From the NCBI RefSeq assembly GCF_025639805.1, contig NZ_CP106735.1, positions 3,133,501 to 3,197,500 of the forward strand: DNA of 64,000 nucleotides, given 5' to 3'. Positions within the stretch are counted from its first letter, which is position 1. The number at the start of each line of letters is the position of its first letter. The notes under the pieces are model-generated. The model had not been told where the DNA came from and did not search any database. It saw nothing but the letters and a program-made list of their open reading frames with translations. Positions 1 through 64,000 of this stretch are shown here, piece by piece. The position numbers were made by a program, and so were the translations under genes. This stretch comes from Reichenbachiella carrageenanivorans (GTDB taxonomy: Bacteria > Bacteroidota > Bacteroidia > Cytophagales > Cyclobacteriaceae).

Positions 1-421
1 CAGGTAGGTCATAATAGTTGAGGTTTTTCCCGTCTCGTACATAACCTAGTGGAGACATTCCAGAAATATAAAATTGGCTATAGAAAGCTTGTACCCCACC
101 GAAGGCAGCTATTATTTCATAGATAAACTTAGCGCTTAGCTCTTCCCTCTTTTGAAAGGGATTGGAGATGCCACAAACTTCTTCTAAGCGTATAGGGTCT
201 GTAAAAGGCACACCAGTAACTCCACCACCAAAACGGCCAGGATTGATCCCGAAAAGCATTCTTCGGGTTTGGTAATCCGCATAGTATTTTTGGTAAAATT
301 GAACGGTGCTTTCCCAGCCTTCAACTGTTTGGTAGGGGTTGAGCGTTACCACTTCTTTAGGAAGCAGAGCAGGAGGAGAGAGGGATTGGTAAAAATCAAG
401 AATCTGATCAGACACTAACAT
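1..421 (-). CDS. SMUG2-like uracil-DNA glycosylase (DUF4918), 3' end outside window
   Basis: The minus-strand frame from ATG at 421 stays open to the window edge, giving about 140 N-terminal residues. It carries GINPGRFGGGVTGVPF at about residues 58-73, which closely resembles the SMUG1-type glycosylase motif GMNPGPxGMxQTGVPF that forms the uracil-binding active site. Family knowledge: SMUG2/DUF4918 proteins excise uracil or oxidised pyrimidines from DNA, and are common in Bacteroidota at about 230 residues. The second active-site loop, near the C-terminus, lies outside the window, so activity cannot be judged. It sits upstream of the bifunctional nuclease gene on the same strand with a 40-base gap. 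Confidence 0.8.
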   Translation of the reverse strand, partial: MLVSDQILDFYQSLSPPALLPKEVVTLNPYQTVEGWESTVQFYQKYYADYQTRRMLFGINPGRFGGGVTGVPFTDPIRLEEVCGISNPFQKREELSAKFIYEIIAAFGGVQAFYSQFYISGMSPLGYVRDGKNLNYYDLP

Positions 422-461
422 AGTTATTACATTTAGTACTCAGTTCAGATTCTTGAGGTAT

Positions 462-1058
462 TTAGTTTCTACGGTTCAATTCATCTCGCAGTTGGGCGGC
501 CTTTTCATAATCCTCTTCAGCAAGTGCCTGATCGAGCATTCGATTCAATTCTTCTACAGAGTGCTTTTTGATGCCTTTGCCTTTGGCTTCCTCTTTAGGT
601 TCGCTATCGGCAGAGGACATGGTGTCTAGTTCTTCTTCAAATTCATCGGTGACTACGATACCAGCTTCTTCCATCACTGCGGCATTGGTGTATATATCTG
701 CGTCGAACCTAATACCAATGGCTATCGCATCCGATGGTCTAGCGTCTATATTCACTTTTTTGCCATGGCTATCGATACAGACGATCTTAGCAAAGAACAC
801 ACCTTCTTTTAGATCAGAAATGATGATTTCTTTGACGTCGATCTCGAAATTGCCAGCAAATGACTTGAATAAATCATGAGTCATGGGCCTGTTGGGCGTG
901 ATCTTTTCAATTTCAATGGCAATGGCTTGTGCTTCAAACATGCCAATGATAATGGGTAGTCGTCGACCACCTTCCGATTCGCCTAACACCAGTGCAAATG
1001 AGCCTGATTGTGCATGGCTGGAGGATAATCCTATAATGTCCAGTTTTATTTTCTCCAA
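462..1058 (-). CDS. bifunctional nuclease domain protein with C-terminal UVR motif
   Basis: 198 residues. Residues 1-130 match the bifunctional nuclease (BFN, DUF151) family: the core runs LPIIIGMFEAQAIAIEI, then a PTHDLF-like segment, then DARPSDAIAIGIR. The last 30 residues form a UVR (UvrB/UvrC) motif, with the LDQALAEEDYEKAAQLRDEL pattern. An acidic linker rich in Glu, Asp and Ser joins the two parts. Plant and bacterial members have been assigned DNase/RNase activity, but the cellular role in Bacteroidota is not settled. The start lies 8 bases beyond the stop of etfA, so it is probably co-transcribed with etfB-etfA, the usual arrangement in this phylum. Confidence 0.88.
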   Translation of the reverse strand: MEKIKLDIIGLSSSHAQSGSFALVLGESEGGRRLPIIIGMFEAQAIAIEIEKITPNRPMTHDLFKSFAGNFEIDVKEIIISDLKEGVFFAKIVCIDSHGKKVNIDARPSDAIAIGIRFDADIYTNAAVMEEAGIVVTDEFEEELDTMSSADSEPKEEAKGKGIKKHSVEELNRMLDQALAEEDYEKAAQLRDELNRRN

Positions 1059-1066
1059 CTGTCTAA

Positions 1067-2023
1067 TTAATTGTTTAATGCCTTGATGGCTTCTGTTAAT
1101 TTAGGTACCACCTCAAATGCATCGCCCACGATACCGTAGTCGGCTGCTTTGAAAAATGGTGCTTCAGGGTCTTTGTTGATTACTACAATGTACTTCGAAG
1201 AGTTGACACCAGCCAAATGCTGGATCGCTCCTGAAATACCTACAGCTATGTATAGGGAAGGCGCTACTTTGATGCCCGTCTGTCCTACGTGCTCATGGTG
1301 TGGCCTCCAGTCCATATCTGATACTGGTTTGCTACATCCAGTAGCTGCGCCGAGTGTCTTGGCTAGGTCTTCGATCATGCCCCAGTTTTCAGGGCCTTTG
1401 AGTCCTCTACCACCTGATACCACAAGATCAGCTTCAGGTAATAATATTTCTCCTGTTGCTTTTTCTTGTGAGGTTACTTTTACTTTGAAATCTGCATCTT
1501 CTGCATTCACAGCGAAGGCTTCTACAGCTGCGTCTGCACCGTCTTCTTTGATGATGGCCGCATTCTTTTTGATGCCTATTATTCTTTTGCCTTCGGTCAA
1601 ATCTACATTGGCGAAAGCCTTGCCTGTATAGATACTACGCTTCACGGTGAAGCCGTTTGACGTGTCTGGCAGTTCGGTTACATTGGAAGCCAATGAAGCA
1701 CCAATTTTGATTGCTAATCTTGCGGATACAGGATCGCCTAGTGACGATTTAGCTAGTACTATGGTTTCTGCACCAGTAGTATCTACGGCTGCTGCTAATG
1801 CCGAAGCATAGGCTTGGATATTTCCTTGTTTGTATTTTTCGTCGGCTACATGTAGTACTTTGTTTGCACCTGCTTTTCCTGCGGCTGCTAGTGCCTCTTG
1901 GCTCGCTTCGCCAAAGGCAATGGCTGTGACCTCACCACCTATGCCTGCGGCATAGCTTACCGCTTCCAACGACGATTTTTTGATCTCGCCTTCTGATATT
2001 TCTATGAATACTAATATGGACAT
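1067..2023 (-). CDS. etfA: electron transfer flavoprotein subunit alpha
   Basis: 318 residues, the usual EtfA length. The N-terminal half is the alpha/beta ETF domain. The C-terminal half is the FAD-binding domain, recognisable by VVSGGRGLKGPENW at about 202-215, the segment ATGCSKPVSDMDW, then VGQTGIKVAPSLYIAVGISGA and the closing DYGIVGDAFEVVP. With EtfB it forms a soluble FAD/AMP heterodimer that takes electrons from acyl-CoA and related dehydrogenases and hands them to the quinone pool through ETF-QO. It follows etfB after 25 bases and precedes the BFN gene by 8 bases, so the three look like one minus-strand operon. Confidence 0.96.
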   Translation of the reverse strand: MSILVFIEISEGEIKKSSLEAVSYAAGIGGEVTAIAFGEASQEALAAAGKAGANKVLHVADEKYKQGNIQAYASALAAAVDTTGAETIVLAKSSLGDPVSARLAIKIGASLASNVTELPDTSNGFTVKRSIYTGKAFANVDLTEGKRIIGIKKNAAIIKEDGADAAVEAFAVNAEDADFKVKVTSQEKATGEILLPEADLVVSGGRGLKGPENWGMIEDLAKTLGAATGCSKPVSDMDWRPHHEHVGQTGIKVAPSLYIAVGISGAIQHLAGVNSSKYIVVINKDPEAPFFKAADYGIVGDAFEVVPKLTEAIKALNN

Positions 2024-2048
2024 GTCTATGATTTTTTGGGCTTAATAA

Positions 2049-2786
2049 TTAGAGTACTTTGGCTTCGTTTTTCAACAGATCCACCAATTCAGATACGTTG
2101 TCCGCATCGATCATTTTTACGGCTCCTTTGGCAGGAGGCATTTCGTATGTACTCAATTGAGTCTTTGCCGTGTCGTCTGTAGGTTCTACTACATTGAGTG
2201 GTTTGGTTCTGGCAGTCATGATGCCTCGCATGTTTGGAATCTTCCATTCTGCTATAGGCTCCTGACAGCCCAATACCAATGGCAAATCAGCTTCTAAATA
2301 TTCTTTTCCTCCTTCTATTTCTCTGGTCATTTTGGCAGTAGAGCCTTCGATGTCTAGCGTCATTACAGGAGAGAGTGACGGCATGCTGAGTAGTTCGCCT
2401 ACCATGCTATGTACCACGCCACTATTGAAGTCGATCGACTCGCGCCCCATCAATATCAAATCATAGTTGCCTTCTTTGGCTGCTTGGGCTATCTGGTTGG
2501 CTACGAAGTAGGAGTCCTTAGGGAAGGCATTGATGCGAATGGCATCATCTGCTCCTATGGCTAGTGCTTTCCTCAAGGTGGGTTCGGTTTCAGCTTCTCC
2601 CACGTTGAGTACCGTGATACTCCCGCCAGTTTGTTCTTTGAGTTCTACGGCTCTGGCCAATGCGTAATCATCATATGGTCCGATGATATATTGCACACCC
2701 GTCTGATCAAACTTGGTATTGCCTTCAGTAAAGGCAATTTTGGAAGTCGTGTCTGGAACGTGCGTAATACAAACAAGAATCTTCAT
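2049..2786 (-). CDS. etfB: electron transfer flavoprotein subunit beta
   Basis: 245 residues, normal for EtfB. It begins MKILVCITHVPDTTSKIAF and contains the family blocks YDDYALARAVELKE, ALAIGADDAIRI and DLILMGRESIDFNSGVV, followed by a segment with LVLGCQEP and PNMRGIMTARTKPL. EtfB binds AMP and holds the partner EtfA together around FAD. It is the first gene of the etfB-etfA-BFN group. The 270 bases upstream, to the terminator of the lipoprotein gene, must contain its promoter, but I could not single out a convincing one. Confidence 0.96.
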   Translation of the reverse strand: MKILVCITHVPDTTSKIAFTEGNTKFDQTGVQYIIGPYDDYALARAVELKEQTGGSITVLNVGEAETEPTLRKALAIGADDAIRINAFPKDSYFVANQIAQAAKEGNYDLILMGRESIDFNSGVVHSMVGELLSMPSLSPVMTLDIEGSTAKMTREIEGGKEYLEADLPLVLGCQEPIAEWKIPNMRGIMTARTKPLNVVEPTDDTAKTQLSTYEMPPAKGAVKMIDADNVSELVDLLKNEAKVL

Positions 2787-3010
2787 GTGTTTATTTATTA
2801 ATGTTGCTAATTAATCTATAAAATTTTGAGTCCAATTGCGAATGATAGAGGACTAAAATCCGAGACTCAATGTGCCACGAATATAGCAAAATCGACATCA
2901 ACATCATGGGAGAGGCTCAATATTAATTGAGGAAATGAAGGGCTATTAAAAAATGAGAAGAGTAATAAACACATGGATCTTATTGATGACCGACTGTGTA
3001 TAAAAAGTAA

Positions 3011-3051
3011 AACTGGTTCATGTTTAGACCCAGCCTAAACATGAACCAGTT
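3011..3051 (-). terminator. rho-independent terminator of the DUF3347 lipoprotein gene
   Basis: A perfect 17-bp inverted repeat (3011-3027 against 3035-3051, 7-base loop) lies just past the stop codon of the minus-strand gene at 3057. Read on the minus strand it is followed by a T-rich tract at about 3002-3010. Confidence 0.85.
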
Positions 3052-3056
3052 ATGCA

Positions 3057-3584
3057 TTACTTTATGGTTTTTTTGATCATACCGCACTTTAGCATCTTGT
3101 CGCCAAAGTATGGGTTTTCAATTTCTTTTTTAGTGCTAAACCAAAAGGCACCAGTGTTGTCGAGAGCCATAGGGCAGTAGCATTGGTTGAGTTCTCCAGA
3201 TTCTACAGACCCTTCGAATACACTTTCCATGGAGTTGTTGAGTTCAGAAAATATAGCTCGGGCAGTTTCTATTTCGCCAGCATTTAAAATCCCATCTGCA
3301 AAACTTGCTTGTTGTTCTGTACTTTCGTCTGTTTTTAATGCCTTGCTCAGTTCAGCAGCAAATGTCTTGGCTGTTTCATAGTCTGTAGCTACTAGTGCAT
3401 CTCGAAGTTTTTCGTAAGCGCTATAGATGGTTTGGATGCCTTTGCTTTTGAATTGTACGCCATCAGCGGCTGTTTCGGTTGCGACAGGAACTACGGCTTC
3501 TTTTGTTGCTTCTTCTTGGCTTTCTTTAGGGCTGCTGCATGCAGATACGAACAGGCCTGCTATGATCAGATAGGTGAATTTCAT
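3057..3584 (-). CDS. DUF3347-type lipoprotein
   Basis: 175 residues. An N-terminal lipoprotein signal ends in the lipobox LFVSAC, so Cys16 should be lipidated. After a Glu/Ala-rich linker comes a helical DUF3347 domain (about residues 45-150). The C-terminal signature has CYCPMALDNTGAFWFS, then IENPYFGDKMLKCGMI. In this family the Cys and Met residues of the YCPM and MLxCG motifs are conserved. The same domain is found at the end of CusB-like copper-efflux adaptors, so metal binding is a reasonable inference, not shown here. No metal-transport gene is adjacent. It has its own terminator and stands alone. Confidence 0.8.
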   Translation of the reverse strand: MKFTYLIIAGLFVSACSSPKESQEEATKEAVVPVATETAADGVQFKSKGIQTIYSAYEKLRDALVATDYETAKTFAAELSKALKTDESTEQQASFADGILNAGEIETARAIFSELNNSMESVFEGSVESGELNQCYCPMALDNTGAFWFSTKKEIENPYFGDKMLKCGMIKKTIK

Positions 3585-3780
3585 TTTGGTTTGATTTACG
3601 TTACGAGATCTTTTTGAAGAACCAAAATTAGATAATTTGATCTCAACTTATGGTTTGATGATTATAAAAATGGTATTGTCATAATTCAAGTGACTTGACA
3701 ACTACTTTCATCTGATGTGTTTGTTTTTCGAAATATTCATTCCAGTATCGAGGTTGTTTTTATGTGTAGCTGACGAGGGC

Positions 3781-4434
3781 TTATTTTCTTTCTAATATGA
3801 CTTGATCTTCAAATAGTCCATTGACTACTGTATGGGCATATTTGTTGATTTCCATAGTGGTTTGTTGATGTTTTTCTAGGTCATATTTGAAGTGGGAAAT
3901 CCATACCAGTCCATTGCCGTCAAATTCGTTGTAGTCCATGAGATAGTAGAAATTGGCTTCTAATATTGTGTAATTGTGATTGGAGACGGTTTGAAGGTCA
4001 TCATATCTGGATTCAAAGTATTGACCAAATTTGTAGCGCCCTTTGGCGTGGCTGGCGAGCTCTTCGTCGGTAATGTCTTCGTCGTCCGTGGAAATGTTTT
4101 TTACAGGAGTAGCTGTTAGCACACCATCAACTCCTAGAGAGTAGAGGTGCTTTTTGATCTCAGAACGATTGACTTCGTCTCCTGCAGGTTCATCTTCGAA
4201 TAGGGTATATCCTGCTACTGCGGGTACTCCTTTAGATTTGAGATATTTAACGGCATCCTTTTCGAATTCCTTTTTGTCTTTCTCATTTTTGGCCATACCA
4301 AATACTGCTACCTTTCTAAAGTGACGAGACTCATAGTTAGGATTTTCCCAGACAGCATCTAGTACTAATGTTTGCGAAGTCGCACAACTAGCAAGTAGTA
4401 TGATTGAAATGGAATAGTGAATGATAAAACGCAT
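3781..4434 (-). CDS. putative lipoprotein of unknown function
   Basis: 217 residues. The N-terminus is a lipoprotein signal ending LLASC, with Cys17 as the lipidation site. The mature part begins with a stretch predicted to fold as alternating strands and helices (FRKVAVFGMAKNEKDKKEFEKDAVKYLKSKGV), resembling small periplasmic lipoproteins that start with a VAVxG strand. The C-terminal half has strand-like segments ending VNGLFEDQVILERK. I do not recognise a named family. It is transcribed away from the channel/protease group, with a shared 109-base intergenic region upstream. Confidence 0.7.
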   Translation of the reverse strand: MRFIIHYSISIILLASCATSQTLVLDAVWENPNYESRHFRKVAVFGMAKNEKDKKEFEKDAVKYLKSKGVPAVAGYTLFEDEPAGDEVNRSEIKKHLYSLGVDGVLTATPVKNISTDDEDITDEELASHAKGRYKFGQYFESRYDDLQTVSNHNYTILEANFYYLMDYNEFDGNGLVWISHFKYDLEKHQQTTMEINKYAHTVVNGLFEDQVILERK

Positions 4435-4543
4435 GTTTGAGCAAGATAAAGTGGCAATTGATTAAGTTATATTCAAGGCTAAAACTAATCAGTATTGCCT
4501 TAACTGGGGATACTTTGCTATTTTTAACTAAATAATATTACTG

Positions 4544-4880
4544 ATGTCTAAGCTTATTCTCTTTTTATTTTTCCTAATCCTTGCTCCATTTATATCAACT
4601 GCTCAGATCAAGTCGCTTAAGGTTGGGGTTATTACAAATTATCCCAATCTTACTTTAGTAAGTTTTACAGTAATAACCATAGATGAAACTCAAAAGCTAC
4701 TGGGAGGTGATGTGGCCATTGGTCAATTCGTAGCCACTGTGCTGAGCTACTTGAAGGATGGAACAAATGCCAAAGTGATCATGGCTAGATCCATCGATTA
4801 TGATCGGACTTTTGTTTGCAGTTTTGATTACCCTCATGTTTGTTGCCGTTTTGTATCGTGTTTTGTTTAAAGTCAAATAG
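4544..4880 (+). pseudogene. small secreted/membrane protein gene with apparent frameshift
   Basis: The frame starting at 4544 encodes a clear signal peptide (residues 1-20, cleavage after STAQ) and about 60 residues of mature protein, then runs into low-quality sequence and stops at 4870. In the +1 frame, open from 4779 to TAG at 4878-4880, there is a good transmembrane helix (MIGLLFAVLITLMFVAVLYRV) ending FKVK. That second stop lies 2 bases before the ATG of the channel gene, a typical operon junction. The simplest reading is one gene of about 112 residues (signal peptide, short extracytoplasmic domain, C-terminal membrane anchor) broken by one base near 4776-4784. Sequencing error or a real mutation are both possible. 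Function unknown; it may be a partner of the channel. Confidence 0.55.
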
Positions 4881-4882
4881 AG

Positions 4883-5536
4883 ATGATTCCACAATCAGTA
4901 CAACAATTGAATATAATGCCTTACCGCTATCACATCATATTAGTAGTGATACTGGTTAATATTCTCGTTCCAGGTTTTTTTCCTGATGATATTCGCACTG
5001 CATTTGTTGCACCTGCATTCAATGTGCTTTTGCTGGGTGCGTGTTTTTTGGTGATTCAAAGAATGAGAAAAGCAGCTATGTATATAGCTATGGCTGGTGT
5101 TTTGGGGGTTATATTCAATTGGTTCGATGGTTATACTGGACTGATTGGGTTATTGATATTATCCATTTATGTGCTGATTACAGCCTTTGAGCTGTTTAGT
5201 GATCTAGTGAGAAAAGAAAAGATAGGATTACCAGAGATTTTGGGTGCATTCGATGGTTATATGCTTATCGGGTATATTGGAGCTTTGTTGTGCCTTGCTA
5301 TACATATCGCTGAGTCAGGAGCTTTTGCTCATGTGGTATCAGGTAGGGCAGGAGCACAGGATTTGTTGTATTTTAGCTATATCACCATGCTTACAATTGG
5401 ATATGGCGATATAGTACCACTTATCCCCGCATCCAAGGGCTTATCAATTGTTTTAGGGTTGATTGGTCAGTTTTATTTGGTAGTAGTTGTTGCCACTTTC
5501 GTGGGAAAATTTTTAATACATTCAAACGAAAAATAA
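4883..5536 (+). CDS. potassium-type ion channel protein
   Basis: 217 residues. Hydrophobic segments lie at about 16-32, 41-58, 64-81, 86-104 and 127-142, then a pore helix and the selectivity filter TIGYGD at residues 171-176, then a last membrane helix at about 186-211. This is the bacterial voltage-gated-like or two-pore-domain K+ channel layout (five segments, P-loop, final helix). No cytoplasmic RCK or cNMP domain follows. It begins 2 bases after the small membrane gene and ends 11 bases before the HtrA-like gene, so the three are probably one operon. K+ selectivity is inferred from the filter alone. Confidence 0.85.
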   Translation: MIPQSVQQLNIMPYRYHIILVVILVNILVPGFFPDDIRTAFVAPAFNVLLLGACFLVIQRMRKAAMYIAMAGVLGVIFNWFDGYTGLIGLLILSIYVLITAFELFSDLVRKEKIGLPEILGAFDGYMLIGYIGALLCLAIHIAESGAFAHVVSGRAGAQDLLYFSYITMLTIGYGDIVPLIPASKGLSIVLGLIGQFYLVVVVATFVGKFLIHSNEK

Positions 5537-5547
5537 TAAGTATAGAA

Positions 5548-6576
5548 ATGAAGATGAAAAATAAATGGACGCTGATCGCCTTGTTGCTTGTTTCTCAGCT
5601 GGGGCATGCGCAATCATTGAGCGAATGGTATCAGCAATTGTCTCCTTCAGTTGTCAAAGTTATTATTTCCGAAAAGGAAATCAGACCCCAAGATGGTCAG
5701 ATGGTAGATGCACAGGGCATCGGATCAGGTGTGCTGATTAGTGATGAAGGTTTGGTGCTCACGGCCTCTCATGTGGTGCAGACTGCCGACAATATCAAAG
5801 TGCAATTCAACGATGGAGAAACTATTCCAGCCCATGTGGTGGCTTCGGCTACTTATGCAGATGTGGCTACGATCAAACTGTCTTGGCTGCCCAAGGGAAA
5901 GCATCCAGTGAAGTTGGGTAATTCGGATTCTACTAAGGTTGGTGATGAAATATTTATGATTGGGTCGCCTTATGGATTAGACTATAGTCTCTCTGTAGGG
6001 TATATCAGTGGCAGACACATCAAAAATAAATTTGCTCATGGGCAGCCCGCTATTGAGTTTTTTCAAACAGATGCAGCCATCAATCATGGCAATTCGGGCG
6101 GTCCTATGTTCAACATGAAAGGAGAGGTGATCGGTGTGGCCAGTTTTATACTCTCCGAGTCTGGAGGCTTTCAAGGGTTGGGCTTTGCGGCTACTTCCAA
6201 TGTCTGTCAGGCTTTGTTACTCGATAGCCCTACGCCATGGACAGGTATGGTGGCTGTAATGGTGGCTGGTGAGTTGGCCAGTGCATTGAATATCCCACAA
6301 GGAGCAGGTTTGCTTATCCAAAAGGTGACTTTGTTTTCTCCATTGGGTATGATCGGAGTGAAGGGAGGTAATATCCCTTTGGAGATCGCGGGCGAATCTG
6401 TCGTGATCGGAGGAGATGTGATTCTGTCGATCAATGGCATACCGCTGTCTAATGAAACCAACCTAGAACGAGCCAGAGAATCCTTTGCGGATTTGACACC
6501 TGGAGACTCTTTTGTTATTACCGTATGGAGGGGTGGCGAAAGAGAAAAATTGAAAGGTAAATTTGGAGATAACTGA
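5548..6576 (+). CDS. HtrA/DegP-like trypsin-family serine protease with one PDZ domain
   Basis: 342 residues. The signal peptide ends GHAQ at about residue 22. The protease domain has a full triad: His75 in TASHVV, Asp105 in TYADVATIK and Ser183 in HGNSGGPM. A PDZ domain covers about residues 230-335, with the carboxylate-binding loop less obvious than in DegP. Family role: periplasmic cleavage of misfolded or regulatory proteins. With one PDZ it resembles DegS or DegQ-like members, but it lacks an N-terminal membrane anchor beyond the signal peptide. It is the last gene of the group that starts at 4544 and is followed by palindromic DNA. Confidence 0.88.
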   Translation: MKMKNKWTLIALLLVSQLGHAQSLSEWYQQLSPSVVKVIISEKEIRPQDGQMVDAQGIGSGVLISDEGLVLTASHVVQTADNIKVQFNDGETIPAHVVASATYADVATIKLSWLPKGKHPVKLGNSDSTKVGDEIFMIGSPYGLDYSLSVGYISGRHIKNKFAHGQPAIEFFQTDAAINHGNSGGPMFNMKGEVIGVASFILSESGGFQGLGFAATSNVCQALLLDSPTPWTGMVAVMVAGELASALNIPQGAGLLIQKVTLFSPLGMIGVKGGNIPLEIAGESVVIGGDVILSINGIPLSNETNLERARESFADLTPGDSFVITVWRGGEREKLKGKFGDN

Positions 6577-6589
6577 GTCAGATAATTTG

Positions 6590-6760
6590 AACCTGCATGA
6601 TGCATTAAGAAATCTATTTCGAGATTAAATAGCTTCAAATCAGACACTTCGTTTCGTTTTACTCATCACTATAGTGGTGGTGCTATGCTTTCTTCGCAAA
6701 ACTTCCTGATTTATCGCTTTTTAACCGCTCATCACGAAGCCCTAATGCATCATGCAGGTT
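6590..6760. repeat. 171-bp element with perfect 18-bp inverted termini
   Basis: The 18 bases at 6590-6607 are the exact reverse complement of 6743-6760. The 135 bases between hold no credible gene. The symmetric ends suggest a small non-autonomous (MITE-like or REP-like) element or a large hairpin. No target-site duplication was obvious. I saw no second copy in the window. Confidence 0.6.
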
Positions 6761-6821
6761 TAAGCAGTTAGTAGTTGTGCGTTTTTGCTAGCACGTGGAG
6801 GAAAATGACCTTTTTCTGTAT

Positions 6822-6924
6822 CGTCATTACCCGATGATCGATCGGGTAACCTTCATGGACGGGTGTTACAGCGGGGTGTTATGCTTTTCTGACCTCCCTT
6901 CGTTGGGTTACCACTGTAATGACG
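6822..6924. repeat. nested palindromic element
   Basis: An outer 9-bp inverted pair (6822-6830 with 6916-6924) encloses an inner perfect 9-bp hairpin (6827-6835 with 6841-6849, 5-base loop). The left outer arm overlaps the left inner arm, so the two structures are mutually exclusive. It lies between the 171-bp element and the 3' end of recQ. Together they account for most of the 394-base gap between the protease gene and recQ. Confidence 0.5.
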
Positions 6925-6970
6925 TTTTTTTATATCTAATTGGCCCAATGAAGGAAATCCTAATGGGAGT

Positions 6971-9139
6971 TTATCCTTTTTTTAGCAGTTGCTCTCGCTT
7001 ATATATGGCCAATCCGAGTCTTAATTTATCATAAGGCATCTTTTGCTCGAAGTGCTCAAAAAGAGGTTTGAGCTGCTCTGTTTCTCCTGTTTTAGCTATG
7101 CCTTCAAAAATTTGATTTTGTTCTTGTTTGCTGATGTAGCTCGATAACTCGATGTCCTGTCCTTGCTCGTAGAGCGTGGCCAGATGAGAGAAGATAGTGA
7201 CGATATTCAGGTTTCTTTTCTTAGCGATTTCTTTAGGCTCCAGGCCATCTTTGAGTAGTTCGAAAGTCACCAGATGGGTTGCCCCTTTTATTTTCTCACC
7301 TTCGAGCGTTTTTTCTTTAATAAAGGTGATGATCTCATTGATAAACTCTCGACCATACTGGTCTGCTTTGCGCTGTCCTATACCAGATATATTGAGTATC
7401 TCGTCGTCTGTGGTAGGCCTGTGAATCGACAGCTCTTGGAGCGTAGCATCACTGAATACCAAATAGGCGGCTATGCCTTGGGCTTCCGCTAATCGCTTTC
7501 TGAGCGCTCGCAGACGCTCGAATAGGGCATCTGTTTGCTGCGCCTTTTTGGTAGGAGTAGTAGGCGTGAGGCGTTGCTTTCTTTCTTCTTGTGATTCTGG
7601 TTTACTTATTTTTACTTCTATTTCGCCATAGAGCGCTTTTTTGCCAAGATCGGTAATTCTCAGAATGTTGTGTTGGTCGAAGGCGATTTCTAATAAACCA
7701 AGATTTAGGAATTGCCCAATAAAGTGTTGCCACTCCATAAATCCATGGTCTTTGCCTACTCCATAAGTTTTGATGTTTTGATACCCCAGTTGGAATAAGT
7801 CCTGTCTGCCAGAGCCACGCAAGATATCGATGAGCATACGTGAACCCACTTTTTGTTGGGTACGAGCTACAGCAGATAGAGCCATCTGTGCTAGCTTGAG
7901 CCCATCCATAAACTCAGGAGGGTTTCGGCATACGTCGCAGTTGCCGCAGTCTTTTTCGAGTTGCTCGCCAAAGTAGCTAAGTAGGAGTTTTCTTCGGCAT
8001 GAGGTAGCTTCTGCAAACTGCTGCATGCGTTGAAGTTTGGCCTCTAGAAGTTCTTTTTGTTCACCCTGCTCGATAAACTGTTTGAGTTGCATCACGTCGC
8101 TGTAGCTGTAGAATAGGAGGGTTTTAGAATTTAGTCCATCTCTGCCCGCGCGGCCGATTTCCTGATAGTAGCTTTCGAGGTTTTTGGGTAGGTTGTGGTG
8201 GATCACCCAGCGTACATTGGATTTGTCTATTCCCATGCCGAAAGCGATGGTGGCACATACCACTTTGAGATCGTCTCGGATAAATCGCTCCTGAACTTTG
8301 TCTTTGACTTGGGCATCCATGCCAGCATGATAAAAATCCGCATCTATGCCTTGCGCCTGCAGCTTGGCCGTTAGACTTTCTGTGCTTTTTCTACTTAGGC
8401 AATAGATGATGCCAGATTCGTCAGGTTGTTTTTTGATCCAGTTGATGATGGTCTCCACACGTTTCTGCGCTGGTCGTACGTTGAGGTTTAGATTTGGCCG
8501 GTCAAACGAAGCCAAGAAGGTTTTTGCATGGACGATATTCAGTTGGTTGAGGATGTCGGTACGGGTGGCTTTATCGGCTGTGGCTGTAAGTGCCATGACA
8601 GGCACTTTGGGGAACTGCTCTTTGATAAATTTGAGCTTTGTGTATTCTGGACGAAAGTCATGACCCCATTGTGAGATGCAATGTGCTTCATCTACGGCGA
8701 TCAGGTTGAGCTTGGCTGATTTGAGTACATTGAAAAAATCTCTGGTCATTAATTTTTCTGGTGAGACGTAGAGTGCCTTGATCTCTCCAGCCATAAACTG
8801 CTCTTCTATCATGCGTTGCTGGCTGCCTGTGAGTGTGCTGTTGAGAAAAGCCGCCGATACGCCATTTTGGCGCAAAGCCTCTACCTGATCTTTCATAAGT
8901 GAAATGAGTGGAGAAATGACTAGGCAGGAACCATCTTGTACCAGCGCTGGGATTTGATAGCAGATGGATTTTCCGCCACCTGTAGGCATGATCACTAAGG
9001 CGTCTTGGCCTGCGAGTGCCTGACTAATGACTTCTTCTTGCAGAGAGCGAAATTGTCCGTAGCCGAAGGTTTCTTTGAGTATGGTAAGGGCTTTCGCCAA
9101 TAGTTCGGTGTTGGGCAAGGTGGTACTTATATTCGTCAT
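6971..9139 (-). CDS. recQ: ATP-dependent DNA helicase RecQ
   Basis: 722 residues. Order of domains: DEAD/DEAH helicase core with Walker A MPTGGGKSICYQ and VDEAHCISQWGHDFRPEY; helicase C-terminal domain ending IGRAGRDGLNSKTLL; the zinc-binding cysteines (CRRKLLLSYFGE, then CGNCDVC); an RQC winged helix; an HRDC domain with LVFSDATLQELSIHRP; and a C-terminal helix-turn-helix of the HTH_40 type. RecQ is a 3'-5' helicase that processes stalled forks and recombination intermediates. The extra C-terminal region makes it longer than E. coli RecQ (about 610 residues) and is common in Bacteroidota. It stands alone on the minus strand. Confidence 0.96.
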   Translation of the reverse strand: MTNISTTLPNTELLAKALTILKETFGYGQFRSLQEEVISQALAGQDALVIMPTGGGKSICYQIPALVQDGSCLVISPLISLMKDQVEALRQNGVSAAFLNSTLTGSQQRMIEEQFMAGEIKALYVSPEKLMTRDFFNVLKSAKLNLIAVDEAHCISQWGHDFRPEYTKLKFIKEQFPKVPVMALTATADKATRTDILNQLNIVHAKTFLASFDRPNLNLNVRPAQKRVETIINWIKKQPDESGIIYCLSRKSTESLTAKLQAQGIDADFYHAGMDAQVKDKVQERFIRDDLKVVCATIAFGMGIDKSNVRWVIHHNLPKNLESYYQEIGRAGRDGLNSKTLLFYSYSDVMQLKQFIEQGEQKELLEAKLQRMQQFAEATSCRRKLLLSYFGEQLEKDCGNCDVCRNPPEFMDGLKLAQMALSAVARTQQKVGSRMLIDILRGSGRQDLFQLGYQNIKTYGVGKDHGFMEWQHFIGQFLNLGLLEIAFDQHNILRITDLGKKALYGEIEVKISKPESQEERKQRLTPTTPTKKAQQTDALFERLRALRKRLAEAQGIAAYLVFSDATLQELSIHRPTTDDEILNISGIGQRKADQYGREFINEIITFIKEKTLEGEKIKGATHLVTFELLKDGLEPKEIAKKRNLNIVTIFSHLATLYEQGQDIELSSYISKQEQNQIFEGIAKTGETEQLKPLFEHFEQKMPYDKLRLGLAIYKREQLLKKG

Positions 9140-9322
9140 GTACTTGATAAGACTGTTCTCTCAGAAATGCCCTCAAAGCTAGTGAATATTGAAGAGTCTT
9201 TTGGTGAGTAAGTTGTATTGTTGGTGTTTTTGTAGAGGAGGAGTATAAGTGCTTGTTTCTTGTCGCTTAGCAATTACTTCTGGGATAAAGGGAGGGTGTA
9301 TGACTTACTCATAGAGGCTTAT

Positions 9323-9832
9323 TTAGACTTGATAAGCTCCAGAAGAATAGGTGAGTTCATAACTGTGCGAGTAAATCTCGAAGACTATGCCAAAAGGGTC
9401 TTCCACATAGACCATCTTGAAGGGTTTTTCATTTGGGTAATATTCGCGGATGGGCATACGTTGTTTCCCTCCATGAGCTACAATCTTTTGGGTCAATGCT
9501 TCAATATTTGGGTCTTGAACACAAAAGTGAAAAAGGCCTGTGTTGAATGGGTTGAAAGCGGGAGCTTCTTTTGTGCCATTAGGAAATGAAAAGAGTTCGA
9601 TACCTATGCCGTCGGAGGTAGACATATGCGCGATTTCGAATTCATCCCAGTTTTCTCCAAATACATCAATACACATTTGTCCGATAGCTGTTTCTCTTTC
9701 TTTTTTAACTGTTGAAGGCGCCATGATCACATACCAGCCCATTACTTCTTGATAAAAATGAACGGCTTTTTCTATGTCTGGTACTGTGAGTCCGATATGT
9801 GAAAAGGATCTTGGGTATCTGGTTTCTTTCAT
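9323..9832 (-). CDS. VOC-family (glyoxalase/bleomycin-resistance-like) protein
   Basis: 169 residues, one vicinal-oxygen-chelate domain pair. It begins FSHIGLTVPDIEKAVHFYQEVMGW, the first beta-alpha-beta-beta-beta module with the metal-ligand His of SHIGL. The second module has GLFHFCVQDPNIEALTQKI, and the end has VYVEDPFGIVFEIYS with the ligand Glu. Members include lactoylglutathione lyase, dioxygenases and epimerases, and the substrate cannot be told from the sequence. It lies alone between recQ and tRNA-Thr. Confidence 0.85.
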   Translation of the reverse strand: MKETRYPRSFSHIGLTVPDIEKAVHFYQEVMGWYVIMAPSTVKKERETAIGQMCIDVFGENWDEFEIAHMSTSDGIGIELFSFPNGTKEAPAFNPFNTGLFHFCVQDPNIEALTQKIVAHGGKQRMPIREYYPNEKPFKMVYVEDPFGIVFEIYSHSYELTYSSGAYQV

Positions 9833-10010
9833 GATACTTGTTTTTTTGAATGTCGTAAAATGCTGCAGATTAATCTCCAGTATGGATTAATGAATGGTGC
9901 GGTAAGAGCATACGATAATACCTATTTGAAGGTTGGTCGGATTTGAAATATATATGAGTTGAAATGCTGGTGATTTCGGTAATAGATAAGTGTGGGTTCT
10001 AAAGACAAAA

Positions 10011-10043
10011 AAAGCCTTGCAAATCATTGATTTACAAGGCTTT
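10011..10043 (-). terminator. rho-independent terminator of tRNA-Thr
   Basis: A 15-bp stem with one mismatch (10011-10025 with 10029-10043) and a 3-base loop lies 13 bases beyond the tRNA 3' end. On the minus strand it is followed by a run of T (10004-10010). Confidence 0.85.
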
Positions 10044-10056
10044 AATTCTAACTAAG

Positions 10057-10130
10057 AGCCCCCAGTCGGATTCGAACCAACGACCTACTGATTACAAGTC
10101 AGTTGCTCTGGCCAGCTGAGCTATGGGGGC
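10057..10130 (-). tRNA. tRNA-Thr (anticodon TGT)
   Basis: 74 bases on the minus strand. The acceptor stem is GCCCCCA paired with TGGGGGC and discriminator T. The D arm begins TAGCTCAGCTGG. The anticodon stem-loop is CTGAC-TTGTAAT-CAG with anticodon TGT, reading ACA. The T arm contains GGTTCGAATCC. The CCA end is not encoded. Confidence 0.95.
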
Positions 10131-10175
10131 AATAAATTCTTTTGTTTTGCTAACCCTTTTGGTTATTTGCGTGTG

Positions 10176-10205
10176 CAAAAGTAAGGTAGAATTTTTCTTC
10201 TGCAA
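10176..10205 (-). promoter_or_regulatory. promoter of tRNA-Thr
   Basis: On the minus strand TTG (10205-10203) is followed after 19 bases by TACTTTTG (10183-10176), matching the Bacteroidota primary-sigma consensus TTTG-N19-TAnnTTTG. Transcription would start near 10170, about 40 bases before the mature tRNA 5' end. Confidence 0.7.
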
Positions 10206-10251
10206 GCTTCTCTAGAATTTAATTATCAACTTTTTTTTAAGCTACTGATTA

Positions 10252-12364
10252 TCAATGTTCCGCGTAGGTAATCAACTTTAGCTCTTCTTTTAATTCTTCT
10301 AATTCTAGCTCTGCTTTTTTGATTTTTTCTTCAAAATCCTTCAACATCTCTGAAGCTGTTTTGGAATTAGCAAAGAAGCCTAAATTGTTTTTCCAGGTAG
10401 ATACGTCTTTTTCTAGTGTTTGAATTTTGCGTTTGATCGAGTGCTCCTTGCGTTGGAGTTTGTGATCACCGTGAGGGCCTGATTTGATTTTGTTGATTCT
10501 TACAAGAGATTTCAATTCGGTCAATTCATCTTCTTCGAAATCTTTCGCCTGAGCAATCACATTGTTTAGTGCTTCTTGATACCTGTTTTGGATCGATTTG
10601 ATCGATTTTTTAGGTACAAAGCCTATGTTGTTGAAGGCATCTTGTAGTTCGTACACTTGCTCTGGGAGTAGGTCTTCTACTCCAATTAGCGCTTCTAGTG
10701 ACGTGCAGATTTCTTCCTTCTTTTTTAGATTGTCTTCATATGAAGATTCCATGTCTTTGGAATGTCCACGTTTTTTGTTGAAAAATTCATCGCATGCCGT
10801 TTTGAATTTTTTGTATATTTTTTCACGTTCTTTTTCCTGGTACAGGGCCTATTTCTTTCCAGTCTTTCTGCAGTGTCTTGTAGGCGCTGGCCGTTTCTTC
10901 CCAGTTTTCGTTATTTTGGAGTTCAACAGCCTTTTCTACTAGTGCTTGCTTGAGCTTGAGATTTTCTTCTCGTTGAGCATCCAGTGTTTTGAAGAACAGC
11001 GACTTGTTGTGAAAGAATGATTTGAAATCCCCCCAAAACCTTTTGTTCACCGCTTTGGCTTGATCTTTTGGCATGGCACCTACTGTTTCCCATTCTTTCT
11101 GAATGGCTAGCAGCTCCTTGGTTTTGGAATTCCATTCACCGATGTTGTCAGAGGTGAATTTGGCATATTCAGCGATCCTTTCAGCGATTTTAATTTTCTT
11201 CTCGTAGTTCTCACTCAATTCTTCCTTGAGGTGAGATACATAGTCTTTTCGTTTGGCATATACTTGATCCGAGGCAGCCTTGAACCGCTGCCAAGTATCT
11301 TCTTGTGCTTCTTTGGGCACGGGGCCAATGTGCTTGTACTCCTCATGTAGCTCATTCAATCGTTTGATGGCTTCATTTAGGTTTTCTAAGGCATCTAGCG
11401 ATTCGGCTTGTTTGCACAAGTCTTCTTTGGCCTCAAGGTTTTTCTTTCTGTCGAGTTCTTTGAGTTCGAAGTAAATGCTTCTATGGTCGTAGTATCGATC
11501 CATAAGCGCATTATAGTTGGCCCACAGGGTACGATTGTGCTGGTGATGAACAGGTCCTATAGCCTTCCATTCTTCTTGCATTTTTTTGAGTGCGTTGATG
11601 CTTGATGTGTTTTCATCGTCATCCACAAACACTCTTAGTCTTTCGAGTAATGCATTTTTGAGTTCAAGATTACGTTCTTTCTGTTTCTCGTGCTCTTTGG
11701 CATTTTTGGATTTCTTTTCTCGGAGAATTTTGTAGTAGGCTTCAAACTTGATGGAGCATTCTTCGAGTTTGTATTGGAAGTCGTCTTTTGAACCTCCATC
11801 AGCTTCAAATCTCTTTAATGCTTCGGCGCGCTCTGCTTGGAATATTTCATCGTAGCTGCGCTTGATTGCTCCAATGGTGCGAACTTTTTTGAACCCATCT
11901 TCAGTGTTAGAGAGATCGGCGAGTGCTTGTGTGAGTTGCTCTTTGGTGTAGTTGGTGTAGTCGATTTCTTCTTCCTCATTTTCCTCCTCTTCCTTGTTGT
12001 CTTTCTCATTGGTGGAGTCAGATTTAGGAGTGGCGTCCGTTGGCTCTTCATTTTGGGGAGCGGCTTTGGCTATGGACTCAGCTACAGGAGTTGATGTTTC
12101 TGAGCTAGGCGTTTCTACGGGTGCCGTTTCTTCTACTTCCGAGGCTTCTGCTGCAGGTACTTCCTGCTTTTCGGCGGGAGTTTCTTGTGCGACTTCTTCT
12201 ACAGCAGGAGCTGAGGCTTCGGGTGCAACTTCTTTTTCGGGTGAATCGGAGGTGGGATCAAGCGTATCTTCTTTTTCGTTTGTTAATTCAGGTTTGCCCT
12301 GAACAGCCCCCGGATTCGTTGATTTGTCATCAGTGGATCCAGTCATATCATTCTCTTTAGTCAT
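10252..12364 (-). pseudogene. DUF349 repeat protein, split by a single-base frameshift
   Basis: Two minus-strand frames belong to one gene. The first (12364-10823, 513 residues) has an acidic Glu/Pro/Ala-rich N-terminal region (about 1-150), then DUF349 repeats marked by EEWKAIGPV, EEYKHIGPVP, KEWETVGAMP and KDWKEIGPVPG. It ends abruptly at KRT. In the +1 frame the text continues ERE-KIYKKF-KTACDEFF and so on, and joins the second part (10752-10252), which holds a fifth repeat (NNIGFVPKK) and a coiled-coil tail. The break lies in a run of five A near 10836-10841, so one extra A explains it. The intact protein would be about 700 residues, normal for this family. The function of DUF349 proteins is not established. 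Confidence 0.75.
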
Positions 12365-12409
12365 AACTCTTTTTCTCTACTCTTTGCAATTTATGCAATT
12401 TTTATGGCA

Positions 12410-12988
12410 TTAGTTCATATTTGGATCTGCGGGGTAATTAGCAAACATTTTGAACTTGCCACCTAGGCTTTTTAATACTTCTTTCCAAAGTGAGTTTTCA
12501 TCAATGTCGAAAATATGACTAGCTGAGATACCTTTGTATACGATCCATGATTTGGCTTCTAGTTCTTCTTCGAGTTGGCCCGCAGCCCATCCCGAATAGC
12601 CTAAAAAGAACCTGAAATCTTCTGGCCTTAATTGTTTGAGGTCTATCATGGACAGCAACTGGTCATAGTCGCCTCCCCAATAGATGTCATTCCCGATCAG
12701 TTGGCCAGAAGGCATGGCTTCGGGGGCTCGATGAATAAAGTGTAGGGTATCTTGCTGCACGGGACCTCCGATAAAGAGCTTCTCTTTGAAATCAGAAATT
12801 TGATCGACTACATCCTCCAATAGTGCCGAGGAGGGTTTGTTCAAAACATAGCCAAATGTCCCGTTTTCGTCGTGCTCACAGATCAAGACGACAGTGCGTT
12901 CAAAATTGGGATCTGGTAAATAGGGCTCTGAGATGAGTACATCTCCGCGCTCAGGAGTGAATTTTTGTTTTGAATGAAAATAATCCAT
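12410..12988 (-). CDS. YqgE/AlgH family protein
   Basis: 192 residues covering the whole YqgE/AlgH (DUF179) domain. It starts with RGDVLISEPYLPDPNFERTVVLICEH, followed by GTFGYVLNKP, FIGGPVQQDTLHFIHR and FLGYSGWAAGQLEEEL, all hallmark blocks. The family was linked to alginate regulation in Pseudomonas, but its biochemical role is unknown. It lies between the DUF349 gene and miaE, 13 bases after the latter, so it is probably co-transcribed with miaE. Confidence 0.92.
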   Translation of the reverse strand: MDYFHSKQKFTPERGDVLISEPYLPDPNFERTVVLICEHDENGTFGYVLNKPSSALLEDVVDQISDFKEKLFIGGPVQQDTLHFIHRAPEAMPSGQLIGNDIYWGGDYDQLLSMIDLKQLRPEDFRFFLGYSGWAAGQLEEELEAKSWIVYKGISASHIFDIDENSLWKEVLKSLGGKFKMFANYPADPNMN

Positions 12989-13001
12989 AGGCTCAATAAT
13001 T

Positions 13002-13586
13002 TTAATGTAGTCGGGGAGATAGCGGCATGGCTTCCATGATTTTGCCTTCTATCTCGTTCATTTCCTTTAATCGTGTATATACTTCGTCTTCGTTAAAATA
13101 AATTAGGGCCATTTTCACAAACACTTCGCCGTGTTTGGCTTCCGATGCCCATAGGTCTCTGTAAAAATCCTTTAACTCTCCTGTAGGTAGGTTTTCGTAG
13201 ATCAATCGAAACCGCTCAGCTCCCCTGTTTTCTACTATAGAGGCGAGGAGTAGCCGATCCATAAATCGCTCTTCACGCCCGCTTCTGCAGCTTTGGATGA
13301 GCTGCTTTACGTATTTGTCTTCACGGATCTCATGGTTGAGTTGGATGCCTCGTTTTTGCATGACCTGATAGACAGAACGAAAATGCTCAAGTTCTTCTAC
13401 CGCGGTGTCGATCAGCTCTGGGATGATCTCTAGCCGATCAGGAAATTTGGCTACAAAGCTCATCGCCATCGAAGAAGCTTTTCGCTCGCAGTCGGCATGG
13501 TCTTGTAAAAAAGCGTCAAAATCATTCAAGACAGTGGCGACCCATTCGGGTGAGCTGTCGTAGCATAGCGGAACTCGTAACTGCAT
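13002..13586 (-). CDS. miaE: tRNA-(ms2io6A)-hydroxylase MiaE-like diiron protein
   Basis: 194 residues with a ferritin-like four-helix fold. Iron-ligand candidates are in DHADCERKAS, the EELEHF motif (ExxH), ENRGAERF and the closing EAKHGEVF (ExxH). MiaE hydroxylates the isopentenyl group of the ms2i6A37 base in tRNA using O2. The Bacteroidota members are close in length and motifs to the Salmonella enzyme. It is the first gene of a minus-strand pair with yqgE; the divergent pdxH lies 210 bases away. Confidence 0.85.
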   Translation of the reverse strand: MQLRVPLCYDSSPEWVATVLNDFDAFLQDHADCERKASSMAMSFVAKFPDRLEIIPELIDTAVEELEHFRSVYQVMQKRGIQLNHEIREDKYVKQLIQSCRSGREERFMDRLLLASIVENRGAERFRLIYENLPTGELKDFYRDLWASEAKHGEVFVKMALIYFNEDEVYTRLKEMNEIEGKIMEAMPLSPRLH

Positions 13587-13796
13587 ATTTTAAGATAATA
13601 ATTTTAAGGTTCTGAATTAAGTATTGTAGATTATAATTGATGAATAATTCGCGACATGAGTTGATTTTAAAGGAGGCTTTACAAAGCATAAATCTAAAAA
13701 ACAGATCTCTACAGTTTTGAATCTAAAATCTTTTCTATGCATAATTAATGATTTCAGTCATCTTTGTAGTACCTACGAGAAATAATAACAAAACGG

Positions 13797-14444
13797 ATGG
13801 CAAAAGATTTTTTACATGGTATGAGAAAGGATTATGGAAAGGACTCTCTGACCAAGGCGAGTGTGCACCCAGATCCAATGGTTCAATTCGAAGAATGGTT
13901 TAAAGCCGCCATGAAGACCGATGGAGATGAAGCCAACGTGCTGACGCTATCTACATTGGGCGAAGACCAAATTCCTGAAGGTAGGATTGTATTGCTCAAA
14001 TTTTATGCAGAGGATGGTTTTACCTTCTATACCAACTACACGAGCAACAAAGCCAAGCAGCTCGAAAAACACCCGTATGCTTCCATGACCTTTCATTGGA
14101 AGTCGCAAGAGCGGCAGGTGCGTGTGAAGGGTGCCATCACCCGAGTACCGGCAGAGATCTCAGACGAGTATTTCAAAGAGCGACCTATGGGGAGTAGGAT
14201 AGGGGCCTGGGCGTCGCCACAGAGTCAGGAGATTCCCAATCGTGAGTTTCTCGACGAGCGAGTCGAAGAGGTTCAAAAGAAATTTGAAAACCAAAACGAG
14301 ATACCAAGGCCCGACTACTGGGGGGGGTACTTGCTTACTCCAGTACGCATCGAATTTTGGCAAGGCCGACCCAGTCGCTTGCATGACCGGATCGTGTACG
14401 ATCTAGTGGATGGACAATGGGAGACCAAACGTCTGGCACCTTAA
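13797..14444 (+). CDS. pdxH: pyridoxamine/pyridoxine 5'-phosphate oxidase
   Basis: 215 residues, normal length. FMN- and substrate-binding blocks are RIVLLKFYAEDGFTFYTNYTSNKA and ASMTFHWKSQERQVRVKG. The C-terminal signature is PVRIEFWQGRPSRLHDRIVY, including the catalytic-site Arg and His. The enzyme makes pyridoxal 5'-phosphate in the last step of B6 synthesis or salvage. The last 35 bases overlap the next gene if that gene uses the ATG at 14410. Confidence 0.96.
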   Translation: MAKDFLHGMRKDYGKDSLTKASVHPDPMVQFEEWFKAAMKTDGDEANVLTLSTLGEDQIPEGRIVLLKFYAEDGFTFYTNYTSNKAKQLEKHPYASMTFHWKSQERQVRVKGAITRVPAEISDEYFKERPMGSRIGAWASPQSQEIPNREFLDERVEEVQKKFENQNEIPRPDYWGGYLLTPVRIEFWQGRPSRLHDRIVYDLVDGQWETKRLAP

Positions 14445-15699
14445 ATCTTTGTCAGCATCTAACCTATATCTGGAGCGATACGCTTATCAACAAAAGTATC
14501 TGGCAGCGTCTGATTACGGGCAGCCCGACCTGATTGTGGTATTGCCGTGCCACAACGAGCCAGATTTGCAGACTTCGCTAGAAGCTCTGGCGGCTTGCGA
14601 CCCGCCCAAAGGCGAGGTGGCAGTGATCGTAGTGATCAATGCGTCGCAAGCCAGTACGAAGGAAGTAAAACAGCACAATGAGCAGACGCTTGCTGCTTGT
14701 CAGTCTTGGGTTTCGGCTCAGTCTGATCGTTATACCTTTCATTTTATATTAGAAAATGAGCTACCCAAAAAGCATGCAGGCGTAGGTCTGGCGCGCAAAA
14801 TAGGCATGGACGAGGCTGTGCGAATGTTTGATGCGCAAGGACAGGATGGCGTGATCCTCTGTTTTGATGCCGACAGCACTTGTGAGCCTAATCTGCTGAC
14901 AGAAGTAGAACGACTATTTGATGAAAATCCCAAAACACCAGGTTGTTCGATTCACTTCGAGCATCCGCTCGAAGGCACGTTGGTAGATGAAGTGTATGCA
15001 GGCATACTCAGTTATGAACTGCATTTGCGCTATTATGTAGATGGACTCAAATATGCTGCTTTTCCGTATGCCTTTCAGACGATAGGCTCAAGTATGGCGG
15101 TACGATCTTCGGCTTATCAAAAGCAAGGCGGCATGAATCGTCGCAAAGCTGGAGAGGATTTCTATTTTTTACACAAGATCATTCCTTTGGGAAATTTCAA
15201 AGAGCTGAATACGACTAAAATCATCCCATCGCCGCGTCGATCAGATCGGGTGCCGTTTGGTACGGGTCGAGCCATCGGGACATGGCTCGACGAAGGCAAG
15301 TCTGAATTGCTCAGTTACGATCCTCAGGTCTTCGAAGTGCTCAAAAATTTCTTTGCAACGGTCGACCCATTGTATCAATCTAAGGAAACTGAATTTGTTT
15401 GGAATCATTATCCCCAGTCCATTCAGCAGTTTATCCCTTTGGTAGAATTTAGGCCTCAAATCAATGAATTCAATGCGCAGGCCAATTCTTTAGCCACTTT
15501 CCAAAAGCGGTTTTACCAATGGTTTGACGGCTTCAAAGCCTTGAAATTCGTACACTTTGCGAGGGATAAATTTTATCCAAATGTGCCTATCGCCGAAGGG
15601 GTAGATTGGCTATTTGAGACCCTAGGCAAGAATTCCCAACCTTGGGATTTGAAAAGGAAGTTGGTGGAGTTGCGAGTAGAAGATAAAACCCACTCATGA
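14410..15699 (+). CDS. family 2 glycosyltransferase-like protein
   Basis: 429 residues. The GT-A fold starts with LIVVLPCHNEPDLQTSLEAL at about 41-60 and has an Asp-x-Asp style metal motif in CFDADSTCEPN near residue 160. A QTIGSSMAVR stretch and a GEDFYFLHKI acceptor-site motif (ED) follow at about 230-260. There is no membrane segment. The ATG at 14410 overlaps pdxH by 35 bases; a TTG at 14452, 8 bases past the pdxH stop, is an alternative start that would remove the overlap. Donor and acceptor sugars are unknown. Confidence 0.75.
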   Translation: MDNGRPNVWHLKSLSASNLYLERYAYQQKYLAASDYGQPDLIVVLPCHNEPDLQTSLEALAACDPPKGEVAVIVVINASQASTKEVKQHNEQTLAACQSWVSAQSDRYTFHFILENELPKKHAGVGLARKIGMDEAVRMFDAQGQDGVILCFDADSTCEPNLLTEVERLFDENPKTPGCSIHFEHPLEGTLVDEVYAGILSYELHLRYYVDGLKYAAFPYAFQTIGSSMAVRSSAYQKQGGMNRRKAGEDFYFLHKIIPLGNFKELNTTKIIPSPRRSDRVPFGTGRAIGTWLDEGKSELLSYDPQVFEVLKNFFATVDPLYQSKETEFVWNHYPQSIQQFIPLVEFRPQINEFNAQANSLATFQKRFYQWFDGFKALKFVHFARDKFYPNVPIAEGVDWLFETLGKNSQPWDLKRKLVELRVEDKTHS

Positions 15700-15775
15700 A
15701 TCCTCTCAAATCATAGGAGAAACAAAAAGCTCGACTAGTTTTGCGCGCTCATCTCTCAATTCTAAAATACAATCC

Positions 15776-17404
15776 ATGTTTAAAGCGAATGCCCTTTTAA
15801 TTCTATTTATTTTCTCATTTTTTTCAACTCAAGCACAGACCAAAGAAGAGTTTATTTCATTTTTAAAAGATATGAAAGAGACCTTGGATGATTCAAAATA
15901 CTTGGGGTGGAAATCGGTAGATAAATCTAGCATCTTGGATTCGGTCTATTTTTCAGAAACTTCTGTAGAAGAAGCAAAACGTAGGGCGTTCAACTTCTCC
16001 AATAGCCTCTATTTTTCTTCCAACAACAATGAAATTTATACTTATAGCGAGTATCCTTTTGGTAAGTATTACTATGATAGCATGCGGGTCACGCTAGAGG
16101 ATGGGCAGCAGTTTTATACGGGTATCGAAGATGGTGGTCATTTTTCCGAAGGAAGCTTCGCATTTGATCCAGATACTTTAAACAGTCCTGTATCTTCCGT
16201 ATCCGGCAAGGTCAGGTATTGGTACCCTGATCGGGTTAAAGTTTTTACTTTCGATAAAAAGAATCTAGGCAAAAAAATCTGGAAGGAGGGCATCTATGCC
16301 CAGCTTCTTGAATTGGAAGATAATTTCCTCAAAGTCAATATCGGCCCAGGCGATTCATTGAGCTACAGCAAATACTATTCTACAGGTTACTTGGAGATGA
16401 GGGTTTATGCCTTGAATGACAAACAGGAGGACATCAGTAGGGTGTTTGGCACCTCTATGAATAGCATGGAAGGTCTGTCGGAATTGATAGATATGGTCAT
16501 AGAAAAGGGCAAAGACGAAACCGTGGATGGAGAAAAGCTCGGTGAGTACATGTCTGGACTCGCTGAGAATGAATTCGCAAATCCAGGGGTGAATTTTGCA
16601 GCGTCAGTAGAAGGAACGATTGACCAAGTGATGGTGGTGGTAAGGCTGGAAGATGATTGGGACTATGTGGAGGATTCGGTGGTGATCGTACCGGAAACAA
16701 TAGCTACCGAAGGCTGGCAACGAGACGGAGACGTGGCGCTCAATAGCGATCAGATTCATGTGAGCTTTAGAGAGGTAACGGCAGACCAATTGATTGCTCA
16801 ATCCACCATGAAGGCATCCAATCATTACAATGAATACCTAGAGATCTATCAGCCTCGGGTAGACTTACGACTCCCATGGATAGACAATGAGTTTTTAACT
16901 GGGTATCAAGATTTGGAGGTAGAACTCACACATGTCGAGTTTTATAAAAACAAAAAAATGCTACCCGCCAGTGTGGAATCTTCCAGAATGAATACCCCTG
17001 TATATTACGGTTTTTTGGGTACGCTAGAAAAGGAAAAGGCGATCGCCAACCTCGTGAAAGGGGAGTTTTCTTTTGACTATGCTACTCAAGTGCAGCTCAG
17101 AAAGTTGGAGGAAAGCCAGTACACCATAGATCACCATTCGATCGTCAGTATCCCATGGGATGCTATGGGCTATGCGGACAGTAGAGATTTTAGAAGTCAT
17201 ATGGCTGGCCAAAAAGTATGGGCCAAAAATAGCTCAGGAGACTGGCTGGTGATGATCGATGACAATTTCTATTTTAAAGAAAGGACGAATAGCGTCAACT
17301 ACTGTTTCGCTGGTCAGGTGACGGAGGTCTTTGTGGCAGAAATCAAAGAAGGAAAAGAACAAATCCGAATACCATTTGATTTGGAGATACAGCAGCCAGA
17401 CTAA
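15776..17404 (+). CDS. secreted protein of unknown function
   Basis: 542 residues. A signal peptide (FIFSFFSTQAQ, cleavage after about residue 21) is followed by a mostly beta-strand protein. A central acidic segment (EGKDETVDGEKLGEYM) and aromatic-rich strands (YWYPDRVKVFTF, WDYVEDSVVIVPE) stand out. I recognise no domain, no membrane helix after the signal and no type IX sorting tail at the C-terminus, which ends LEIQQPD. It is the last gene before the cassette array and may be periplasmic. Confidence 0.7.
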   Translation: MFKANALLILFIFSFFSTQAQTKEEFISFLKDMKETLDDSKYLGWKSVDKSSILDSVYFSETSVEEAKRRAFNFSNSLYFSSNNNEIYTYSEYPFGKYYYDSMRVTLEDGQQFYTGIEDGGHFSEGSFAFDPDTLNSPVSSVSGKVRYWYPDRVKVFTFDKKNLGKKIWKEGIYAQLLELEDNFLKVNIGPGDSLSYSKYYSTGYLEMRVYALNDKQEDISRVFGTSMNSMEGLSELIDMVIEKGKDETVDGEKLGEYMSGLAENEFANPGVNFAASVEGTIDQVMVVVRLEDDWDYVEDSVVIVPETIATEGWQRDGDVALNSDQIHVSFREVTADQLIAQSTMKASNHYNEYLEIYQPRVDLRLPWIDNEFLTGYQDLEVELTHVEFYKNKKMLPASVESSRMNTPVYYGFLGTLEKEKAIANLVKGEFSFDYATQVQLRKLEESQYTIDHHSIVSIPWDAMGYADSRDFRSHMAGQKVWAKNSSGDWLVMIDDNFYFKERTNSVNYCFAGQVTEVFVAEIKEGKEQIRIPFDLEIQQPD

Positions 17405-17541
17405 AAGGGGATTGTTCTTTTGTTTTTTTCCAATGCTTGCTTCTTATTTTCTTTTTTGCAGAATTTGACACCTTATATCTGTGGGTTTGGGTCACATCAA
17501 AGCAGCTACTTTGAGGTTAGTCGTCTATTTATTTCTCGATA

Positions 17542-17605
17542 GTGCTGATTCTGGCATTGCTTCGGAAAGCTCGCAAGGGCATTCGTGCCTACACCATGTT
17601 AGAGA
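17542..17605 (-). other. attC-like half-site (distal end of array)
   Basis: 60 of 64 bases match 21750-21813 without gaps. Core GTTA is at 17598-17601 and contains the stop codon of the SLATT gene. The expected opposite arm (TAAC plus GTGTAGG-like bases) was not found in the 140 bases before it, so this terminal site seems truncated or decayed, as is usual at the end of a static array. Confidence 0.65.
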
Positions 17606-18264
17606 CCTTTTTCTAGACTATTTAGGATTGATGCAATTATGATTATAGCAGGAATTAAAATCATCGCATGATATACAAGTTTAACTTGGGCATAATACCT
17701 TAAGTTAGTTTTAAAACAGATCCATGGTCCTAGTTCAAAATAATCACGTTGTTCGACTCTGAATTTTTTATAATCAATACTTTCATGATTGGGATAACCC
17801 TCGAGTACTGCCTGATACTTTTTACTTATCATTTTACAGAATTCATGAGTATCATCTTCGCTGCTATTTTGTAGAGTCTTGAATATTCTAAGTTCGTCAT
17901 AAAGAGCTGATACCTTTAGAGCACATTCTTGAAAATTCCGAGCTCTAATTTTAAAATCTTGAGCAGCTTCCATTTGACTGAAAGCTAGTAATAAAATCGA
18001 TATTGTCGTTGTTCCGAATGCAATCAAATTATCACTAATCATCGATTCTCCGGTAATTTTATATACTGACAAAAGTCCCAAAATGATTAGATACGCTGAA
18101 AGAAAACCAATTGCCTTATTTGATAGGTTATTTTGAGTTAAAAGCCTTGTGCTAGATCGAAAGCGAATGGATTTAGTTGACCAAAACTTGTAGTTAAGTT
18201 CTTCCAGATATGTCTTATTGAGATGGTTTTTATGTGTTGGAAATTTTGATTCTTTTTCTGCCAT
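17599..18264 (-). CDS. SLATT-domain membrane protein (cassette A)
   Basis: 221 residues. An N-terminal amphipathic part with FWSTKSIRFRSSTRLL precedes two close transmembrane helices (about 48-68 and 78-98), then a long cytoplasmic helical region, and a third hydrophobic segment near the C-terminus (about 196-215). The opening and paired helices fit SLATT proteins (SMODS and SLOG-associating two-TM effectors), which are predicted pore-forming effectors of nucleotide-sensing and reverse-transcriptase defence systems. No sensor, CD-NTase or RT gene is next to it. Its stop TAA lies inside an attC core and its start is 12 bases from another core, so it is a single-gene cassette. SLATT assignment is by eye. 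Confidence 0.7.
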   Translation of the reverse strand: MAEKESKFPTHKNHLNKTYLEELNYKFWSTKSIRFRSSTRLLTQNNLSNKAIGFLSAYLIILGLLSVYKITGESMISDNLIAFGTTTISILLLAFSQMEAAQDFKIRARNFQECALKVSALYDELRIFKTLQNSSEDDTHEFCKMISKKYQAVLEGYPNHESIDYKKFRVEQRDYFELGPWICFKTNLRYYAQVKLVYHAMILIPAIIIIASILNSLEKGL

Positions 18265-18275
18265 AAAATTTCGTG

Positions 18276-18462
18276 GTCTCTAACCAGCTATCCGCTGTGG
18301 TGCTTGACGTGCAGTTTGTTTCGGATACAATGTAGGAAAATCTTCGATTCTCATCGCTATTTTTTTATTTAGTGAGGGAAATCGAAGATTTTCCGGTGCA
18401 AGTAGAAAGCAGAGCCGCTCAAATCAGCAGAGAATGCCATGGATTGATTAGGCTATGTTATG
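18276..18462 (-). other. attC-like recombination site (after cassette B)
   Basis: TAAC at 18281-18284 and GTTA at 18457-18460 bound a 187-bp imperfect palindrome. On the minus strand the site starts with TAACATAGCC and ends GCTGGTTAGAGAC. Its centre holds a perfect 15-bp stem (18335-18349 with 18380-18394, 30-base loop), comparable in position to the variable terminal structure of folded attC sites. Arm pairing beyond the core is weaker than in the other two complete sites. Confidence 0.55.
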
Positions 18463-19639
18463 CTCTTTTTTCATCAACCACAACAGCGTCAACAGTTTCA
18501 TTATCATCTATTGATATTAATCTGGTTGTTTCTTTTAGTTTTTTACTGTTGTTTAATGTTCCTTCTTCCATTTGAGATATGACAATGTCAAAATCTTCTG
18601 AGTATTTCTGGTCATTCGAAAATAAAATCAACTTGTGTTTTATTTTTTTCGTCTTGGTACTAATTTCAGTAATAAGATCATTCAGTGTAATTAAATTAAA
18701 CTTAACAGATTCTTTTAAAGCCTCAACTAGCTTCATCGATTCTTCAGTATCATCACTTTTGGCGTTCACCATATTTAATGTATTATTTATTTTATCGCAG
18801 GTCGAATCAAATTTTCTATGCAATTCTAGTAGCGACATCAATTGTGGCGAAATAAGCTCTCTAAACGTTATACCATGCACAATTAGTTTCAGCTTGTTAT
18901 TGGCTTCATCAGGCTGGATTTTATCAAATGTTAAATCTTCAATAACATCATCAATGGCTTGAATAATAGGTCGGTTCTTTTTTAAGCCTAAAAGAATTTT
19001 TACTATGTAATAAATCCCAAAAAACAGTAATCCTACCTTCAAGGTTGTCAAGGAAACATATTCAAAAGCAGGTATTGATTGTAGTAGTCCTATCAAAATT
19101 ACTATAGGAACTCCCTTTAAAATTAGACCAGCTAATTTGACGTATTTATTTTGCTTCGATTCATTTTTTTTCATTAAATGAATGGGGGTATATGCCATTA
19201 TTACATATGCAATCATAGCGAAGGCAATGATGTAAAATAGAACGTTAAATGTGGTTTTGAAAAAACCTTCAAGGTAACCAAGGTAATTTACGGAGTAGTA
19301 TAATAATCCAAACACGCCTAGTTCATAGAAAAACGAAAACCTCAAAGAGGTTATCTCGGATTTTAAGAAAAAATATGTTGTTTCTTGAATCTTAGAGCCA
19401 TTTTCTGTTGAATTGTCAAACACAAATTTGATATAGGGATAAACGAAATATACTATGAATCCTATTTTGATTGCAGTGTTGTAATCCAAAGTATCAGATC
19501 TAAATAAGCTCACAAATATCCAAACAAGTGTTACCAATGCTCCTTTTAGAGCCCAGATTGTCCATCCTGGTTCGTTCAGTTTTTGATTCAGGTTATTTCT
19601 ATAGAAGTAAAGAGACTGTAATGTTTCTATTTTGGTCAT
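18458..19639 (-). CDS. six-pass membrane protein with helical cytoplasmic tail (cassette B, gene 2)
   Basis: 393 residues. Six hydrophobic segments at about 25-46, 57-74, 101-123, 131-150, 170-190 and 198-220 are followed by roughly 170 residues of soluble, mostly helical sequence rich in Lys, Asp, Leu and Ile, likely coiled-coil. No known domain was recognised. It starts 22 bases after the TIGR02391 gene and its stop codon lies in the attC core at 18457-18460. The pairing with a HEPN-like gene in one cassette suggests an effector/regulator pair, one member of which is membrane-bound. That is inference. Confidence 0.65.
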   Translation of the reverse strand: MTKIETLQSLYFYRNNLNQKLNEPGWTIWALKGALVTLVWIFVSLFRSDTLDYNTAIKIGFIVYFVYPYIKFVFDNSTENGSKIQETTYFFLKSEITSLRFSFFYELGVFGLLYYSVNYLGYLEGFFKTTFNVLFYIIAFAMIAYVIMAYTPIHLMKKNESKQNKYVKLAGLILKGVPIVILIGLLQSIPAFEYVSLTTLKVGLLFFGIYYIVKILLGLKKNRPIIQAIDDVIEDLTFDKIQPDEANNKLKLIVHGITFRELISPQLMSLLELHRKFDSTCDKINNTLNMVNAKSDDTEESMKLVEALKESVKFNLITLNDLITEISTKTKKIKHKLILFSNDQKYSEDFDIVISQMEEGTLNNSKKLKETTRLISIDDNETVDAVVVDEKRA

Positions 19640-19661
19640 TTGGTAGGAGATTGTAGATTAG

Positions 19662-20420
19662 TTATTTCTCTTTTATTCTGTTATCCCAAATTCGCATTAA
19701 ATGACTCGAGAAAACAAGTAGTTCCCAAGCCTCAATAAGATTCATGTCGACATTTGCGTGTGAAAGGGGGTTTCTAATTCCTCGCATAACTCCTGCGAAA
19801 ATGTTCATATATCCGTCCTGTTTATTGACACCACTCTCTGTATCTGTTAGGCAGATCTGGATAGTTGGATTATTACCGTTTTTGTTCGATACTGAAAAGG
19901 CATGACGCATTAGTTTCTCTCCATCAAGTTCCTTACTAGAAATTGTCTTGTATTCGTCTTTAATTTGAGAGTTCAGTTCTTTGAATGCAGCAACAATCGC
20001 ATCTGAATACAACCCTTGATCAAATCTTGGTTTAGCAAGTTCATGGATTTTAGGATGAATCATGCTCCAGTCTAACTCTGTTGATCTACTTTCCTTCGTT
20101 TCAGATAAATAATGGAGATAGCTCTCTTCAACTTCGAATATGTCAGTTAAGCAAATTGATCTAATATCTCCTTCACAATTTTGAGGCTGACCACTAAAAA
20201 TATACCGTCTAAGAAAACTTGAATGCCGAAGCAGGTAGCCTTTTTGAAATACCTCTGATGGAATAAGTCTACCTAGTCGTTCCAGTTCACGGCTATAAAC
20301 TTCTTCAAGTGCTACTAGTGCATCAATATGTGCATTTTGATCAAACTTCTCCTTGAGTTCAATAGCAACTCTGTGTAGATGTCTAAACTGAATGATTGCT
20401 TCGTTGTTTGCTAGTTGCAT
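19662..20420 (-). CDS. TIGR02391 (Ymh) family protein with HEPN-like RX4H motif (cassette B, gene 1)
   Basis: 252 residues. The C-terminal half (about 118-247) matches the TIGR02391/Ymh pattern: WSMIHPKIHELAKPRFDQG, DAIVAAFKELNSQIK, GEKLMRHAF, then GYMNIFAGVMRGIRNPLSHAN and the closing helix. Arg216 and His221 in RNPLSH form an RX4H motif as in HEPN ribonucleases. Family members are often found in abortive-infection, restriction and mobile loci. The N-terminal 110 residues are helical and unassigned. The start ATG is 12 bases from the core at 20432-20435. RNase activity is inferred, not shown. Confidence 0.72.
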   Translation of the reverse strand: MQLANNEAIIQFRHLHRVAIELKEKFDQNAHIDALVALEEVYSRELERLGRLIPSEVFQKGYLLRHSSFLRRYIFSGQPQNCEGDIRSICLTDIFEVEESYLHYLSETKESRSTELDWSMIHPKIHELAKPRFDQGLYSDAIVAAFKELNSQIKDEYKTISSKELDGEKLMRHAFSVSNKNGNNPTIQICLTDTESGVNKQDGYMNIFAGVMRGIRNPLSHANVDMNLIEAWELLVFSSHLMRIWDNRIKEK

Positions 20421-20427
20421 TGTATTA

Positions 20428-20620
20428 ATCCTAACGCCTGTGTATAGATCGTGCGTTTTGGTGAAGATAATGCTTCGGATTCAAAATAGCCAAATCTCTG
20501 ATTTGGTCTATACAATTTTTGATTCAAATAGATCACATCTGAGATATGGCGGTGCTTCCAGAAAGCAGAAAAACTCACTCAACAATCTACATAGCATGAC
20601 TCTTATACACCATGTTATCT
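20428..20620 (-). other. attC-like recombination site (after cassette C)
   Basis: TAAC at 20432-20435 and GTTA at 20614-20617 bound a 193-bp site. The arms pair as imperfect inverted repeats: TAACGCCTGTGTATAGATCG against the reverse complement of the right arm, which reads TAACATGGTGTATAAGAGTC. On the minus strand the site ends GGCGTTAGGAT, a classical R-box sequence, 8 bases before the start of the next gene. Confidence 0.65.
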
Positions 20621-20660
20621 TCCTTTTTTTAGATTATGCTTAATTAAATAATATATTGCG

Positions 20661-21578
20661 ATGAGAAACCTGATTAACCTAATGGAAGCAGAAAAGTTCA
20701 CATTCAAATACAGGGGTGATTTAGAATATATTGATTTTGATACCCTGTATACCAGCCAATTACATTTTGCTGAGTTCATACGTGAAGTTAAGAACAGCTT
20801 AGCTCCAGACTATGACCTTAAAATAAAACTACGAGCATTACCACCTGCTAGCTTTCCAATTGAACTGTTTATAGATTTTAAACAGGTAACAAATTTGATT
20901 ACCTCAGGGCAAGATATTCTAAATAATGTAGGAGGTATTGCTGGGTCTGTTGTGGTAATTATAGAGCTCTATAAGCATCTAAAAGGGAAGAAATCTTCTA
21001 AAGAGGAGATAGGAGAAAATAATACAACTAATATTTATAACGTTAAAGGTGATGTTTTTGTGATTGATAGTTCTATTTATAGCGCAATTAAAAGCAATCC
21101 TAACATACAGTCTGAGTTGAAAAATGTATTTGACAAAGTAGATAAAGATGATGATGTTGAAAGTATTCAGTTATTAGATAGTTCGAATGAGGAGTTATCT
21201 TCTATACTAAAAAATGAGTTTGAGTATTTCGACGTGAAAGACAATTTGTTTGAGGATACGGAAGGGATTGAAAGAGAAAAGTATAAACTTATCGAATTTG
21301 CTAACTTGAATATATTCAAAGTGGTCTTTTCAAAAGGGTTTAAGTGGCAATTTTATTACAAGGGGATTAAGATTAATGCTGAAATAGAGGATAATGACTA
21401 CTTGATAAAAGTCGTTAAAGGCAGTATGAGTTTCTCTAATGGGGATATTCTTGTTTGTGACTTAGCCATAAAACAAGTATACAATGAGTTTGCAGGGACG
21501 TACGAAAACAAGGAATACAAAGTCACTAAAGTTCATAAAAGAATACTCCGAGCCGAGCAATTAAATTTAGAAGATTAG
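20661..21578 (+). CDS. protein of unknown function, opposite orientation to the array (cassette C)
   Basis: 305 residues. Residues 1-90 look like a beta-alpha domain (FTFKYRGDLEYIDFDTL, LKIKLRALPPASFPIELFI). A hydrophobic segment (about 96-112, NNVGGIAGSVVVIIELY) and a charged linker follow. The C-terminal 200 residues are mixed strands with many Asp, Glu and Lys (FKWQFYYKGIKINAEIEDNDY). No signal peptide. I recognise no named family. It is the only gene in the array on the plus strand and would need its own promoter, as attC readthrough would be antisense. The two core sites nearest it (20617 and 21586) lie 44 and 8 bases from its ends. Confidence 0.65.
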   Translation: MRNLINLMEAEKFTFKYRGDLEYIDFDTLYTSQLHFAEFIREVKNSLAPDYDLKIKLRALPPASFPIELFIDFKQVTNLITSGQDILNNVGGIAGSVVVIIELYKHLKGKKSSKEEIGENNTTNIYNVKGDVFVIDSSIYSAIKSNPNIQSELKNVFDKVDKDDDVESIQLLDSSNEELSSILKNEFEYFDVKDNLFEDTEGIEREKYKLIEFANLNIFKVVFSKGFKWQFYYKGIKINAEIEDNDYLIKVVKGSMSFSNGDILVCDLAIKQVYNEFAGTYENKEYKVTKVHKRILRAEQLNLED

Positions 21579-21582
21579 TGGA

Positions 21583-21813
21583 AGATAACGCCTGTGTAGG
21601 ACGATGTGCCCTCACAGCTTGATTAAAGTAGAAAGATAGCCGATCCGCGCACAACCACAAAAGCCTGTTTAGCCATTACGTTTGATTTAGACCGCCAAGG
21701 AAACCACGAATGCGTTCTCGGTATTCTAGAGATTCCGCGAGGAGCGGCGGTGCTGATTCTGGCATTAATTCGGGAAGCTCGCAAGGGCATTCGTGCCTAC
21801 ACCTTGTTAGAGA
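21583..21813 (-). other. attC-like recombination site (after cassette D)
   Basis: TAAC at 21586-21589 and GTTA at 21806-21809 bound a 231-bp site. The outer 34 bases of both arms are strongly complementary with small bulges: left arm GCCTGTGTAGGACGATGTGC, right arm reverse complement AAGGTGTAGGCACGAATGCC. On the minus strand it opens TCTCTAACAAG and closes AGGCGTTATC, close in style to Vibrio-type attC ends. The stop codon of the cassette D gene is in the right core. 21750-21813 is duplicated at 17542-17605. Confidence 0.7.
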
Positions 21814-22388
21814 GATTTTTCAGTCGATTTAAGCTGAATCGTGATGGTACCGTTGCTAATTGAAACATCTGCATATTGATTTACAGCCATTTGGAGTGTT
21901 ACAACGAAAACAAAGACTAGCCCCAATGAAGTAATAACTTTATAAAGTGGAGTGTCATACTTTTTAAGATGTTCGAGGGCCATATAAACTTTATCACCTT
22001 TACTGATGGCAAACACTTGCCCGCTCATGTTGGAGCTGCCTTTACGTATCGTATAGGTTATGGTATCACCAGCTAACACCTCGTTCATGAAACTATCTGA
22101 ATCGAATCCATTATCAAATTCGAGCGGGCCGGAAATATCAATATATGTATGATTTACTCGATCCAAAACAACTTTTTTTCCATCTTGGCTGGCTGTTATG
22201 TGAGGGTTGTGCTTTAACAGTGCGACTCGAGTAGTATAGTCGTCAGGGTTGAAGTTAAGAAGTTGTGATTTGAGAGCAATGCTTGTGAACCATACCATGC
22301 CTACTATGGAAGCTAACCACATCAAGATTCGACTCCATTCATGTTCAAGTCTAAATCTTCTCTTTGGCTTAACTAGTTTAATTCTCAT
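21807..22388 (-). CDS. two-pass membrane protein of unknown function (cassette D)
   Basis: 193 residues. A basic N-terminus (KLVKPKRRFRL) precedes a transmembrane helix at about 20-42, an exported-looking or cytoplasmic domain of about 95 residues with beta-strand character (DTITYTIRKGSSNMSGQVFAI), then a second helix at about 147-167 and a short C-terminal strand. No family recognised. The stop codon TAA is inside the attC core at 21806-21809 and the start codon is 11 bases from the core at 22399-22402, so gene and site form one cassette of about 810 bp. Confidence 0.65.
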   Translation of the reverse strand: MRIKLVKPKRRFRLEHEWSRILMWLASIVGMVWFTSIALKSQLLNFNPDDYTTRVALLKHNPHITASQDGKKVVLDRVNHTYIDISGPLEFDNGFDSDSFMNEVLAGDTITYTIRKGSSNMSGQVFAISKGDKVYMALEHLKKYDTPLYKVITSLGLVFVFVVTLQMAVNQYADVSISNGTITIQLKSTEKSL

Positions 22389-22395
22389 CAGTTCT

Positions 22396-22490
22396 CTCTA
22401 ACATCCAGGTATCAACCACTAGTGGTTGATATATCCCTTATGTTTTAGTTTTAAAAGTATTCTTTTTTCTCAGAAATGCTGCGGTTAGGT
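22396..22490 (-). other. proximal cassette boundary with 22-bp perfect palindrome
   Basis: TCTCTAAC at 22395-22402 is the fourth core, reading GTTAGAGAG on the minus strand ahead of the cassette D start. It is followed by an exact 22-bp palindrome at 22410-22431 (ATCAACCACT and its complement). A second core-like GTTAGGT at 22484-22490 could close a short attC of about 95 bp, but arm pairing is weak. This is the array end nearest nrnA, where attI would be expected if an integrase had been present. Confidence 0.4.
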
Positions 22491-22583
22491 CTGGCTGCTA
22501 GACAAACCTAAAACAAGAATACCAAAATAAAGAGATGAAAGCAAGAGGGAATGGTATGTGTCCATAACATTAGTCCATGGATG

Positions 22584-22614
22584 TTTAAAACATTGCCTCG
22601 CTTTCGTACCTTCG
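22584..22614 (+). promoter_or_regulatory. possible promoter of nrnA
   Basis: TTTA at 22584-22587, 19 bases, then TACCTTCG at 22607-22614, a near match to TTTG-N19-TAnnTTTG, ending 30 bases before the ATG of nrnA. Confidence 0.45.
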
Positions 22615-22644
22615 CACTCTTCTCTATAGATAGATTAGCATTTC

Positions 22645-23649
22645 ATGAATATATACGAACAGATTGTAGCTGAAATTTGCTCAGCGAAGCACATAGTCAT
22701 TACTTCTCATAAGTCGCCAGATGGAGACTCGGTAGGTAGCTCGTTGGGCCTGTTAAGGTTTATCGAAAAGCTGGGGCGTTCGGCTATGGTCTGTCACCCA
22801 GATGCAGCGCCAGATTTTCTGGAGTGGGTGGGACTAGCACCTATATGGCTCATGACCGATCAGCCAGAGGAGGTTACTGCTGCCTTTGAAAAAGCCGACT
22901 TGATTTTCTCTTTGGATTACAATGCTACAGATCGTATCGGGTCAGATATGCAAGCATTGCTAGAAGCGGCTACTTGCAAGAAAGTGATGATCGATCACCA
23001 TCTCCATCCGCAGGATTTTGCCACGCTGATGGTATCAGAGACTTCGTCGTCGTCTACCGCACAGCTCATCACCGAGCTGGTGGTGCAGTCGGGCAATGAA
23101 GCCATGCTGGATGAGCACATCGGTACGCCGCTCTATTTGGGTATTTTGACCGATACGGGTAGTTTCCGATTTCCAGCAGTACAGCCACGTACGCACGAGC
23201 TGTTGGCCAAACTATTGGCGGCAGGCGTACAGCACCACCTGATTCACGAAGTGCTCAACGACAATAATACGGCGAGTCGCTTGCGTTTGCAGGGATACGC
23301 CATGAGTGAGAAGTTGGAGATATTGGAAGATTACCATGTGGCGCTTATTCCTTTGACTAAAGAAGAACTAGCCAAGTATAATTATCAAAAAGGCGATACT
23401 GACAGCTTGGCCAACTTGGCCTTGTCGATCAAGGGCATGAAAGTAGCCGTGATGCTGGCCGAGCGTGACGGCATAGTGAAGATGTCTTTCCGATCCAAAG
23501 GCGACGAAAATCCAGTCAATACCCTGGCTGCCGATCACTTCAGTGGCGGAGGACACGCCAATGCAGCTGGTGGCATGAGCAATTCGTCTGTAGAGGAGAC
23601 TTTAGTCAAAATTAAAAAAGTGATTCCTGACTATTTCGAGAAGGAATAG
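22645..23649 (+). CDS. nrnA: DHH/DHHA1 phosphoesterase, NrnA-like oligoribonuclease and pAp phosphatase
   Basis: 334 residues. The DHH motifs are complete: SHKSPDGDSVGS at 21-32, LDYNATDRIG, MIDHHLHPQDF and GILTDTGSFRFP, all metal ligands. The DHHA1 domain ends with FRSKGDENPVNTLAADHFSGGGHANAAGG, the GGGHxxAAG substrate loop. NrnA-type enzymes finish RNA decay by cleaving short oligonucleotides and dephosphorylate 3'-phosphoadenosine 5'-phosphate. The length and full motif set fit NrnA. The convergent porin gene ends 27 bases downstream. Confidence 0.92.
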   Translation: MNIYEQIVAEICSAKHIVITSHKSPDGDSVGSSLGLLRFIEKLGRSAMVCHPDAAPDFLEWVGLAPIWLMTDQPEEVTAAFEKADLIFSLDYNATDRIGSDMQALLEAATCKKVMIDHHLHPQDFATLMVSETSSSSTAQLITELVVQSGNEAMLDEHIGTPLYLGILTDTGSFRFPAVQPRTHELLAKLLAAGVQHHLIHEVLNDNNTASRLRLQGYAMSEKLEILEDYHVALIPLTKEELAKYNYQKGDTDSLANLALSIKGMKVAVMLAERDGIVKMSFRSKGDENPVNTLAADHFSGGGHANAAGGMSNSSVEETLVKIKKVIPDYFEKE

Positions 23650-23676
23650 CACTGGAGGGGTGATTGCGAGATAGAT

Positions 23677-25356
23677 TTAGTTTAGTAGTAAGAGTAGTCT
23701 GGTATTTAGGCCTGTGGTACGACCTTTTACACCCATTTGCTCCACTTCGCCATATCTGAAATTGAAACTTACATTGGCAAATTCGGTAGGCCACCAGTTT
23801 AACCCAAGTGAATAAATATTCATAAGACCATAATTGATGTTTCGATCGATGAGGTCGTAGTTAGAAAATCGTGCGGTGAGTTCCCAAGCTCCTCGGCCGC
23901 CTTGGTTGACGCCAATAGCCACTGGAATTGGGCTGGTAGTGCCGTTATTGTAGCGATAGGAGCGATGCTCTCCGCTCAGTATCCATGAGCCCGTGATTTG
24001 AAATTGATTGAAGTTGAGGCTTTCCGATCCAGAGACATCCAAATGGTTGAAGATGTATTCAGAAAAAATCCAATAAGGCCCCATCATCCAGCCTATTTCT
24101 GCGCCTGTGAGGTTCATGCTGTTGGTAGAGATGTGGTCAGTTTCGATGAAGTTGATAGACTTGTTAAACTCTGGAGTGATGCCATATTGTGCGCCATTGT
24201 TGCCGTTAGAGTATCGGTTTGATACCCCAATATGAAGTAGGTTATTGCCTGTTTTTGATGCCCAAGGCACTCCAGTGACTCGGCCTACCACTACGGTTTC
24301 GTTGTCTGAAATGCCTCCATCTTTTTCTATAAATGGATTGAATACGCCAGCAGCCCACGACATTCTTTTTTTGAGGAGATTACCGCTGAGTTGTGCTCCT
24401 ATGTTTCGTCCTGGCTGAAAGGCGTCGGAGGCTCTTTCCTGCATAGAGTTGAATAGGGAGGAGGGTACTCTTTCGATAGACGAAGGTTCTTTTTGTTTTC
24501 CAATGCTTAATGTTACCTGTTTTGGCAATGGGATATCCAAACGGTAATCATAGAAAGTAAGATTGTTGAGTTCACTATCTTCAAAGCCTTTTTCAAAGGC
24601 GTTTGTAGCCACGAATACGGTATAGCTCCATGGTTTTTTGAGAAATTTTACTGTGCCAATGGCTCCAAACCGTAAGCCTCTTATTTCGCCACCTGCGTTG
24701 GATTCGAGTGATCCTATTTGTGTTTTGCTATCGTCATTTTGCGAAAGCCAATACAGTCGGTCCATCGCAAGCGCAGCAAAGAATAGCCCTTTGAAATGTT
24801 TGGTGTTCCAGTGGTTCCACTTACTGCCGTCGCTATAGTTGACAGGTAGCGCAAAGGGTGGTGGAGTGTATGCAAACCACTTGATTCTTCCGTAGGGATC
24901 TTTTTGATTTTCAGGACTACTGTTGTCTTCTTCCAATTTATTGATACGGATATTGCCATCGTAAATAGCGAAAATAATGTGTGGTTCCATATTGAGCCAT
25001 AAGTCAAAATTCTTACGAGGATCCTTTTTTAGGATAAGAAACTTTGGGGCGGTGTCGATAGTTAGGTTGCCGATTAGATATCCACCTTTAGCATCTAGGG
25101 CTATGCTATTTTCTTTTTTGGTCAAGACCTCAGACGACACCAATTCTAGTTTGTCGTCAATGATCAATAGGTTGACATGAAAAAGAGATGAATCAGAGCT
25201 GTTAGTGATCACATTGACATTTCTGATGATAAGTGTTTCCTCTTTGTTAGTTTGTGCGAAAGCGCCACTGCAGATCATCAATAGCAAGCATGTTTTTGCT
25301 ATAGCCTGCGTGGGCCAAAAGGAAACCATTTGTATTGTTGAGCTTTTGGGATTCAT
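23677..25356 (-). CDS. OprP/OprO-like outer-membrane porin
   Basis: 559 residues. After an N-terminal signal region (the hydrophobic stretch TCLLLMICSGAFAQ is at about 22-35, so the true start may be the Met at residue 10) comes an extra N-terminal domain of about 120 residues. A barrel domain follows with YDYRLDIPLPKQVTLSIGKQ, then SSLFNSMQERASDAFQPGRNIGAQLSG, matching phosphate-selective porins O and P. Typical porin P members have about 430 residues; the extra N-terminal part, including ILKKDPRKNFDLWLNME, is unexplained. Phosphate or pyrophosphate uptake is inferred from family only. It ends in aromatic strands, as outer-membrane barrels do. Confidence 0.82.
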   Translation of the reverse strand: MNPKSSTIQMVSFWPTQAIAKTCLLLMICSGAFAQTNKEETLIIRNVNVITNSSDSSLFHVNLLIIDDKLELVSSEVLTKKENSIALDAKGGYLIGNLTIDTAPKFLILKKDPRKNFDLWLNMEPHIIFAIYDGNIRINKLEEDNSSPENQKDPYGRIKWFAYTPPPFALPVNYSDGSKWNHWNTKHFKGLFFAALAMDRLYWLSQNDDSKTQIGSLESNAGGEIRGLRFGAIGTVKFLKKPWSYTVFVATNAFEKGFEDSELNNLTFYDYRLDIPLPKQVTLSIGKQKEPSSIERVPSSLFNSMQERASDAFQPGRNIGAQLSGNLLKKRMSWAAGVFNPFIEKDGGISDNETVVVGRVTGVPWASKTGNNLLHIGVSNRYSNGNNGAQYGITPEFNKSINFIETDHISTNSMNLTGAEIGWMMGPYWIFSEYIFNHLDVSGSESLNFNQFQITGSWILSGEHRSYRYNNGTTSPIPVAIGVNQGGRGAWELTARFSNYDLIDRNINYGLMNIYSLGLNWWPTEFANVSFNFRYGEVEQMGVKGRTTGLNTRLLLLLN

Positions 25357-25727
25357 ACAGTTGGATGGTCGTGTATAGGGAGTAAAACCTGTTTAATTTA
25401 TGAATATTTTGATTGACTGTAAGATTTCTTGATGAGAATTTCAAAAAGGAATTAACAACAAAATATAGCCTGCTGCTATAGCTAAATCAGGAAGGCTTCA
25501 TAATAAATCTATGGTTTTACAGATACCTTTTTTTGGTCGGGGTATCTGTATTCAAAAAAATGTTGCAGGAGCTAGGAGTCAAGCTGTTGTGAGTAGCTTT
25601 TGCTTGTCAGCATGGCAGAGTGGTGAGGAGTGTGTAGATGCGGGGCTACTTTATTCGATCCAAGGCTATATTAAAATGTGCTGATAGCGAATACGATGGT
25701 CTTCGGTTGGCTCTCAATGGGTAGAAA
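25357..25727. other. 371-base intergenic region with one hairpin
   Basis: No credible gene on either strand. It holds a perfect 10-bp stem (25518-25527 with 25541-25550, 13-base loop) without an adjoining T-run on the stem's 3' side on either strand, so its role is unclear. The rest should include the upstream region of the porin gene at 25356 and the 3' end of the minus-strand gene at 25728. Confidence 0.4.
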
Positions 25728-26318
25728 TTAATCTACTTTTTTCTTCTCCAGTTCGCCTCTCAAATACTGATTGTATTCGTCGCAAGTGAGTTTGCCAGAC
25801 AATCCAGAGTAGGGGCAGGTTTGATACACCGCACCAAATTTGCCTGGAGTGATCAATACGCCCGTGCCATTGCATAGCGGACAGTGCATGTAGTCAGAGG
25901 GGCAGTCGAAGTAGCCCTGGGTAGTTAGCTGTTTTTGTGTGCGGTCTATTTCGTCTTCTCGTTGCTTGCGAAAAGCTTCATTAGCTAGCTCGATATAGTT
26001 GCTTACCTCGTCGTAATACTGGCCTGTGGTGCCTTTCAGTTCCATGTATTTGTTTAGCCAGTTGATAGCCTGTTTGTATTTGCCTAGGTGGTAGGAGTTT
26101 CGGCCAAAGTAGTAGGCCAGATTGCTGGGCAGCTTGGTCATCTTGCTTAACGCATCTCTGAAAAACTGATCCGCCGCTTCGTAATAGCCGTTCTCCATGG
26201 CTTCCACACCCCGATCCATACTCGTGAGAGCATCACGTTTGATGATGCCTTGTGCGCTAGATACTTGCCAGCTCAGGGTGAGGATAAATAAAACAACAAG
26301 GTGCTTAGATAGCGACAT
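25728..26318 (-). CDS. secreted TPR-like protein with cysteine-rich C-terminal motif
   Basis: 196 residues. A signal peptide ends SSAQ at about 23. Two helical repeats (GVEAMENGYYEAADQFFRDAL and GKYKQAINWLNKYMEL) look like TPR units. The C-terminal 45 residues carry CPSDYMHCPLCNGTGVL and then YQTCPYSG and TCDEY, a cysteine pattern like a zinc ribbon or DnaJ-type CxxCxGxG motif. Metal binding is an inference. No named family recognised. The gene stands alone, transcribed away from the aromatic operon. Confidence 0.68.
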   Translation of the reverse strand: MSLSKHLVVLFILTLSWQVSSAQGIIKRDALTSMDRGVEAMENGYYEAADQFFRDALSKMTKLPSNLAYYFGRNSYHLGKYKQAINWLNKYMELKGTTGQYYDEVSNYIELANEAFRKQREDEIDRTQKQLTTQGYFDCPSDYMHCPLCNGTGVLITPGKFGAVYQTCPYSGLSGKLTCDEYNQYLRGELEKKKVD

Positions 26319-26595
26319 AGGCGATGTTATGATTAGATAGTAAAGGAAGTCTCAGTATTCAATAGTTCTTTCTTTGTCATTTCAAGCGATCGTGAGAAGT
26401 TATAGCAATTTGCACGCCGTTTTGAATTTCTCGAATTGCTAAAATGAGCATAAAGAAGGACTGTAAAGTGTAATGCATGATCCTCAAATAAGGTTGCAAA
26501 TTAGAGTAAGTCGTTAGAAAACGATAGGATAATTGTAAAATTCAATAGTGTTTTCTTGAATAATTGAAAATGTTATATTTTTTTCTTGTAGATGT

Positions 26596-26626
26596 TTTGA
26601 TATTAAAAATTTGATTGGCACTTTTG
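26596..26626 (+). promoter_or_regulatory. promoter of the aromatic amino acid operon
   Basis: TTTG at 26596-26599, 19 bases, then CACTTTTG at 26619-26626, one base off TAnnTTTG. The predicted start near 26632 lies about 12 bases before the leader-peptide ATG. Confidence 0.6.
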
Positions 26627-26643
26627 AGACGTTAAATGACACT

Positions 26644-26721
26644 ATGAACAACACAAGAACATTTTTCTGGAACTATTATTACTTTTATTTCTATGCGGTA
26701 GCAAAGGGGTCGAAAGAATAG
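26644..26721 (+). CDS. attenuator leader peptide of the aromatic amino acid operon
   Basis: A 25-codon reading frame starting ATG at 26644 and ending TAG at 26719-26721. Residues 7-17 are FFWNYYYFYFY, ten aromatic residues in eleven (four Phe, five Tyr, one Trp). It lies between a good promoter (26596-26626) and a terminator (26750-26780), and the next gene encodes prephenate dehydratase. This is the layout of a transcription attenuator in which ribosome stalling at Phe/Tyr codons, when charged tRNA is scarce, favours an antiterminator. The stop codon lies within a small hairpin, AAAGAA-TAG-TTCTTT at 26713-26727. GGGG at 26706-26709 could pair with CCCC of the terminator as an antiterminator. 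Too short for standard gene finders. Confidence 0.85.
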   Translation: MNNTRTFFWNYYYFYFYAVAKGSKE

Positions 26722-26749
26722 TTCTTTAGTGTTTTTGAAGAAATATAGC

Positions 26750-26780
26750 AAAGCCCCGGAATTATTCGGGGCTTTTTTTT
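26750..26780 (+). terminator. attenuator terminator before pheA
   Basis: A 9-bp stem (26750-26758 with 26667+100 = 26767-26775 on the right), 8-base loop, followed by T residues to 26780. It ends 33 bases before the pheA ATG at 26813 and can stop transcription between the leader peptide and the operon. Confidence 0.85.
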
Positions 26781-26812
26781 TACCAAAAATTGGAAATTTT
26801 TTAAAACGACAA

Positions 26813-27643
26813 ATGGAAATAGGCATACAGGGGGTAGAGGGATCATTTCACAACGAAGCGGCTAGTGCATACTTCGAAGGCAAAGAAATCAAGATCCAAC
26901 CATTTCATGACTTCCGGTCTTTGGCTCAGGCAATCAATGCCAAGCAGCTCGACTATGGAGTGATGGCTATAGAAAATACCATCGCTGGGAGCATCTTGCC
27001 CAACTATGCCTTGATCAACGAGTACGACCTAAAGATTACAGGTGAGATCTATACGAGAATAGAAATGACCTTGATTGCGCATAAAGGCAAGACAGCAGCA
27101 GATTTGGATCAGGTGTTTTCTCATCCGATGGCCTTGTTGCAGTGCGCAGATTTTTTGGCAGACTATCCGCAGATCAAGCTGACAGAGTACGATGATACCG
27201 CAGACAGTGTGCGCATGATTCGCGACAAGCAACTGCTGAACGCAGGAGCCATCGCCAGCAAAAGAGCAGCAGAGCTATTCAATATGGAGATATTGAATAC
27301 CAATATAGAAACCAATAAGAAGAACTATACGCGTTTTTTGATTATGAAAAGCCGTATGAATGGTCAGGATCATAAGCCGCAAAAGGCATCTTTGAGAGTG
27401 ATCACCAAGCATGATCCAGGATCATTGGCAGATGTGTTGCAGATATTCAAGCTCCATGGGATCAACTTAACAAAAATTCAATCTATGCCCATATTAGGCA
27501 AACCTTACCAATATGCATTCAATATTGATGTGGTATGGGAAGATTATGACAATTATAAAGATGCGCTTCACGCTTTGAATAGTAAAGTAGAATTGGTGAA
27601 AGTGCATGGAGAATATATAAAAGGAAATATACCAACGGTATGA
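26813..27643 (+). CDS. pheA: prephenate dehydratase
   Basis: 276 residues from the ATG at 26813, the first Met after the terminator; a longer frame starting at 26729 would run through the terminator hairpin and is unlikely. The catalytic domain has GIQGVEGSFHNEAASAYF and the conserved KKNYTRFLIM (TRF motif). A C-terminal ACT domain begins ASLRVITKHDPGSLADVLQIF and gives Phe feedback. The protein turns prephenate to phenylpyruvate. There is no chorismate mutase domain here: it is fused to the DAHP synthase at the end of the operon. The next gene overlaps by 4 bases. Confidence 0.95.
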   Translation: MEIGIQGVEGSFHNEAASAYFEGKEIKIQPFHDFRSLAQAINAKQLDYGVMAIENTIAGSILPNYALINEYDLKITGEIYTRIEMTLIAHKGKTAADLDQVFSHPMALLQCADFLADYPQIKLTEYDDTADSVRMIRDKQLLNAGAIASKRAAELFNMEILNTNIETNKKNYTRFLIMKSRMNGQDHKPQKASLRVITKHDPGSLADVLQIFKLHGINLTKIQSMPILGKPYQYAFNIDVVWEDYDNYKDALHALNSKVELVKVHGEYIKGNIPTV

Positions 27644-28797
27644 TAGAGGTAGCAAATAGAATTGCGGAAGTAAAGGAATATTACTTCTCCAAAAAACTCG
27701 ACGAGATCAGAGAGATGAATGCTCGTGGCTGTGATGTGATCAACCTAGGGATTGGTAGTCCTGATTTGCCACCTGCCAAGCAGGTGACGGACAAATTGGT
27801 ACAAAGTGCCAGTCAGCCCCATACACATGCTTACCAGTCGTATCGTTCTATTCCAGAACTGAGAAGCGCCATATCGGACTTCTACAGCAGGCATTACGAT
27901 GTGCAATTAAATAGTGCCACCGAGGTGCTGCCGCTCTTGGGGTCGAAGGAAGGCGTTATGTACATCTCCATGGCTTTTTTAAACCCTGGAGACACCGTTT
28001 TGATACCTAATCCTGGCTATCCTGCGTACCGTACGGCAGCAGATATGATGGGAGCAAAGGCCGTATATGTTGATCTGAAAGAAGAAAATAGCTGGTTTCC
28101 TGACTTGGAAAACCTAGATCCAGAAGTATTGACTTCTGCCAAAATGATGTGGGTGAACTACCCCAATATGCCTACTGGACAAAAGGCTTCTGCAGAGATG
28201 TTTGTGAAGTTGGCCGCGTTTGCGCAAAAGCACAACATCCTTGTGGTGAATGACAATCCATACAGTTTCATTCTCAACGATCAACCCATGAGCTTGCTGT
28301 CGGCATCAGGTGCGATGGAAAACTGCCTAGAGCTCAACTCCATGAGCAAGGCCTTCAATATGGCTGGTTGGAGAGTAGGTATGGTTTGCGGACGCGAAGA
28401 ATATGTGAATGCCATCTTGAGAGTAAAGTCAAATGTGGATTCGGGGATGTTCAAGCCTGTACAAGAAGCGGCTGTGGAGGCACTCAATTTGCCTGATTCG
28501 TGGTTTGATGAGGTGAATTTAGAATATGCTCAGCGTAGAAAATTGGCAGAACGAATCTTAGATATACTGGGTTGTACCTATGACGCTAAGCAGTCTGGCA
28601 TGTTTGTGTGGGCAAAAATACCAGTAGGTCAAAAGAGTGAAGATTTTATAGAAGAGGTTCTACAAGAGCGTTTTGTGTTTATCACACCAGGAACCATCTT
28701 TGGGTCTAATGGCGAAGGATATGTGAGAATATCGCTTTGCGCCAATAAAGAAATGTTTAATACAGCCATCGAAAGGCTAGAAATGGTAAAGGCATGA
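27640..28797 (+). CDS. PLP-dependent aminotransferase, probably aromatic
   Basis: 385 residues, class I/II fold. Lys237 in NSMSKAFNMAGWRVG is the Schiff-base lysine, Asp205 in VVNDNPYSF binds the pyridine nitrogen and NYPNMPTG at about 174-181 is the conserved Asn-Pro segment. The arrangement of pheA, this gene, tyrA and DAHP synthase makes it the likely aminotransferase for phenylpyruvate and 4-hydroxyphenylpyruvate (or prephenate). It overlaps pheA by 4 bases and tyrA by 4 bases, so translational coupling is likely. Confidence 0.9.
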   Translation: MIEVANRIAEVKEYYFSKKLDEIREMNARGCDVINLGIGSPDLPPAKQVTDKLVQSASQPHTHAYQSYRSIPELRSAISDFYSRHYDVQLNSATEVLPLLGSKEGVMYISMAFLNPGDTVLIPNPGYPAYRTAADMMGAKAVYVDLKEENSWFPDLENLDPEVLTSAKMMWVNYPNMPTGQKASAEMFVKLAAFAQKHNILVVNDNPYSFILNDQPMSLLSASGAMENCLELNSMSKAFNMAGWRVGMVCGREEYVNAILRVKSNVDSGMFKPVQEAAVEALNLPDSWFDEVNLEYAQRRKLAERILDILGCTYDAKQSGMFVWAKIPVGQKSEDFIEEVLQERFVFITPGTIFGSNGEGYVRISLCANKEMFNTAIERLEMVKA

Positions 28798-29684
28798 TCG
28801 TATCTATTATTGGCTTGGGATTGATCGGAGGATCAGTAGCCTTGAAGCTCAAAAAGAGTGGATTTGCAGATCAGGTGATCGGAGTAGACCTCAATGATGA
28901 ACATGCGGACATGGCCAAAAAAATGGGGCTCGTGGACGATTGTTTGGTCTTGCCTCAGGCATTGTCGATTGCCGATTTGGTGATACTAGCCATTCCGGTA
29001 GACTCGATTAGAAAACTGCTGCCTAGCGTGCTGGATCGTATTGATGAGCGTACGACAGTCATCGACTTGGGTTCTACCAAAAGCGGTATTTGTGAGGCGG
29101 TCTTGGGTCATCCCAATAGGAAAAACTTTGTGGCGGCTCACCCCATCGCTGGTACAGAAAACTCTGGGCCAGAGGCGGCGTTTGATTCGCTATTTGACGG
29201 AAAAACAGGCATCATTTGTGATGCAGATGAAAGCCAGCAAGCATCATTCTTATTGGCAAAAGCCTGCTTGGAAGCGCTCGATATGCATGTGGTGGAGATG
29301 GGTAGCAAGTCGCATGATCTGCACATTGCCTATGTCTCTCACCTGTCGCACATCAGTTCGTTTGTCTTGGGACAAACCGTACTGGAGATCGAAAAGGATG
29401 AAGCCACTATTTTCAATATGGCAGGTAGTGGATTTGAATCTACCGTGCGACTAGCGAAAAGCTCACCTCAGATGTGGGCGCCAATATTCAAGCAAAATCA
29501 AAAACATATCTCAGCCTCGCTGGGAGCGTATATAGAAAATTTACAGGCATTCAAAAATATGATTGACAGTGGCGAAGAAGATGCCATGATCGATTGCATG
29601 AAAAACGCCAATGACATTCGACGCGTGTTGGATGGAATCAATGACAAATCGAATAAAAAAGAAACACTGAATCAAATTATTTAA
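28794..29684 (+). CDS. tyrA: prephenate dehydrogenase
   Basis: 296 residues. The NAD-binding fold begins IVSIIGLGLIGGSVALKL with GxGxxGGS. DLGSTKSGICEAV and FVAAHPIAGTENSGPEAA are the prephenate dehydrogenase hallmarks, with the catalytic His in the HPIAG segment. The helical dimerisation domain has SHLSHISSFVLGQTV. It makes 4-hydroxyphenylpyruvate for tyrosine. No ACT domain follows. It sits between the aminotransferase (4-base overlap) and the DAHP synthase (11-base gap). Confidence 0.93.
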   Translation: MIVSIIGLGLIGGSVALKLKKSGFADQVIGVDLNDEHADMAKKMGLVDDCLVLPQALSIADLVILAIPVDSIRKLLPSVLDRIDERTTVIDLGSTKSGICEAVLGHPNRKNFVAAHPIAGTENSGPEAAFDSLFDGKTGIICDADESQQASFLLAKACLEALDMHVVEMGSKSHDLHIAYVSHLSHISSFVLGQTVLEIEKDEATIFNMAGSGFESTVRLAKSSPQMWAPIFKQNQKHISASLGAYIENLQAFKNMIDSGEEDAMIDCMKNANDIRRVLDGINDKSNKKETLNQII

Positions 29685-29695
29685 GTAATAAAGAC

Positions 29696-30808
29696 ATGGA
29701 CGTAAATTTAACTTTATCCCCACTAGAAAATTGGATCGAGGGACTCGAACAACCACTAGTGATCTCTGGGCCTTGTAGTGCAGAAAGCGAAGAGCAGGTA
29801 TTAGAAACTGCCAGACAATTGAAAAAATACACCAATATCAAAGTATTGAGAGCGGGTATTTGGAAGCCAAGAACTAGACCAGGTGCATTCGAAGGCATCG
29901 GTGTGGTAGGATTGAAGTGGTTGAAAAAAGCCAAAGAAGAAACTGGTTTGCTAACTGCTGTAGAGGTAGCTACTGCTGAGCACGTAGAGCTAGCATTGAA
30001 ATTCGGTGTAGACATCCTTTGGGTAGGTGCTCGTACGACTGTGAATCCATTCGCAGTGCAGGAAGTAGCCGACGCTTTGAGAGGTTATGACGTGCCAGTA
30101 TTGGTGAAAAACCCAATCAACCCAGACCTACAATTGTGGATCGGTGCATTGGAGAGAATCAACCAAGCAGGAATCACCAAACTAGGAGGTATCCACAGAG
30201 GCTTCTCGCCAATGAGTGGTTCGCAGTACAGAAATGATCCATCATGGGAGATTCCGATCGAGTTGAAAAGAATCATTCCTAACCTACCTATCGTTTGTGA
30301 TCCAAGTCACATCGCAGGCAACAGAACATTGATCGAGCCGATTTCTCAAAAGGCATTCGACATGCAAATGAACGGGATCATGATTGAGTCTCACATCGAC
30401 CCAGACAATGCTTTGAGTGATGCTAAACAGCAAATCACACCTAAGACATTGGCAGGTATCTTGGATCGATTGATCATCAGAGAGCCAAACACTGAGAACG
30501 TTGATTTCGAATTGAGATTGAAAGAATTGAGATCTAAAATCGATAAAATCGACAACGAATTACTCGAAGTAATGGGTGCTAGAATGCAAGTAGCTGAGGA
30601 AATAGCGATGCATAAAAAAGAGCACAACATCACCATCTTGCAAGTAGGTAGATACGAAGAGATCATGAACGACAGAGTGAAGAAAGGCAAGAGCGTATTG
30701 TTGAAAGAAGATTTTGTGAAGCATTTGTACGAATTGATTCACGACAACTCTATCAAGAGACAAACAGAAATTATGAACACAGAAAACGCATCAGGAGAAA
30801 CTGCCTAA
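29696..30808 (+). CDS. fused 3-deoxy-7-phosphoheptulonate synthase / chorismate mutase
   Basis: 370 residues. The first 265 form a KDO8P-synthase-like (type I beta) DAHP synthase: SGPCSAESEEQVL, KVLRAGIWKPRTRPGAFEG, WVGARTTVNPFAVQE, LVKNPINPDLQLWIGALE and VCDPSHIAGNR. The last 95 carry a type II chorismate mutase (LRSKIDKIDNELLEVMGARMQVAEEIAMHKKEHN). The fused CM domain likely gives feedback by prephenate or chorismate, as in other Bacteroidota. It opens the shikimate pathway and closes this operon, and a terminator follows 17 bases later. Confidence 0.94.
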   Translation: MDVNLTLSPLENWIEGLEQPLVISGPCSAESEEQVLETARQLKKYTNIKVLRAGIWKPRTRPGAFEGIGVVGLKWLKKAKEETGLLTAVEVATAEHVELALKFGVDILWVGARTTVNPFAVQEVADALRGYDVPVLVKNPINPDLQLWIGALERINQAGITKLGGIHRGFSPMSGSQYRNDPSWEIPIELKRIIPNLPIVCDPSHIAGNRTLIEPISQKAFDMQMNGIMIESHIDPDNALSDAKQQITPKTLAGILDRLIIREPNTENVDFELRLKELRSKIDKIDNELLEVMGARMQVAEEIAMHKKEHNITILQVGRYEEIMNDRVKKGKSVLLKEDFVKHLYELIHDNSIKRQTEIMNTENASGETA

Positions 30809-30825
30809 GGTTTTCTTCAATGTAT

Positions 30826-30866
30826 AAAAAGCCGGATCGCCTCAAGGTGGTTCGGCTTTTTTTGTG
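30826..30866 (+). terminator. terminator of the aromatic operon
   Basis: A long stem containing AAAAAGCCG (30826-30834) and CGGCTTTTT (30853-30861), with wobble-paired inner part, 4-base loop and T-run to 30863. Confidence 0.85.
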
Positions 30867-30913
30867 TTTTGGAAGATCATTATTGAAATAATTCAAATAT
30901 CACAGAGGTCTAC

Positions 30914-30944
30914 TTTGAATTAAAAATCTATTACTATAGATTTG
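30914..30944 (+). promoter_or_regulatory. promoter of the histone H1-like gene
   Basis: TTTG at 30914-30917, 19 bases, then TAGATTTG at 30937-30944, an exact match to the Bacteroidota consensus. It ends 25 bases before the ATG. Confidence 0.75.
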
Positions 30945-30969
30945 CACCTCGAAATTTAATAGCAGAACA

Positions 30970-31311
30970 ATGGCTGTAACAAGATTAAAAAGAAAAGGAA
31001 GAAGAAATAAAGTGGTTGCAAAGGGTAAAGTGGCTCGAATCCAAAGATTGAGTGCTACTCCTGTAATCAAGCAAGTAGACATAGAAGAGTTAAAAGCAGG
31101 TTTTAAATCTGGTGCCGCCAAAGCAACAAAAGCTCCAAAGGAAGAAGCGAAAGCTCCTGAGGCTGCAGTAGTTGAAGCTCCTGCTAAGAAGGCTGCTCCT
31201 AAGAAAAAGGCTGCTGAAACTGAGGGCAAACCTGTAGCTAAGAAAGCTGCGGCTAAAAAGCCAGCGGCTAAAAAAGCTGCTCCTAAGAAAGAAGACAAAG
31301 AAGAAAAATAA
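30970..31311 (+). CDS. small basic protein with histone H1-like Lys/Ala tail
   Basis: 113 residues. The N-terminal 48 (TRLKRKGRRNKVVAKGKVARI, then VDIEELKAGFKSG) are strongly basic and seem conserved among Bacteroidota proteins of this type. The rest is a low-complexity tail rich in Lys, Ala and Pro with repeated KKAAPKK- and AAKKPAAKK-like units, as in histone H1 and bacterial H1-like proteins. DNA or RNA binding is an inference; no HU domain is present. A consensus promoter and a strong terminator bracket it as a single-gene transcript, which suggests high expression. Confidence 0.72.
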   Translation: MAVTRLKRKGRRNKVVAKGKVARIQRLSATPVIKQVDIEELKAGFKSGAAKATKAPKEEAKAPEAAVVEAPAKKAAPKKKAAETEGKPVAKKAAAKKPAAKKAAPKKEDKEEK

Positions 31312-31334
31312 TAAGCATCACGCTTACACTCAAG

Positions 31335-31369
31335 AAACCATCCTGTGGATATACGGGATGGTTTTTTTA
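31335..31369 (+). terminator. terminator of the histone H1-like gene
   Basis: A 9-bp stem (31335-31343 with 31356-31364), 12-base loop and T-run to 31368. Confidence 0.85.
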
Positions 31370-31437
31370 TGCTCAATTTTGGATAGTTTTAAGATGCTTG
31401 CCTATAAGTAGCCTGGATCAGTCTGTATAGATGAGGG

Positions 31438-31583
31438 ATTACTATATCGATAATTGATTGTCAAATTCAAATACCATCCTTTTTATCAAGAAAAGGATGA
31501 GCCTCCATGGCTTTAATGGTGGTAATTAATATTAGTTAAATTGGATATATATTCAGATTCGCCCCCAGATACGGAGTGATCCA
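31438..31583 (+). repeat. intergenic element copy 1, candidate structured RNA
   Basis: About 146 bases that align with 43618-43760. Shared blocks: ATTACTATATCGATAATTGA, a hairpin (31475-31483 with 31491-31499, loop containing ATCAAG), CTCCA...TGGTGGTAAT, an ATTA-closing small hairpin and CCCCCAGA-ATACG-AGTGA. The last stem is imperfect in this copy. It lies between a terminator and the acyl-ACP thioesterase gene, 42 bases before its ATG. See copy 2 for the better-preserved stem. Confidence 0.6.
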
Positions 31584-31624
31584 GCAGTCTGATCCTACTT
31601 AATCAATTGAATGAGCTCTATCAA

Positions 31625-32368
31625 ATGGACAACGATATCTACCATCATCCCTTCACTGTTTCGTCAAAAGACTGTACCAAGCACAAAACCATCAAACTAC
31701 CTAATCTGCTAGATCATATGCAGGAGGCTGCTTGGGCAAATGCTACGTCGCTGGGCTTTTCTACCATAGACCTGATGGAAAAAGGGATTACGTGGGTGAT
31801 GAACCGGATGCGAGTAGAAATCCATAGACTGCCTAGTCATAAGGAGCACGTGAAAGTAGAGACTTGGCCAGCTGGGATGGATAAGTATTTCACCAAACGT
31901 GACTTTAGGGTCTGGGGTGCTCAGGATGAATTGCTCGTAGAGGCTACTTCCAACTGGCTGGTGATGGATATTGTTACTCGGAAGCTAATCGCCATTCCTG
32001 AATACATCCATGAGGCTAAATTTGTGACAGATAGAAATAATGTGCCTCCTATTGCCGATAAGGTGAAGTACGAACAGGCTAAGACTACACATACCAGAGC
32101 TGTTCAGGTGTCTTGGTTTGATATCGACCTCAACGATCATGTGAATAATATCAAATACTACCAATGGGTATTGGATAGCCTAGGGGGAGAGTACTTGGAG
32201 CGTCATGCGCTAAAAAAGATAGACATTACCTTCAAGCATGAAGGTAAATACGGAGATGCATTTGTGTCCAAGTCTTATTTTGACGATAGTCAAAAATGCT
32301 GGCTGCATAGCTTAGACCACGCACAGTCAGGTGTTGCTCATGCTATTGCTAAAAGCTGGTTTGAGTGA
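31625..32368 (+). CDS. acyl-ACP thioesterase
   Basis: 247 residues from ATG at 31625; a TTG at 31607 would add six residues. It is a double hot-dog protein of the acyl-ACP thioesterase (FatA/FatB, PF01643) type: NLLDHMQEAAWANATSLG and GITWVMNRMRVEIHRLP in the first half and the catalytic-type segment WFDIDLNDHVNNIKYYQWVLDSL (Asp, Asn, His) in the second. It releases fatty acids from ACP. It is not next to other fatty-acid genes and lies just before gldA, which is unrelated. Confidence 0.88.
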   Translation: MDNDIYHHPFTVSSKDCTKHKTIKLPNLLDHMQEAAWANATSLGFSTIDLMEKGITWVMNRMRVEIHRLPSHKEHVKVETWPAGMDKYFTKRDFRVWGAQDELLVEATSNWLVMDIVTRKLIAIPEYIHEAKFVTDRNNVPPIADKVKYEQAKTTHTRAVQVSWFDIDLNDHVNNIKYYQWVLDSLGGEYLERHALKKIDITFKHEGKYGDAFVSKSYFDDSQKCWLHSLDHAQSGVAHAIAKSWFE

Positions 32369-32501
32369 CTTTTAGAGTTGATTCATACAAGCTTAACAAA
32401 ATTTAACATCATCGGATTTCCAAGGCTTGAAAATTTACATTTGGATTTTTATAATTGCGACCTCAGTGTAAATATTTGTAGCAATTAATCTGTATGAATA
32501 C

Positions 32502-33425
32502 ATGTCGATAGTAATTGAAAATCTGACCAAAAAGTACGGAGAACAAAAAGCAGTAAACAACATCTCGTTTGAGATTAAGACGGGAGAGGTAGTTGGTTTT
32601 TTAGGCCCTAATGGTGCTGGGAAAAGTACTACCATGAAGATGATCACCTGCTATATGTCTCCTAGTGCTGGGGATGTGAGATTAGACAATCGGTCTATTT
32701 TGGATCAGCCCGAAGAAGTAAAGAAAAAGATTGGCTACCTGCCAGAAAACAACCCACTTTATACTGATATGCCTATTGTAGAGTATCTGAGGTTTGCCGC
32801 AGAGATACAGGGCGTAGCAAAATCCAAAATCTCTTCTCGAATTGCCGAAATGATCGAGATGTGTGGTTTGGGGTTGGAAAAGCATAAAAAAATAAATGAG
32901 CTCTCAAAAGGATATAGACAACGAGTAGGGTTGGCGCAAGCCATGATACATGATCCCGAAGTGCTCATTTTGGATGAGCCTACCACAGGGTTGGATCCCA
33001 ATCAGATCATCGAAATCAGAAAGTTGATCAAGAAATTAGGGAAAGAAAAAACAGTGATATTGAGTTCGCACATTCTTTCAGAAGTGGAGGCTACTTGTGA
33101 TCGTATTTTGATTATCAATAGAGGAAGAATTGTGGCAGACGGTTCGTCGGAGACTTTGCGAAAACAATCACAAGGTCAGGAATTGCTGACCGTGCAGATA
33201 GAAGCCACCAACGACGAAGTGAAGAAGGAACTCCTCGGTCTAGCTACGGTAGAATCAGTGACACCCGTAGACGGCAAATCGGGGTATTTTACTGTACAGA
33301 GCAAGCCTGATCATGCTTCCAGAAAAGCCATTTTCGATTTGTGCGTAAGCAAAAAATGGTACCTGATGGAAATGACTGGCATTGAGACACAGTTAGAAGA
33401 TGTATTTAGAGATTTGACGAACTAA
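32502..33425 (+). CDS. gldA: gliding-motility ABC transporter ATPase GldA
   Basis: 307 residues. The ABC domain has Walker A GPNGAGKSTT at about 37-46, signature ELSKGYRQRVGLAQAM, Walker [17 protein letters not shown] and H-loop SSHILSE. The C-terminal extension of about 80 residues (QIEATNDEVKKELL) is typical of GldA and of Nos/DrrA-like importers. Together with GldF and GldG it makes a membrane ABC complex needed for gliding in Flavobacterium; many non-gliding Bacteroidota also have it. The three genes are in the canonical order with 13- and 43-base spacings. Confidence 0.94.
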   Translation: MSIVIENLTKKYGEQKAVNNISFEIKTGEVVGFLGPNGAGKSTTMKMITCYMSPSAGDVRLDNRSILDQPEEVKKKIGYLPENNPLYTDMPIVEYLRFAAEIQGVAKSKISSRIAEMIEMCGLGLEKHKKINELSKGYRQRVGLAQAMIHDPEVLILDEPTTGLDPNQIIEIRKLIKKLGKEKTVILSSHILSEVEATCDRILIINRGRIVADGSSETLRKQSQGQELLTVQIEATNDEVKKELLGLATVESVTPVDGKSGYFTVQSKPDHASRKAIFDLCVSKKWYLMEMTGIETQLEDVFRDLTN

Positions 33426-33438
33426 AAAAAAACTAGAG

Positions 33439-34164
33439 ATGAACAAAATTTGGATTATCGCAAGGAGAGAACTGGCCTCATTTTTTGATTCGTTGATTGC
33501 CTATGTAATCATCATTATGTTTTTGGGGTTTACTGGTTTTTTTACTTGGCTCACAGGCAATAATGTCTTTCTAATGGGGCAGGCTAGCTTGCAAGTGTTT
33601 TTTCAGATCGGATTCTGGACATTGTTTTTCTTCATTCCAGCATTGACCATGAAGATGCTAGCCGAAGAAACGCGTTCGGGTACGATAGAACTACTCAGTA
33701 CCAAAGCCATTTCTGATTGGGAAATAGTAGTGGGCAAGTTTGTAGCCTGCTTACTGCTGGTCATTATCGCGCTTACATGTACCATTCCTTATTATGCTAC
33801 GGTGAGCCAGCTTGGGTCTATAGATCATGGAGCTGTAGTGGGGGGCTATTTGGGCTTGGTGCTGCTTTCGGCTGGCTATATCAGCATTGGATTATTTGCC
33901 AGTTCAATCACCAACAACCAGATCGTAGCCTTTCTTATTGCACTATTGATTGGTGTTTTCTTTCACTTGCTTTTCGACATCATGGGTTTTAGCCTGAGAG
34001 GAGCAGCAGGGCAGGTGCTCAACTACCTAAGCATGCGGACACATTTCGACTCGCTGTCTCGAGGGGTGATCGATAGTCGAGATCTGATTTATTTCTTTTC
34101 GGTCATAAGTATAGGACTCACCTTCGCACAGGCTATGCTTTCCAGAAGAAATTGGCAATCCTAA
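33439..34164 (+). CDS. gldF: gliding-motility ABC transporter permease GldF
   Basis: 241 residues with six hydrophobic segments typical of ABC-2 permeases. Landmarks are MNKIWIIARRELASFFDSLIAYVI at the start, a helix-loop segment EETRSGTIELLSTKAISDWEIVVGKF, and the end segment HFDSLSRGVIDSRDLIYF. It is the membrane partner of GldA and follows it after 13 bases. Confidence 0.93.
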   Translation: MNKIWIIARRELASFFDSLIAYVIIIMFLGFTGFFTWLTGNNVFLMGQASLQVFFQIGFWTLFFFIPALTMKMLAEETRSGTIELLSTKAISDWEIVVGKFVACLLLVIIALTCTIPYYATVSQLGSIDHGAVVGGYLGLVLLSAGYISIGLFASSITNNQIVAFLIALLIGVFFHLLFDIMGFSLRGAAGQVLNYLSMRTHFDSLSRGVIDSRDLIYFFSVISIGLTFAQAMLSRRNWQS

Positions 34165-34207
34165 ATGCCAAGTGTAAGTAATTTTAAAGGATAAAGAATT
34201 TTAAAAG

Positions 34208-35719
34208 ATGAAGAAAAATACTGTAATAATCAGGTTGATGGTGTTTGCACTCATTTTAGTAGTGATAAACATGATTTCTTCTAAGCTGTATTTTCGATTG
34301 GATTTTACCGAAGATCAGCGTTATACGTTGAGTAAGGCTACGGACGATATTTTGACCAATTTGGATGATGTTATCACTGTTAAGGCCTATTTTTCAGAAG
34401 ACTTGCCTACGCAATTGATCAGTAATAGGCAGGACTTTGAAGATTTGCTCCTTGAGTATGAGAATAGGAGTAAGGGCAATATTGTTTATGAATTTATCAG
34501 CCCCAACGAAAGTGAAGAACTAGAGGCAGAAGCTCAGCAAAACGGCATTCAGCCTGTTATTATCAATGTGTCTGAAAAAGATCAGGTACAGCAGCTCAAG
34601 GCTTATATGGGAGCGGTACTTTTGAAAGGTGACCAAAAGGAAATTATATCGGTGGTACAGCCTGGGGTGGATATGGAGTACAGTTTGACAACATCGATCA
34701 AAAAACTGTCTGTCACGGACAAACCTAAAGTTGCTTTGTTGCAAGGGCATGGGGAGCCGATTATACAAGAGGTGTCTCAATTGGCACAGCAGCTATCGGT
34801 GCTATATGAGGTAGAAACGATCAATTTGACTGAAAAAACAGAGGTGCCTTCCTACGTGAGAACACTCGCTATCATCAATCCTAGTGACACGATTTCGGCT
34901 ATTGAGTTTTCTCGGATCGACCAATTTATGAGTCAAGGAGGAGCCGTGTTTGTAGCCTATTCTAATATGAATGGAGATCTTCAAAGTGGTCGCTTGAGCA
35001 AAGGTGCGGACATTGGTTTGGAGGCTTGGCTAAGAGGTAAAAAAGTGAATTTAGGTAGCCAGTTTGTAGTAGATGCTCAGAGCGGTTCGGTCACTGTTCA
35101 GCAAAACAATGGGATGTTTACTTATAGGTCACAAATCAAATTTCCTTATTTTCCTTTGGTAAATGATTTCCCAGAACACCCCACAACAAATGGTTTGGAG
35201 GCTTTGATGTTGCCTTTCGTGAGTGGAGTTAGTTATACAGGCAATGACTCTACAGTATCTTATAGCCCATTATTGCTGACCTCGGAGATGTCTGGTCTAG
35301 CCCCGACACCATCTGGTGTAGATATACAAAAAAAATGGACACAAAATGATTTTAGAGAAGGACCACAGACCTTGGCAGTGGCACTAGAAGGGGCCTTGGC
35401 TGGCAATCAATTGTCGAAATTGATTGTGGTGGCTAACGGTCAATTTGTTGTCAACGGCAATCCACCACAGCAAATCAGTGAGGATAATGTTAACTTCGCT
35501 TCCAATGCCATCGATTGGTTGTCTGATGATACAGGGTTGATCGAATTGCGAACCAAAGGCATTACCAATAGGCCGCTAGAATCAGTAGAAGATAGCGCCA
35601 GAGAAATGCTCAAATACGGTAACGTACTCATACCGATCTTACTTGTACTCATCTATGCGTTTATTCGCAGGCAGCAATACAAAAGCAAAAAACAACAATG
35701 GATGGAAGGAAATTTTTAA
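34208..35719 (+). CDS. gldG: gliding-motility-associated protein GldG
   Basis: 503 residues. An N-terminal membrane helix (about 8-25), a large extracytoplasmic domain of the GldG/ABC-type uncharacterised family (KAYFSEDLPTQL, then VALLQGHGEP and INPSDTISAIEFSRIDQFMSQGGAVFVAYS), and a C-terminal helix near 475-493 before a basic tail. GldG is the substrate-binding-like subunit of the GldAFG transporter. Order and spacing to gldF (43 bases) support one operon. Confidence 0.93.
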   Translation: MKKNTVIIRLMVFALILVVINMISSKLYFRLDFTEDQRYTLSKATDDILTNLDDVITVKAYFSEDLPTQLISNRQDFEDLLLEYENRSKGNIVYEFISPNESEELEAEAQQNGIQPVIINVSEKDQVQQLKAYMGAVLLKGDQKEIISVVQPGVDMEYSLTTSIKKLSVTDKPKVALLQGHGEPIIQEVSQLAQQLSVLYEVETINLTEKTEVPSYVRTLAIINPSDTISAIEFSRIDQFMSQGGAVFVAYSNMNGDLQSGRLSKGADIGLEAWLRGKKVNLGSQFVVDAQSGSVTVQQNNGMFTYRSQIKFPYFPLVNDFPEHPTTNGLEALMLPFVSGVSYTGNDSTVSYSPLLLTSEMSGLAPTPSGVDIQKKWTQNDFREGPQTLAVALEGALAGNQLSKLIVVANGQFVVNGNPPQQISEDNVNFASNAIDWLSDDTGLIELRTKGITNRPLESVEDSAREMLKYGNVLIPILLVLIYAFIRRQQYKSKKQQWMEGNF

Positions 35720-35730
35720 TCAGCTGAGTC

Positions 35731-36639
35731 ATGAAGAAATTATCTAATATCAAATTAATAAGCGTGTTGGTGGCCTTGTGTCTAATCTACTTCGTTGTAG
35801 ACTTTACGGGAGGAAAAAGTAAAAGCAAATCACTAAAGTCAGAATTAGTATCTATAGATACGGCCAAGGTGACCCAAATCTATGTAGATGGAGCCAGAGG
35901 TAAACAGGTGCAATTAGATCGAGTACAAGGGGAATGGGAGCTTACCCTGCCCAATGACAAAAAGGTATTGGCCAGTCCTAGTGCGGTAGATAATGCACTT
36001 TTTGCTTTGAATAGCATCAAGCCGTCGAGAATAGCAACCAAATCAGAAGCCAAATGGAAAGACTACCAAGTGGACTCGACGGGCACTAGGGTGAAAGTTT
36101 TTGAAGGAGGGGACCAAACTTTGGATCTAGTGATTGGCCGGTTTGGAATGGAAGGTCAGCGAGCATACCATACCTATGTGAGGCTCTACGACGACAAAGA
36201 AGTATATGTAGCCAAGGATTTTATGGGCTTTTCAGTTTCGGCAGATCCTTCAGCTTATAGAGATCAAGTATTGGCGAGAATCAACAAAGATTCTGTGGCA
36301 TCGATTACTTTTAATTATCAAGCTGACTCATCGTTTAGACTGGAGCGAGTAGGGACTGCATGGCAAGTCAATGGTGAGCCAGCCGATTCGGCGGTTGTTG
36401 CCAAATATTTGGGAGGACTCAATTATGTGTCGGGCAAAGAGTATATGGACGAAGAAAACAAATTGACCGTGCCAGTCATGTCGGCTGCTGTAGATATGAA
36501 TGATGGTTATACCGTCTTGTTTGATGGTTATCAGTTAGAGGATGAGTGGGTGTTTCACTCGTCTACCAATGAGTCTGGTTATTTCAAAGACATGGCTATT
36601 TTAGACAAAGTTTTTGTTGGGAAGTCGGAGTTGAAATAA
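35731..36639 (+). CDS. DUF4340 protein, GldAFG-associated
   Basis: 302 residues. One N-terminal membrane helix (about 8-24) and then repeated strand-rich DUF4340 units, with VTQIYVDGARGKQVQLDRVQGEWELTLPN and a second module beginning SVASITFNYQADSSFRLERV. It starts 11 bases after gldG. Proteins of this family often follow gldG homologues and are thought to be part of the same envelope complex; their role is not known. A terminator follows at 36661. Confidence 0.85.
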   Translation: MKKLSNIKLISVLVALCLIYFVVDFTGGKSKSKSLKSELVSIDTAKVTQIYVDGARGKQVQLDRVQGEWELTLPNDKKVLASPSAVDNALFALNSIKPSRIATKSEAKWKDYQVDSTGTRVKVFEGGDQTLDLVIGRFGMEGQRAYHTYVRLYDDKEVYVAKDFMGFSVSADPSAYRDQVLARINKDSVASITFNYQADSSFRLERVGTAWQVNGEPADSAVVAKYLGGLNYVSGKEYMDEENKLTVPVMSAAVDMNDGYTVLFDGYQLEDEWVFHSSTNESGYFKDMAILDKVFVGKSELK

Positions 36640-36660
36640 TAAGCCGATTCATTAGGATGA

Positions 36661-36692
36661 AAAGCGAGAACTATCTCCAGTTCTCGCTTTTT
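36661..36692. terminator. bidirectional terminator between gldAFG-DUF4340 and the CBS gene
   Basis: A 12-bp perfect stem (36661-36672 with 36679-36690), 6-base loop, flanked by A/T residues. It overlaps the last codon of the minus-strand CBS gene and serves the convergent plus-strand operon. Confidence 0.8.
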
Positions 36693-37138
36693 ATGTTTTG
36701 TACCGCTCTCATGATGTCTTTTTGGCTGATTTGCCCTACGAGCTTGCCAGTTTCGTCTAGTACGGGAAATCGTCTGATTTTTTTCTCCAAAAACATTTGA
36801 GCAGCCTCAAAGATGTTTAGACCTGGATGAATGGTGATCACGTTTTTTGCCATATGATCGCTCACTTTACCGTCCATGATGGGGTGGTTATGGTACTTGC
36901 CTTTTACCACTTCCTTCAGACAATCCCCTTCTGATATTATACCACAGAGTTCTTTTTGGTCATTGACCACAGGTGCCCCTGAAATTTTGTGTTTGAGTAG
37001 TTGCTCCACTACCTCCATGATCGACTGATCAGGGTGAAAGGTGATGAGTCTCGTAGACATATAATCACTCACCGAGACGGGTTGTGTTTCTATCGTGTCT
37101 TCTTTTGTGATTTGTGCTCCTTTATAATTTTTTACCAT
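36671..37138 (-). CDS. CBS-domain pair protein
   Basis: 155 residues with two CBS domains: STRLITFHPDQSIMEVVEQLLKHKISGAPVVNDQKELCGIISEGDCL and AKNVITIHPGLNIFEAAQMFLEKKIRRFPVLDETGKLVGQISQKDIM. CBS pairs bind adenine nucleotides and act as regulatory modules; alone, the protein has no catalytic domain. The gene converges on the gldAFG operon. Confidence 0.88.
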   Translation of the reverse strand: MVKNYKGAQITKEDTIETQPVSVSDYMSTRLITFHPDQSIMEVVEQLLKHKISGAPVVNDQKELCGIISEGDCLKEVVKGKYHNHPIMDGKVSDHMAKNVITIHPGLNIFEAAQMFLEKKIRRFPVLDETGKLVGQISQKDIMRAVQNIKSENWR

Positions 37139-37301
37139 GGCTAGAAGAATTTGGTTGCCCTAATAATTTACTCAAAATCGAGCGTATTAGCAATAGCGAT
37201 GTTTTCACACTAAAAAGAACGAAGCCATCTGATCATTGGGGAGATTTGTAAATGATCAAATGAGCTTCGTCATCACCAAGATTTTTTAATAAAAGCTAGG
37301 C

Positions 37302-39707
37302 TTATTCATCTCTCAATACTTCCGAAGGGTTTGAAATAATGACTTTATAAAAATTACTCAGTACGGTCAGAGAAGAAATGACCAAAGCCAATAAACCTGC
37401 CACTAAATAGGGCACAATGCCAATGCTGATGCGATAAGCAAAGTCATCGAGCCAGCCTTCTACGAAGTAATAGCTCAATGGTATGGCTGTAGCAAAAGCG
37501 ATTACGATGAGGAAAAATTGTTCTTTGTAGCCTACATAAAACAACTTGAGAAAATTTGCTCCCAGTACTTTTCTGATTCCTATTTCTTTCATTTTTTGCT
37601 GCGCAATAAAGGAAGCCAGCGCAAACAGTCCAAGGCAAGCAATGATGACCGTAAGCACAGCAAACGTACCCAGTATCGATCCCATGTTGTTTTCTGCTTG
37701 ATAGAGTTTTTTTAGTTCATGGTTGAGCATTTTGTAAGTGAATGGTACGTTGTTGACATGGGCTTTCCATACTTCTTCTAAATGAGCCATCGTGGTGGCG
37801 TCTGTGTTATTTAGCCGAATGGCCACATGGCGAACAAAGAAATTGCCATTGTTGTTTTGTCTGTTTCGACGGACATCCAGTGCAAATGGCCCAATAGGCG
37901 AATGCAATGATTTGTAATTAAAGTCTTCAACAACACCTACTATTTTTTCATTGCCGCCGCGAGAGACCATGCGTTGGCCTATGGCATCTTGTGGGTTGGA
38001 GTAGCCTAGTGTCTTAGCCATCGTTTTGTTGACCAGCATCGAGAGCGAGTCCTCACGAGCATATTTGACAGAATAGTCTCTACCTGCGATGATTTTCATA
38101 CCCATTGAGGATACAAACTCCTCATCCACAACTAGAGCAGGGTAGTAGTTCCATTCGCCGGCAGTCATGCCTTCGTGATTAAACTCGTGATTGTTGTTGT
38201 TTACCGCCAAGATGTCACTCATTACGGTTACGTTTTCAATAGACGAGCTACTCATGAGCTGGGTTCGAAAGGCATCGTAGGATTGCCCAATACGAGTACT
38301 AGATACATCCAAAACCATGATTTTGTCCGCATCAAACCCGTAGTTTTTATTGTTGAGCAAGGCCAGTTGATGGTAAGTCACATAGGTGAAAATGATCAAT
38401 ACGATGGCGATGGTAAACTGCGCGATCACGAGTACTTTTCGGAGTATTTTACCACTGCCTTGTGAGATCATTTTTCCTTTGAATACGACCAAAGGATCGA
38501 ATGACGAAATGAAAAAAGCAGGATATACCCCAGATAGGAAACCGATCAAAAAGACAATACCTGTCATGATCGAGAGCATTTTTAAGTTTAGCAACTCGAA
38601 GATGCCAATTTCGAGCGTAGGCTCTAACAAAGAAATAGAGATCACCGATAGTACCAATGCAATGAGATAAGCAATAAAAGCAATGATGATAGACTCTGCT
38701 AAAAACTGGATAATGAGTTGGCTTTTGGTGGCGCCAGAAACTTTCCGAACGCCTATTTCTTTGCCTCGCAAGAGAGAATAGGAAGTGGATAAGTTTACGA
38801 AATTCACCATTGCTATGATCAGTAAGAAGACTGCACACGAAGCAAAAATATAGACATATTTGATGTCGCTATTGGGTGCCATTTCAAATTCTAAATGCGA
38901 CTGTAAGTGAATGTCTTCAATAGGCATCAACTGATGAGAGATCTGATGCTTGGTGCGATCGTCATAATACTTTTGAATAAAGCCAGGTAGCTTGGCTTCA
39001 AATTGTTCGGGGTTGATATTGGGTGCCAATTTGATGTATGTCCAGGCGGGGTTCCATATCCAGTTGCGCTGCAAGAAAGGAAAAGGATCTGTAGTAGCCA
39101 TCGAGTGCAGCATATTAGCTTTGATGTGCGAAACCGAATTTTGTCGAAAGACGCCAGTGATTTCAAATGGGTTTTGAAAACCCACACGAGTGATTTTTTT
39201 ACCTATCGGATTTTCGTCTCCCCAGTATTTTTTGGCAAGACCTTCTGAGACAACAGTCGTCCAGGGCGCAGTCAGTGCGGTGTTCTTGTTCCCCTGTATC
39301 AAGGAGAAGTCGAGCATATCGAAAACCGACGAGTCGGTAAAGTACACGTGCTTCTCGTTGTAGAGCTCTTGGTTTTCTAATTGGATGGTTACAATTGGGT
39401 TTTGAAAATCAAAAAAGCGAACCATATATTCGATATCATCGGGAAAATCTTTGAGTAGAAACTTGCCTGTATTGGGTGGGCAGCTCGATGAGTTTTCGGT
39501 GAAGTTGTCACTTTTTATCATTTCATGGATACGATAGATTCGTTCCGAATCGGCATGACCCGTGTCGTAGCTCAATTCTTTTTTGATGTATAAGGTGATA
39601 AAAATGAAAGCCGAAAGGCTAATGCCGAGGCCAAGAATGTTTATAGATGAGATGAGTTTGTTCTTCGATAAACTCCTGAGAGTTACCTTGATGTAGTCTA
39701 TTAGCAT
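37302..39707 (-). CDS. FtsX/MacB-type ABC transporter permease
   Basis: 801 residues. It has an N-terminal membrane helix, a periplasmic MacB_PCD domain, an FtsX block (helices near 285-305, 330-352, 378-400 and 425-445), then a second periplasmic domain and a second FtsX block with LGTFAVLTVIIACLGLFALASFIAQQKMKEIGIRKVLGAN. This duplicated layout is the large permease common in Bacteroidota, related to antimicrobial peptide or lipid export. No ATPase gene lies beside it in the window, so its partner must be encoded elsewhere. Confidence 0.9.
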   Translation of the reverse strand: MLIDYIKVTLRSLSKNKLISSINILGLGISLSAFIFITLYIKKELSYDTGHADSERIYRIHEMIKSDNFTENSSSCPPNTGKFLLKDFPDDIEYMVRFFDFQNPIVTIQLENQELYNEKHVYFTDSSVFDMLDFSLIQGNKNTALTAPWTTVVSEGLAKKYWGDENPIGKKITRVGFQNPFEITGVFRQNSVSHIKANMLHSMATTDPFPFLQRNWIWNPAWTYIKLAPNINPEQFEAKLPGFIQKYYDDRTKHQISHQLMPIEDIHLQSHLEFEMAPNSDIKYVYIFASCAVFLLIIAMVNFVNLSTSYSLLRGKEIGVRKVSGATKSQLIIQFLAESIIIAFIAYLIALVLSVISISLLEPTLEIGIFELLNLKMLSIMTGIVFLIGFLSGVYPAFFISSFDPLVVFKGKMISQGSGKILRKVLVIAQFTIAIVLIIFTYVTYHQLALLNNKNYGFDADKIMVLDVSSTRIGQSYDAFRTQLMSSSSIENVTVMSDILAVNNNNHEFNHEGMTAGEWNYYPALVVDEEFVSSMGMKIIAGRDYSVKYAREDSLSMLVNKTMAKTLGYSNPQDAIGQRMVSRGGNEKIVGVVEDFNYKSLHSPIGPFALDVRRNRQNNNGNFFVRHVAIRLNNTDATTMAHLEEVWKAHVNNVPFTYKMLNHELKKLYQAENNMGSILGTFAVLTVIIACLGLFALASFIAQQKMKEIGIRKVLGANFLKLFYVGYKEQFFLIVIAFATAIPLSYYFVEGWLDDFAYRISIGIVPYLVAGLLALVISSLTVLSNFYKVIISNPSEVLRDE

Positions 39708-39865
39708 GAGTTTGAGTTTTTGATTACAACCTACAACGTAGGTGAGCCTGTATGGTTGATCATTTTACATGAGCGGTGTTTTTTGTTTGCCCAAAAGCAA
39801 TAATCAGAAGTCTAATAGCCACAACGCCATTGGTCCATAGGATGCGGAAAGATCATGCTCTTGTG

Positions 39866-41518
39866 TTAGCTGCCCATTACATTCAGTGTAGATACATAAA
39901 AGTCGGGGTCGATATGGAGTGATTTTGGTTGCTTGACTTCGATGCTTTGCCAGCCTGTATTGGCTTCGAGCCATATATCTACACCATCTACAGATACTTT
40001 CACTGGTAGGTCAAAGCCTTCGACTACGCCAGACCAGCGATAAAGAATGTGATCATCTTTTAGTATATATTCAAATACAGGCAGACTACTTTTTCTCAGG
40101 TATTGATCAAATACATATTGAAAATCTCGATCCGCTTGCTCGCTGATGAAGCCTTCTATTTGCTGGGTAGTTACGGTTTGATGGTAGAAGGTTTCGTTGA
40201 GTCCTCGTAGGATGTTGCGCCATTTGGCATCGTCGTTCACCACTTGCCGTAGGGTGTGTAGCATATTGGCCCCTTTGGGATACATATCTCCAGACCCATG
40301 GGCATTCACGCCGTAGTCGGCGATGATGGGCATGGTGTCGTCGATACCTGCACGCAGCCCACGGATGTATTCGGCGCCAGCCGCTTTGCCATAGAAGTAT
40401 TCGGTGAATAGCCCTTCGGAATAGGTCGTGAAGCTTTCGTGTATCCACATGTCGGCCATGTCTTTGTAGGTGATATTGTTGGCAAACCACTCGTGCCCAC
40501 TTTCGTGAATGATGATGTAGTCCCATTTCAGGCCCCATCCTGTACCAGACAGATCCGTGCCTTTGTAGCCGTTTTGGTAGCCATTGCCATAGGTGACGGA
40601 GCTTTGGTGCTCCATGCCCAGATATGGTGCTTCCACAAGCTTGTAACCGTCTTCATAAAAAGGATAAGGGCCAAACCAATATTCCAGTGCTTCTAATGTT
40701 CGAGGGGCATCTTTGAACTGTTTTTTTGCTTTTTTTAGGTTGTCCCGCAGTACATAGTAGTCTAGATCTAGTTTGCCTTTTTCGCCTGCGTAGCTTTCTC
40801 CAAAATGCACGTAATCGCCAATGTTGATGTTTACGCCATAGTTATTGATCGGATTGTTGACAAACCAGTGGTAGGTCTTGGTGCCGTTCTTGTTGTCATC
40901 TACGCCGCGGGGTCTGCCGTTGGATACATCTATCAGGTGCTTGGGTACGGTGATGCTCATGAGCATACTATCTACTTCGTCGTACATATGATCTTTGCAC
41001 GGCCACCAGAGGCTAGCACCAATGCCTTGACATGACGATGCTATGAAGTCGTTGCCATTGTTGTCCTTGTTCCAAGTGATGCCTCCATCCCAGGGCGCAT
41101 TTTTCGCTTCTAGGGGCTGGCCTCCATAGCTGAGGAGGAGGCTGTTTACTTCTCCTATTTTTTGCTTTTTTACTAATTCGATGAAATGAGCCGGGCCTTC
41201 TTTAGTGAATTTTAGGTTTTGTCCATCTTGGCTTGCACCTTTCAGTTCCATAGGGGCTTGCAGATCGATTTGAATGACTTGGTATTCGGATAATACTTTG
41301 TAGTCTACTTGGTTGGTGCCTTCCAGTGTTTTGCTGGCAGGGTCTACGTTCATGCTTAGGTGATAGTAGGTGAGATCCCACCAAGCGCGCTCTGGAGTGA
41401 TAGATCCTCGCAGGCTGTCTAGACGGCTGTAGGTGGTGTCATGCTGGATTTCTTGGGCCGATTGCAATATGATTATGGACGATAGTGCAGTAAATAAAAG
41501 AATGGCTGTTCGTTTCAT
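39866..41518 (-). CDS. M1-family zinc metallopeptidase
   Basis: 550 residues. Signal peptide at about 1-21. The zinc motif is His338-Glu339 and His342 in HESGHEWF, with the third ligand Glu361 in HESF 19 residues on, i.e. HExxH-x18-E. The exopeptidase GAMEN-like segment appears as YLGMEHQSS. The N-terminal beta domain has WWDLTYYHLSMNVDPASKTLEGT. Length is shorter than aminopeptidase N (about 870) because the C-terminal helical domain is lacking, as in many secreted Bacteroidota M1 enzymes. It cleaves N-terminal residues from peptides. Confidence 0.92.
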   Translation of the reverse strand: MKRTAILLFTALSSIIILQSAQEIQHDTTYSRLDSLRGSITPERAWWDLTYYHLSMNVDPASKTLEGTNQVDYKVLSEYQVIQIDLQAPMELKGASQDGQNLKFTKEGPAHFIELVKKQKIGEVNSLLLSYGGQPLEAKNAPWDGGITWNKDNNGNDFIASSCQGIGASLWWPCKDHMYDEVDSMLMSITVPKHLIDVSNGRPRGVDDNKNGTKTYHWFVNNPINNYGVNINIGDYVHFGESYAGEKGKLDLDYYVLRDNLKKAKKQFKDAPRTLEALEYWFGPYPFYEDGYKLVEAPYLGMEHQSSVTYGNGYQNGYKGTDLSGTGWGLKWDYIIIHESGHEWFANNITYKDMADMWIHESFTTYSEGLFTEYFYGKAAGAEYIRGLRAGIDDTMPIIADYGVNAHGSGDMYPKGANMLHTLRQVVNDDAKWRNILRGLNETFYHQTVTTQQIEGFISEQADRDFQYVFDQYLRKSSLPVFEYILKDDHILYRWSGVVEGFDLPVKVSVDGVDIWLEANTGWQSIEVKQPKSLHIDPDFYVSTLNVMGS

Positions 41519-41810
41519 AGGAGTCTCATTGTTCGTAGTTCAAATGTAGCCATAAACCGATGGGCACTAATGAAGATACAAAGGATTCCTGTCAATAGAA
41601 CTTTTCTTCCTTTGGAAGGAAAAAAGAAATGATAATTGGTTTTGATGGCCTGTCTTCGTTTCATGCGTTAGTCTACTCATTTCATAAATAAGAACTCGGA
41701 ATTTGTTTTTTGGAAATTGAACATTTCATAGTCCATGCCCTGAGGGAGTTGATTACCTTTGGTTGACAGTCGCAAGACCAAAACCTAACCACTATTCATA
41801 ACCACGCAGT

Positions 41811-42605
41811 ATGTCAATTATTAAAATAAACGGAGCAGATATCTATTACGAAATTCATGGGATCGGGCCAGAGACAATTGTTTTTAGTCACGGTTTGCTC
41901 ATGAATGGCAGGATGTTCAAGGCGCAGGTTGATTATTTCAAAGCGCGTTATCGATGTGTGATATACGATCATCGTGGGCAAGGTAGAAGTGAGGTGACTG
42001 CCGAAGGATACGATATGGAATCTCTTTCTATGGATGCCATTGAATTAATTAAAGCTCTAAAGCTTGGACCTTGTCATATGGTAGGATTGTCTATGGGAGG
42101 GTTTGTGGCCATGCGGTTGGCAGTTCATCATAGTGAATATATCAAATCCTTGCTATTGGTGGAGACCTCAGCAGAAGAAGAGCCTAATAAGTTTAAGTAT
42201 AATGTGTTGAAAACCATCGTCAATTTATTTGGCGTCAAAGCCGTGATCAATAAGGTAATGCCCATCATGTTTGGTCAGACTTTCTTGAAAGACCCGATCA
42301 GAAAAGAAGAAGTAGATTATTGGCGAAATGAAATACTGGCCAATGAAAAATCCATTACCAAGTCGGTGGCAGGTGTGATTCAGCGAAACGCAATCAGTAG
42401 TGAACTGGGCAAAGTATCTATGCCTACACTCGTCATAGTAGGGGATGAAGACGTGGCTACCACCGTAGAAAAGGCTAAAAACATCAAATTGAAAATTCCA
42501 CAAGCACACTTGGCTACGATCAAGCGAGCAGGCCATTCTTCTACCATCGAAGAGCCTCGTCAGGTCATCGATGCCATAGAAGTATTCTTGAATGGTGTCC
42601 ATTAA
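41811..42605 (+). CDS. alpha/beta-fold hydrolase
   Basis: 264 residues. Nucleophile Ser94 in MVGLSMGGF, the acid in VIVGDEDVAT (about 215) and the base His in IKRAGHSSTIEEP (about 245) form the usual triad. The oxyanion segment FSHGLLMNG and the DHRGQGRS turn are typical of dienelactone hydrolase, haloperoxidase or 3-oxoadipate enol-lactonase-like members. No signal peptide. The substrate is not predictable. Convergent with the secreted protein at 42622. Confidence 0.87.
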   Translation: MSIIKINGADIYYEIHGIGPETIVFSHGLLMNGRMFKAQVDYFKARYRCVIYDHRGQGRSEVTAEGYDMESLSMDAIELIKALKLGPCHMVGLSMGGFVAMRLAVHHSEYIKSLLLVETSAEEEPNKFKYNVLKTIVNLFGVKAVINKVMPIMFGQTFLKDPIRKEEVDYWRNEILANEKSITKSVAGVIQRNAISSELGKVSMPTLVIVGDEDVATTVEKAKNIKLKIPQAHLATIKRAGHSSTIEEPRQVIDAIEVFLNGVH

Positions 42606-42621
42606 ATAGCGTATGTCTTGA

Positions 42622-43230
42622 CTATTTTGTTGGGGGCGTAATCATGATGTGCGCATTGTAAGTGCCAGGAAACATGATCCAAGGTCCACCAGGTACCATG
42701 GGTTTGAGGGGTAGACCTGTAGACTCCTGAGTAGCCCAAGGGATATAGACCACATATCTAAGTTGGGCGTTTTCTACCAGGCCAGTAGTTGAATTGTATT
42801 TTGCTTCTTTGCCGTAGAGTACATGTAGTGTGGCCGGTTGCTTTGGCATATTGAGAGTGCCCGCTTTGGCTTCTTTTGATCTGATTTCTTCAATTTCTTT
42901 TCGGTTCTTTCCTTCGGCTTTTAGTTCACGACCCCTAGTCATAAAATCGGCCAGACTGCTGTGGTAGCAGACGGCTTTAAAACCCGCAATGCTTGGATCG
43001 TTTGCGAGACATACAAGATCGTTCGTTCCTTTTCGAAGTGCTATTATTTCATTTTTTTCATTGTATCCCAAGACGGTGGCGTCGGCGCGTAGTTCCTCTG
43101 GTCCAGCTTGTATGGTAGCGGCGATTTGTTCAGCTTCTGATGGCGTTTGAGCTGGCAATATTTGACTAATAAGTGACAAGAGAGTGAATAGAAGGGGTAT
43201 TGGTTTCATCGTTGTGGTTGTTTGTTTCAT
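42622..43230 (-). CDS. secreted protein of unknown function
   Basis: 202 residues. A signal peptide ends ILPAQ at about 27 (start Met at residue 8 is also possible). The mature part has a helical segment with GRELKAEGKNRKEIEEIRSKEAK and strands near the end, YVVYIPWATQESTGLPLKP. The distribution of Tyr, Trp and Pro suggests a small globular periplasmic protein. No domain recognised. Confidence 0.65.
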   Translation of the reverse strand: MKQTTTTMKPIPLLFTLLSLISQILPAQTPSEAEQIAATIQAGPEELRADATVLGYNEKNEIIALRKGTNDLVCLANDPSIAGFKAVCYHSSLADFMTRGRELKAEGKNRKEIEEIRSKEAKAGTLNMPKQPATLHVLYGKEAKYNSTTGLVENAQLRYVVYIPWATQESTGLPLKPMVPGGPWIMFPGTYNAHIMITPPTK

Positions 43231-43261
43231 GGAAATCTAGTTAAAAATAATTTATCATTTT

Positions 43262-43292
43262 TTTGTAATATCAAAGAACCTACATACTTTAC
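43262..43292 (+). promoter_or_regulatory. possible promoter of the cold-shock gene
   Basis: TTTG at 43262-43265, 19 bases, then TACTTTAC at 43285-43292, a partial match to TAnnTTTG. The start would be 15-20 bases before the ATG, unlike the long 5' leader of E. coli cspA. Confidence 0.45.
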
Positions 43293-43318
43293 AGTATAAA
43301 TTATTCTAATATAGTACA

Positions 43319-43510
43319 ATGAAACAAGGTAAAATTAAGTTCTTCAACGAGTCTAAAGGATATGGATTTGTCGTTGATGATGAAGATTCAAAAGAGTATT
43401 TCGTTCACATATCTGGTCTTGTAGACCAAGTGAAAGAAGGAGATGCGGTGACGTTTGATTTAAAAGAAGGTAAAAAAGGTTTGAATGCGGTTGACGTAAA
43501 ACAAGCTTAA
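43319..43510 (+). CDS. cold-shock domain protein
   Basis: 63 residues, one CSD. RNP1 is KGYGFV and RNP2 YFVHIS. The remainder is FNESKG, then VTFDLKEGKKGLNAVDV. These proteins bind single-stranded RNA or DNA as chaperones; the name cspA-like fits, but the paralogue cannot be assigned. A single-gene transcript with its own terminator. Confidence 0.95.
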   Translation: MKQGKIKFFNESKGYGFVVDDEDSKEYFVHISGLVDQVKEGDAVTFDLKEGKKGLNAVDVKQA

Positions 43511-43540
43511 TTAATATCTAATTTTTATTAAAGGTATTTG

Positions 43541-43566
43541 GTCCCGATTTATCGGGACTTTTTTTG
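43541..43566 (+). terminator. terminator of the cold-shock gene
   Basis: GTCCCGA (43541-43547) pairs with TCGGGAC (43552-43558), followed by a run of T to 43565. Confidence 0.85.
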
Positions 43567-43617
43567 TTTCAATTTTATTGGCATGCTATTCAGGGATTAG
43601 TTTGTAAAGTTGGGGGA

Positions 43618-43760
43618 ATTACTATATCGATAATTGATGCCCAATCAAAATATCCTTTTTATCAAGAAAAAGGATGAGTCTCCAGGTTTTTTGGTGGTAA
43701 TCGAAATTACTTAAACTAGATGTAAATTTAGGTTCACCCCCAGAAATACGAAGTGAACCA
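43618..43760 (+). repeat. intergenic element copy 2, candidate structured RNA
   Basis: About 143 bases aligning with 31438-31583. Stems visible: ATCCTTTTT with AAAAAGGAT (43652-43660, 43667-43675, loop ATCAAG); CCA with TGG around a T-rich loop; GTAAT-CGAA-ATTAC; and a perfect 7-bp stem GGTTCAC with GTGAACC (43731-43737, 43753-43759) whose loop is CCCCAGAAATACGAA. It is 58 bases past the cspA-like gene's terminator and 130 bases before the saccharopine-dehydrogenase-like gene. Either a dispersed repeat or a structured RNA. Confidence 0.6.
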
Positions 43761-43890
43761 TGGGTACCCCTCTCAGGTTTGTAGCTGTTTCGTTCCTTGT
43801 ATTTTTCGCCGATACGCCAAACGGTATATTCAGTAAGTCATCAAGAATGGCCCATTATAAGGATGATTAATTATATAAAAACATTCAAAA

Positions 43891-45033
43891 ATGAATAACA
43901 TCATCGTATTAGGTGGTGGTATGGTAGGTAGCGCCATGGCCATCGATTTAGCTAAAAACAATAAAGTAACTGTAGTTGATTTTAATCAGGCAGTGCTAGT
44001 CAAACTGCAGGCCAAGTCTCCGGCTATTCAGGTGCAGGCTCTTGACGTGACCAAAGAAGCTGATTTGAAAAAGTCCATAGAACCCTTTGATATGGTAGTC
44101 TGCGCTGTGCCTGGGTTTTTGGGCTATCAAACGCTTACTTGGATACTAGAAGCACAAAAAAATGTAGTGGATATTTCATTTTTTCCTGAAGATGCTTTGA
44201 CGCTGAAGTCATTAGCAGAGGCTGGTGGAGTCACTGCCATTGTAGATTGTGGTGTAGCACCAGGTATGAGCAATCTTGTCTTGGGTTATCACAATGAGAG
44301 CATGAACATCGAACATTTTGAATGTTTGGTCGGAGGATTGCCCAAAGTGAAAAAGTGGCCATTTGCTTACAAAGCACCTTTTTCGCCAGTGGATGTGATC
44401 GAAGAGTATACCCGGCCAGCACGATATGTGGAAAACGGCCATGTCCTAACCAAACCAGCTTTATCGGATGTAGCCCACCATGATTTTGATGCAGTGGGTA
44501 CGTTAGAGTCCTTCAATTCGGATGGGCTGCGTTCGCTTTTGTTTACGATGGGTCATATTCCAAACATGATAGAAAAGACTCTCCGTTACCCTGGGCATGT
44601 GGAGTATATCCAAGTCCTCAAGTCTAGTGGTTTTTTTGAGACCCAGCCCATTGAAGTAAGTACAGGAGTACTAGTCAATCCATTGGATTTTACCTCAAAA
44701 GTACTTTTTGATGAATGGAAATTAGGGGAAACCGAAGAGGAAATGACCGTGATGCGTATCACAGTGTCAGGAAAAAATGAATCAGGAGATAAGGAAACCA
44801 TCATCTATCATCTACACGATTCCTACTGTGCAGATACCCAAACGTCTTCAATGGCACGGACGACGGGCTACACCGCAACAGCTGCTGTGAATCTATTGCT
44901 TCAGGGGAAGTTTGGCGAAATAGGGGTGTTTCCTCCAGAGCAAGTGAGCAACCATGACGGTTGTTTTGATTTTATTTTACATTATCTGAGTGAGCGTGGC
45001 GTAGTTTACCGTAAAGAAACTATTTTAGGATAA
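43891..45033 (+). CDS. saccharopine dehydrogenase-like oxidoreductase
   Basis: 380 residues. The Rossmann part begins NNIIVLGGGMVGSAMAIDLAK with GxGxxG, then VVCAVPGFLGYQTLTWILEAQKNVVDISFF. The C-terminal catalytic part has CGVAPGMSNLVLGYH and the DFTSKVLFDEWKLG block. It belongs to the saccharopine dehydrogenase/carboxynorspermidine dehydrogenase family, acting on imino-linked amino acids with NAD(P). The exact reaction is not assignable. Upstream lies structured-element copy 2. Confidence 0.85.
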   Translation: MNNIIVLGGGMVGSAMAIDLAKNNKVTVVDFNQAVLVKLQAKSPAIQVQALDVTKEADLKKSIEPFDMVVCAVPGFLGYQTLTWILEAQKNVVDISFFPEDALTLKSLAEAGGVTAIVDCGVAPGMSNLVLGYHNESMNIEHFECLVGGLPKVKKWPFAYKAPFSPVDVIEEYTRPARYVENGHVLTKPALSDVAHHDFDAVGTLESFNSDGLRSLLFTMGHIPNMIEKTLRYPGHVEYIQVLKSSGFFETQPIEVSTGVLVNPLDFTSKVLFDEWKLGETEEEMTVMRITVSGKNESGDKETIIYHLHDSYCADTQTSSMARTTGYTATAAVNLLLQGKFGEIGVFPPEQVSNHDGCFDFILHYLSERGVVYRKETILG

Positions 45034-45089
45034 TTTTCTTAATACTAAGAATCTTATGAGCATATGGTAGGGTAGGGCTTTTAATTGCC

Positions 45090-45097
45090 TAACTTTG
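45090..45097 (+). promoter_or_regulatory. possible -7 promoter element of the DEAD-box gene
   Basis: TAACTTTG matches TAnnTTTG and lies 24 bases before TTG at 45121, supporting that start. No convincing TTTG is seen 19 bases upstream. Confidence 0.35.
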
Positions 45098-45120
45098 CGA
45101 CTTATCATAAAATTTTCAGA

Positions 45121-46878
45121 TTGAATACTTTCTCAGAACTCGGGCTTGAACCAAGGTTGGTCGATGCTCTTAACGATTTAGGCATTGTTAAACCCACCCA
45201 GATTCAGCAGGAGGCCATTCCGATACTTCTCGATTCTATGCAAGACTTTATTGGTCTGGCACAAACGGGTACCGGAAAAACCGCGGCCTTTGGATTGCCT
45301 TTGCTTCAGGTAGTCAACGAAGACTCCAATACCTGTCAGGCAATTGTACTTGCACCTACTAGAGAACTCGCACAGCAGATTGCAGAAGGCTTGAATAGCT
45401 TCGCTAAAAACATACGTAAATTGAAGATCGAAGTGGTATTTGGAGGAGCTGCCATTACCAACCAAATCAAAGCACTCAAAGCCAAGCCTCAGATTGTAGT
45501 AGCTACACCAGGTCGATTGGTAGATTTGATCAATCGCAAAGTGATCAGCATGAGTTCGTTGAGCTATGTGGTGCTAGACGAAGCTGACGAAATGCTTAAC
45601 ATGGGCTTCAAAGAAGAGCTTAACAAGATATTGGCAGATACACCTGCTGAGAAAACAACTTGGTTGTTTTCTGCCACCATGCCTTCGGCCATCACCAACA
45701 TTGTAAGTACTTACATGAACAATCCGAAAGAGGTTTCGGTAAAAAGTGGCGTAGAAGTAAACAAAAATATATCTCATCAATACTTGGTAGTAAAGATGAG
45801 TGACAAACTAGAGGCTATCAAAAGAGTATTGGATGTCAATCCTAATTTTTATGGAGTTATGTTTTGCCGAACTAAAATTGATACGCAAAACCTAGCTGAT
45901 GACATTAGTCGTGCGGGTTATAGAGCAGAGGCCTTGCATGGAGATCTTACCCAGAAGCAGCGAGACGCTGTGATGCGCAAATTCAAGGACAGGTCATTGT
46001 CTATGCTCGTAGCTACCGATGTGGCTGCTCGTGGTATAGATGTAAATGACGTGACACACGTGATTCACCACAGATTGCCAGACGAATTGGAGTTTTATAC
46101 CCATAGAAGTGGTAGAACAGCCCGAGCAGGTAAAAAAGGAATCTCTATAGCCTTGGTAAGCAAAGGTGAGGTAAGGCGAATTGGAGATATAGAACGAAGA
46201 TTGAAAATCAAATTCGAAAAAGAGTTGATACCTACGGCTGACGAGGTGATGTCTTCTCGTATGGACAATTCTTTGAAGTTGATCGCTGATTATGAAATCA
46301 AAGGTGAGTTGCCTGCAGACTTGAGAAAGCAAGCTCAGGAAATGTTTACCGCTCTATCTAAAGAAGAATTGGTAGATAAGCTTTTGGCTCAAGAGTTATC
46401 AAAAGTTAATATCTCTAACAGTGGAGACCTTAATCAAACAGAAAATAGTAGATCTAAAGAAGGGGGTAGAGAGCGATCTAGTGGCACACACGCCAGATTG
46501 TTTATCAACCTAGGGAAAATTGATGATATATCTAATGCCGAATTGCTCCATATGATTTGTGACATCTCTGGTGCAGACAAATCTAAGATTGGTAAAATAG
46601 AACTGCAGCAAAAAAGAGCCTATTTCGAGGTGGAGAAAAGTATTGCCAATGATGTTATGGGCAAATTCAAAGGCTACGAGTTTGAAGGTAGAGAAATCAG
46701 AGTTAATGAAGAGGAGCAGTCTTCTAGGTCTGGTCATGCTCAGCAACGAGGCTATCAGGATAGAAAACGACGTGGTTCTGGAGGCGGCGGCTCAGGAAGG
46801 TCTGGTAGATCAGGTGGTTCCGGACGCTCTAATAGTGGCGGAGGCCGTTCGGGCAGATCTGGTGGACGTAGACGCTGA
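45121..46878 (+). CDS. DEAD-box ATP-dependent RNA helicase with DbpA-type RNA-binding domain
   Basis: 585 residues starting at the TTG at 45121 (reading LNTFSELGLEP), the usual family start; a TTG at 45085 is upstream of the likely transcript start. Motifs are KPTQIQQ (Q), AQTGTGKTAAF (I), PTRELAQQ (Ia), VLDEADEML (II), SATMP (III), and HRSGRTARAGKKG (VI). After about 440 a DbpA/CsdA-type RRM-like domain (ARLFINLGKIDDISNAELLHMI) is followed by a Gly/Ser/Arg-rich tail of about 35 residues. Such enzymes unwind rRNA duplexes during ribosome assembly or at low temperature. The gene stands near the cold-shock gene but not in its operon. Confidence 0.92.
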   Translation: MNTFSELGLEPRLVDALNDLGIVKPTQIQQEAIPILLDSMQDFIGLAQTGTGKTAAFGLPLLQVVNEDSNTCQAIVLAPTRELAQQIAEGLNSFAKNIRKLKIEVVFGGAAITNQIKALKAKPQIVVATPGRLVDLINRKVISMSSLSYVVLDEADEMLNMGFKEELNKILADTPAEKTTWLFSATMPSAITNIVSTYMNNPKEVSVKSGVEVNKNISHQYLVVKMSDKLEAIKRVLDVNPNFYGVMFCRTKIDTQNLADDISRAGYRAEALHGDLTQKQRDAVMRKFKDRSLSMLVATDVAARGIDVNDVTHVIHHRLPDELEFYTHRSGRTARAGKKGISIALVSKGEVRRIGDIERRLKIKFEKELIPTADEVMSSRMDNSLKLIADYEIKGELPADLRKQAQEMFTALSKEELVDKLLAQELSKVNISNSGDLNQTENSRSKEGGRERSSGTHARLFINLGKIDDISNAELLHMICDISGADKSKIGKIELQQKRAYFEVEKSIANDVMGKFKGYEFEGREIRVNEEEQSSRSGHAQQRGYQDRKRRGSGGGGSGRSGRSGGSGRSNSGGGRSGRSGGRRR

Positions 46879-47088
46879 TACTCTGAAGGTCAGACTAATT
46901 TTTCATTATATTGTTGTGTACAACGGTTTCATGTGCTTCTAATTGAATAATTAGAGTATTGACTTGAAGTATTTCAATAAATATTTTCAAGATCCGTTTG
47001 ATAGGTCGGTATTAAACTCGTATCTTTAGAGTCCGCCTGTATTATTTTATTAAAACTTGTTGAAGATTATCTTCCAAATTTTAAAATA

Positions 47089-48897
47089 ATGCAACCCAAC
47101 ATCCAAAATGAGCCTTCCCTAGACTATGAAGCTCAACTAAAGCGTGTAGACTCCATGTTGAAATATGCGATGGAGTCGCGAGTGAGTAGTGTCAAAGATG
47201 CTATAGATCTCACTATTCAAGCACAGGCTAAGTGCGTGTCGCTAAACTATGCGCAGGGTCTTGCGCAGTGTTCTTGCCAATTGGGATTGTTTTATATGAT
47301 CATTGGTGATCATTTGGCTGCGCTCGAGTACTCACAAGATGCCCTCAAGTTATTTACAGAGTTGGCGAGCAAGCAGGGTATGGCTGATGCACTATTCAAC
47401 ATAGGTAGCATTGAATACAAATCCACAAAATATCACAAGGGACTAGAGCGTTTTTACGAATGTTTACGGATTCAGCGAGAGATCAAAGATGTCGTGGGGG
47501 AGTCAAGAACATTGAAAGCGATAGGATTTATTTACGAAGCTTTTAACGAATACGATAAAGCGTTAGAGACGTATCAGAAATGTCGTGAGCTCAGTCATTT
47601 GAATAATGATAAGAATGGAGAGTCTAATGCTTGCAATCCGCTCTCTGGTATATATCTAAAGCGTGGTGATTATAAGAATGCGCTAGAGACCATCAATACC
47701 AGTATCATACTCAAAAAAGAAACGGGCGACAAACGAGGGTTGGCTTTTGCATGGTATGGCAAAGGGAAAATCCATCTTCACCTTAAAGAATATGAAGAGG
47801 CACGAGGATACTTCCTGAAAAGTTTGAAGGTGCACAATGAAGTGGGGGATAAGATGGGGTGTGGTATGAGTATGACCAAGTTGGGGCAAGTATGCAAATC
47901 GACAAATCAATATTCAGAAGCCAAGAAGTATTTTCATGAGGCTATAGCACTAGGGGAATCACTTGACAATTTACAATTGATGTATAAAGCCTATTATGAA
48001 TTGTTCGACATTGCCATGAATGATAGCAATGAGTCTGAAGCATTGGCTTTTCATATCAAATATCACAATTATAAAGAGCAGGTGCTCAACTCCGAAACCA
48101 AGAGTAAGATTAAAAGTTTGGAGTCGATGTGGAAGATGGAGTCTTTGGAGTCCGAAGCCCGTTTGCAGAGAGAAAATAATTATGCCATAGAAAAGAAAAA
48201 TGAGGAGTTGGATAAGTTTTCTTCTCGAGTATCGCATGATCTTCGAGGACCGATTTCTTCATTGATGGGATTGTATGATGTAGTAAGGAGTGAAATCAGT
48301 GATGAGAATGCTTTGAGGTACTTTCAGCTTTATCATCATAGAATTACTCGCATCAACCAGACCATCATAGATCTACTGGAGCTTTCTAAAGTCAAAGATT
48401 GGCAACTGTCTTCTACCAGAATTGATTTTGATGAGATGGTGGCCGACTGTATAGAATCATTCAGTTATTTGCCAGGGTTTGATAAAATCCAATTTGACAT
48501 TGAACTCGACAAAGAAATGGAAATAGAATCGGACAGGAGTTTGATGAATACCATCATCCAGAACCTGATCGAAAACAGCATAAAATACGCTCGGCAAGAT
48601 ATCGACAATCCTTTCGTGAAAATACAAGTCAAACAGACCGCGGAGGACTACATGTGTGTGATCGTAGAGGACAACGGGATAGGGATAGAAGAGGAATATC
48701 AAACGAAGGTGTTTGATATGTTTTATAGAGCCAATGATGAAGTACAAGGGTCAGGTTTGGGGATGTTTATCTTGAAGTCTGCTGTAGAGAAACTAGAAGG
48801 AGAAGTGAGTTTGATGAGTGAGGTGAATAAGGGAACTAAGTTTGTTGTCTTATTGCCTATTTTGGAAAATTTAAAAAAAGAATATCTTGGTATCTGA
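47089..48897 (+). CDS. cytoplasmic TPR-histidine kinase
   Basis: 602 residues. Residues 1-340 hold about six TPR units (for example ALEYSQDALKLFTELASKQGMADALFNIGSIE and ALETYQKCRELSHLNNDKNGES). A helix of about 40 residues leads to the HisKA domain with SSRVSHDLRGPISSL (phospho-acceptor His), and then HATPase_c with IIQNLIENSIKYAR (N box), VIVEDNGIGIEE (G1) and GSGLGMFI (G2). There is no signal peptide or membrane helix. No response regulator lies near. TPRs presumably sense protein partners. Confidence 0.87.
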   Translation: MQPNIQNEPSLDYEAQLKRVDSMLKYAMESRVSSVKDAIDLTIQAQAKCVSLNYAQGLAQCSCQLGLFYMIIGDHLAALEYSQDALKLFTELASKQGMADALFNIGSIEYKSTKYHKGLERFYECLRIQREIKDVVGESRTLKAIGFIYEAFNEYDKALETYQKCRELSHLNNDKNGESNACNPLSGIYLKRGDYKNALETINTSIILKKETGDKRGLAFAWYGKGKIHLHLKEYEEARGYFLKSLKVHNEVGDKMGCGMSMTKLGQVCKSTNQYSEAKKYFHEAIALGESLDNLQLMYKAYYELFDIAMNDSNESEALAFHIKYHNYKEQVLNSETKSKIKSLESMWKMESLESEARLQRENNYAIEKKNEELDKFSSRVSHDLRGPISSLMGLYDVVRSEISDENALRYFQLYHHRITRINQTIIDLLELSKVKDWQLSSTRIDFDEMVADCIESFSYLPGFDKIQFDIELDKEMEIESDRSLMNTIIQNLIENSIKYARQDIDNPFVKIQVKQTAEDYMCVIVEDNGIGIEEEYQTKVFDMFYRANDEVQGSGLGMFILKSAVEKLEGEVSLMSEVNKGTKFVVLLPILENLKKEYLGI

Positions 48898-48939
48898 TGC
48901 CAAGGTTTGGATATAAGTATTAGAGAAAAAGCAATAATT

Positions 48940-49113
48940 ATGAGTAAAAAAGTAGATAAAATAGACAATCCACTCGAAGACATGGATAATAGTGAAATTA
49001 CGAATGTAGATCCAACCAAAATCGGAGGACTAGATAGGAATGTGGCAGAGGAATTTGATGAGGGAGCCCTTGATTGGACTAAAAGTCGAGGAAAAAAGAA
49101 AGATCAGAAATAG
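48940..49113 (+). CDS. small acidic protein between two histidine kinase genes
   Basis: 57 residues from ATG at 48940 (an upstream ATG at 48907 would add 11 less plausible residues). The sequence is acidic in the middle (DNPLEDMDNSEI) and basic at the end (SRGKKKDQK). I recognise no family. It sits 42 bases after the first TPR-kinase and 34 before the second, so may be co-transcribed, but short length leaves doubt that it is translated. Confidence 0.5.
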   Translation: MSKKVDKIDNPLEDMDNSEITNVDPTKIGGLDRNVAEEFDEGALDWTKSRGKKKDQK

Positions 49114-49147
49114 GTCTTTTTAAAAGCAGCGTTCAACCAACTACTAA

Positions 49148-51394
49148 ATGATAAAAAATATTAGCCCTTATGGGTTCATTGTGCTATTGTGGATCTTGGG
49201 TACCTGTCAGCTTTATGGACAACCTGAAGTTGACCGTTTAAAAAACGTATTGAAGAGAACTACGGATAGGAAGAGTGAAGTTGATATATTCCTCAGGCTA
49301 TCTCGCATTTCGGACTATCCAGATCAGTCGCTAGTCTACGCCCGAAAGGCTTTACGCTTATCTCAAACCTTAGGGGATTTGCATTCGACAGCTGTTTGTG
49401 ATCAGGAAGTTGGGAGATGGTTGTTCAAAAATAAACGTGATTCAGGTGAATTTTACTTGAACCAATCCATTGCATTATTCGAATTAAACAACAATCTGAA
49501 AGGTCAGGCACGTAGTTATTTCTATCTGGCAGATGGGATGGAAAAATACCAACAATTCGATTCGGCACTATTTTTTTATCATAAAGCGATACAACTCGCC
49601 GAAGATGCAGTCGATGCCTCAGGTATAGCATTGTATCATTTGGAACTAGGCAACTTAGAAACACAGCGAGGGAATATAAAATCTGCCCTGAGGCATGTGC
49701 AAATGGCCAATGAATACTACGACCGACCAGCTCATATGGATAGTGCATGGATAGCTTTCAATAGCTTAGGGGTGATTTATAATGAAATGGGTTTATACCC
49801 AGAAGCATTAGAATATTATTTGAAAGCCTATGATTTGGTAGTAGCGCATGGCGATCAGGAAGGAATGATTTTCTTAGCGAATAATTTGGGGCTGATCTAT
49901 CATGAGTTGGGTAAGTTAGAAGAAGCACATAGCTATTATGCTAAAGCCATGGAAGAGGCACATATGAATGGAAAGAAGTATGAAGAAGCTATGCTTTTAA
50001 ATAATCTGTCGATCATCTATAGCGAAGAAGGTGACACGCTCAAAGCACTAAAAACACTACGGAGAGCACATGACCTTCAGGTCAAGCTGGATCAGCAGTG
50101 TGACTTGGCCTATACCTGTGAGGGACTGGGTGAGGCTATGGCTTGGAAGGGCAGAATGGACTCTGCAGATTTTTACTTTAAGAAAGCACTCGATTGGGCT
50201 ATTCGATGTGAACTGGTGGGATGTCAGACTAGCATATATAGGAGTATGGGGGTGTTGGCTAAAAGAGTTCGGGATTTACCTAAAGCTGAAAAGTATCTTC
50301 TAAAGTCTCTCGAATTAGGTATTAATTCTCACTATGGTGCAGAGATAAAACAATCTGCCAAGGAGCTTTATAGTTATTATCAATCAACGAACCAGACCAA
50401 GGAGGCTTTGAAGTATCATTTGATGTTTAGCAATATCAAAGATTCTTTATTCAATGCAGAGTCGACTGAGCGAATTGCTCGTATGACAGCAGAATATGAT
50501 TTCAGAAGAGAGTTGGAATCGTTAGCGTATGAAAAAATGAGAGACGAAATGCTTTTGAATGAAGAACTTAAGCAAAAGCAAACTTATCAGAATAGTATTT
50601 TGGTGGTGTTGGTGCTGACTCTCTTGCTTGTGGCTGCTATGGGACGATCGTATTATTTGGTCCAAAACCACAACAAAAAACTTACAGCTCTCAACGAAGA
50701 GAAGAACACCCTAATGGGTGTAGTAGCTCATGATCTGCGCAGCCCGCTTAACAACATCAAAGGGCTAATGTCGCTAGTGAAAATGGAGAATACGAATCTG
50801 TCTCCAGAGCAAAGTCATTATTTTCATTTGCTAGACGACACCATGGAGCGTATGCGCGATATGATAGATCGGGTGCTAGACGTGAGTGTAGTGGAGGATA
50901 TGAAGGTCAACCTGAATTTGAAAAAGGTGGATTTAGGGCAGGCCATGAATTTTGTGGCAGGCAATTTCGAGTTGTTGGCTAGCAAAAAGTCGATTCAGAT
51001 TCATAGCCAAATAGCTACGGAGAAACATTATATCTTAGCAGATTATAACTATCTGCTGCAGATAATAGAAAATTTACTGTCGAATGCCATCAAGTTTTCT
51101 CAATCGAATAAAAACATCTATCTGACAGCAGAGCAAAATGATGATGGAGAGGTGATGGTTGTCCGAGATCAAGGGCCAGGAATCAGTGAAGAAGACTTGC
51201 CAAAATTATTCACCAAGTTTCAAAAACTAAGTGCTAAACCTACAGATAATGAACAGTCTACTGGCTTGGGCTTGTCTATTGTGAAGAAGTTTGTAGATGC
51301 AATGGATGCTGAAATCTCATGCGCTAGCGAACTAGGTATAGGCACGAGTTTTATTGTGAGATTTAAGGTCATAGAGGACCAAGACCTGATCTAA
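49148..51394 (+). CDS. TPR-histidine kinase with signal peptide and one transmembrane helix
   Basis: 748 residues. Signal peptide at 1-25 (GTCQLYGQ), then about eight TPR units in the periplasm (SFYFLADGMEKY-like; YNEMGLYPEALEYYLKAYDLV), a membrane helix near 480-503 (VVLVLTLLLVAAMGRSYYLV), HisKA with MGVVAHDLRSPLNNIKG, and HATPase_c with IIENLLSNAIKFSQ, VVRDQGPGISEEDL and STGLGLSIV. It looks like a periplasmic-sensing paralogue of the soluble kinase at 47089. No response regulator is linked. Confidence 0.87.
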   Translation: MIKNISPYGFIVLLWILGTCQLYGQPEVDRLKNVLKRTTDRKSEVDIFLRLSRISDYPDQSLVYARKALRLSQTLGDLHSTAVCDQEVGRWLFKNKRDSGEFYLNQSIALFELNNNLKGQARSYFYLADGMEKYQQFDSALFFYHKAIQLAEDAVDASGIALYHLELGNLETQRGNIKSALRHVQMANEYYDRPAHMDSAWIAFNSLGVIYNEMGLYPEALEYYLKAYDLVVAHGDQEGMIFLANNLGLIYHELGKLEEAHSYYAKAMEEAHMNGKKYEEAMLLNNLSIIYSEEGDTLKALKTLRRAHDLQVKLDQQCDLAYTCEGLGEAMAWKGRMDSADFYFKKALDWAIRCELVGCQTSIYRSMGVLAKRVRDLPKAEKYLLKSLELGINSHYGAEIKQSAKELYSYYQSTNQTKEALKYHLMFSNIKDSLFNAESTERIARMTAEYDFRRELESLAYEKMRDEMLLNEELKQKQTYQNSILVVLVLTLLLVAAMGRSYYLVQNHNKKLTALNEEKNTLMGVVAHDLRSPLNNIKGLMSLVKMENTNLSPEQSHYFHLLDDTMERMRDMIDRVLDVSVVEDMKVNLNLKKVDLGQAMNFVAGNFELLASKKSIQIHSQIATEKHYILADYNYLLQIIENLLSNAIKFSQSNKNIYLTAEQNDDGEVMVVRDQGPGISEEDLPKLFTKFQKLSAKPTDNEQSTGLGLSIVKKFVDAMDAEISCASELGIGTSFIVRFKVIEDQDLI

Positions 51395-51399
51395 TTAAA

Positions 51400-52260
51400 T
51401 TATTTTCCAGATTCGTCTATGCGAGTCATGTATTGACGAAAACGATTTTCAATCTTATTCAACCGAAGTATATCTGTCATTTGGTCGTCGCCTAGCCCAT
51501 TGATGAGCACTGAAGTGTATGCGCTACCCTCATTAGATATCTTATAAGCAATTTTGTGATCATTCTTCTCAGAGAAAAAGTAATTGCCACTGAGGATGTA
51601 GTTTTTTAAATGTAACTGACTGATGGGCTGTGATTCTAATTTTGCAAATTGTGTTCTGGCTTTGTCAAATTCGGCCATAGATCGTTCCATGTCACCTAAA
51701 TGAAAGTAGGCTAGACCGAAAATGTCATACATCTGCCAGTTGTCATCAATGATTTTTTCTAATTCACCAAACCTCTTCACTGCAAAATTGGCTAAGTAAA
51801 TGGAGGTGTTATTCGGCTCAGACTCATCATAGGTAAGTAGCGAGTCTCCAATGATCTCAAGCGCCCTTAGAGAAATACTTGATAGCGTTTTTCGTGATTC
51901 AGCAATTAGAGGTTTGGTTGAGTTGTCTTGAAACTGTATGGCGCGAGCCATTTCTTGTAGGCATTGCTCTATATGACCTTGGCTATTAGATATTTGAGCG
52001 AAATCAGCATTTTCGAGGTCTTTATTTAAATATGCAGTTCGTATTATAGCTAGATAAGCATAGGCCAGAGATAAATCTTTGCCACTAATTTCATATTTTT
52101 CATCGCTTACCACTTTCGTAAAACTGATCATGGCATCGTGGTAGCGATTGTTTTTGATGGCGGAGAGCCCTTGTTTGTAATTTTCTGTCTGAGCCAAAAC
52201 TCCTGCGTGCGTGAGAAGTATAAGTGCCAGAGTAAGCAAAGTAGAGGTGGCCTTATTCAT
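51400..52260 (-). CDS. secreted TPR-like protein
   Basis: 286 residues from ATG at 52260, where a proper signal peptide begins (MNKATSTLLTLALILLTHAGVLAQ); a frame from 52344 would add 28 residues without a signal. The mature part is helical with TPR-like pieces (GLSAIKNNRYHDAMISFTKVV; YFHLGDMERSMAEFDKARTQF). It converges on the histidine kinase gene, ending 6 bases beyond it. The role is unknown. Confidence 0.7.
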   Translation of the reverse strand: MNKATSTLLTLALILLTHAGVLAQTENYKQGLSAIKNNRYHDAMISFTKVVSDEKYEISGKDLSLAYAYLAIIRTAYLNKDLENADFAQISNSQGHIEQCLQEMARAIQFQDNSTKPLIAESRKTLSSISLRALEIIGDSLLTYDESEPNNTSIYLANFAVKRFGELEKIIDDNWQMYDIFGLAYFHLGDMERSMAEFDKARTQFAKLESQPISQLHLKNYILSGNYFFSEKNDHKIAYKISNEGSAYTSVLINGLGDDQMTDILRLNKIENRFRQYMTRIDESGK

Positions 52261-52519
52261 AAAGTAGTGTTTTTGATTAGCGTAGGGGTTAGGTCGCCTA
52301 TTCAATAACCGCCACAATCTTTGTATAATAATTTGCAGATGCAATACAAATGATCATAAATACTTAAACTTTACGTGTTTGCACGGATTGTTTATAGGTA
52401 ATTTTCCTATTGTTTTCGCAGAATATATTATGTTTTTTGTCAGGATAATTATTTATCTATGCTCAGCAAAGAAGTATATGATGTACTTATCTTTGTTTTT
52501 TTATTATCAAAAAGATCTT

Positions 52520-53218
52520 ATGAAATACTTTGCTAAAACATTACTTGTATTCACTATTCTTAGCTCATCAGTGATGGTTTATGGGCAAGGAGGTGAAACC
52601 TACGTGACAACGGGAGGAGAGTGGATATTTTCCTTTGGCGGTTCTGGTGATGACGGAGCTGTTCGATTCAGTCCAGTGGTCAATTTTCAAATCAATGTAA
52701 ATAAAGATGTAAGCGATAAGTTTGGTTTTTATTCTGGGTTAGCCATTCGTAATGTAGGTTTTATCTGGGATGACCCAGATAGTGCCCAGATCAGAAAAAA
52801 ATTCAGAACGTACAACCTTGGAATCCCAGTAGGTCTCAAGTTTGGTGATATGAATGGGATGATGCTATTCGGAGGGTATGAATTAGAAATACCATTCAAT
52901 TACAAAGAAAAGACTTTTGTGAATGAGAAGAAGGAGGATAAATTCAATGTTTATTTTAGTGGGAGAGTGCCTCCTGTATATCACGCACTATTTGCTGGTG
53001 TGCAGTTTTATTCGGGCATCAGCCTGAAATTCAAATATTATTTGACCAATTTTCATGACCAGTCGTACACTGAGGTAGTCAACGGGGTGAGCGTGATGCC
53101 ATACAAGAACTTAGATAGCAATGTGTTTTACTTGTCGTTGAATTTCAACTTGTTTAGGAATACAGACTTTCACTACAAGAAAATTGACAGAGATTTGAAG
53201 CAAGTGTCTATGAGATAA
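52520..53218 (+). CDS. outer-membrane beta-barrel protein, unknown function
   Basis: 232 residues from ATG at 52520, with signal peptide ending SSVMVYGQ at about 23. The rest has alternating-residue strands (GFYSGLAIRNVGFIW, LKFGDMNGMMLFGGYELEIPF, HALFAGVQFYSGISLKFKYYL) like a small outer-membrane barrel of the porin-family type; the final strand VFYLSLNFNLF lies about 15 residues before the C-terminus. Frames beginning at 52379 are less likely because they lack a signal. No closer assignment. Confidence 0.7.
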   Translation: MKYFAKTLLVFTILSSSVMVYGQGGETYVTTGGEWIFSFGGSGDDGAVRFSPVVNFQINVNKDVSDKFGFYSGLAIRNVGFIWDDPDSAQIRKKFRTYNLGIPVGLKFGDMNGMMLFGGYELEIPFNYKEKTFVNEKKEDKFNVYFSGRVPPVYHALFAGVQFYSGISLKFKYYLTNFHDQSYTEVVNGVSVMPYKNLDSNVFYLSLNFNLFRNTDFHYKKIDRDLKQVSMR

Positions 53219-53240
53219 CCCATAGCCTTCTTGAAGGATT

Positions 53241-53287
53241 AAAATCAAAGAGCCGCATATCTATTAGATATGCGGCTCTTTGATTTT
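53241..53287. terminator. bidirectional terminator with 21-bp perfect stem
   Basis: 53241-53261 pairs exactly with 53267-53287, 5-base loop. A on one side and T on the other serve the convergent genes at 52520 and 53299. Confidence 0.9.
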
Positions 53288-53298
53288 TTGCATGTTTA

Positions 53299-54318
53299 TT
53301 ACAAACTCCAGCCTACGGTAGTTTGTATCACATAATCACTGTTTGGTATGTCGTCAACTTGAGGGTTACTGTCGTAGTTTAGGGTGTAGCCAGCACCGAT
53401 ATAAAAATCCTTTGGCAGGTCAAATTTCAAATCAATGTTGAAATTGATACGGGTTCGGTTCGAGTCGTTGAGACCATGAAAGGCTTGTACACCTGTGGTG
53501 GCCGTAAAGTCGCTCAAGCCGAAGGCTTGATAGTCTATGCTGAGGTAACCCTCAGTCGTAGATAGGTTTTCTTGATCTTGAATATCGTAATTTTCATTGT
53601 TCCAAGCGGAGCCTAGAGAAGTGGAAAGGTACATTTTGTGATTTCGAATCAGAAAATTACCAACCCCAATTTTGTATGTGCTTCGAAGTTCAAGCGATTG
53701 CTCATCGTTGGTCAGGTAGTCGGCACCAGCTATACCAAACCATGATCGTACAAAAAAGACTCTCAGGTTAGCTCCATAGTTATTTCTTTTAGTGGAGATC
53801 TGACTTGTGCCATCGTCTAGTTTGCTGTTTACAAAATTGAAATAAACATCTGGATTTATCTTTTCGGACAAATAAGAAGCATTGCCTCTCAGGGTTAGTT
53901 GTTTGTTATCATTGGCTTTTGAAAGTGTGTAGCCACCATCCAAAGAGAGACTGATACGATCCCAAAAGCCGCTATTGACAGATTTGAGATAAACCATTTG
54001 TAAGTGATTGTATTGCATGGTCTCACCTTCGTCTGTTAGAATCGTGATGCTTCCTTCCTTCATGGTGATTTGACCAGTGATTCTCTTGCCATTGGCCATG
54101 TTTATCATGTAAGTGCTTGTAGATGTAAAATTGACTACAGACTCCCAGTCCATCATGAAATTAGATTCGCTGTAGGGGGTTTCTATTTCAAGTACCCCAT
54201 TGTTTAGTTGTTTTACACTTCCTACTATTTTATCTCCGTTACTTAACTCTACAGTGTCTTGAGCTTTCAATTGGAAAAAGGCGAAAAATAATATAAGGGG
54301 TAAAAGGTAATACTTCAT
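53299..54318 (-). CDS. DUF481 outer-membrane protein (paralogue 1)
   Basis: 339 residues. A signal peptide ends QLKAQ at about 20. A small N-terminal strand domain (VELSNGDKIVGSVKQLNNGVLEIETPY) precedes the DUF481 barrel with FWDRISLSLDGGYTLSKANDNKQ, NNYGANLRVFFVRSWFGIAGADYLTNDEQSLELRST and a final QTTVGWSL. The family (including YdiY) is of unknown role. It is a tandem duplicate of the gene at 54396, with the same domain order. Confidence 0.85.
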   Translation of the reverse strand: MKYYLLPLILFFAFFQLKAQDTVELSNGDKIVGSVKQLNNGVLEIETPYSESNFMMDWESVVNFTSTSTYMINMANGKRITGQITMKEGSITILTDEGETMQYNHLQMVYLKSVNSGFWDRISLSLDGGYTLSKANDNKQLTLRGNASYLSEKINPDVYFNFVNSKLDDGTSQISTKRNNYGANLRVFFVRSWFGIAGADYLTNDEQSLELRSTYKIGVGNFLIRNHKMYLSTSLGSAWNNENYDIQDQENLSTTEGYLSIDYQAFGLSDFTATTGVQAFHGLNDSNRTRINFNIDLKFDLPKDFYIGAGYTLNYDSNPQVDDIPNSDYVIQTTVGWSL

Positions 54319-54395
54319 AAAAAATAGGTTCTTAGTTTCTGTAATTATAATAAAAATATGGATTAGGGTTATATAGGTAGGTTGGAGGATTTAAA

Positions 54396-55418
54396 CTAAA
54401 AACTCCAACCAACAGTGCTTTTCACAACATAGTCGGACTTGGCACCTTCAGTATCATCCTTTGAGTCAAAGTTGTAGGTTATATTACCTCCAATATAAAA
54501 ATCTTTTGGTAGGTCAAATTTGGAATCAAGGGTTAGGTTGACTCGGTTTCTGTTTTCCTCAGTTATACTAGCAAAGTATTGAAATTTAGAGCTTAACCTT
54601 ACATTTTTGATACCATATATGTTTAGTTCTACTTCTCCAAAGGTTTCAATACTTTGTTCAGATACTTGTTCTTCATGATCATATCGCTCTGTGTTTAAAG
54701 CAAACCCTACTGCACTGACGAGGTACATTTTGTGGTTTCTTACGATGTTGCGGCCAGCTCCCGATTGTATAGTCGTACGAAGGGCGAGGTTTTGTTCGTC
54801 ACTTTTCAGGAAGTCTGATGCGCCAAGGATATACCAGCTTCGATTAAAAAAGACCTTAATATTGGCACCGTAGTTATTTCTGCTGGTTGCAATGGTGTCT
54901 TGCACCACGTTGTATAGCGTGTTTATATAGGAGTCTATATTGAGTCTTGTATACAGATAGGAAACTGCACCTGATACAGTTACTTGCTTAGTATTACTTG
55001 CTTTGGTTAATGAAAACCCTGCGTCAATATTGGCTGAAACCCTGTCCCAAAAACCTGCTTCCAGAGATTTGAGATATACGATATCTAAAGATTTGGCAAA
55101 CATCTTTGATCCTTGATCTGGGTAGATAATCAGATAGTCTTCGTTGTTTGGGTCGGGGGATATGGTTCCGTTGAATCTATATTTATGCGAAAGCATAATA
55201 ATGAAATCGGTTTCTGTTTTCATTGATTTTACATCGCTCCAATCGATGGTAAAATCATCTTCGCTGTATTCTGTCTCTACAGTCATTACACCGTTTTCGA
55301 GCACTTTTATTTCTCCAATCAAAACCTGATTGTTTTTCATAAAAACGGTATCCTGGTTCTGGCCAAATGAGAAGTGAAAGGAAAATAGGCAAAGACCAAA
55401 AAACAGGCGCTGTGTCAT
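54396..55418 (-). CDS. DUF481 outer-membrane protein (paralogue 2)
   Basis: 340 residues, with signal peptide ending FHFSFGQ at about 20. It aligns along its whole length with the 53299 protein: FWDRVSANIDAGFSLTKASNTKQ, NNYGANIKVFFNRSWYILGASDFLKSDEQNLALRTT and the closing VVKSTVGWSF. The gap to the paralogue is 77 bases; both are on the minus strand, so joint transcription is likely. Confidence 0.85.
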   Translation of the reverse strand: MTQRLFFGLCLFSFHFSFGQNQDTVFMKNNQVLIGEIKVLENGVMTVETEYSEDDFTIDWSDVKSMKTETDFIIMLSHKYRFNGTISPDPNNEDYLIIYPDQGSKMFAKSLDIVYLKSLEAGFWDRVSANIDAGFSLTKASNTKQVTVSGAVSYLYTRLNIDSYINTLYNVVQDTIATSRNNYGANIKVFFNRSWYILGASDFLKSDEQNLALRTTIQSGAGRNIVRNHKMYLVSAVGFALNTERYDHEEQVSEQSIETFGEVELNIYGIKNVRLSSKFQYFASITEENRNRVNLTLDSKFDLPKDFYIGGNITYNFDSKDDTEGAKSDYVVKSTVGWSF

Positions 55419-55501
55419 AGAGAGTAAATATTGGCAAAGTTACGAACCTATAGGTATACTCCAAACGAATGACTTGCTTATCCTGATTTAGCAAGGGTTA
55501 A

Positions 55502-57481
55502 TTACTGCAATACGCGCAGCTCGATGCGTCGATTGAGTTCTCTGCCACCTTCTTCATCGTCATTGGAGGCGAGGGGCTGAGTTTCTCCATATCCTTTAGT
55601 GGTGAGACGTTTTGAAGAGATACCACGTGTGATGAGGTATTTTTTTACACTTTCGGCTCTGGCTTCTGATACACTCAAATTAGCTTCATGTGAGCCTATA
55701 TTGCAGGTATGGCCACCTATTTCTACATTTAGGTTTGGATTGTCTTTCATCAATGCAGCTATCTTTTCTAGGGTAGGGATAGATTCTTGCTGATAGGTAG
55801 TGGAGTGTAGGTCAAAGTAAATATTGTTAAGAATGGCTTTATCACCAGACCTGAATTTGCTGCCCATCATTTCTAGCTTATCGTACGACTTGCTCGATGA
55901 GCTGGCTCCTTTGTATATGGAAGCAAAATCTGTGTCAAGATCAATATGCTCTGGTACGACCACATAAAAGTCCTTTTCGAATGTCTTATGATGCTCGTCG
56001 TGCGTGGACCTGATTTGTGTGCTGTGTAGGCGCTGTGAGCCTAAGCTGACTACAGCTATAAAATCCTCTTCTTCAAAAATCTCTCGTTCATAGTTGCCAA
56101 AGTTGTCGGTAACTATATCAAATGATTCATCTTGATACTTTAGTGGATGAAAGGAAACCAAGGCATTCGCCAAGGGTTCGTTCGTTTGTTGATTGTAGAC
56201 TTTGCCTGTTGCTAATACTTTACCTTGTTTATGAAAAAAGTAGATGTCGTAGTCGCCATACCCATGAAGCCTGTTGGAGCTAAAGAAGCCTGAAATATTG
56301 TCTTCGTTGAGTTGGAAGTTGATTTCATCGTCGATAGAATTGATAGGAAATCCCATGTTTTCTGGCTTGCTCCAGAGTCCTGTCACAGGGTCTATCTCTG
56401 ATTTGAATACATCATAACCGCCGACAGATTCAAGCCTGTCAGAACTGAAATATAACGTCTTGTTATCGTGCGAAAGGAAAGGTGCATCTTCGTTGTAAGC
56501 AGAGTTGGCCAGGCCAGGTAAAGGCAGCGGATCAGACCAAGTGTCATTTGCAGGATTGAAGGTGGATTGAAAGAGATCCAATTTGCCATTGTTGTCCTTG
56601 GCAGAAAAATAGATGATCGTTTCGTCATCGTTGATGAAAAAATGAGATTCAACCAAGTGATCTCTCAATTTAGAGTCGAATTCTTGAGGATTGCTCCACC
56701 CTGAGGATAAGGGCTCCGAAAAATATAAATCACCGCCATTGTCGTTTTTGTACATAAATAAACGACCATCATTGTTGACTACTTCTATTTTGGAATTGTT
56801 TTGATCAAAGATTCCCAGATTAGGCAAGGGCTTGGGTTGGCTAAATTGCTCGTTGGATTTTATGCTATGAAAAATTTGATACTGACCTTTTTCTATGCCG
56901 TTTGGTCTGGCGGATACAAAAAGTAGTTCGTCATGGTTGGCATAAAAGGCCGGAGACAAGTCGTCGTAGGCAGAATTGATGGGCTGGGGTAGTGGCTCTA
57001 TTTCAAAATCATTTAGATCGGCGTAAAATGCTCGTGTTTTCTTGGTGCGTTCTAGCAAATCCTCAGATTCTTTTTTGATTTCGTTAGTTCGGTACACATC
57101 CATGTCTAAGAAAGCTTTGAAATGCTTTTCTGCCAACTCGAATTCGTATCTGCCATAGTGTATTCTACCAAGCCAATAATTGTAAAACTTGTCCGTAACG
57201 CCCTCATTTTTCTCGTACTCTATCAGAGAAGACATGTCAGACCCACGTCCCTTTGATAGCTGGTTGGCCACAAAGGAGTGATATTGCACATAATGGTTTT
57301 TAGGATAGTTTTCTAATATTTGCTTGTATAGCTCAAGTGCCTTAGGAAAATTTTCTTTGAAGAAATAATAGTCTGCCTGCTCTATGAGCTGCTTTTTGCT
57401 AAGCTTCTTGTTTGAATCTTGTGCCACCAGGTTGGGAAACACACATAATACCACTATTACTATTAATAAATACTTCATCAT
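55502..57481 (-). CDS. OmpA-family protein with TPR and PD40-like repeats
   Basis: 659 residues. A signal peptide at 1-20 is followed by TPR-like helices (YYFFKENFPKALELYKQILENYP), several WD40-like PD40 beta-propeller repeats (LSHDNKTLYFSSDRLESVGGYDVFKSE), a carboxypeptidase-regulatory-like beta-sandwich (GKVYNQQTNEPLANALVSF) and the OmpA C-terminal peptidoglycan-binding domain (IYFDLHSTTYQQESIPTLEKI and VSEARAESVKKYL). This order resembles PorE of the type IX secretion system and related proteins, but several Bacteroidota OmpA proteins share it. Assignment to PorE is not made here. Confidence 0.87.
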   Translation of the reverse strand: MMKYLLIVIVVLCVFPNLVAQDSNKKLSKKQLIEQADYYFFKENFPKALELYKQILENYPKNHYVQYHSFVANQLSKGRGSDMSSLIEYEKNEGVTDKFYNYWLGRIHYGRYEFELAEKHFKAFLDMDVYRTNEIKKESEDLLERTKKTRAFYADLNDFEIEPLPQPINSAYDDLSPAFYANHDELLFVSARPNGIEKGQYQIFHSIKSNEQFSQPKPLPNLGIFDQNNSKIEVVNNDGRLFMYKNDNGGDLYFSEPLSSGWSNPQEFDSKLRDHLVESHFFINDDETIIYFSAKDNNGKLDLFQSTFNPANDTWSDPLPLPGLANSAYNEDAPFLSHDNKTLYFSSDRLESVGGYDVFKSEIDPVTGLWSKPENMGFPINSIDDEINFQLNEDNISGFFSSNRLHGYGDYDIYFFHKQGKVLATGKVYNQQTNEPLANALVSFHPLKYQDESFDIVTDNFGNYEREIFEEEDFIAVVSLGSQRLHSTQIRSTHDEHHKTFEKDFYVVVPEHIDLDTDFASIYKGASSSSKSYDKLEMMGSKFRSGDKAILNNIYFDLHSTTYQQESIPTLEKIAALMKDNPNLNVEIGGHTCNIGSHEANLSVSEARAESVKKYLITRGISSKRLTTKGYGETQPLASNDDEEGGRELNRRIELRVLQ

Positions 57482-57700
57482 GCCATGCTGGAATTCTTGC
57501 TGCTACAACAAACCTAGTAAAAATAGTGATGGAATTGTCCTATTTTTTAGCTCTTTGAGACAAATTAAGAGGATGCAGTATGCGATTTAGGGGATTTGCT
57601 TATAGCATACGACGTGTATTGTGTGTTTTTATTCATTAAATCACTATACAAATCTGATTATCAGTAGATAGTATAGGTTGAACGGATTTAATTTATAGGC

Positions 57701-59938
57701 TTATAGATTTAGCCAATATGTGAGTTTCACTACGAGTGCTCGATTCTTTTCTTGTAAGTCAAAATTTTGATTGTTATCCATAGTGGCGTAGTTGTCGGTA
57801 TAGACAATAAATAGGTCAGATACAGGTTTAAATCTCCATTGGAGCCGGGTGTTGATGTTGAAATTTTCTGCTTGTGTATTGTATTGTAAAAAAGAGGTAA
57901 GAAAGAGTTTTTTTGTCATTGTAAAATCAACCCTTGATCCAATCAAAATTAGATCGACACTGGTATAGGGTTCGGGCATATTGAGTTTGTTGTAGTTGAT
58001 GTTGATGTTAAAGGCTGCAAAAGGCTGAATGCGGTAGCTAAGATCACCACCAAGTCTATACCTATAGCCATTGAAGTATTCGCCCAATTGACCTACTACA
58101 CTATAGGTCAATTTCTTTCTAAGGTCTGAGTCGTATTGCATCCAGAGGTAGTGGTAGGTGTATTGGCTGTCTTTGGATAGCTCTTGGCCATCTGTATTGG
58201 TCGGATCGAAGGGGTCTAGTAGATAGGTGTATTGCCTGCGAAGAGAAGCATTGAGCTGCGAGGTGTTTTGAAATTGAAAATACTCATCGAGTCTTATCAT
58301 TTGATCAGATTTTACCCTTTGCCTCGTAGGTTCAGTGTCACCCCAGAGGGTTTCCATGACTACCTGTGTCTGATGAAAGTTGATCGCACCACGGGTGGGG
58401 TAAAAGTTGCGGGCAGCTATGTTTTCTATCCTAAAGAGACCATTACGAGGTACAAATCCTACTTCGGCATTAAAGTTTTCGCCTACAGCTGTGTGTGCCC
58501 ATTCTACTCGCCATTTTCTACCCTGATAAGCCAGCCAAAAAGAATGAGCATAATCGCCTCCATCTACACTGTCGCTATCCCAAGATTGTTGATACATGGT
58601 TTTTCCAACCCATTTGTTATCGGCTGAGGCCAAATTGTAATCGAATCCGAGTACTCGATTGTAGTGGTCAGGGGCAAAATCTGGGTTGTCGTTGGGGGCA
58701 TCAAAACTCTGTTTGTTTACAAAGATGGCACCTATATTAGACCTGGCAAATACTTTGCGCTGCAGGGCAGCTACTGAGTAGTTGAATCCTGGTAGATTGA
58801 TGTCTTCTATGGCTTCGGTTTGCATATTGAGTAGCCCCACTCTCCAATTATTGTCTAGTTTGCCGCTGAGGCGAGCGCCGTATAAGATTTTGTTGGGGCG
58901 AATTAGGTCATTGATCGTATCGTTGACGATACCTATTCTTCGGGAGAAAAAGGTTCGGGCATAATAGGGGTGCCCGAAGTTGGCAAATAGATCGGCATTT
59001 TCTAAGAAAAACTGCCGTTTTTCAGGAAAGAATAGCTCGAAGCGATCCAGATTAGTTACTTGTTGATCTACTTCCACTTGGGAGAAGTCGGGATTTACTG
59101 TAAGATCCAAATTTAGCCCTGAGCCAATGGCTATTTTGGCATCTCCCCCAAAGTTGACTTTGGATATGGAGCCATTTTGTTGGCTGTTTTGATAGTCTCT
59201 ACTTATTTCAGTAGCAGTATAGGGGATGATTGAGATATTAGAGCCAGGCTTTTCCAAAGGCTGATCCCATTGTAAGATACCCATGAAGGCCAGTGAGTTG
59301 ATGTCGTAGTTTCGAGGTATTTTTTGCCAAGTGGATTGTTCGCCTGCTTCGCTATCGAGTCTGTAAAAATTAATATTCCATTGGTCTTTGCCTTCTTTGA
59401 ATCGAATCGACTTGAATGGAATAGCACCTTCTGCTACCCAGTAGCCAGAGTATTGCTTGGCTTCAGCATACCACTTGTTGTCCCACGACCATGAGGTGTC
59501 TCCAAAACCTCCCGCTATGAGCCCCTCACGTTGTACTCCGTAGGAGTTGACGCCAAATTGAAAAGCATTGGTATTGTCTTGAAAAGTGTCAAAAATAAGT
59601 GAAATACCATCGATGGCATCTCCTTCAAAGTCTCTTCTAAGAGAGGGTACCACATACTTTCGATTGTCGGACTGGTTATACATCTTGGCAGAAAAGTATA
59701 AAAACTGATCGTCGTAGGCCAGTCGGACTTCTGTTTGGGAATTAGCCGTTGAACTGTCGTTTGGAAAATACTGGTTGAACCCCTGTGCTATATCAGTCGA
59801 CTGCCACACAGGTTCGTTGAGTACACCGTCCACACTGATGGTGACGTCGGTTTTTTGTATACGGTAGACCAAGTCCTGCCCGAAAGAGGGCAGGACGATA
59901 CAGGCCATGAAAATAATGGTAAGTAGCTTTTGGATCAA
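57701..59938 (-). CDS. DUF5916 protein with N-terminal CBM9-like domain
   Basis: 745 residues. A signal peptide at 1-20 is followed by a CBM9-like beta-sandwich (VDGVLNEPVWQSTDIAQGFNQYFPND at about 35-60, DDQFLYFSAKMYN). The rest is the DUF5916 outer-membrane-barrel-like part with PDFSQVEVDQQVTNLDRFELFFPEKRQFFLENADLF. The protein ends with aromatic strands (KLTYWLNL), as barrels do. Family members are common in Bacteroidota near T9SS or peptidase genes; the function is unknown. Confidence 0.85.
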   Translation of the reverse strand: MIQKLLTIIFMACIVLPSFGQDLVYRIQKTDVTISVDGVLNEPVWQSTDIAQGFNQYFPNDSSTANSQTEVRLAYDDQFLYFSAKMYNQSDNRKYVVPSLRRDFEGDAIDGISLIFDTFQDNTNAFQFGVNSYGVQREGLIAGGFGDTSWSWDNKWYAEAKQYSGYWVAEGAIPFKSIRFKEGKDQWNINFYRLDSEAGEQSTWQKIPRNYDINSLAFMGILQWDQPLEKPGSNISIIPYTATEISRDYQNSQQNGSISKVNFGGDAKIAIGSGLNLDLTVNPDFSQVEVDQQVTNLDRFELFFPEKRQFFLENADLFANFGHPYYARTFFSRRIGIVNDTINDLIRPNKILYGARLSGKLDNNWRVGLLNMQTEAIEDINLPGFNYSVAALQRKVFARSNIGAIFVNKQSFDAPNDNPDFAPDHYNRVLGFDYNLASADNKWVGKTMYQQSWDSDSVDGGDYAHSFWLAYQGRKWRVEWAHTAVGENFNAEVGFVPRNGLFRIENIAARNFYPTRGAINFHQTQVVMETLWGDTEPTRQRVKSDQMIRLDEYFQFQNTSQLNASLRRQYTYLLDPFDPTNTDGQELSKDSQYTYHYLWMQYDSDLRKKLTYSVVGQLGEYFNGYRYRLGGDLSYRIQPFAAFNININYNKLNMPEPYTSVDLILIGSRVDFTMTKKLFLTSFLQYNTQAENFNINTRLQWRFKPVSDLFIVYTDNYATMDNNQNFDLQEKNRALVVKLTYWLNL

Positions 59939-60052
59939 TGCTGTTTGTTTACTTAAATCGTCACAAAAGAAAACTTACTTTAGTGTTTTTTCTGCAACTA
60001 TTTGGTAAACGGTCAATCTACAGGTTTGAGCCAGCTTATTTGATGATCAATA

Positions 60053-61702
<1,650 letters not shown>

Positions 61703-61744
61703 TTAGTTCTAATATTGGCCTATAGACCAAAATTTAATTCGGAT

Positions 61745-62959
61745 ATGAAAGTAGCAGTAATAGGAGGAGGCGCAGCGGGTTTTTTTGCTGCTATTTCGTG
61801 TAAAACACATCACCCAAACGCTGAAGTTTTTATTTTCGAAAAGTCGTCGAAAACCCTCGCTAAAGTAAAGGTGTCGGGTGGTGGTCGATGCAATGTAACC
61901 AATGTTTGCGAGCCACAGTCCGATTTTCTTAAGCATTACCCTAGAGGCCAAAAGCAACTCAAAAAGACTTTCAACTACTTCAATAGACAAGATACGCTCG
62001 ATTGGTATGAAAGCCGTGGTGTACAGCTCAAAGCAGAAGCCGATGGGCGGATGTTTCCTATTACAGATGATTCGCAGACCATCATAGACTGTTTGCGCCA
62101 AGAGGTAGATCGCTTGGGCGTGAAAGTTTGGATGAAAAAGGGGATTGCTACGCTGGTGCATAAAGCCGATCTGTTTGAATTGACTTTCGATTCTGGCGAA
62201 AGCCAAACGTACGATCATCTGATCATTGCCACAGGAGGGAATTCTAAAAGTGCTGGCTATGAGTGGTTGCGTCAAATTGGTCATGAGATCGTAGCGCCAG
62301 TGCCGTCACTGTTTACCTTCAATATCCCTGAGGCAGCTAAGCTGAAAGCACTGATGGGGCTGGCAGTGCCACATGCAGTGATCAAAATACAAGGGACTAA
62401 AATGATGCAGGAAGGGCCTGTGCTGGTGACACACTGGGGGCTGAGTGGGCCAGCTGTGCTGAAACTGTCAGCTTGGGGTGCACGTCAGTTGCATGAGTTC
62501 AATTACAATTTCAAAACACAAGTCAATTGGGCGGGAGCGATCAATGAAGAAAAATTGCGTGAGGGTGTAGCACAAGCGGTCGAAAGCCAAGCCAAAAAGA
62601 AAATCATTAATGCCAAGCCGATAGATATTCCGAACAGACTGTGGGAGTACTTACTAGATCGCATGGGGCTGGATGCTCATACCATCTGGGCCGATGTGAA
62701 GAAGAAGGATAAAAATCGTCTCATCAATGTGCTGCTTAATGACGAATATACGGTAGTAGGTAAAACTACTTTTAAAGAAGAATTTGTAACCTGCGGCGGA
62801 GTAGATCTATCAGAAGTGGATTTCAATACGATGGAAAGTCGTAAAGTCCCAGGGTTATTTTTTGCTGGGGAAGTGCTAGATATTGATGGGATTACAGGAG
62901 GGTTCAATTTTCAGGCGGCATGGTCTACAGGATTTGTTGCAGGTAAGTTAGGCCAGTAG
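61745..62959 (+). CDS. BaiN/HI0933-type flavoprotein
   Basis: 404 residues from ATG at 61745, where the FAD-binding motif begins at once (MKVAVIGGGAAGFFAAISCK). Also VKVSGGGRCNVTN, the ADGRMFPITDDSQTIIDCL block and C-terminal FAGEVLDIDGITGGFNFQAAW. The family includes HI0933 and BaiN; it reduces or oxidises unknown substrates with FAD. A frame beginning at 61715 would add 10 residues. Its end overlaps the end of the convergent TruC-like gene by 12 bases. Confidence 0.88.
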   Translation: MKVAVIGGGAAGFFAAISCKTHHPNAEVFIFEKSSKTLAKVKVSGGGRCNVTNVCEPQSDFLKHYPRGQKQLKKTFNYFNRQDTLDWYESRGVQLKAEADGRMFPITDDSQTIIDCLRQEVDRLGVKVWMKKGIATLVHKADLFELTFDSGESQTYDHLIIATGGNSKSAGYEWLRQIGHEIVAPVPSLFTFNIPEAAKLKALMGLAVPHAVIKIQGTKMMQEGPVLVTHWGLSGPAVLKLSAWGARQLHEFNYNFKTQVNWAGAINEEKLREGVAQAVESQAKKKIINAKPIDIPNRLWEYLLDRMGLDAHTIWADVKKKDKNRLINVLLNDEYTVVGKTTFKEEFVTCGGVDLSEVDFNTMESRKVPGLFFAGEVLDIDGITGGFNFQAAWSTGFVAGKLGQ

Positions 62960-63676
62960 ATTTTTGTCAAATTTTAAAACATCTATCATTCTTATAAATT
63001 CTGACTGTGGCTGTGCACTTATAGAGATCTCTGTTTTAGTAATGGGGTGAATGAACCGTAACGCTACAGCATGTAGAAGCATGGTGCCCATTTGCCAGCG
63101 ATCGAGAAAGAGTTTGTTTTGTTTGTTGCATCCGTGGGGTCGGTCTCCTATGATGGGATGAAATATGTGAGCAAAATGCTTGCGCAGCTGGTGCATTCGG
63201 CCAGTTTTAGGTCTGGCTTCTACCCAAGAGTATCGAGAGGTAGGGTGTTTGCCGAAAGGCACTTCTACTTCTGTTTGATTTAGTGTAGTGTAAGCTGTTT
63301 GTGCTTCCTGATTCTTGCCTTTATCGTTTGTTAGTGGGTAGTCGATCAGCCCTTCTGGCTCGGTGTATCCGCGAAGAATACTCCAGTATCTTTTTTCCAT
63401 TTCTTCGTTTTCGAAAGTAGCTCGTATGGCTGTGAGTGCTTCTTTGCTTAGCGCAAATAGGAGTACACCACTGGTTTTTCGGTCTAGTCTGTGGGCGGGA
63501 TGTACGTGTTGTCCGAGCTGGTCTCGGAGCTGCTGTACGGCAAATTCATCGGTGTTAGTAGCTATTTTGGAGCGGTGTACGAGAAGCCCATGCGGTTTGT
63601 TGATCGCCACATAATGTTCGTCTTGAAATAGAATCTCCAAATTTTTGGCTGCTGACATGTTTTTCTCTTCAATCAT
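62948..63676 (-). CDS. truC: TruC-like pseudouridine synthase (RluA family)
   Basis: 242 residues. The catalytic motif AHRLDRKTSGVLLFALSKEA holds the active Asp. Other RluA-family blocks are VAINKPHGLLVHRS, RYWSILRGYTEPEGLIDYPL and PKTGRMHQLRKHFAHIFHPIIGDRPHG. The last, with the HGCNKQNKLF segment, fits TruC, which modifies tRNA U65. The start may also be at 63658. Convergent with the flavoprotein gene, whose last 12 bases it shares. Confidence 0.85.
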   Translation of the reverse strand: MIEEKNMSAAKNLEILFQDEHYVAINKPHGLLVHRSKIATNTDEFAVQQLRDQLGQHVHPAHRLDRKTSGVLLFALSKEALTAIRATFENEEMEKRYWSILRGYTEPEGLIDYPLTNDKGKNQEAQTAYTTLNQTEVEVPFGKHPTSRYSWVEARPKTGRMHQLRKHFAHIFHPIIGDRPHGCNKQNKLFLDRWQMGTMLLHAVALRFIHPITKTEISISAQPQSEFIRMIDVLKFDKNLLA

Positions 63677-63778
63677 TTCGCCAAAAGTAAAAGTTTCTGT
63701 CGGCTATCTGCCGAAAACCTTGGGGGTTCAGTCCACAATTTATAATTTCAATGATTCAAAAAAATAATATCTGCCAAT

Positions 63779-64000
63779 ATGTTTTTTAAATACTTACTTC
63801 TGTGGGGCTGTCTGTTACTAAACGTTACTCTACAAGCTCAAATCCTAAATATCAATATACATGACGTCACCACAGACTCCTCTAACTATTGGTTGGGTCA
63901 ATTAAATTTTAATTTTGAAATGGACAATCGTAGTCCCACACCAGACGAAGAGGCCTCTATGTTGGCATTGGAGTCGAGCCTTGACGTGGTGTATGTGTCA
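63779..64000 (+). CDS. secreted protein, 3' end outside window
   Basis: The frame starts with ATG at 63779 and runs open to the window edge (74 codons). A signal peptide ends NVTLQAQ at about residue 21, followed by INIHDVTTDSSNYWLGQLNF and a strand that suggests an outer-membrane or periplasmic beta protein. No family can be assigned from this part. Confidence 0.6.
   Translation, partial: MFFKYLLLWGCLLLNVTLQAQILNINIHDVTTDSSNYWLGQLNFNFEMDNRSPTPDEEASMLALESSLDVVYVS

Follow-up and report, generated by a model that had tools for sequence, protein, structure and literature searches.

An integron-like cassette array in Reichenbachiella carrageenanivorans probably served in trans by a non-canonical integrase

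Introduction

Xer recombinases act at dif-type sites, and the integrase of Treponema integrons is a canonical IntI. Chromosomal integrons with canonical IntI, as outlined in parts of PMC9024848 and PMC9668308, consist of an attI site beside a tyrosine recombinase gene and a cassette array; their attC sites have AAC...GTT cores and complementary arms, exchange takes place at GTT, and many cassette genes are of unknown function. The system described here resembles them in all these respects. It differs in that the recombinase gene points towards the array, the attI is a palindrome just past the gene, and the pairing of cassette ends extends 6-7 nt beyond the core. The orientation has a counterpart in Treponema: according to PMC3607928, transcription of the integrase gene there runs towards attI and the cassettes.

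CALIN, as defined in PMC9024848, are groups of two or more attC sites that lack a neighbouring integrase gene, and the array in our window is like them in both features; unlike a CALIN, it comes with an attI-like site, and a recombinase is encoded elsewhere in the chromosome. An excerpt of PMC8618304 places Bacteroidota among the phyla with integrons. Since IntegronFinder, according to a part of PMC9668308, requires a match to the profile of the IntI insert, integrons of the present type would presumably be filed as CALIN or missed. We found no report of such integrons in Bacteroidia among open-licence PMC papers other than preprints; one may exist elsewhere.

Structure of the window array

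The window is a 64,000-nt stretch of the R. carrageenanivorans chromosome (contig NZ_CP106735.1). Its minus strand, which defines the cassette orientation, carries an attI-like site followed by four cassettes (22431-17542; Table 1). Three complete and two partial attC-like sites were counted here in a preliminary description of this DNA. Two of the complete sites are good and one partial site is a truncated attC, but the third complete site is degenerate. The partial site ending at 22402 is not half of an attC: it is an attI-like site, in which the palindrome is followed by CCTGGAT and then by the GTTA core, and it matches the attI beside the recombinase gene (G000:C1, near 4,800,000).

Table 1. 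Features of the cassette array in the window
Feature	Position	Strand	Remarks
attI-like palindrome, perfect, 22 nt	22410..22431	-	sequence; GATATATCAACCACTAGTG common to recombinase-gene end and its attI
GTTA core of attI-like site, start of cassette 1	22399..22402	-	
Cassette 1 gene, 193 aa	21807..22388	-	
attC of cassette 1, 222 nt from AAC to GTT	21587..21808	-	good site
Cassette 2 including its attC, 1159 bp	20432..21590	-	100% identical to L034:10405-11563
Cassette 2 gene, 305 aa, reversed within its cassette	20661..21578	+	
attC of cassette 2, 184 nt	20433..20616	-	good site
Cassette 3 gene a, 252 aa, Hypoth_Ymh/TIGR02391	19662..20420	-	
Cassette 3 gene b, 393 aa	18458..19639	-	
attC of cassette 3, degenerate arms	about 18282..18465	-	sequence; likeness to congener G552 attC
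Cassette 4 gene, 221 aa, SLATT_5 (SMODS/SLOG-associated 2TM effector)	17599..18264	-	
Truncated attC of cassette 4, left half only	17542..17604	-	

The ends of cassettes 1 and 4 pair with each other outside the cores. The AGAGAGA that follows the attI-like GTTA pairs with the TCTCTCT preceding AAC of the first attC, and in cassette 4 the AGAGACC behind the preceding GTT pairs with the GGTCTCT ahead of its attC AAC. The two ends of cassette 3 do not pair. Congener G552 has a complete attC that aligns with the region 18274-18460 over 196 bp at 79.6% identity. Thus, part of the array has decayed, as seen in the unpaired ends and degenerate attC of cassette 3 and in the truncated last attC. The 72-nt block 17542-17613 recurs at 21750-21821 with 92% identity. 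No Rfam family was found at window positions 15000-24000.

Second array and cassette movement

A second, larger array lies about 1.64 Mb from the window array on the same chromosome. It begins at the end of a gene for a 401-aa tyrosine recombinase (L034:3787-4992), directly behind which a palindrome and GTT are found. The genome has a tyrosine recombinase gene adjoining an attI-like site, arrays of cassettes ending in attC with inverted cores and complementary arms, and discrete mobile units bounded at GTT, as evident from identical cassettes in separate arrays and from the pairing of their ends. This anatomy bears out the proposal of integron-like cassettes in a Bacteroidota genome.

The proposed shuffling of cassettes is also supported. 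The window array and the array beside the recombinase both hold cassette 2, with 100% identity across its 1159 bp that ends at the CGTTA and GTTA cores, and its transfer is therefore recent. The cassette encoding a 205-aa protein is present in three places, twice in the main array (851 bp identical) and once elsewhere (855 bp), and a 715-bp unit is common to the main and reverse arrays at 99.7%. The reverse-array attI shares 96 bp with the main-array attI at 99%, including the end of the recombinase gene; this likeness stops at GTT. Comparison with relatives showed that one congener (G555) has other content at this locus, namely an attI-like site together with a Gabija cassette whose ends pair. 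In six of the seven congeners, the neighbourhood of the DHH gene yielded no attC-like site.

The absence of an integrase and the assignment to CALIN, both stated in the preliminary description, hold locally: there is no adjacent integrase gene, and at least two attC sites are present. But the array includes an attI-like site of its own, and elsewhere in the chromosome there is a recombinase gene with an attI-like site and a larger array, so that the CALIN label is right only locally. We consider the window array to be an integron platform without its own integrase gene that is served in trans by a non-canonical integrase (probability about 0.85). At the sequence level, this reading draws on attI and attC anatomy, GTT boundaries, shared cassettes, end pairing, linkage of recombinase, attI and array, the congener difference and the lack of the IntI insert. 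The truncated last attC, the degenerate third attC and the lack of a local recombinase would also fit a dead relic, that is, a true CALIN with old, now fixed cassettes to which the distant recombinase is unrelated; this is unlikely given the recent transfer of cassette 2 and the different cassette content in the congener.

The 401-aa recombinase

The residues R239, K264, H328, R331, H354 and Y363, which we take to be catalytic, are invariant in 24 sequences. The distance from the catalytic Arg to HxLRH is 95 aa in 39 of 43 close and distant members of the group (range 94-102) versus 137 aa in two canonical IntI. Unlike the latter, the recombinase and all 43 members lack the IntI-specific insert of about 42 residues before HxLRH; consistently, alignment with VchIntIA gives two separate stretches with 22 versus 65 residues between them. 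A further difference from canonical IntI is an N-terminal part of about 105-115 extra residues, which the structure matches barely cover. The TIGR02249 score is 193.4 bits, below the cut-off of 265. XerA is the best curated model (NF040815, 222.3 bits, cut-off 220), and the closest folds are those of Xer (5hxy, 4a8e) and IntI4 (2a3v). The recombinase resembles Xer in these matches and in the absence of the insert; unlike Xer at dif-type sites, its gene adjoins attI-like sites and cassette arrays. In the tree, the group is placed as sister to five IntI with 95/95 support, but AU tests do not uphold this position, as they reject no alternative (p 0.328, 0.408).

The cassettes could in principle be moved by a canonical IntI that is encoded on a plasmid or acts in a different cell, and in a phylum-wide sample such integrases score above cut-off in 84 of 296 genomes. 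However, the genome-wide IntI search suggested in the preliminary description detected none above cut-off in this single-contig genome. In the sample of its own class, canonical IntI occurs in 1 of 295 genomes versus 39 with the wider non-canonical group at 1e-90 (array linkage checked at 28 loci), which makes this explanation very unlikely, although a plasmid missing from the assembly might conceivably carry one. The 401-aa recombinase probably does the cassette exchange.

We lean towards a second kind of integron in Bacteroidia, with an integrase that lacked the insert from the outset or can work without it, either through a separate Xer-type origin or as an insert-less sister lineage of IntI. 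Other features would then have to account for the recognition of folded attC, for instance the extra N-terminal part and the longer end boxes, whose hexamer varies between cassettes and pairs inside each cassette. The group occurs in many Bacteroidota without the protein part thought to define IntI, and standard search tools may overlook it. Being linked to arrays without this insert, it offers a direct test case for the question of what the insert does.

Conservation in Bacteroidia

Relatives of this recombinase in other Bacteroidia come with the same layout of a recombinase gene, a palindrome with GTT, and attC-bounded cassettes. Past the stop codon, 47 of 77 related loci have a palindrome (score above 3) with GTT[AG] within 20 nt behind it, as do 6 of 1000 random stretches; three of the initial 80 loci had less than 60 nt left and were dropped. 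GTT[AG] alone followed the stop codon at 57 of the 77 loci (random, 125 of 1000). Near the 80 related genes, 108 attC-like sites were detected in 242,921 bp of downstream DNA, compared with 16 on the upstream side, where 429,538 bp were covered (50 versus 4 at the strictest threshold); 47 loci had any such site downstream versus 14 upstream. Among the sampled loci only some had downstream sites, 8 of 12 from close members and 8 of 16 from distant ones, with several contigs ending soon after the gene; upstream sites were present at none of the 28.

Outside the cores, the cassette ends pair at 6 of 6 positions in 81 of 124 pairs of consecutive sites (mean 1.3 and maximum 6 after shuffling), with 64 different hexamers among the pairs. 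Within 130 nt past the gene, 33 of 54 loci have a GTT that is followed by a hexamer belonging to one of their first three attC sites; with attC of another locus the mean is 0.65 and the maximum 5.

The attC sites are similar at about 73-96% over 150-250 bp, enough for homologous recombination or gene conversion between these repeats to shuffle the genes without a site-specific recombinase. But in shared cassettes and attI copies the exchange points are at GTT, past which the bases are unrelated; the start of a cassette pairs with the attC of that cassette but not after shuffling; and the linkage of recombinase and attI holds across genera. This explanation is likewise very improbable. Least credible are palindromes of transposon origin (REP or MITE-like) merely flanking genes: five near-identical stretches of about 1.28 kb with an IS110-family element adjoin attC in this genome, and in both stretches whose junctions were read the element begins inside the attC core, but this marks attC as a target and says nothing about its origin, and the repeats bound whole gene units with pairing ends in arrays that begin at attI-like sites.

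Proposed mechanism

We propose that the recombinase beside the larger array inserts and removes the window cassettes in trans, or did so until recently. By analogy with known integrons, one attC strand would fold up by means of its complementary arms and of the 6-7 nt that pair the cassette ends, and this folded strand is probably the substrate. Exchange of the cassette by the recombinase would take place at G^TT, the partner being either the palindromic attI-like site or a second attC. Cassettes would join in one orientation and could later be copied or moved between platforms.

Folding of single strands is weak evidence for the window attC (z of -0.27, -2.11 and -3.02 for the three sites). 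When 60 of 130 attC were folded, no strand preference was seen, the bottom strand being more stable in 29 of the 60; strand choice is not explained by folding. Nor was there a clear asymmetry of extra unpaired bases between the arms of the 130 distinct sites (5' arm 45, 3' arm 37, none 61).

Detection of attC sites

With YAAC/GTTR-type cores and a threshold of 18, the scan yielded three matches in the array and one in the other 58,960 bases of the window, versus a mean of 0.57 and a maximum of 3 in 100 dinucleotide-model shuffles of the array. One of the three (18282-18497) is mis-paired and joins the right core of the degenerate attC to a wrong left core. With looser cores the scanner is unspecific: of its 18 matches in the window, 14 fall outside the array. 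Cassette boundaries and the pairing of cassette ends are sharper controls than the site scan. Promoter-like and terminator-like sequences did not stand out from shuffles (24 versus 19.8 and 3 versus 3.5).

The right-arm pattern TACACCNTGTTA has four exact matches in the genome; only these were taken as leads, because with at most one mismatch it matches less often than the reversed control (51 versus 94). The half-site pattern AACGNCNNTGTAT is clear in this genome, with 17 matches versus 2 in the control. The half-site pattern does not cleanly separate congeners with and without the recombinase: counts versus reversed controls are 9 versus 4 in G557, 6 versus 7 in G551 and 3 versus 8 in G556, and neither G556 nor G557 has a member of this recombinase group at 1e-90. 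Half-site patterns were dropped as evidence given this result and a count of another half-site near background in the 295 genomes of the class.

Functional content of cassettes

The cassette 1 protein has no Pfam or PADLOC family at E 0.1 and no NCBIfam family at 0.01, and the same collections gave nothing above cut-off for gene b of cassette 3. Gene a of cassette 3 matches the PADLOC models Aga_HEPN (4.6e-10) and PD-Lambda-3_B (1.6e-7). The cassette 2 protein matches PADLOC PDC-S42 (1.7e-31) and an NCBIfam LAPAL family (179 bits, cut-off 60).

At 1e-4, 131 cassette ORFs matched 68 Pfam families and 249 PADLOC models versus 120 and 33 for 96 upstream ORFs; these are counts of families and models, not of proteins with any match, and we claim no enrichment from them. 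The 131 were scanned out of 137 after removal of one duplicate, one IS110 transposase and four opposite-strand ORFs. The cassettes probably act mainly in defence and other niche functions, and may be a reservoir of defence genes. Defence-type cassette genes include SLATT, PDC-S42, restriction-modification, reverse transcriptase, SoFic-like and Gabija genes.

Cassette array in the window

The array in the window is best read as an integron platform on which a non-canonical, insert-less integrase would act in trans. The preliminary description had recognized a cassette array here, which we confirm, and had classed it as a cluster of attC sites without an integrase (CALIN); that class holds locally only and not genome-wide, as a recombinase gene, an attI-like site and a main array lie elsewhere. 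The array is flanked by a DHH-family gene on one side and, on the other, by a 542-aa gene with no Pfam match. In cassettes 1, 2 and 4, the bases following GTT read as complementary to those preceding the cassette's own AAC; in cassette 3 they do not pair, and this two-gene cassette may be a fusion. The content comprises SLATT_5, TIGR02391/Hypoth_Ymh and PDC-S42/LAPAL proteins and two of no assigned family.

Features of the window array and of related loci (L034 and L035, stretches holding the main array; L033, L120, L124, L126 and L182, further extracted stretches)
Feature	Position	Direction	Basis
attI-like site: 22-nt perfect palindrome, CCTGGAT, GTTA	22431-22399	minus	sequence
193-aa gene, cassette 1	after attI-like site, before first attC	along minus strand	
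attC of cassette 1	21587-21808	array read on minus	site scan
305-aa LAPAL-type gene, reversed within cassette 2	20661-21578	opposite to array	sequence
attC of cassette 2	20433-20616	array read on minus	site scan
252-aa and 393-aa genes, cassette 3	after second attC	along minus strand	
degenerate attC of cassette 3	about 18282-18465	array read on minus	
221-aa gene, cassette 4	between degenerate and half attC	along minus strand	
left half of attC, cassette 4	17542-17604	array read on minus	
CCGCAGCATTTCTGAGAAA-like stretch	window 22450-22505	minus	
CCGCAGCATTTCTGAGAAA-like stretch	L120 near 1650-1740; L182 near 1180-1200		
401-aa tyrosine recombinase gene	L034:3787-4992	same as main array	
cassette without ORF of at least 90 aa	L034 about 8097-8799		
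305-aa LAPAL-type gene, main array	L034:10417-11334	reversed	
Fic gene, main array	L035:2511-3824	reversed	
IS110-family elements	L034:14671-15690; L035:40-1059		
near-identical IS110 stretches	L033, L124, L126		

Related arrays in the genome

The genome is a single contig of 4,812,735 bases (window G000:C1:3133501-3197500). Genome-wide, the right arm TACACCNTGTTA is matched exactly four times: at three places in the window and at 4,806,377; with at most one mismatch it was rarer (51 matches) than its reversed control (94), and therefore exact matches alone served as leads. The top-scoring piece for the integron-integrase model, at 4,799,149, was far under the cut-off. Directly 3' of the 401-aa recombinase gene lies an attI-like site, followed in the same direction by the main array, which is about 17 kb long and, on a circular chromosome, would continue across the contig ends.

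The window and main arrays both contain the 305-aa-gene cassette, in copies that match at 100% over 1159 bp; on either side, the match stops at the GTTA core. The main array contains two copies of a 205-aa cassette (851 bp identical), and a third lies at 3,512,346-3,513,200 (855 bp, 100%). A reverse-direction array at about 4,783-4,792 kb shares a 715-bp unit with the main array (99.7%); its attI-like site resembles the main one over 96 bp at 99%, recombinase gene end included, and the similarity ends at GTT. Near 658 kb there is a further attI-like site with a cassette. The cassette without a sizeable ORF has a second copy in the reverse array. A stretch like CCGCAGCATTTCTGAGAAA recurs upstream of attI-like sites lacking a recombinase gene, at two loci in this genome and in one congener.

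Recombinase and its relatives

The recombinase contains a SAM-like domain, from residue 120, and a catalytic domain; its N-terminal part has no Pfam match. It scored 222.3 bits against NF040815 (archaeal XerA type; cut-off 220) and 193.4 bits, below the cut-off of 265, against TIGR02249 (integron integrase). By definition of the IntI family, it is not a member. It aligns with VchIntIA in two pieces, the gap being 22 residues in the recombinase and 65 in VchIntIA. The interval from the catalytic arginine to HxLRH is 94-102 residues in 43 close and distant group members (95 in 39 of them), in contrast to 137 in the two canonical IntI compared; six other tyrosine recombinases of this genome have 97-106. 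The best matches of the AlphaFold model (mean pLDDT 78, pTM 0.47) were XerA 5hxy and IntI4 2a3v. In a tree of 54 rows the group stands beside IntI (support 95/95); AU tests rejected neither alternative placement (p 0.328 and 0.408).

Canonical IntI exceeded the cut-off in 84 of 296 genomes across the phylum but in 1 of 295 in the class studied here; in PMC9024848, a single complete integron is named for Bacteroidetes proper, that of Salinibacter. The insert-less recombinase group is present in many Bacteroidia: at 1e-90 it was found in 39 of the 295 class genomes, and in six of eight of the genus. Class matches split into a core of 13 (at least 530 bits) and, after a gap, the rest at 372 bits or less.

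A profile from 24 homologues (A1) retrieved 408 encoding stretches from named genomes, of which the best 80 were kept (L040-L119), including Reichenbachiella, Fulvivirga, Aquimarina, Winogradskyella, Maribacter and Tamlana. At least 60 nt follow the stop codon in 77 of these 80 loci, and less than 500 nt in 19. A palindrome scoring above 3 and then GTT[AG] within 20 nt occurred in 47/77 loci versus 6/1000 random stretches; for GTT[AG] by itself the counts were 57/77 and 125/1000. Among the best 80 of 408, attC-like sites numbered 108 per 242,921 bp downstream versus 16 per 429,538 bp upstream (50 versus 4 at the strictest threshold). In the class sample, where 12 close and 16 of 29 distant loci were examined, sites lay downstream in 8/12 and 8/16, respectively, and upstream in 0/28.

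Pairing of cassette ends

We compared 124 pairs of consecutive detected sites, a count that keeps near-duplicate cassettes and in which pairs spanning an undetected site lower the signal. Bases 1-6 after GTT could pair with their counterparts ahead of the next AAC in 79-89%, versus 26-50% for shuffled partners; the values were 56% versus 32% at base 7, 5% versus 5% at base 8, and 73 and 56% versus 64 and 38% at bases 9 and 10. Most of the excess is thus in bases 1-7. Full 6/6 matches, with 64 different hexamers, were found in 81 pairs (shuffled mean 1.3, maximum 6); in a smaller set counted before, 62 of 89 had at least 5/6 (shuffled mean 3.8, maximum 10). Of 54 loci, 33 have, in the first 130 nt beyond the gene, a GTT followed by the hexamer belonging to any of the first three attC; attC taken from another locus gave 0.65 on average (maximum 5). 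Such pairing would be expected of cassettes that form circles, the two ends of each being paired in the folded attC. By the sequence tests on cassettes and boundaries, the system is integron-like. Across 130 distinct sites, a conserved [AC]AT follows the six variable bases after GTT, and base 8 is A in 124/129.

Comparison with congeners

Orthologues of the DHH gene are present in seven congeners. In one of them, G555 (orthologue 88% identical), the interval from the DHH gene to a glycosyltransferase gene holds a near-perfect palindrome, GTT followed by GGCGGT, two genes (590 and 561 aa; GajA 7.8e-163, GajB 1e-187) and an attC with ACCGCC before AAC; beyond it lie a 202-aa and then a 132-aa gene, and the 542-aa gene was not found at this locus. 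Thus, a single Gabija cassette stands in place of the window's four other cassettes. In the remaining six congeners, the extracted stretch has the DHH gene alone and no attC-like sites, and the locus comparison therefore consists of one pair.

Downstream of congener recombinase genes there were 15, 8, 1, 17, 4 and 12 sites (threshold 20, some by chance), the final count being for a more distant recombinase; upstream there were none within the 954-1385 bp available. Nucleotide matches of at least 150 bp between congener arrays and those studied here were all at most 253 bp, the size of attC, except one of 473 bp.

Cassette content and adjoining elements

The main array encodes, among others, a Fic family protein (SoFic 5e-51). 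The 131 cassette ORFs from several genomes include type IIG and AccI restriction, a reverse transcriptase, immunity-like proteins and nucleotidyltransferases. Genes are reversed in some cassettes (table).

Relatives of IS110 that target attC are known. In this genome, attC is adjoined at five places by near-identical stretches, about 1.28 kb long, that contain an IS110-family element. At the two junctions read, both in main-array attC, the element begins within the right core (GGCG then ATATCTATGG). Elsewhere in the window, positions 6590-6760 hold a strong inverted repeat, AACCTGCATGATGCATTA ... TAATGCATCATGCAGGTT, of 171 nt end to end.
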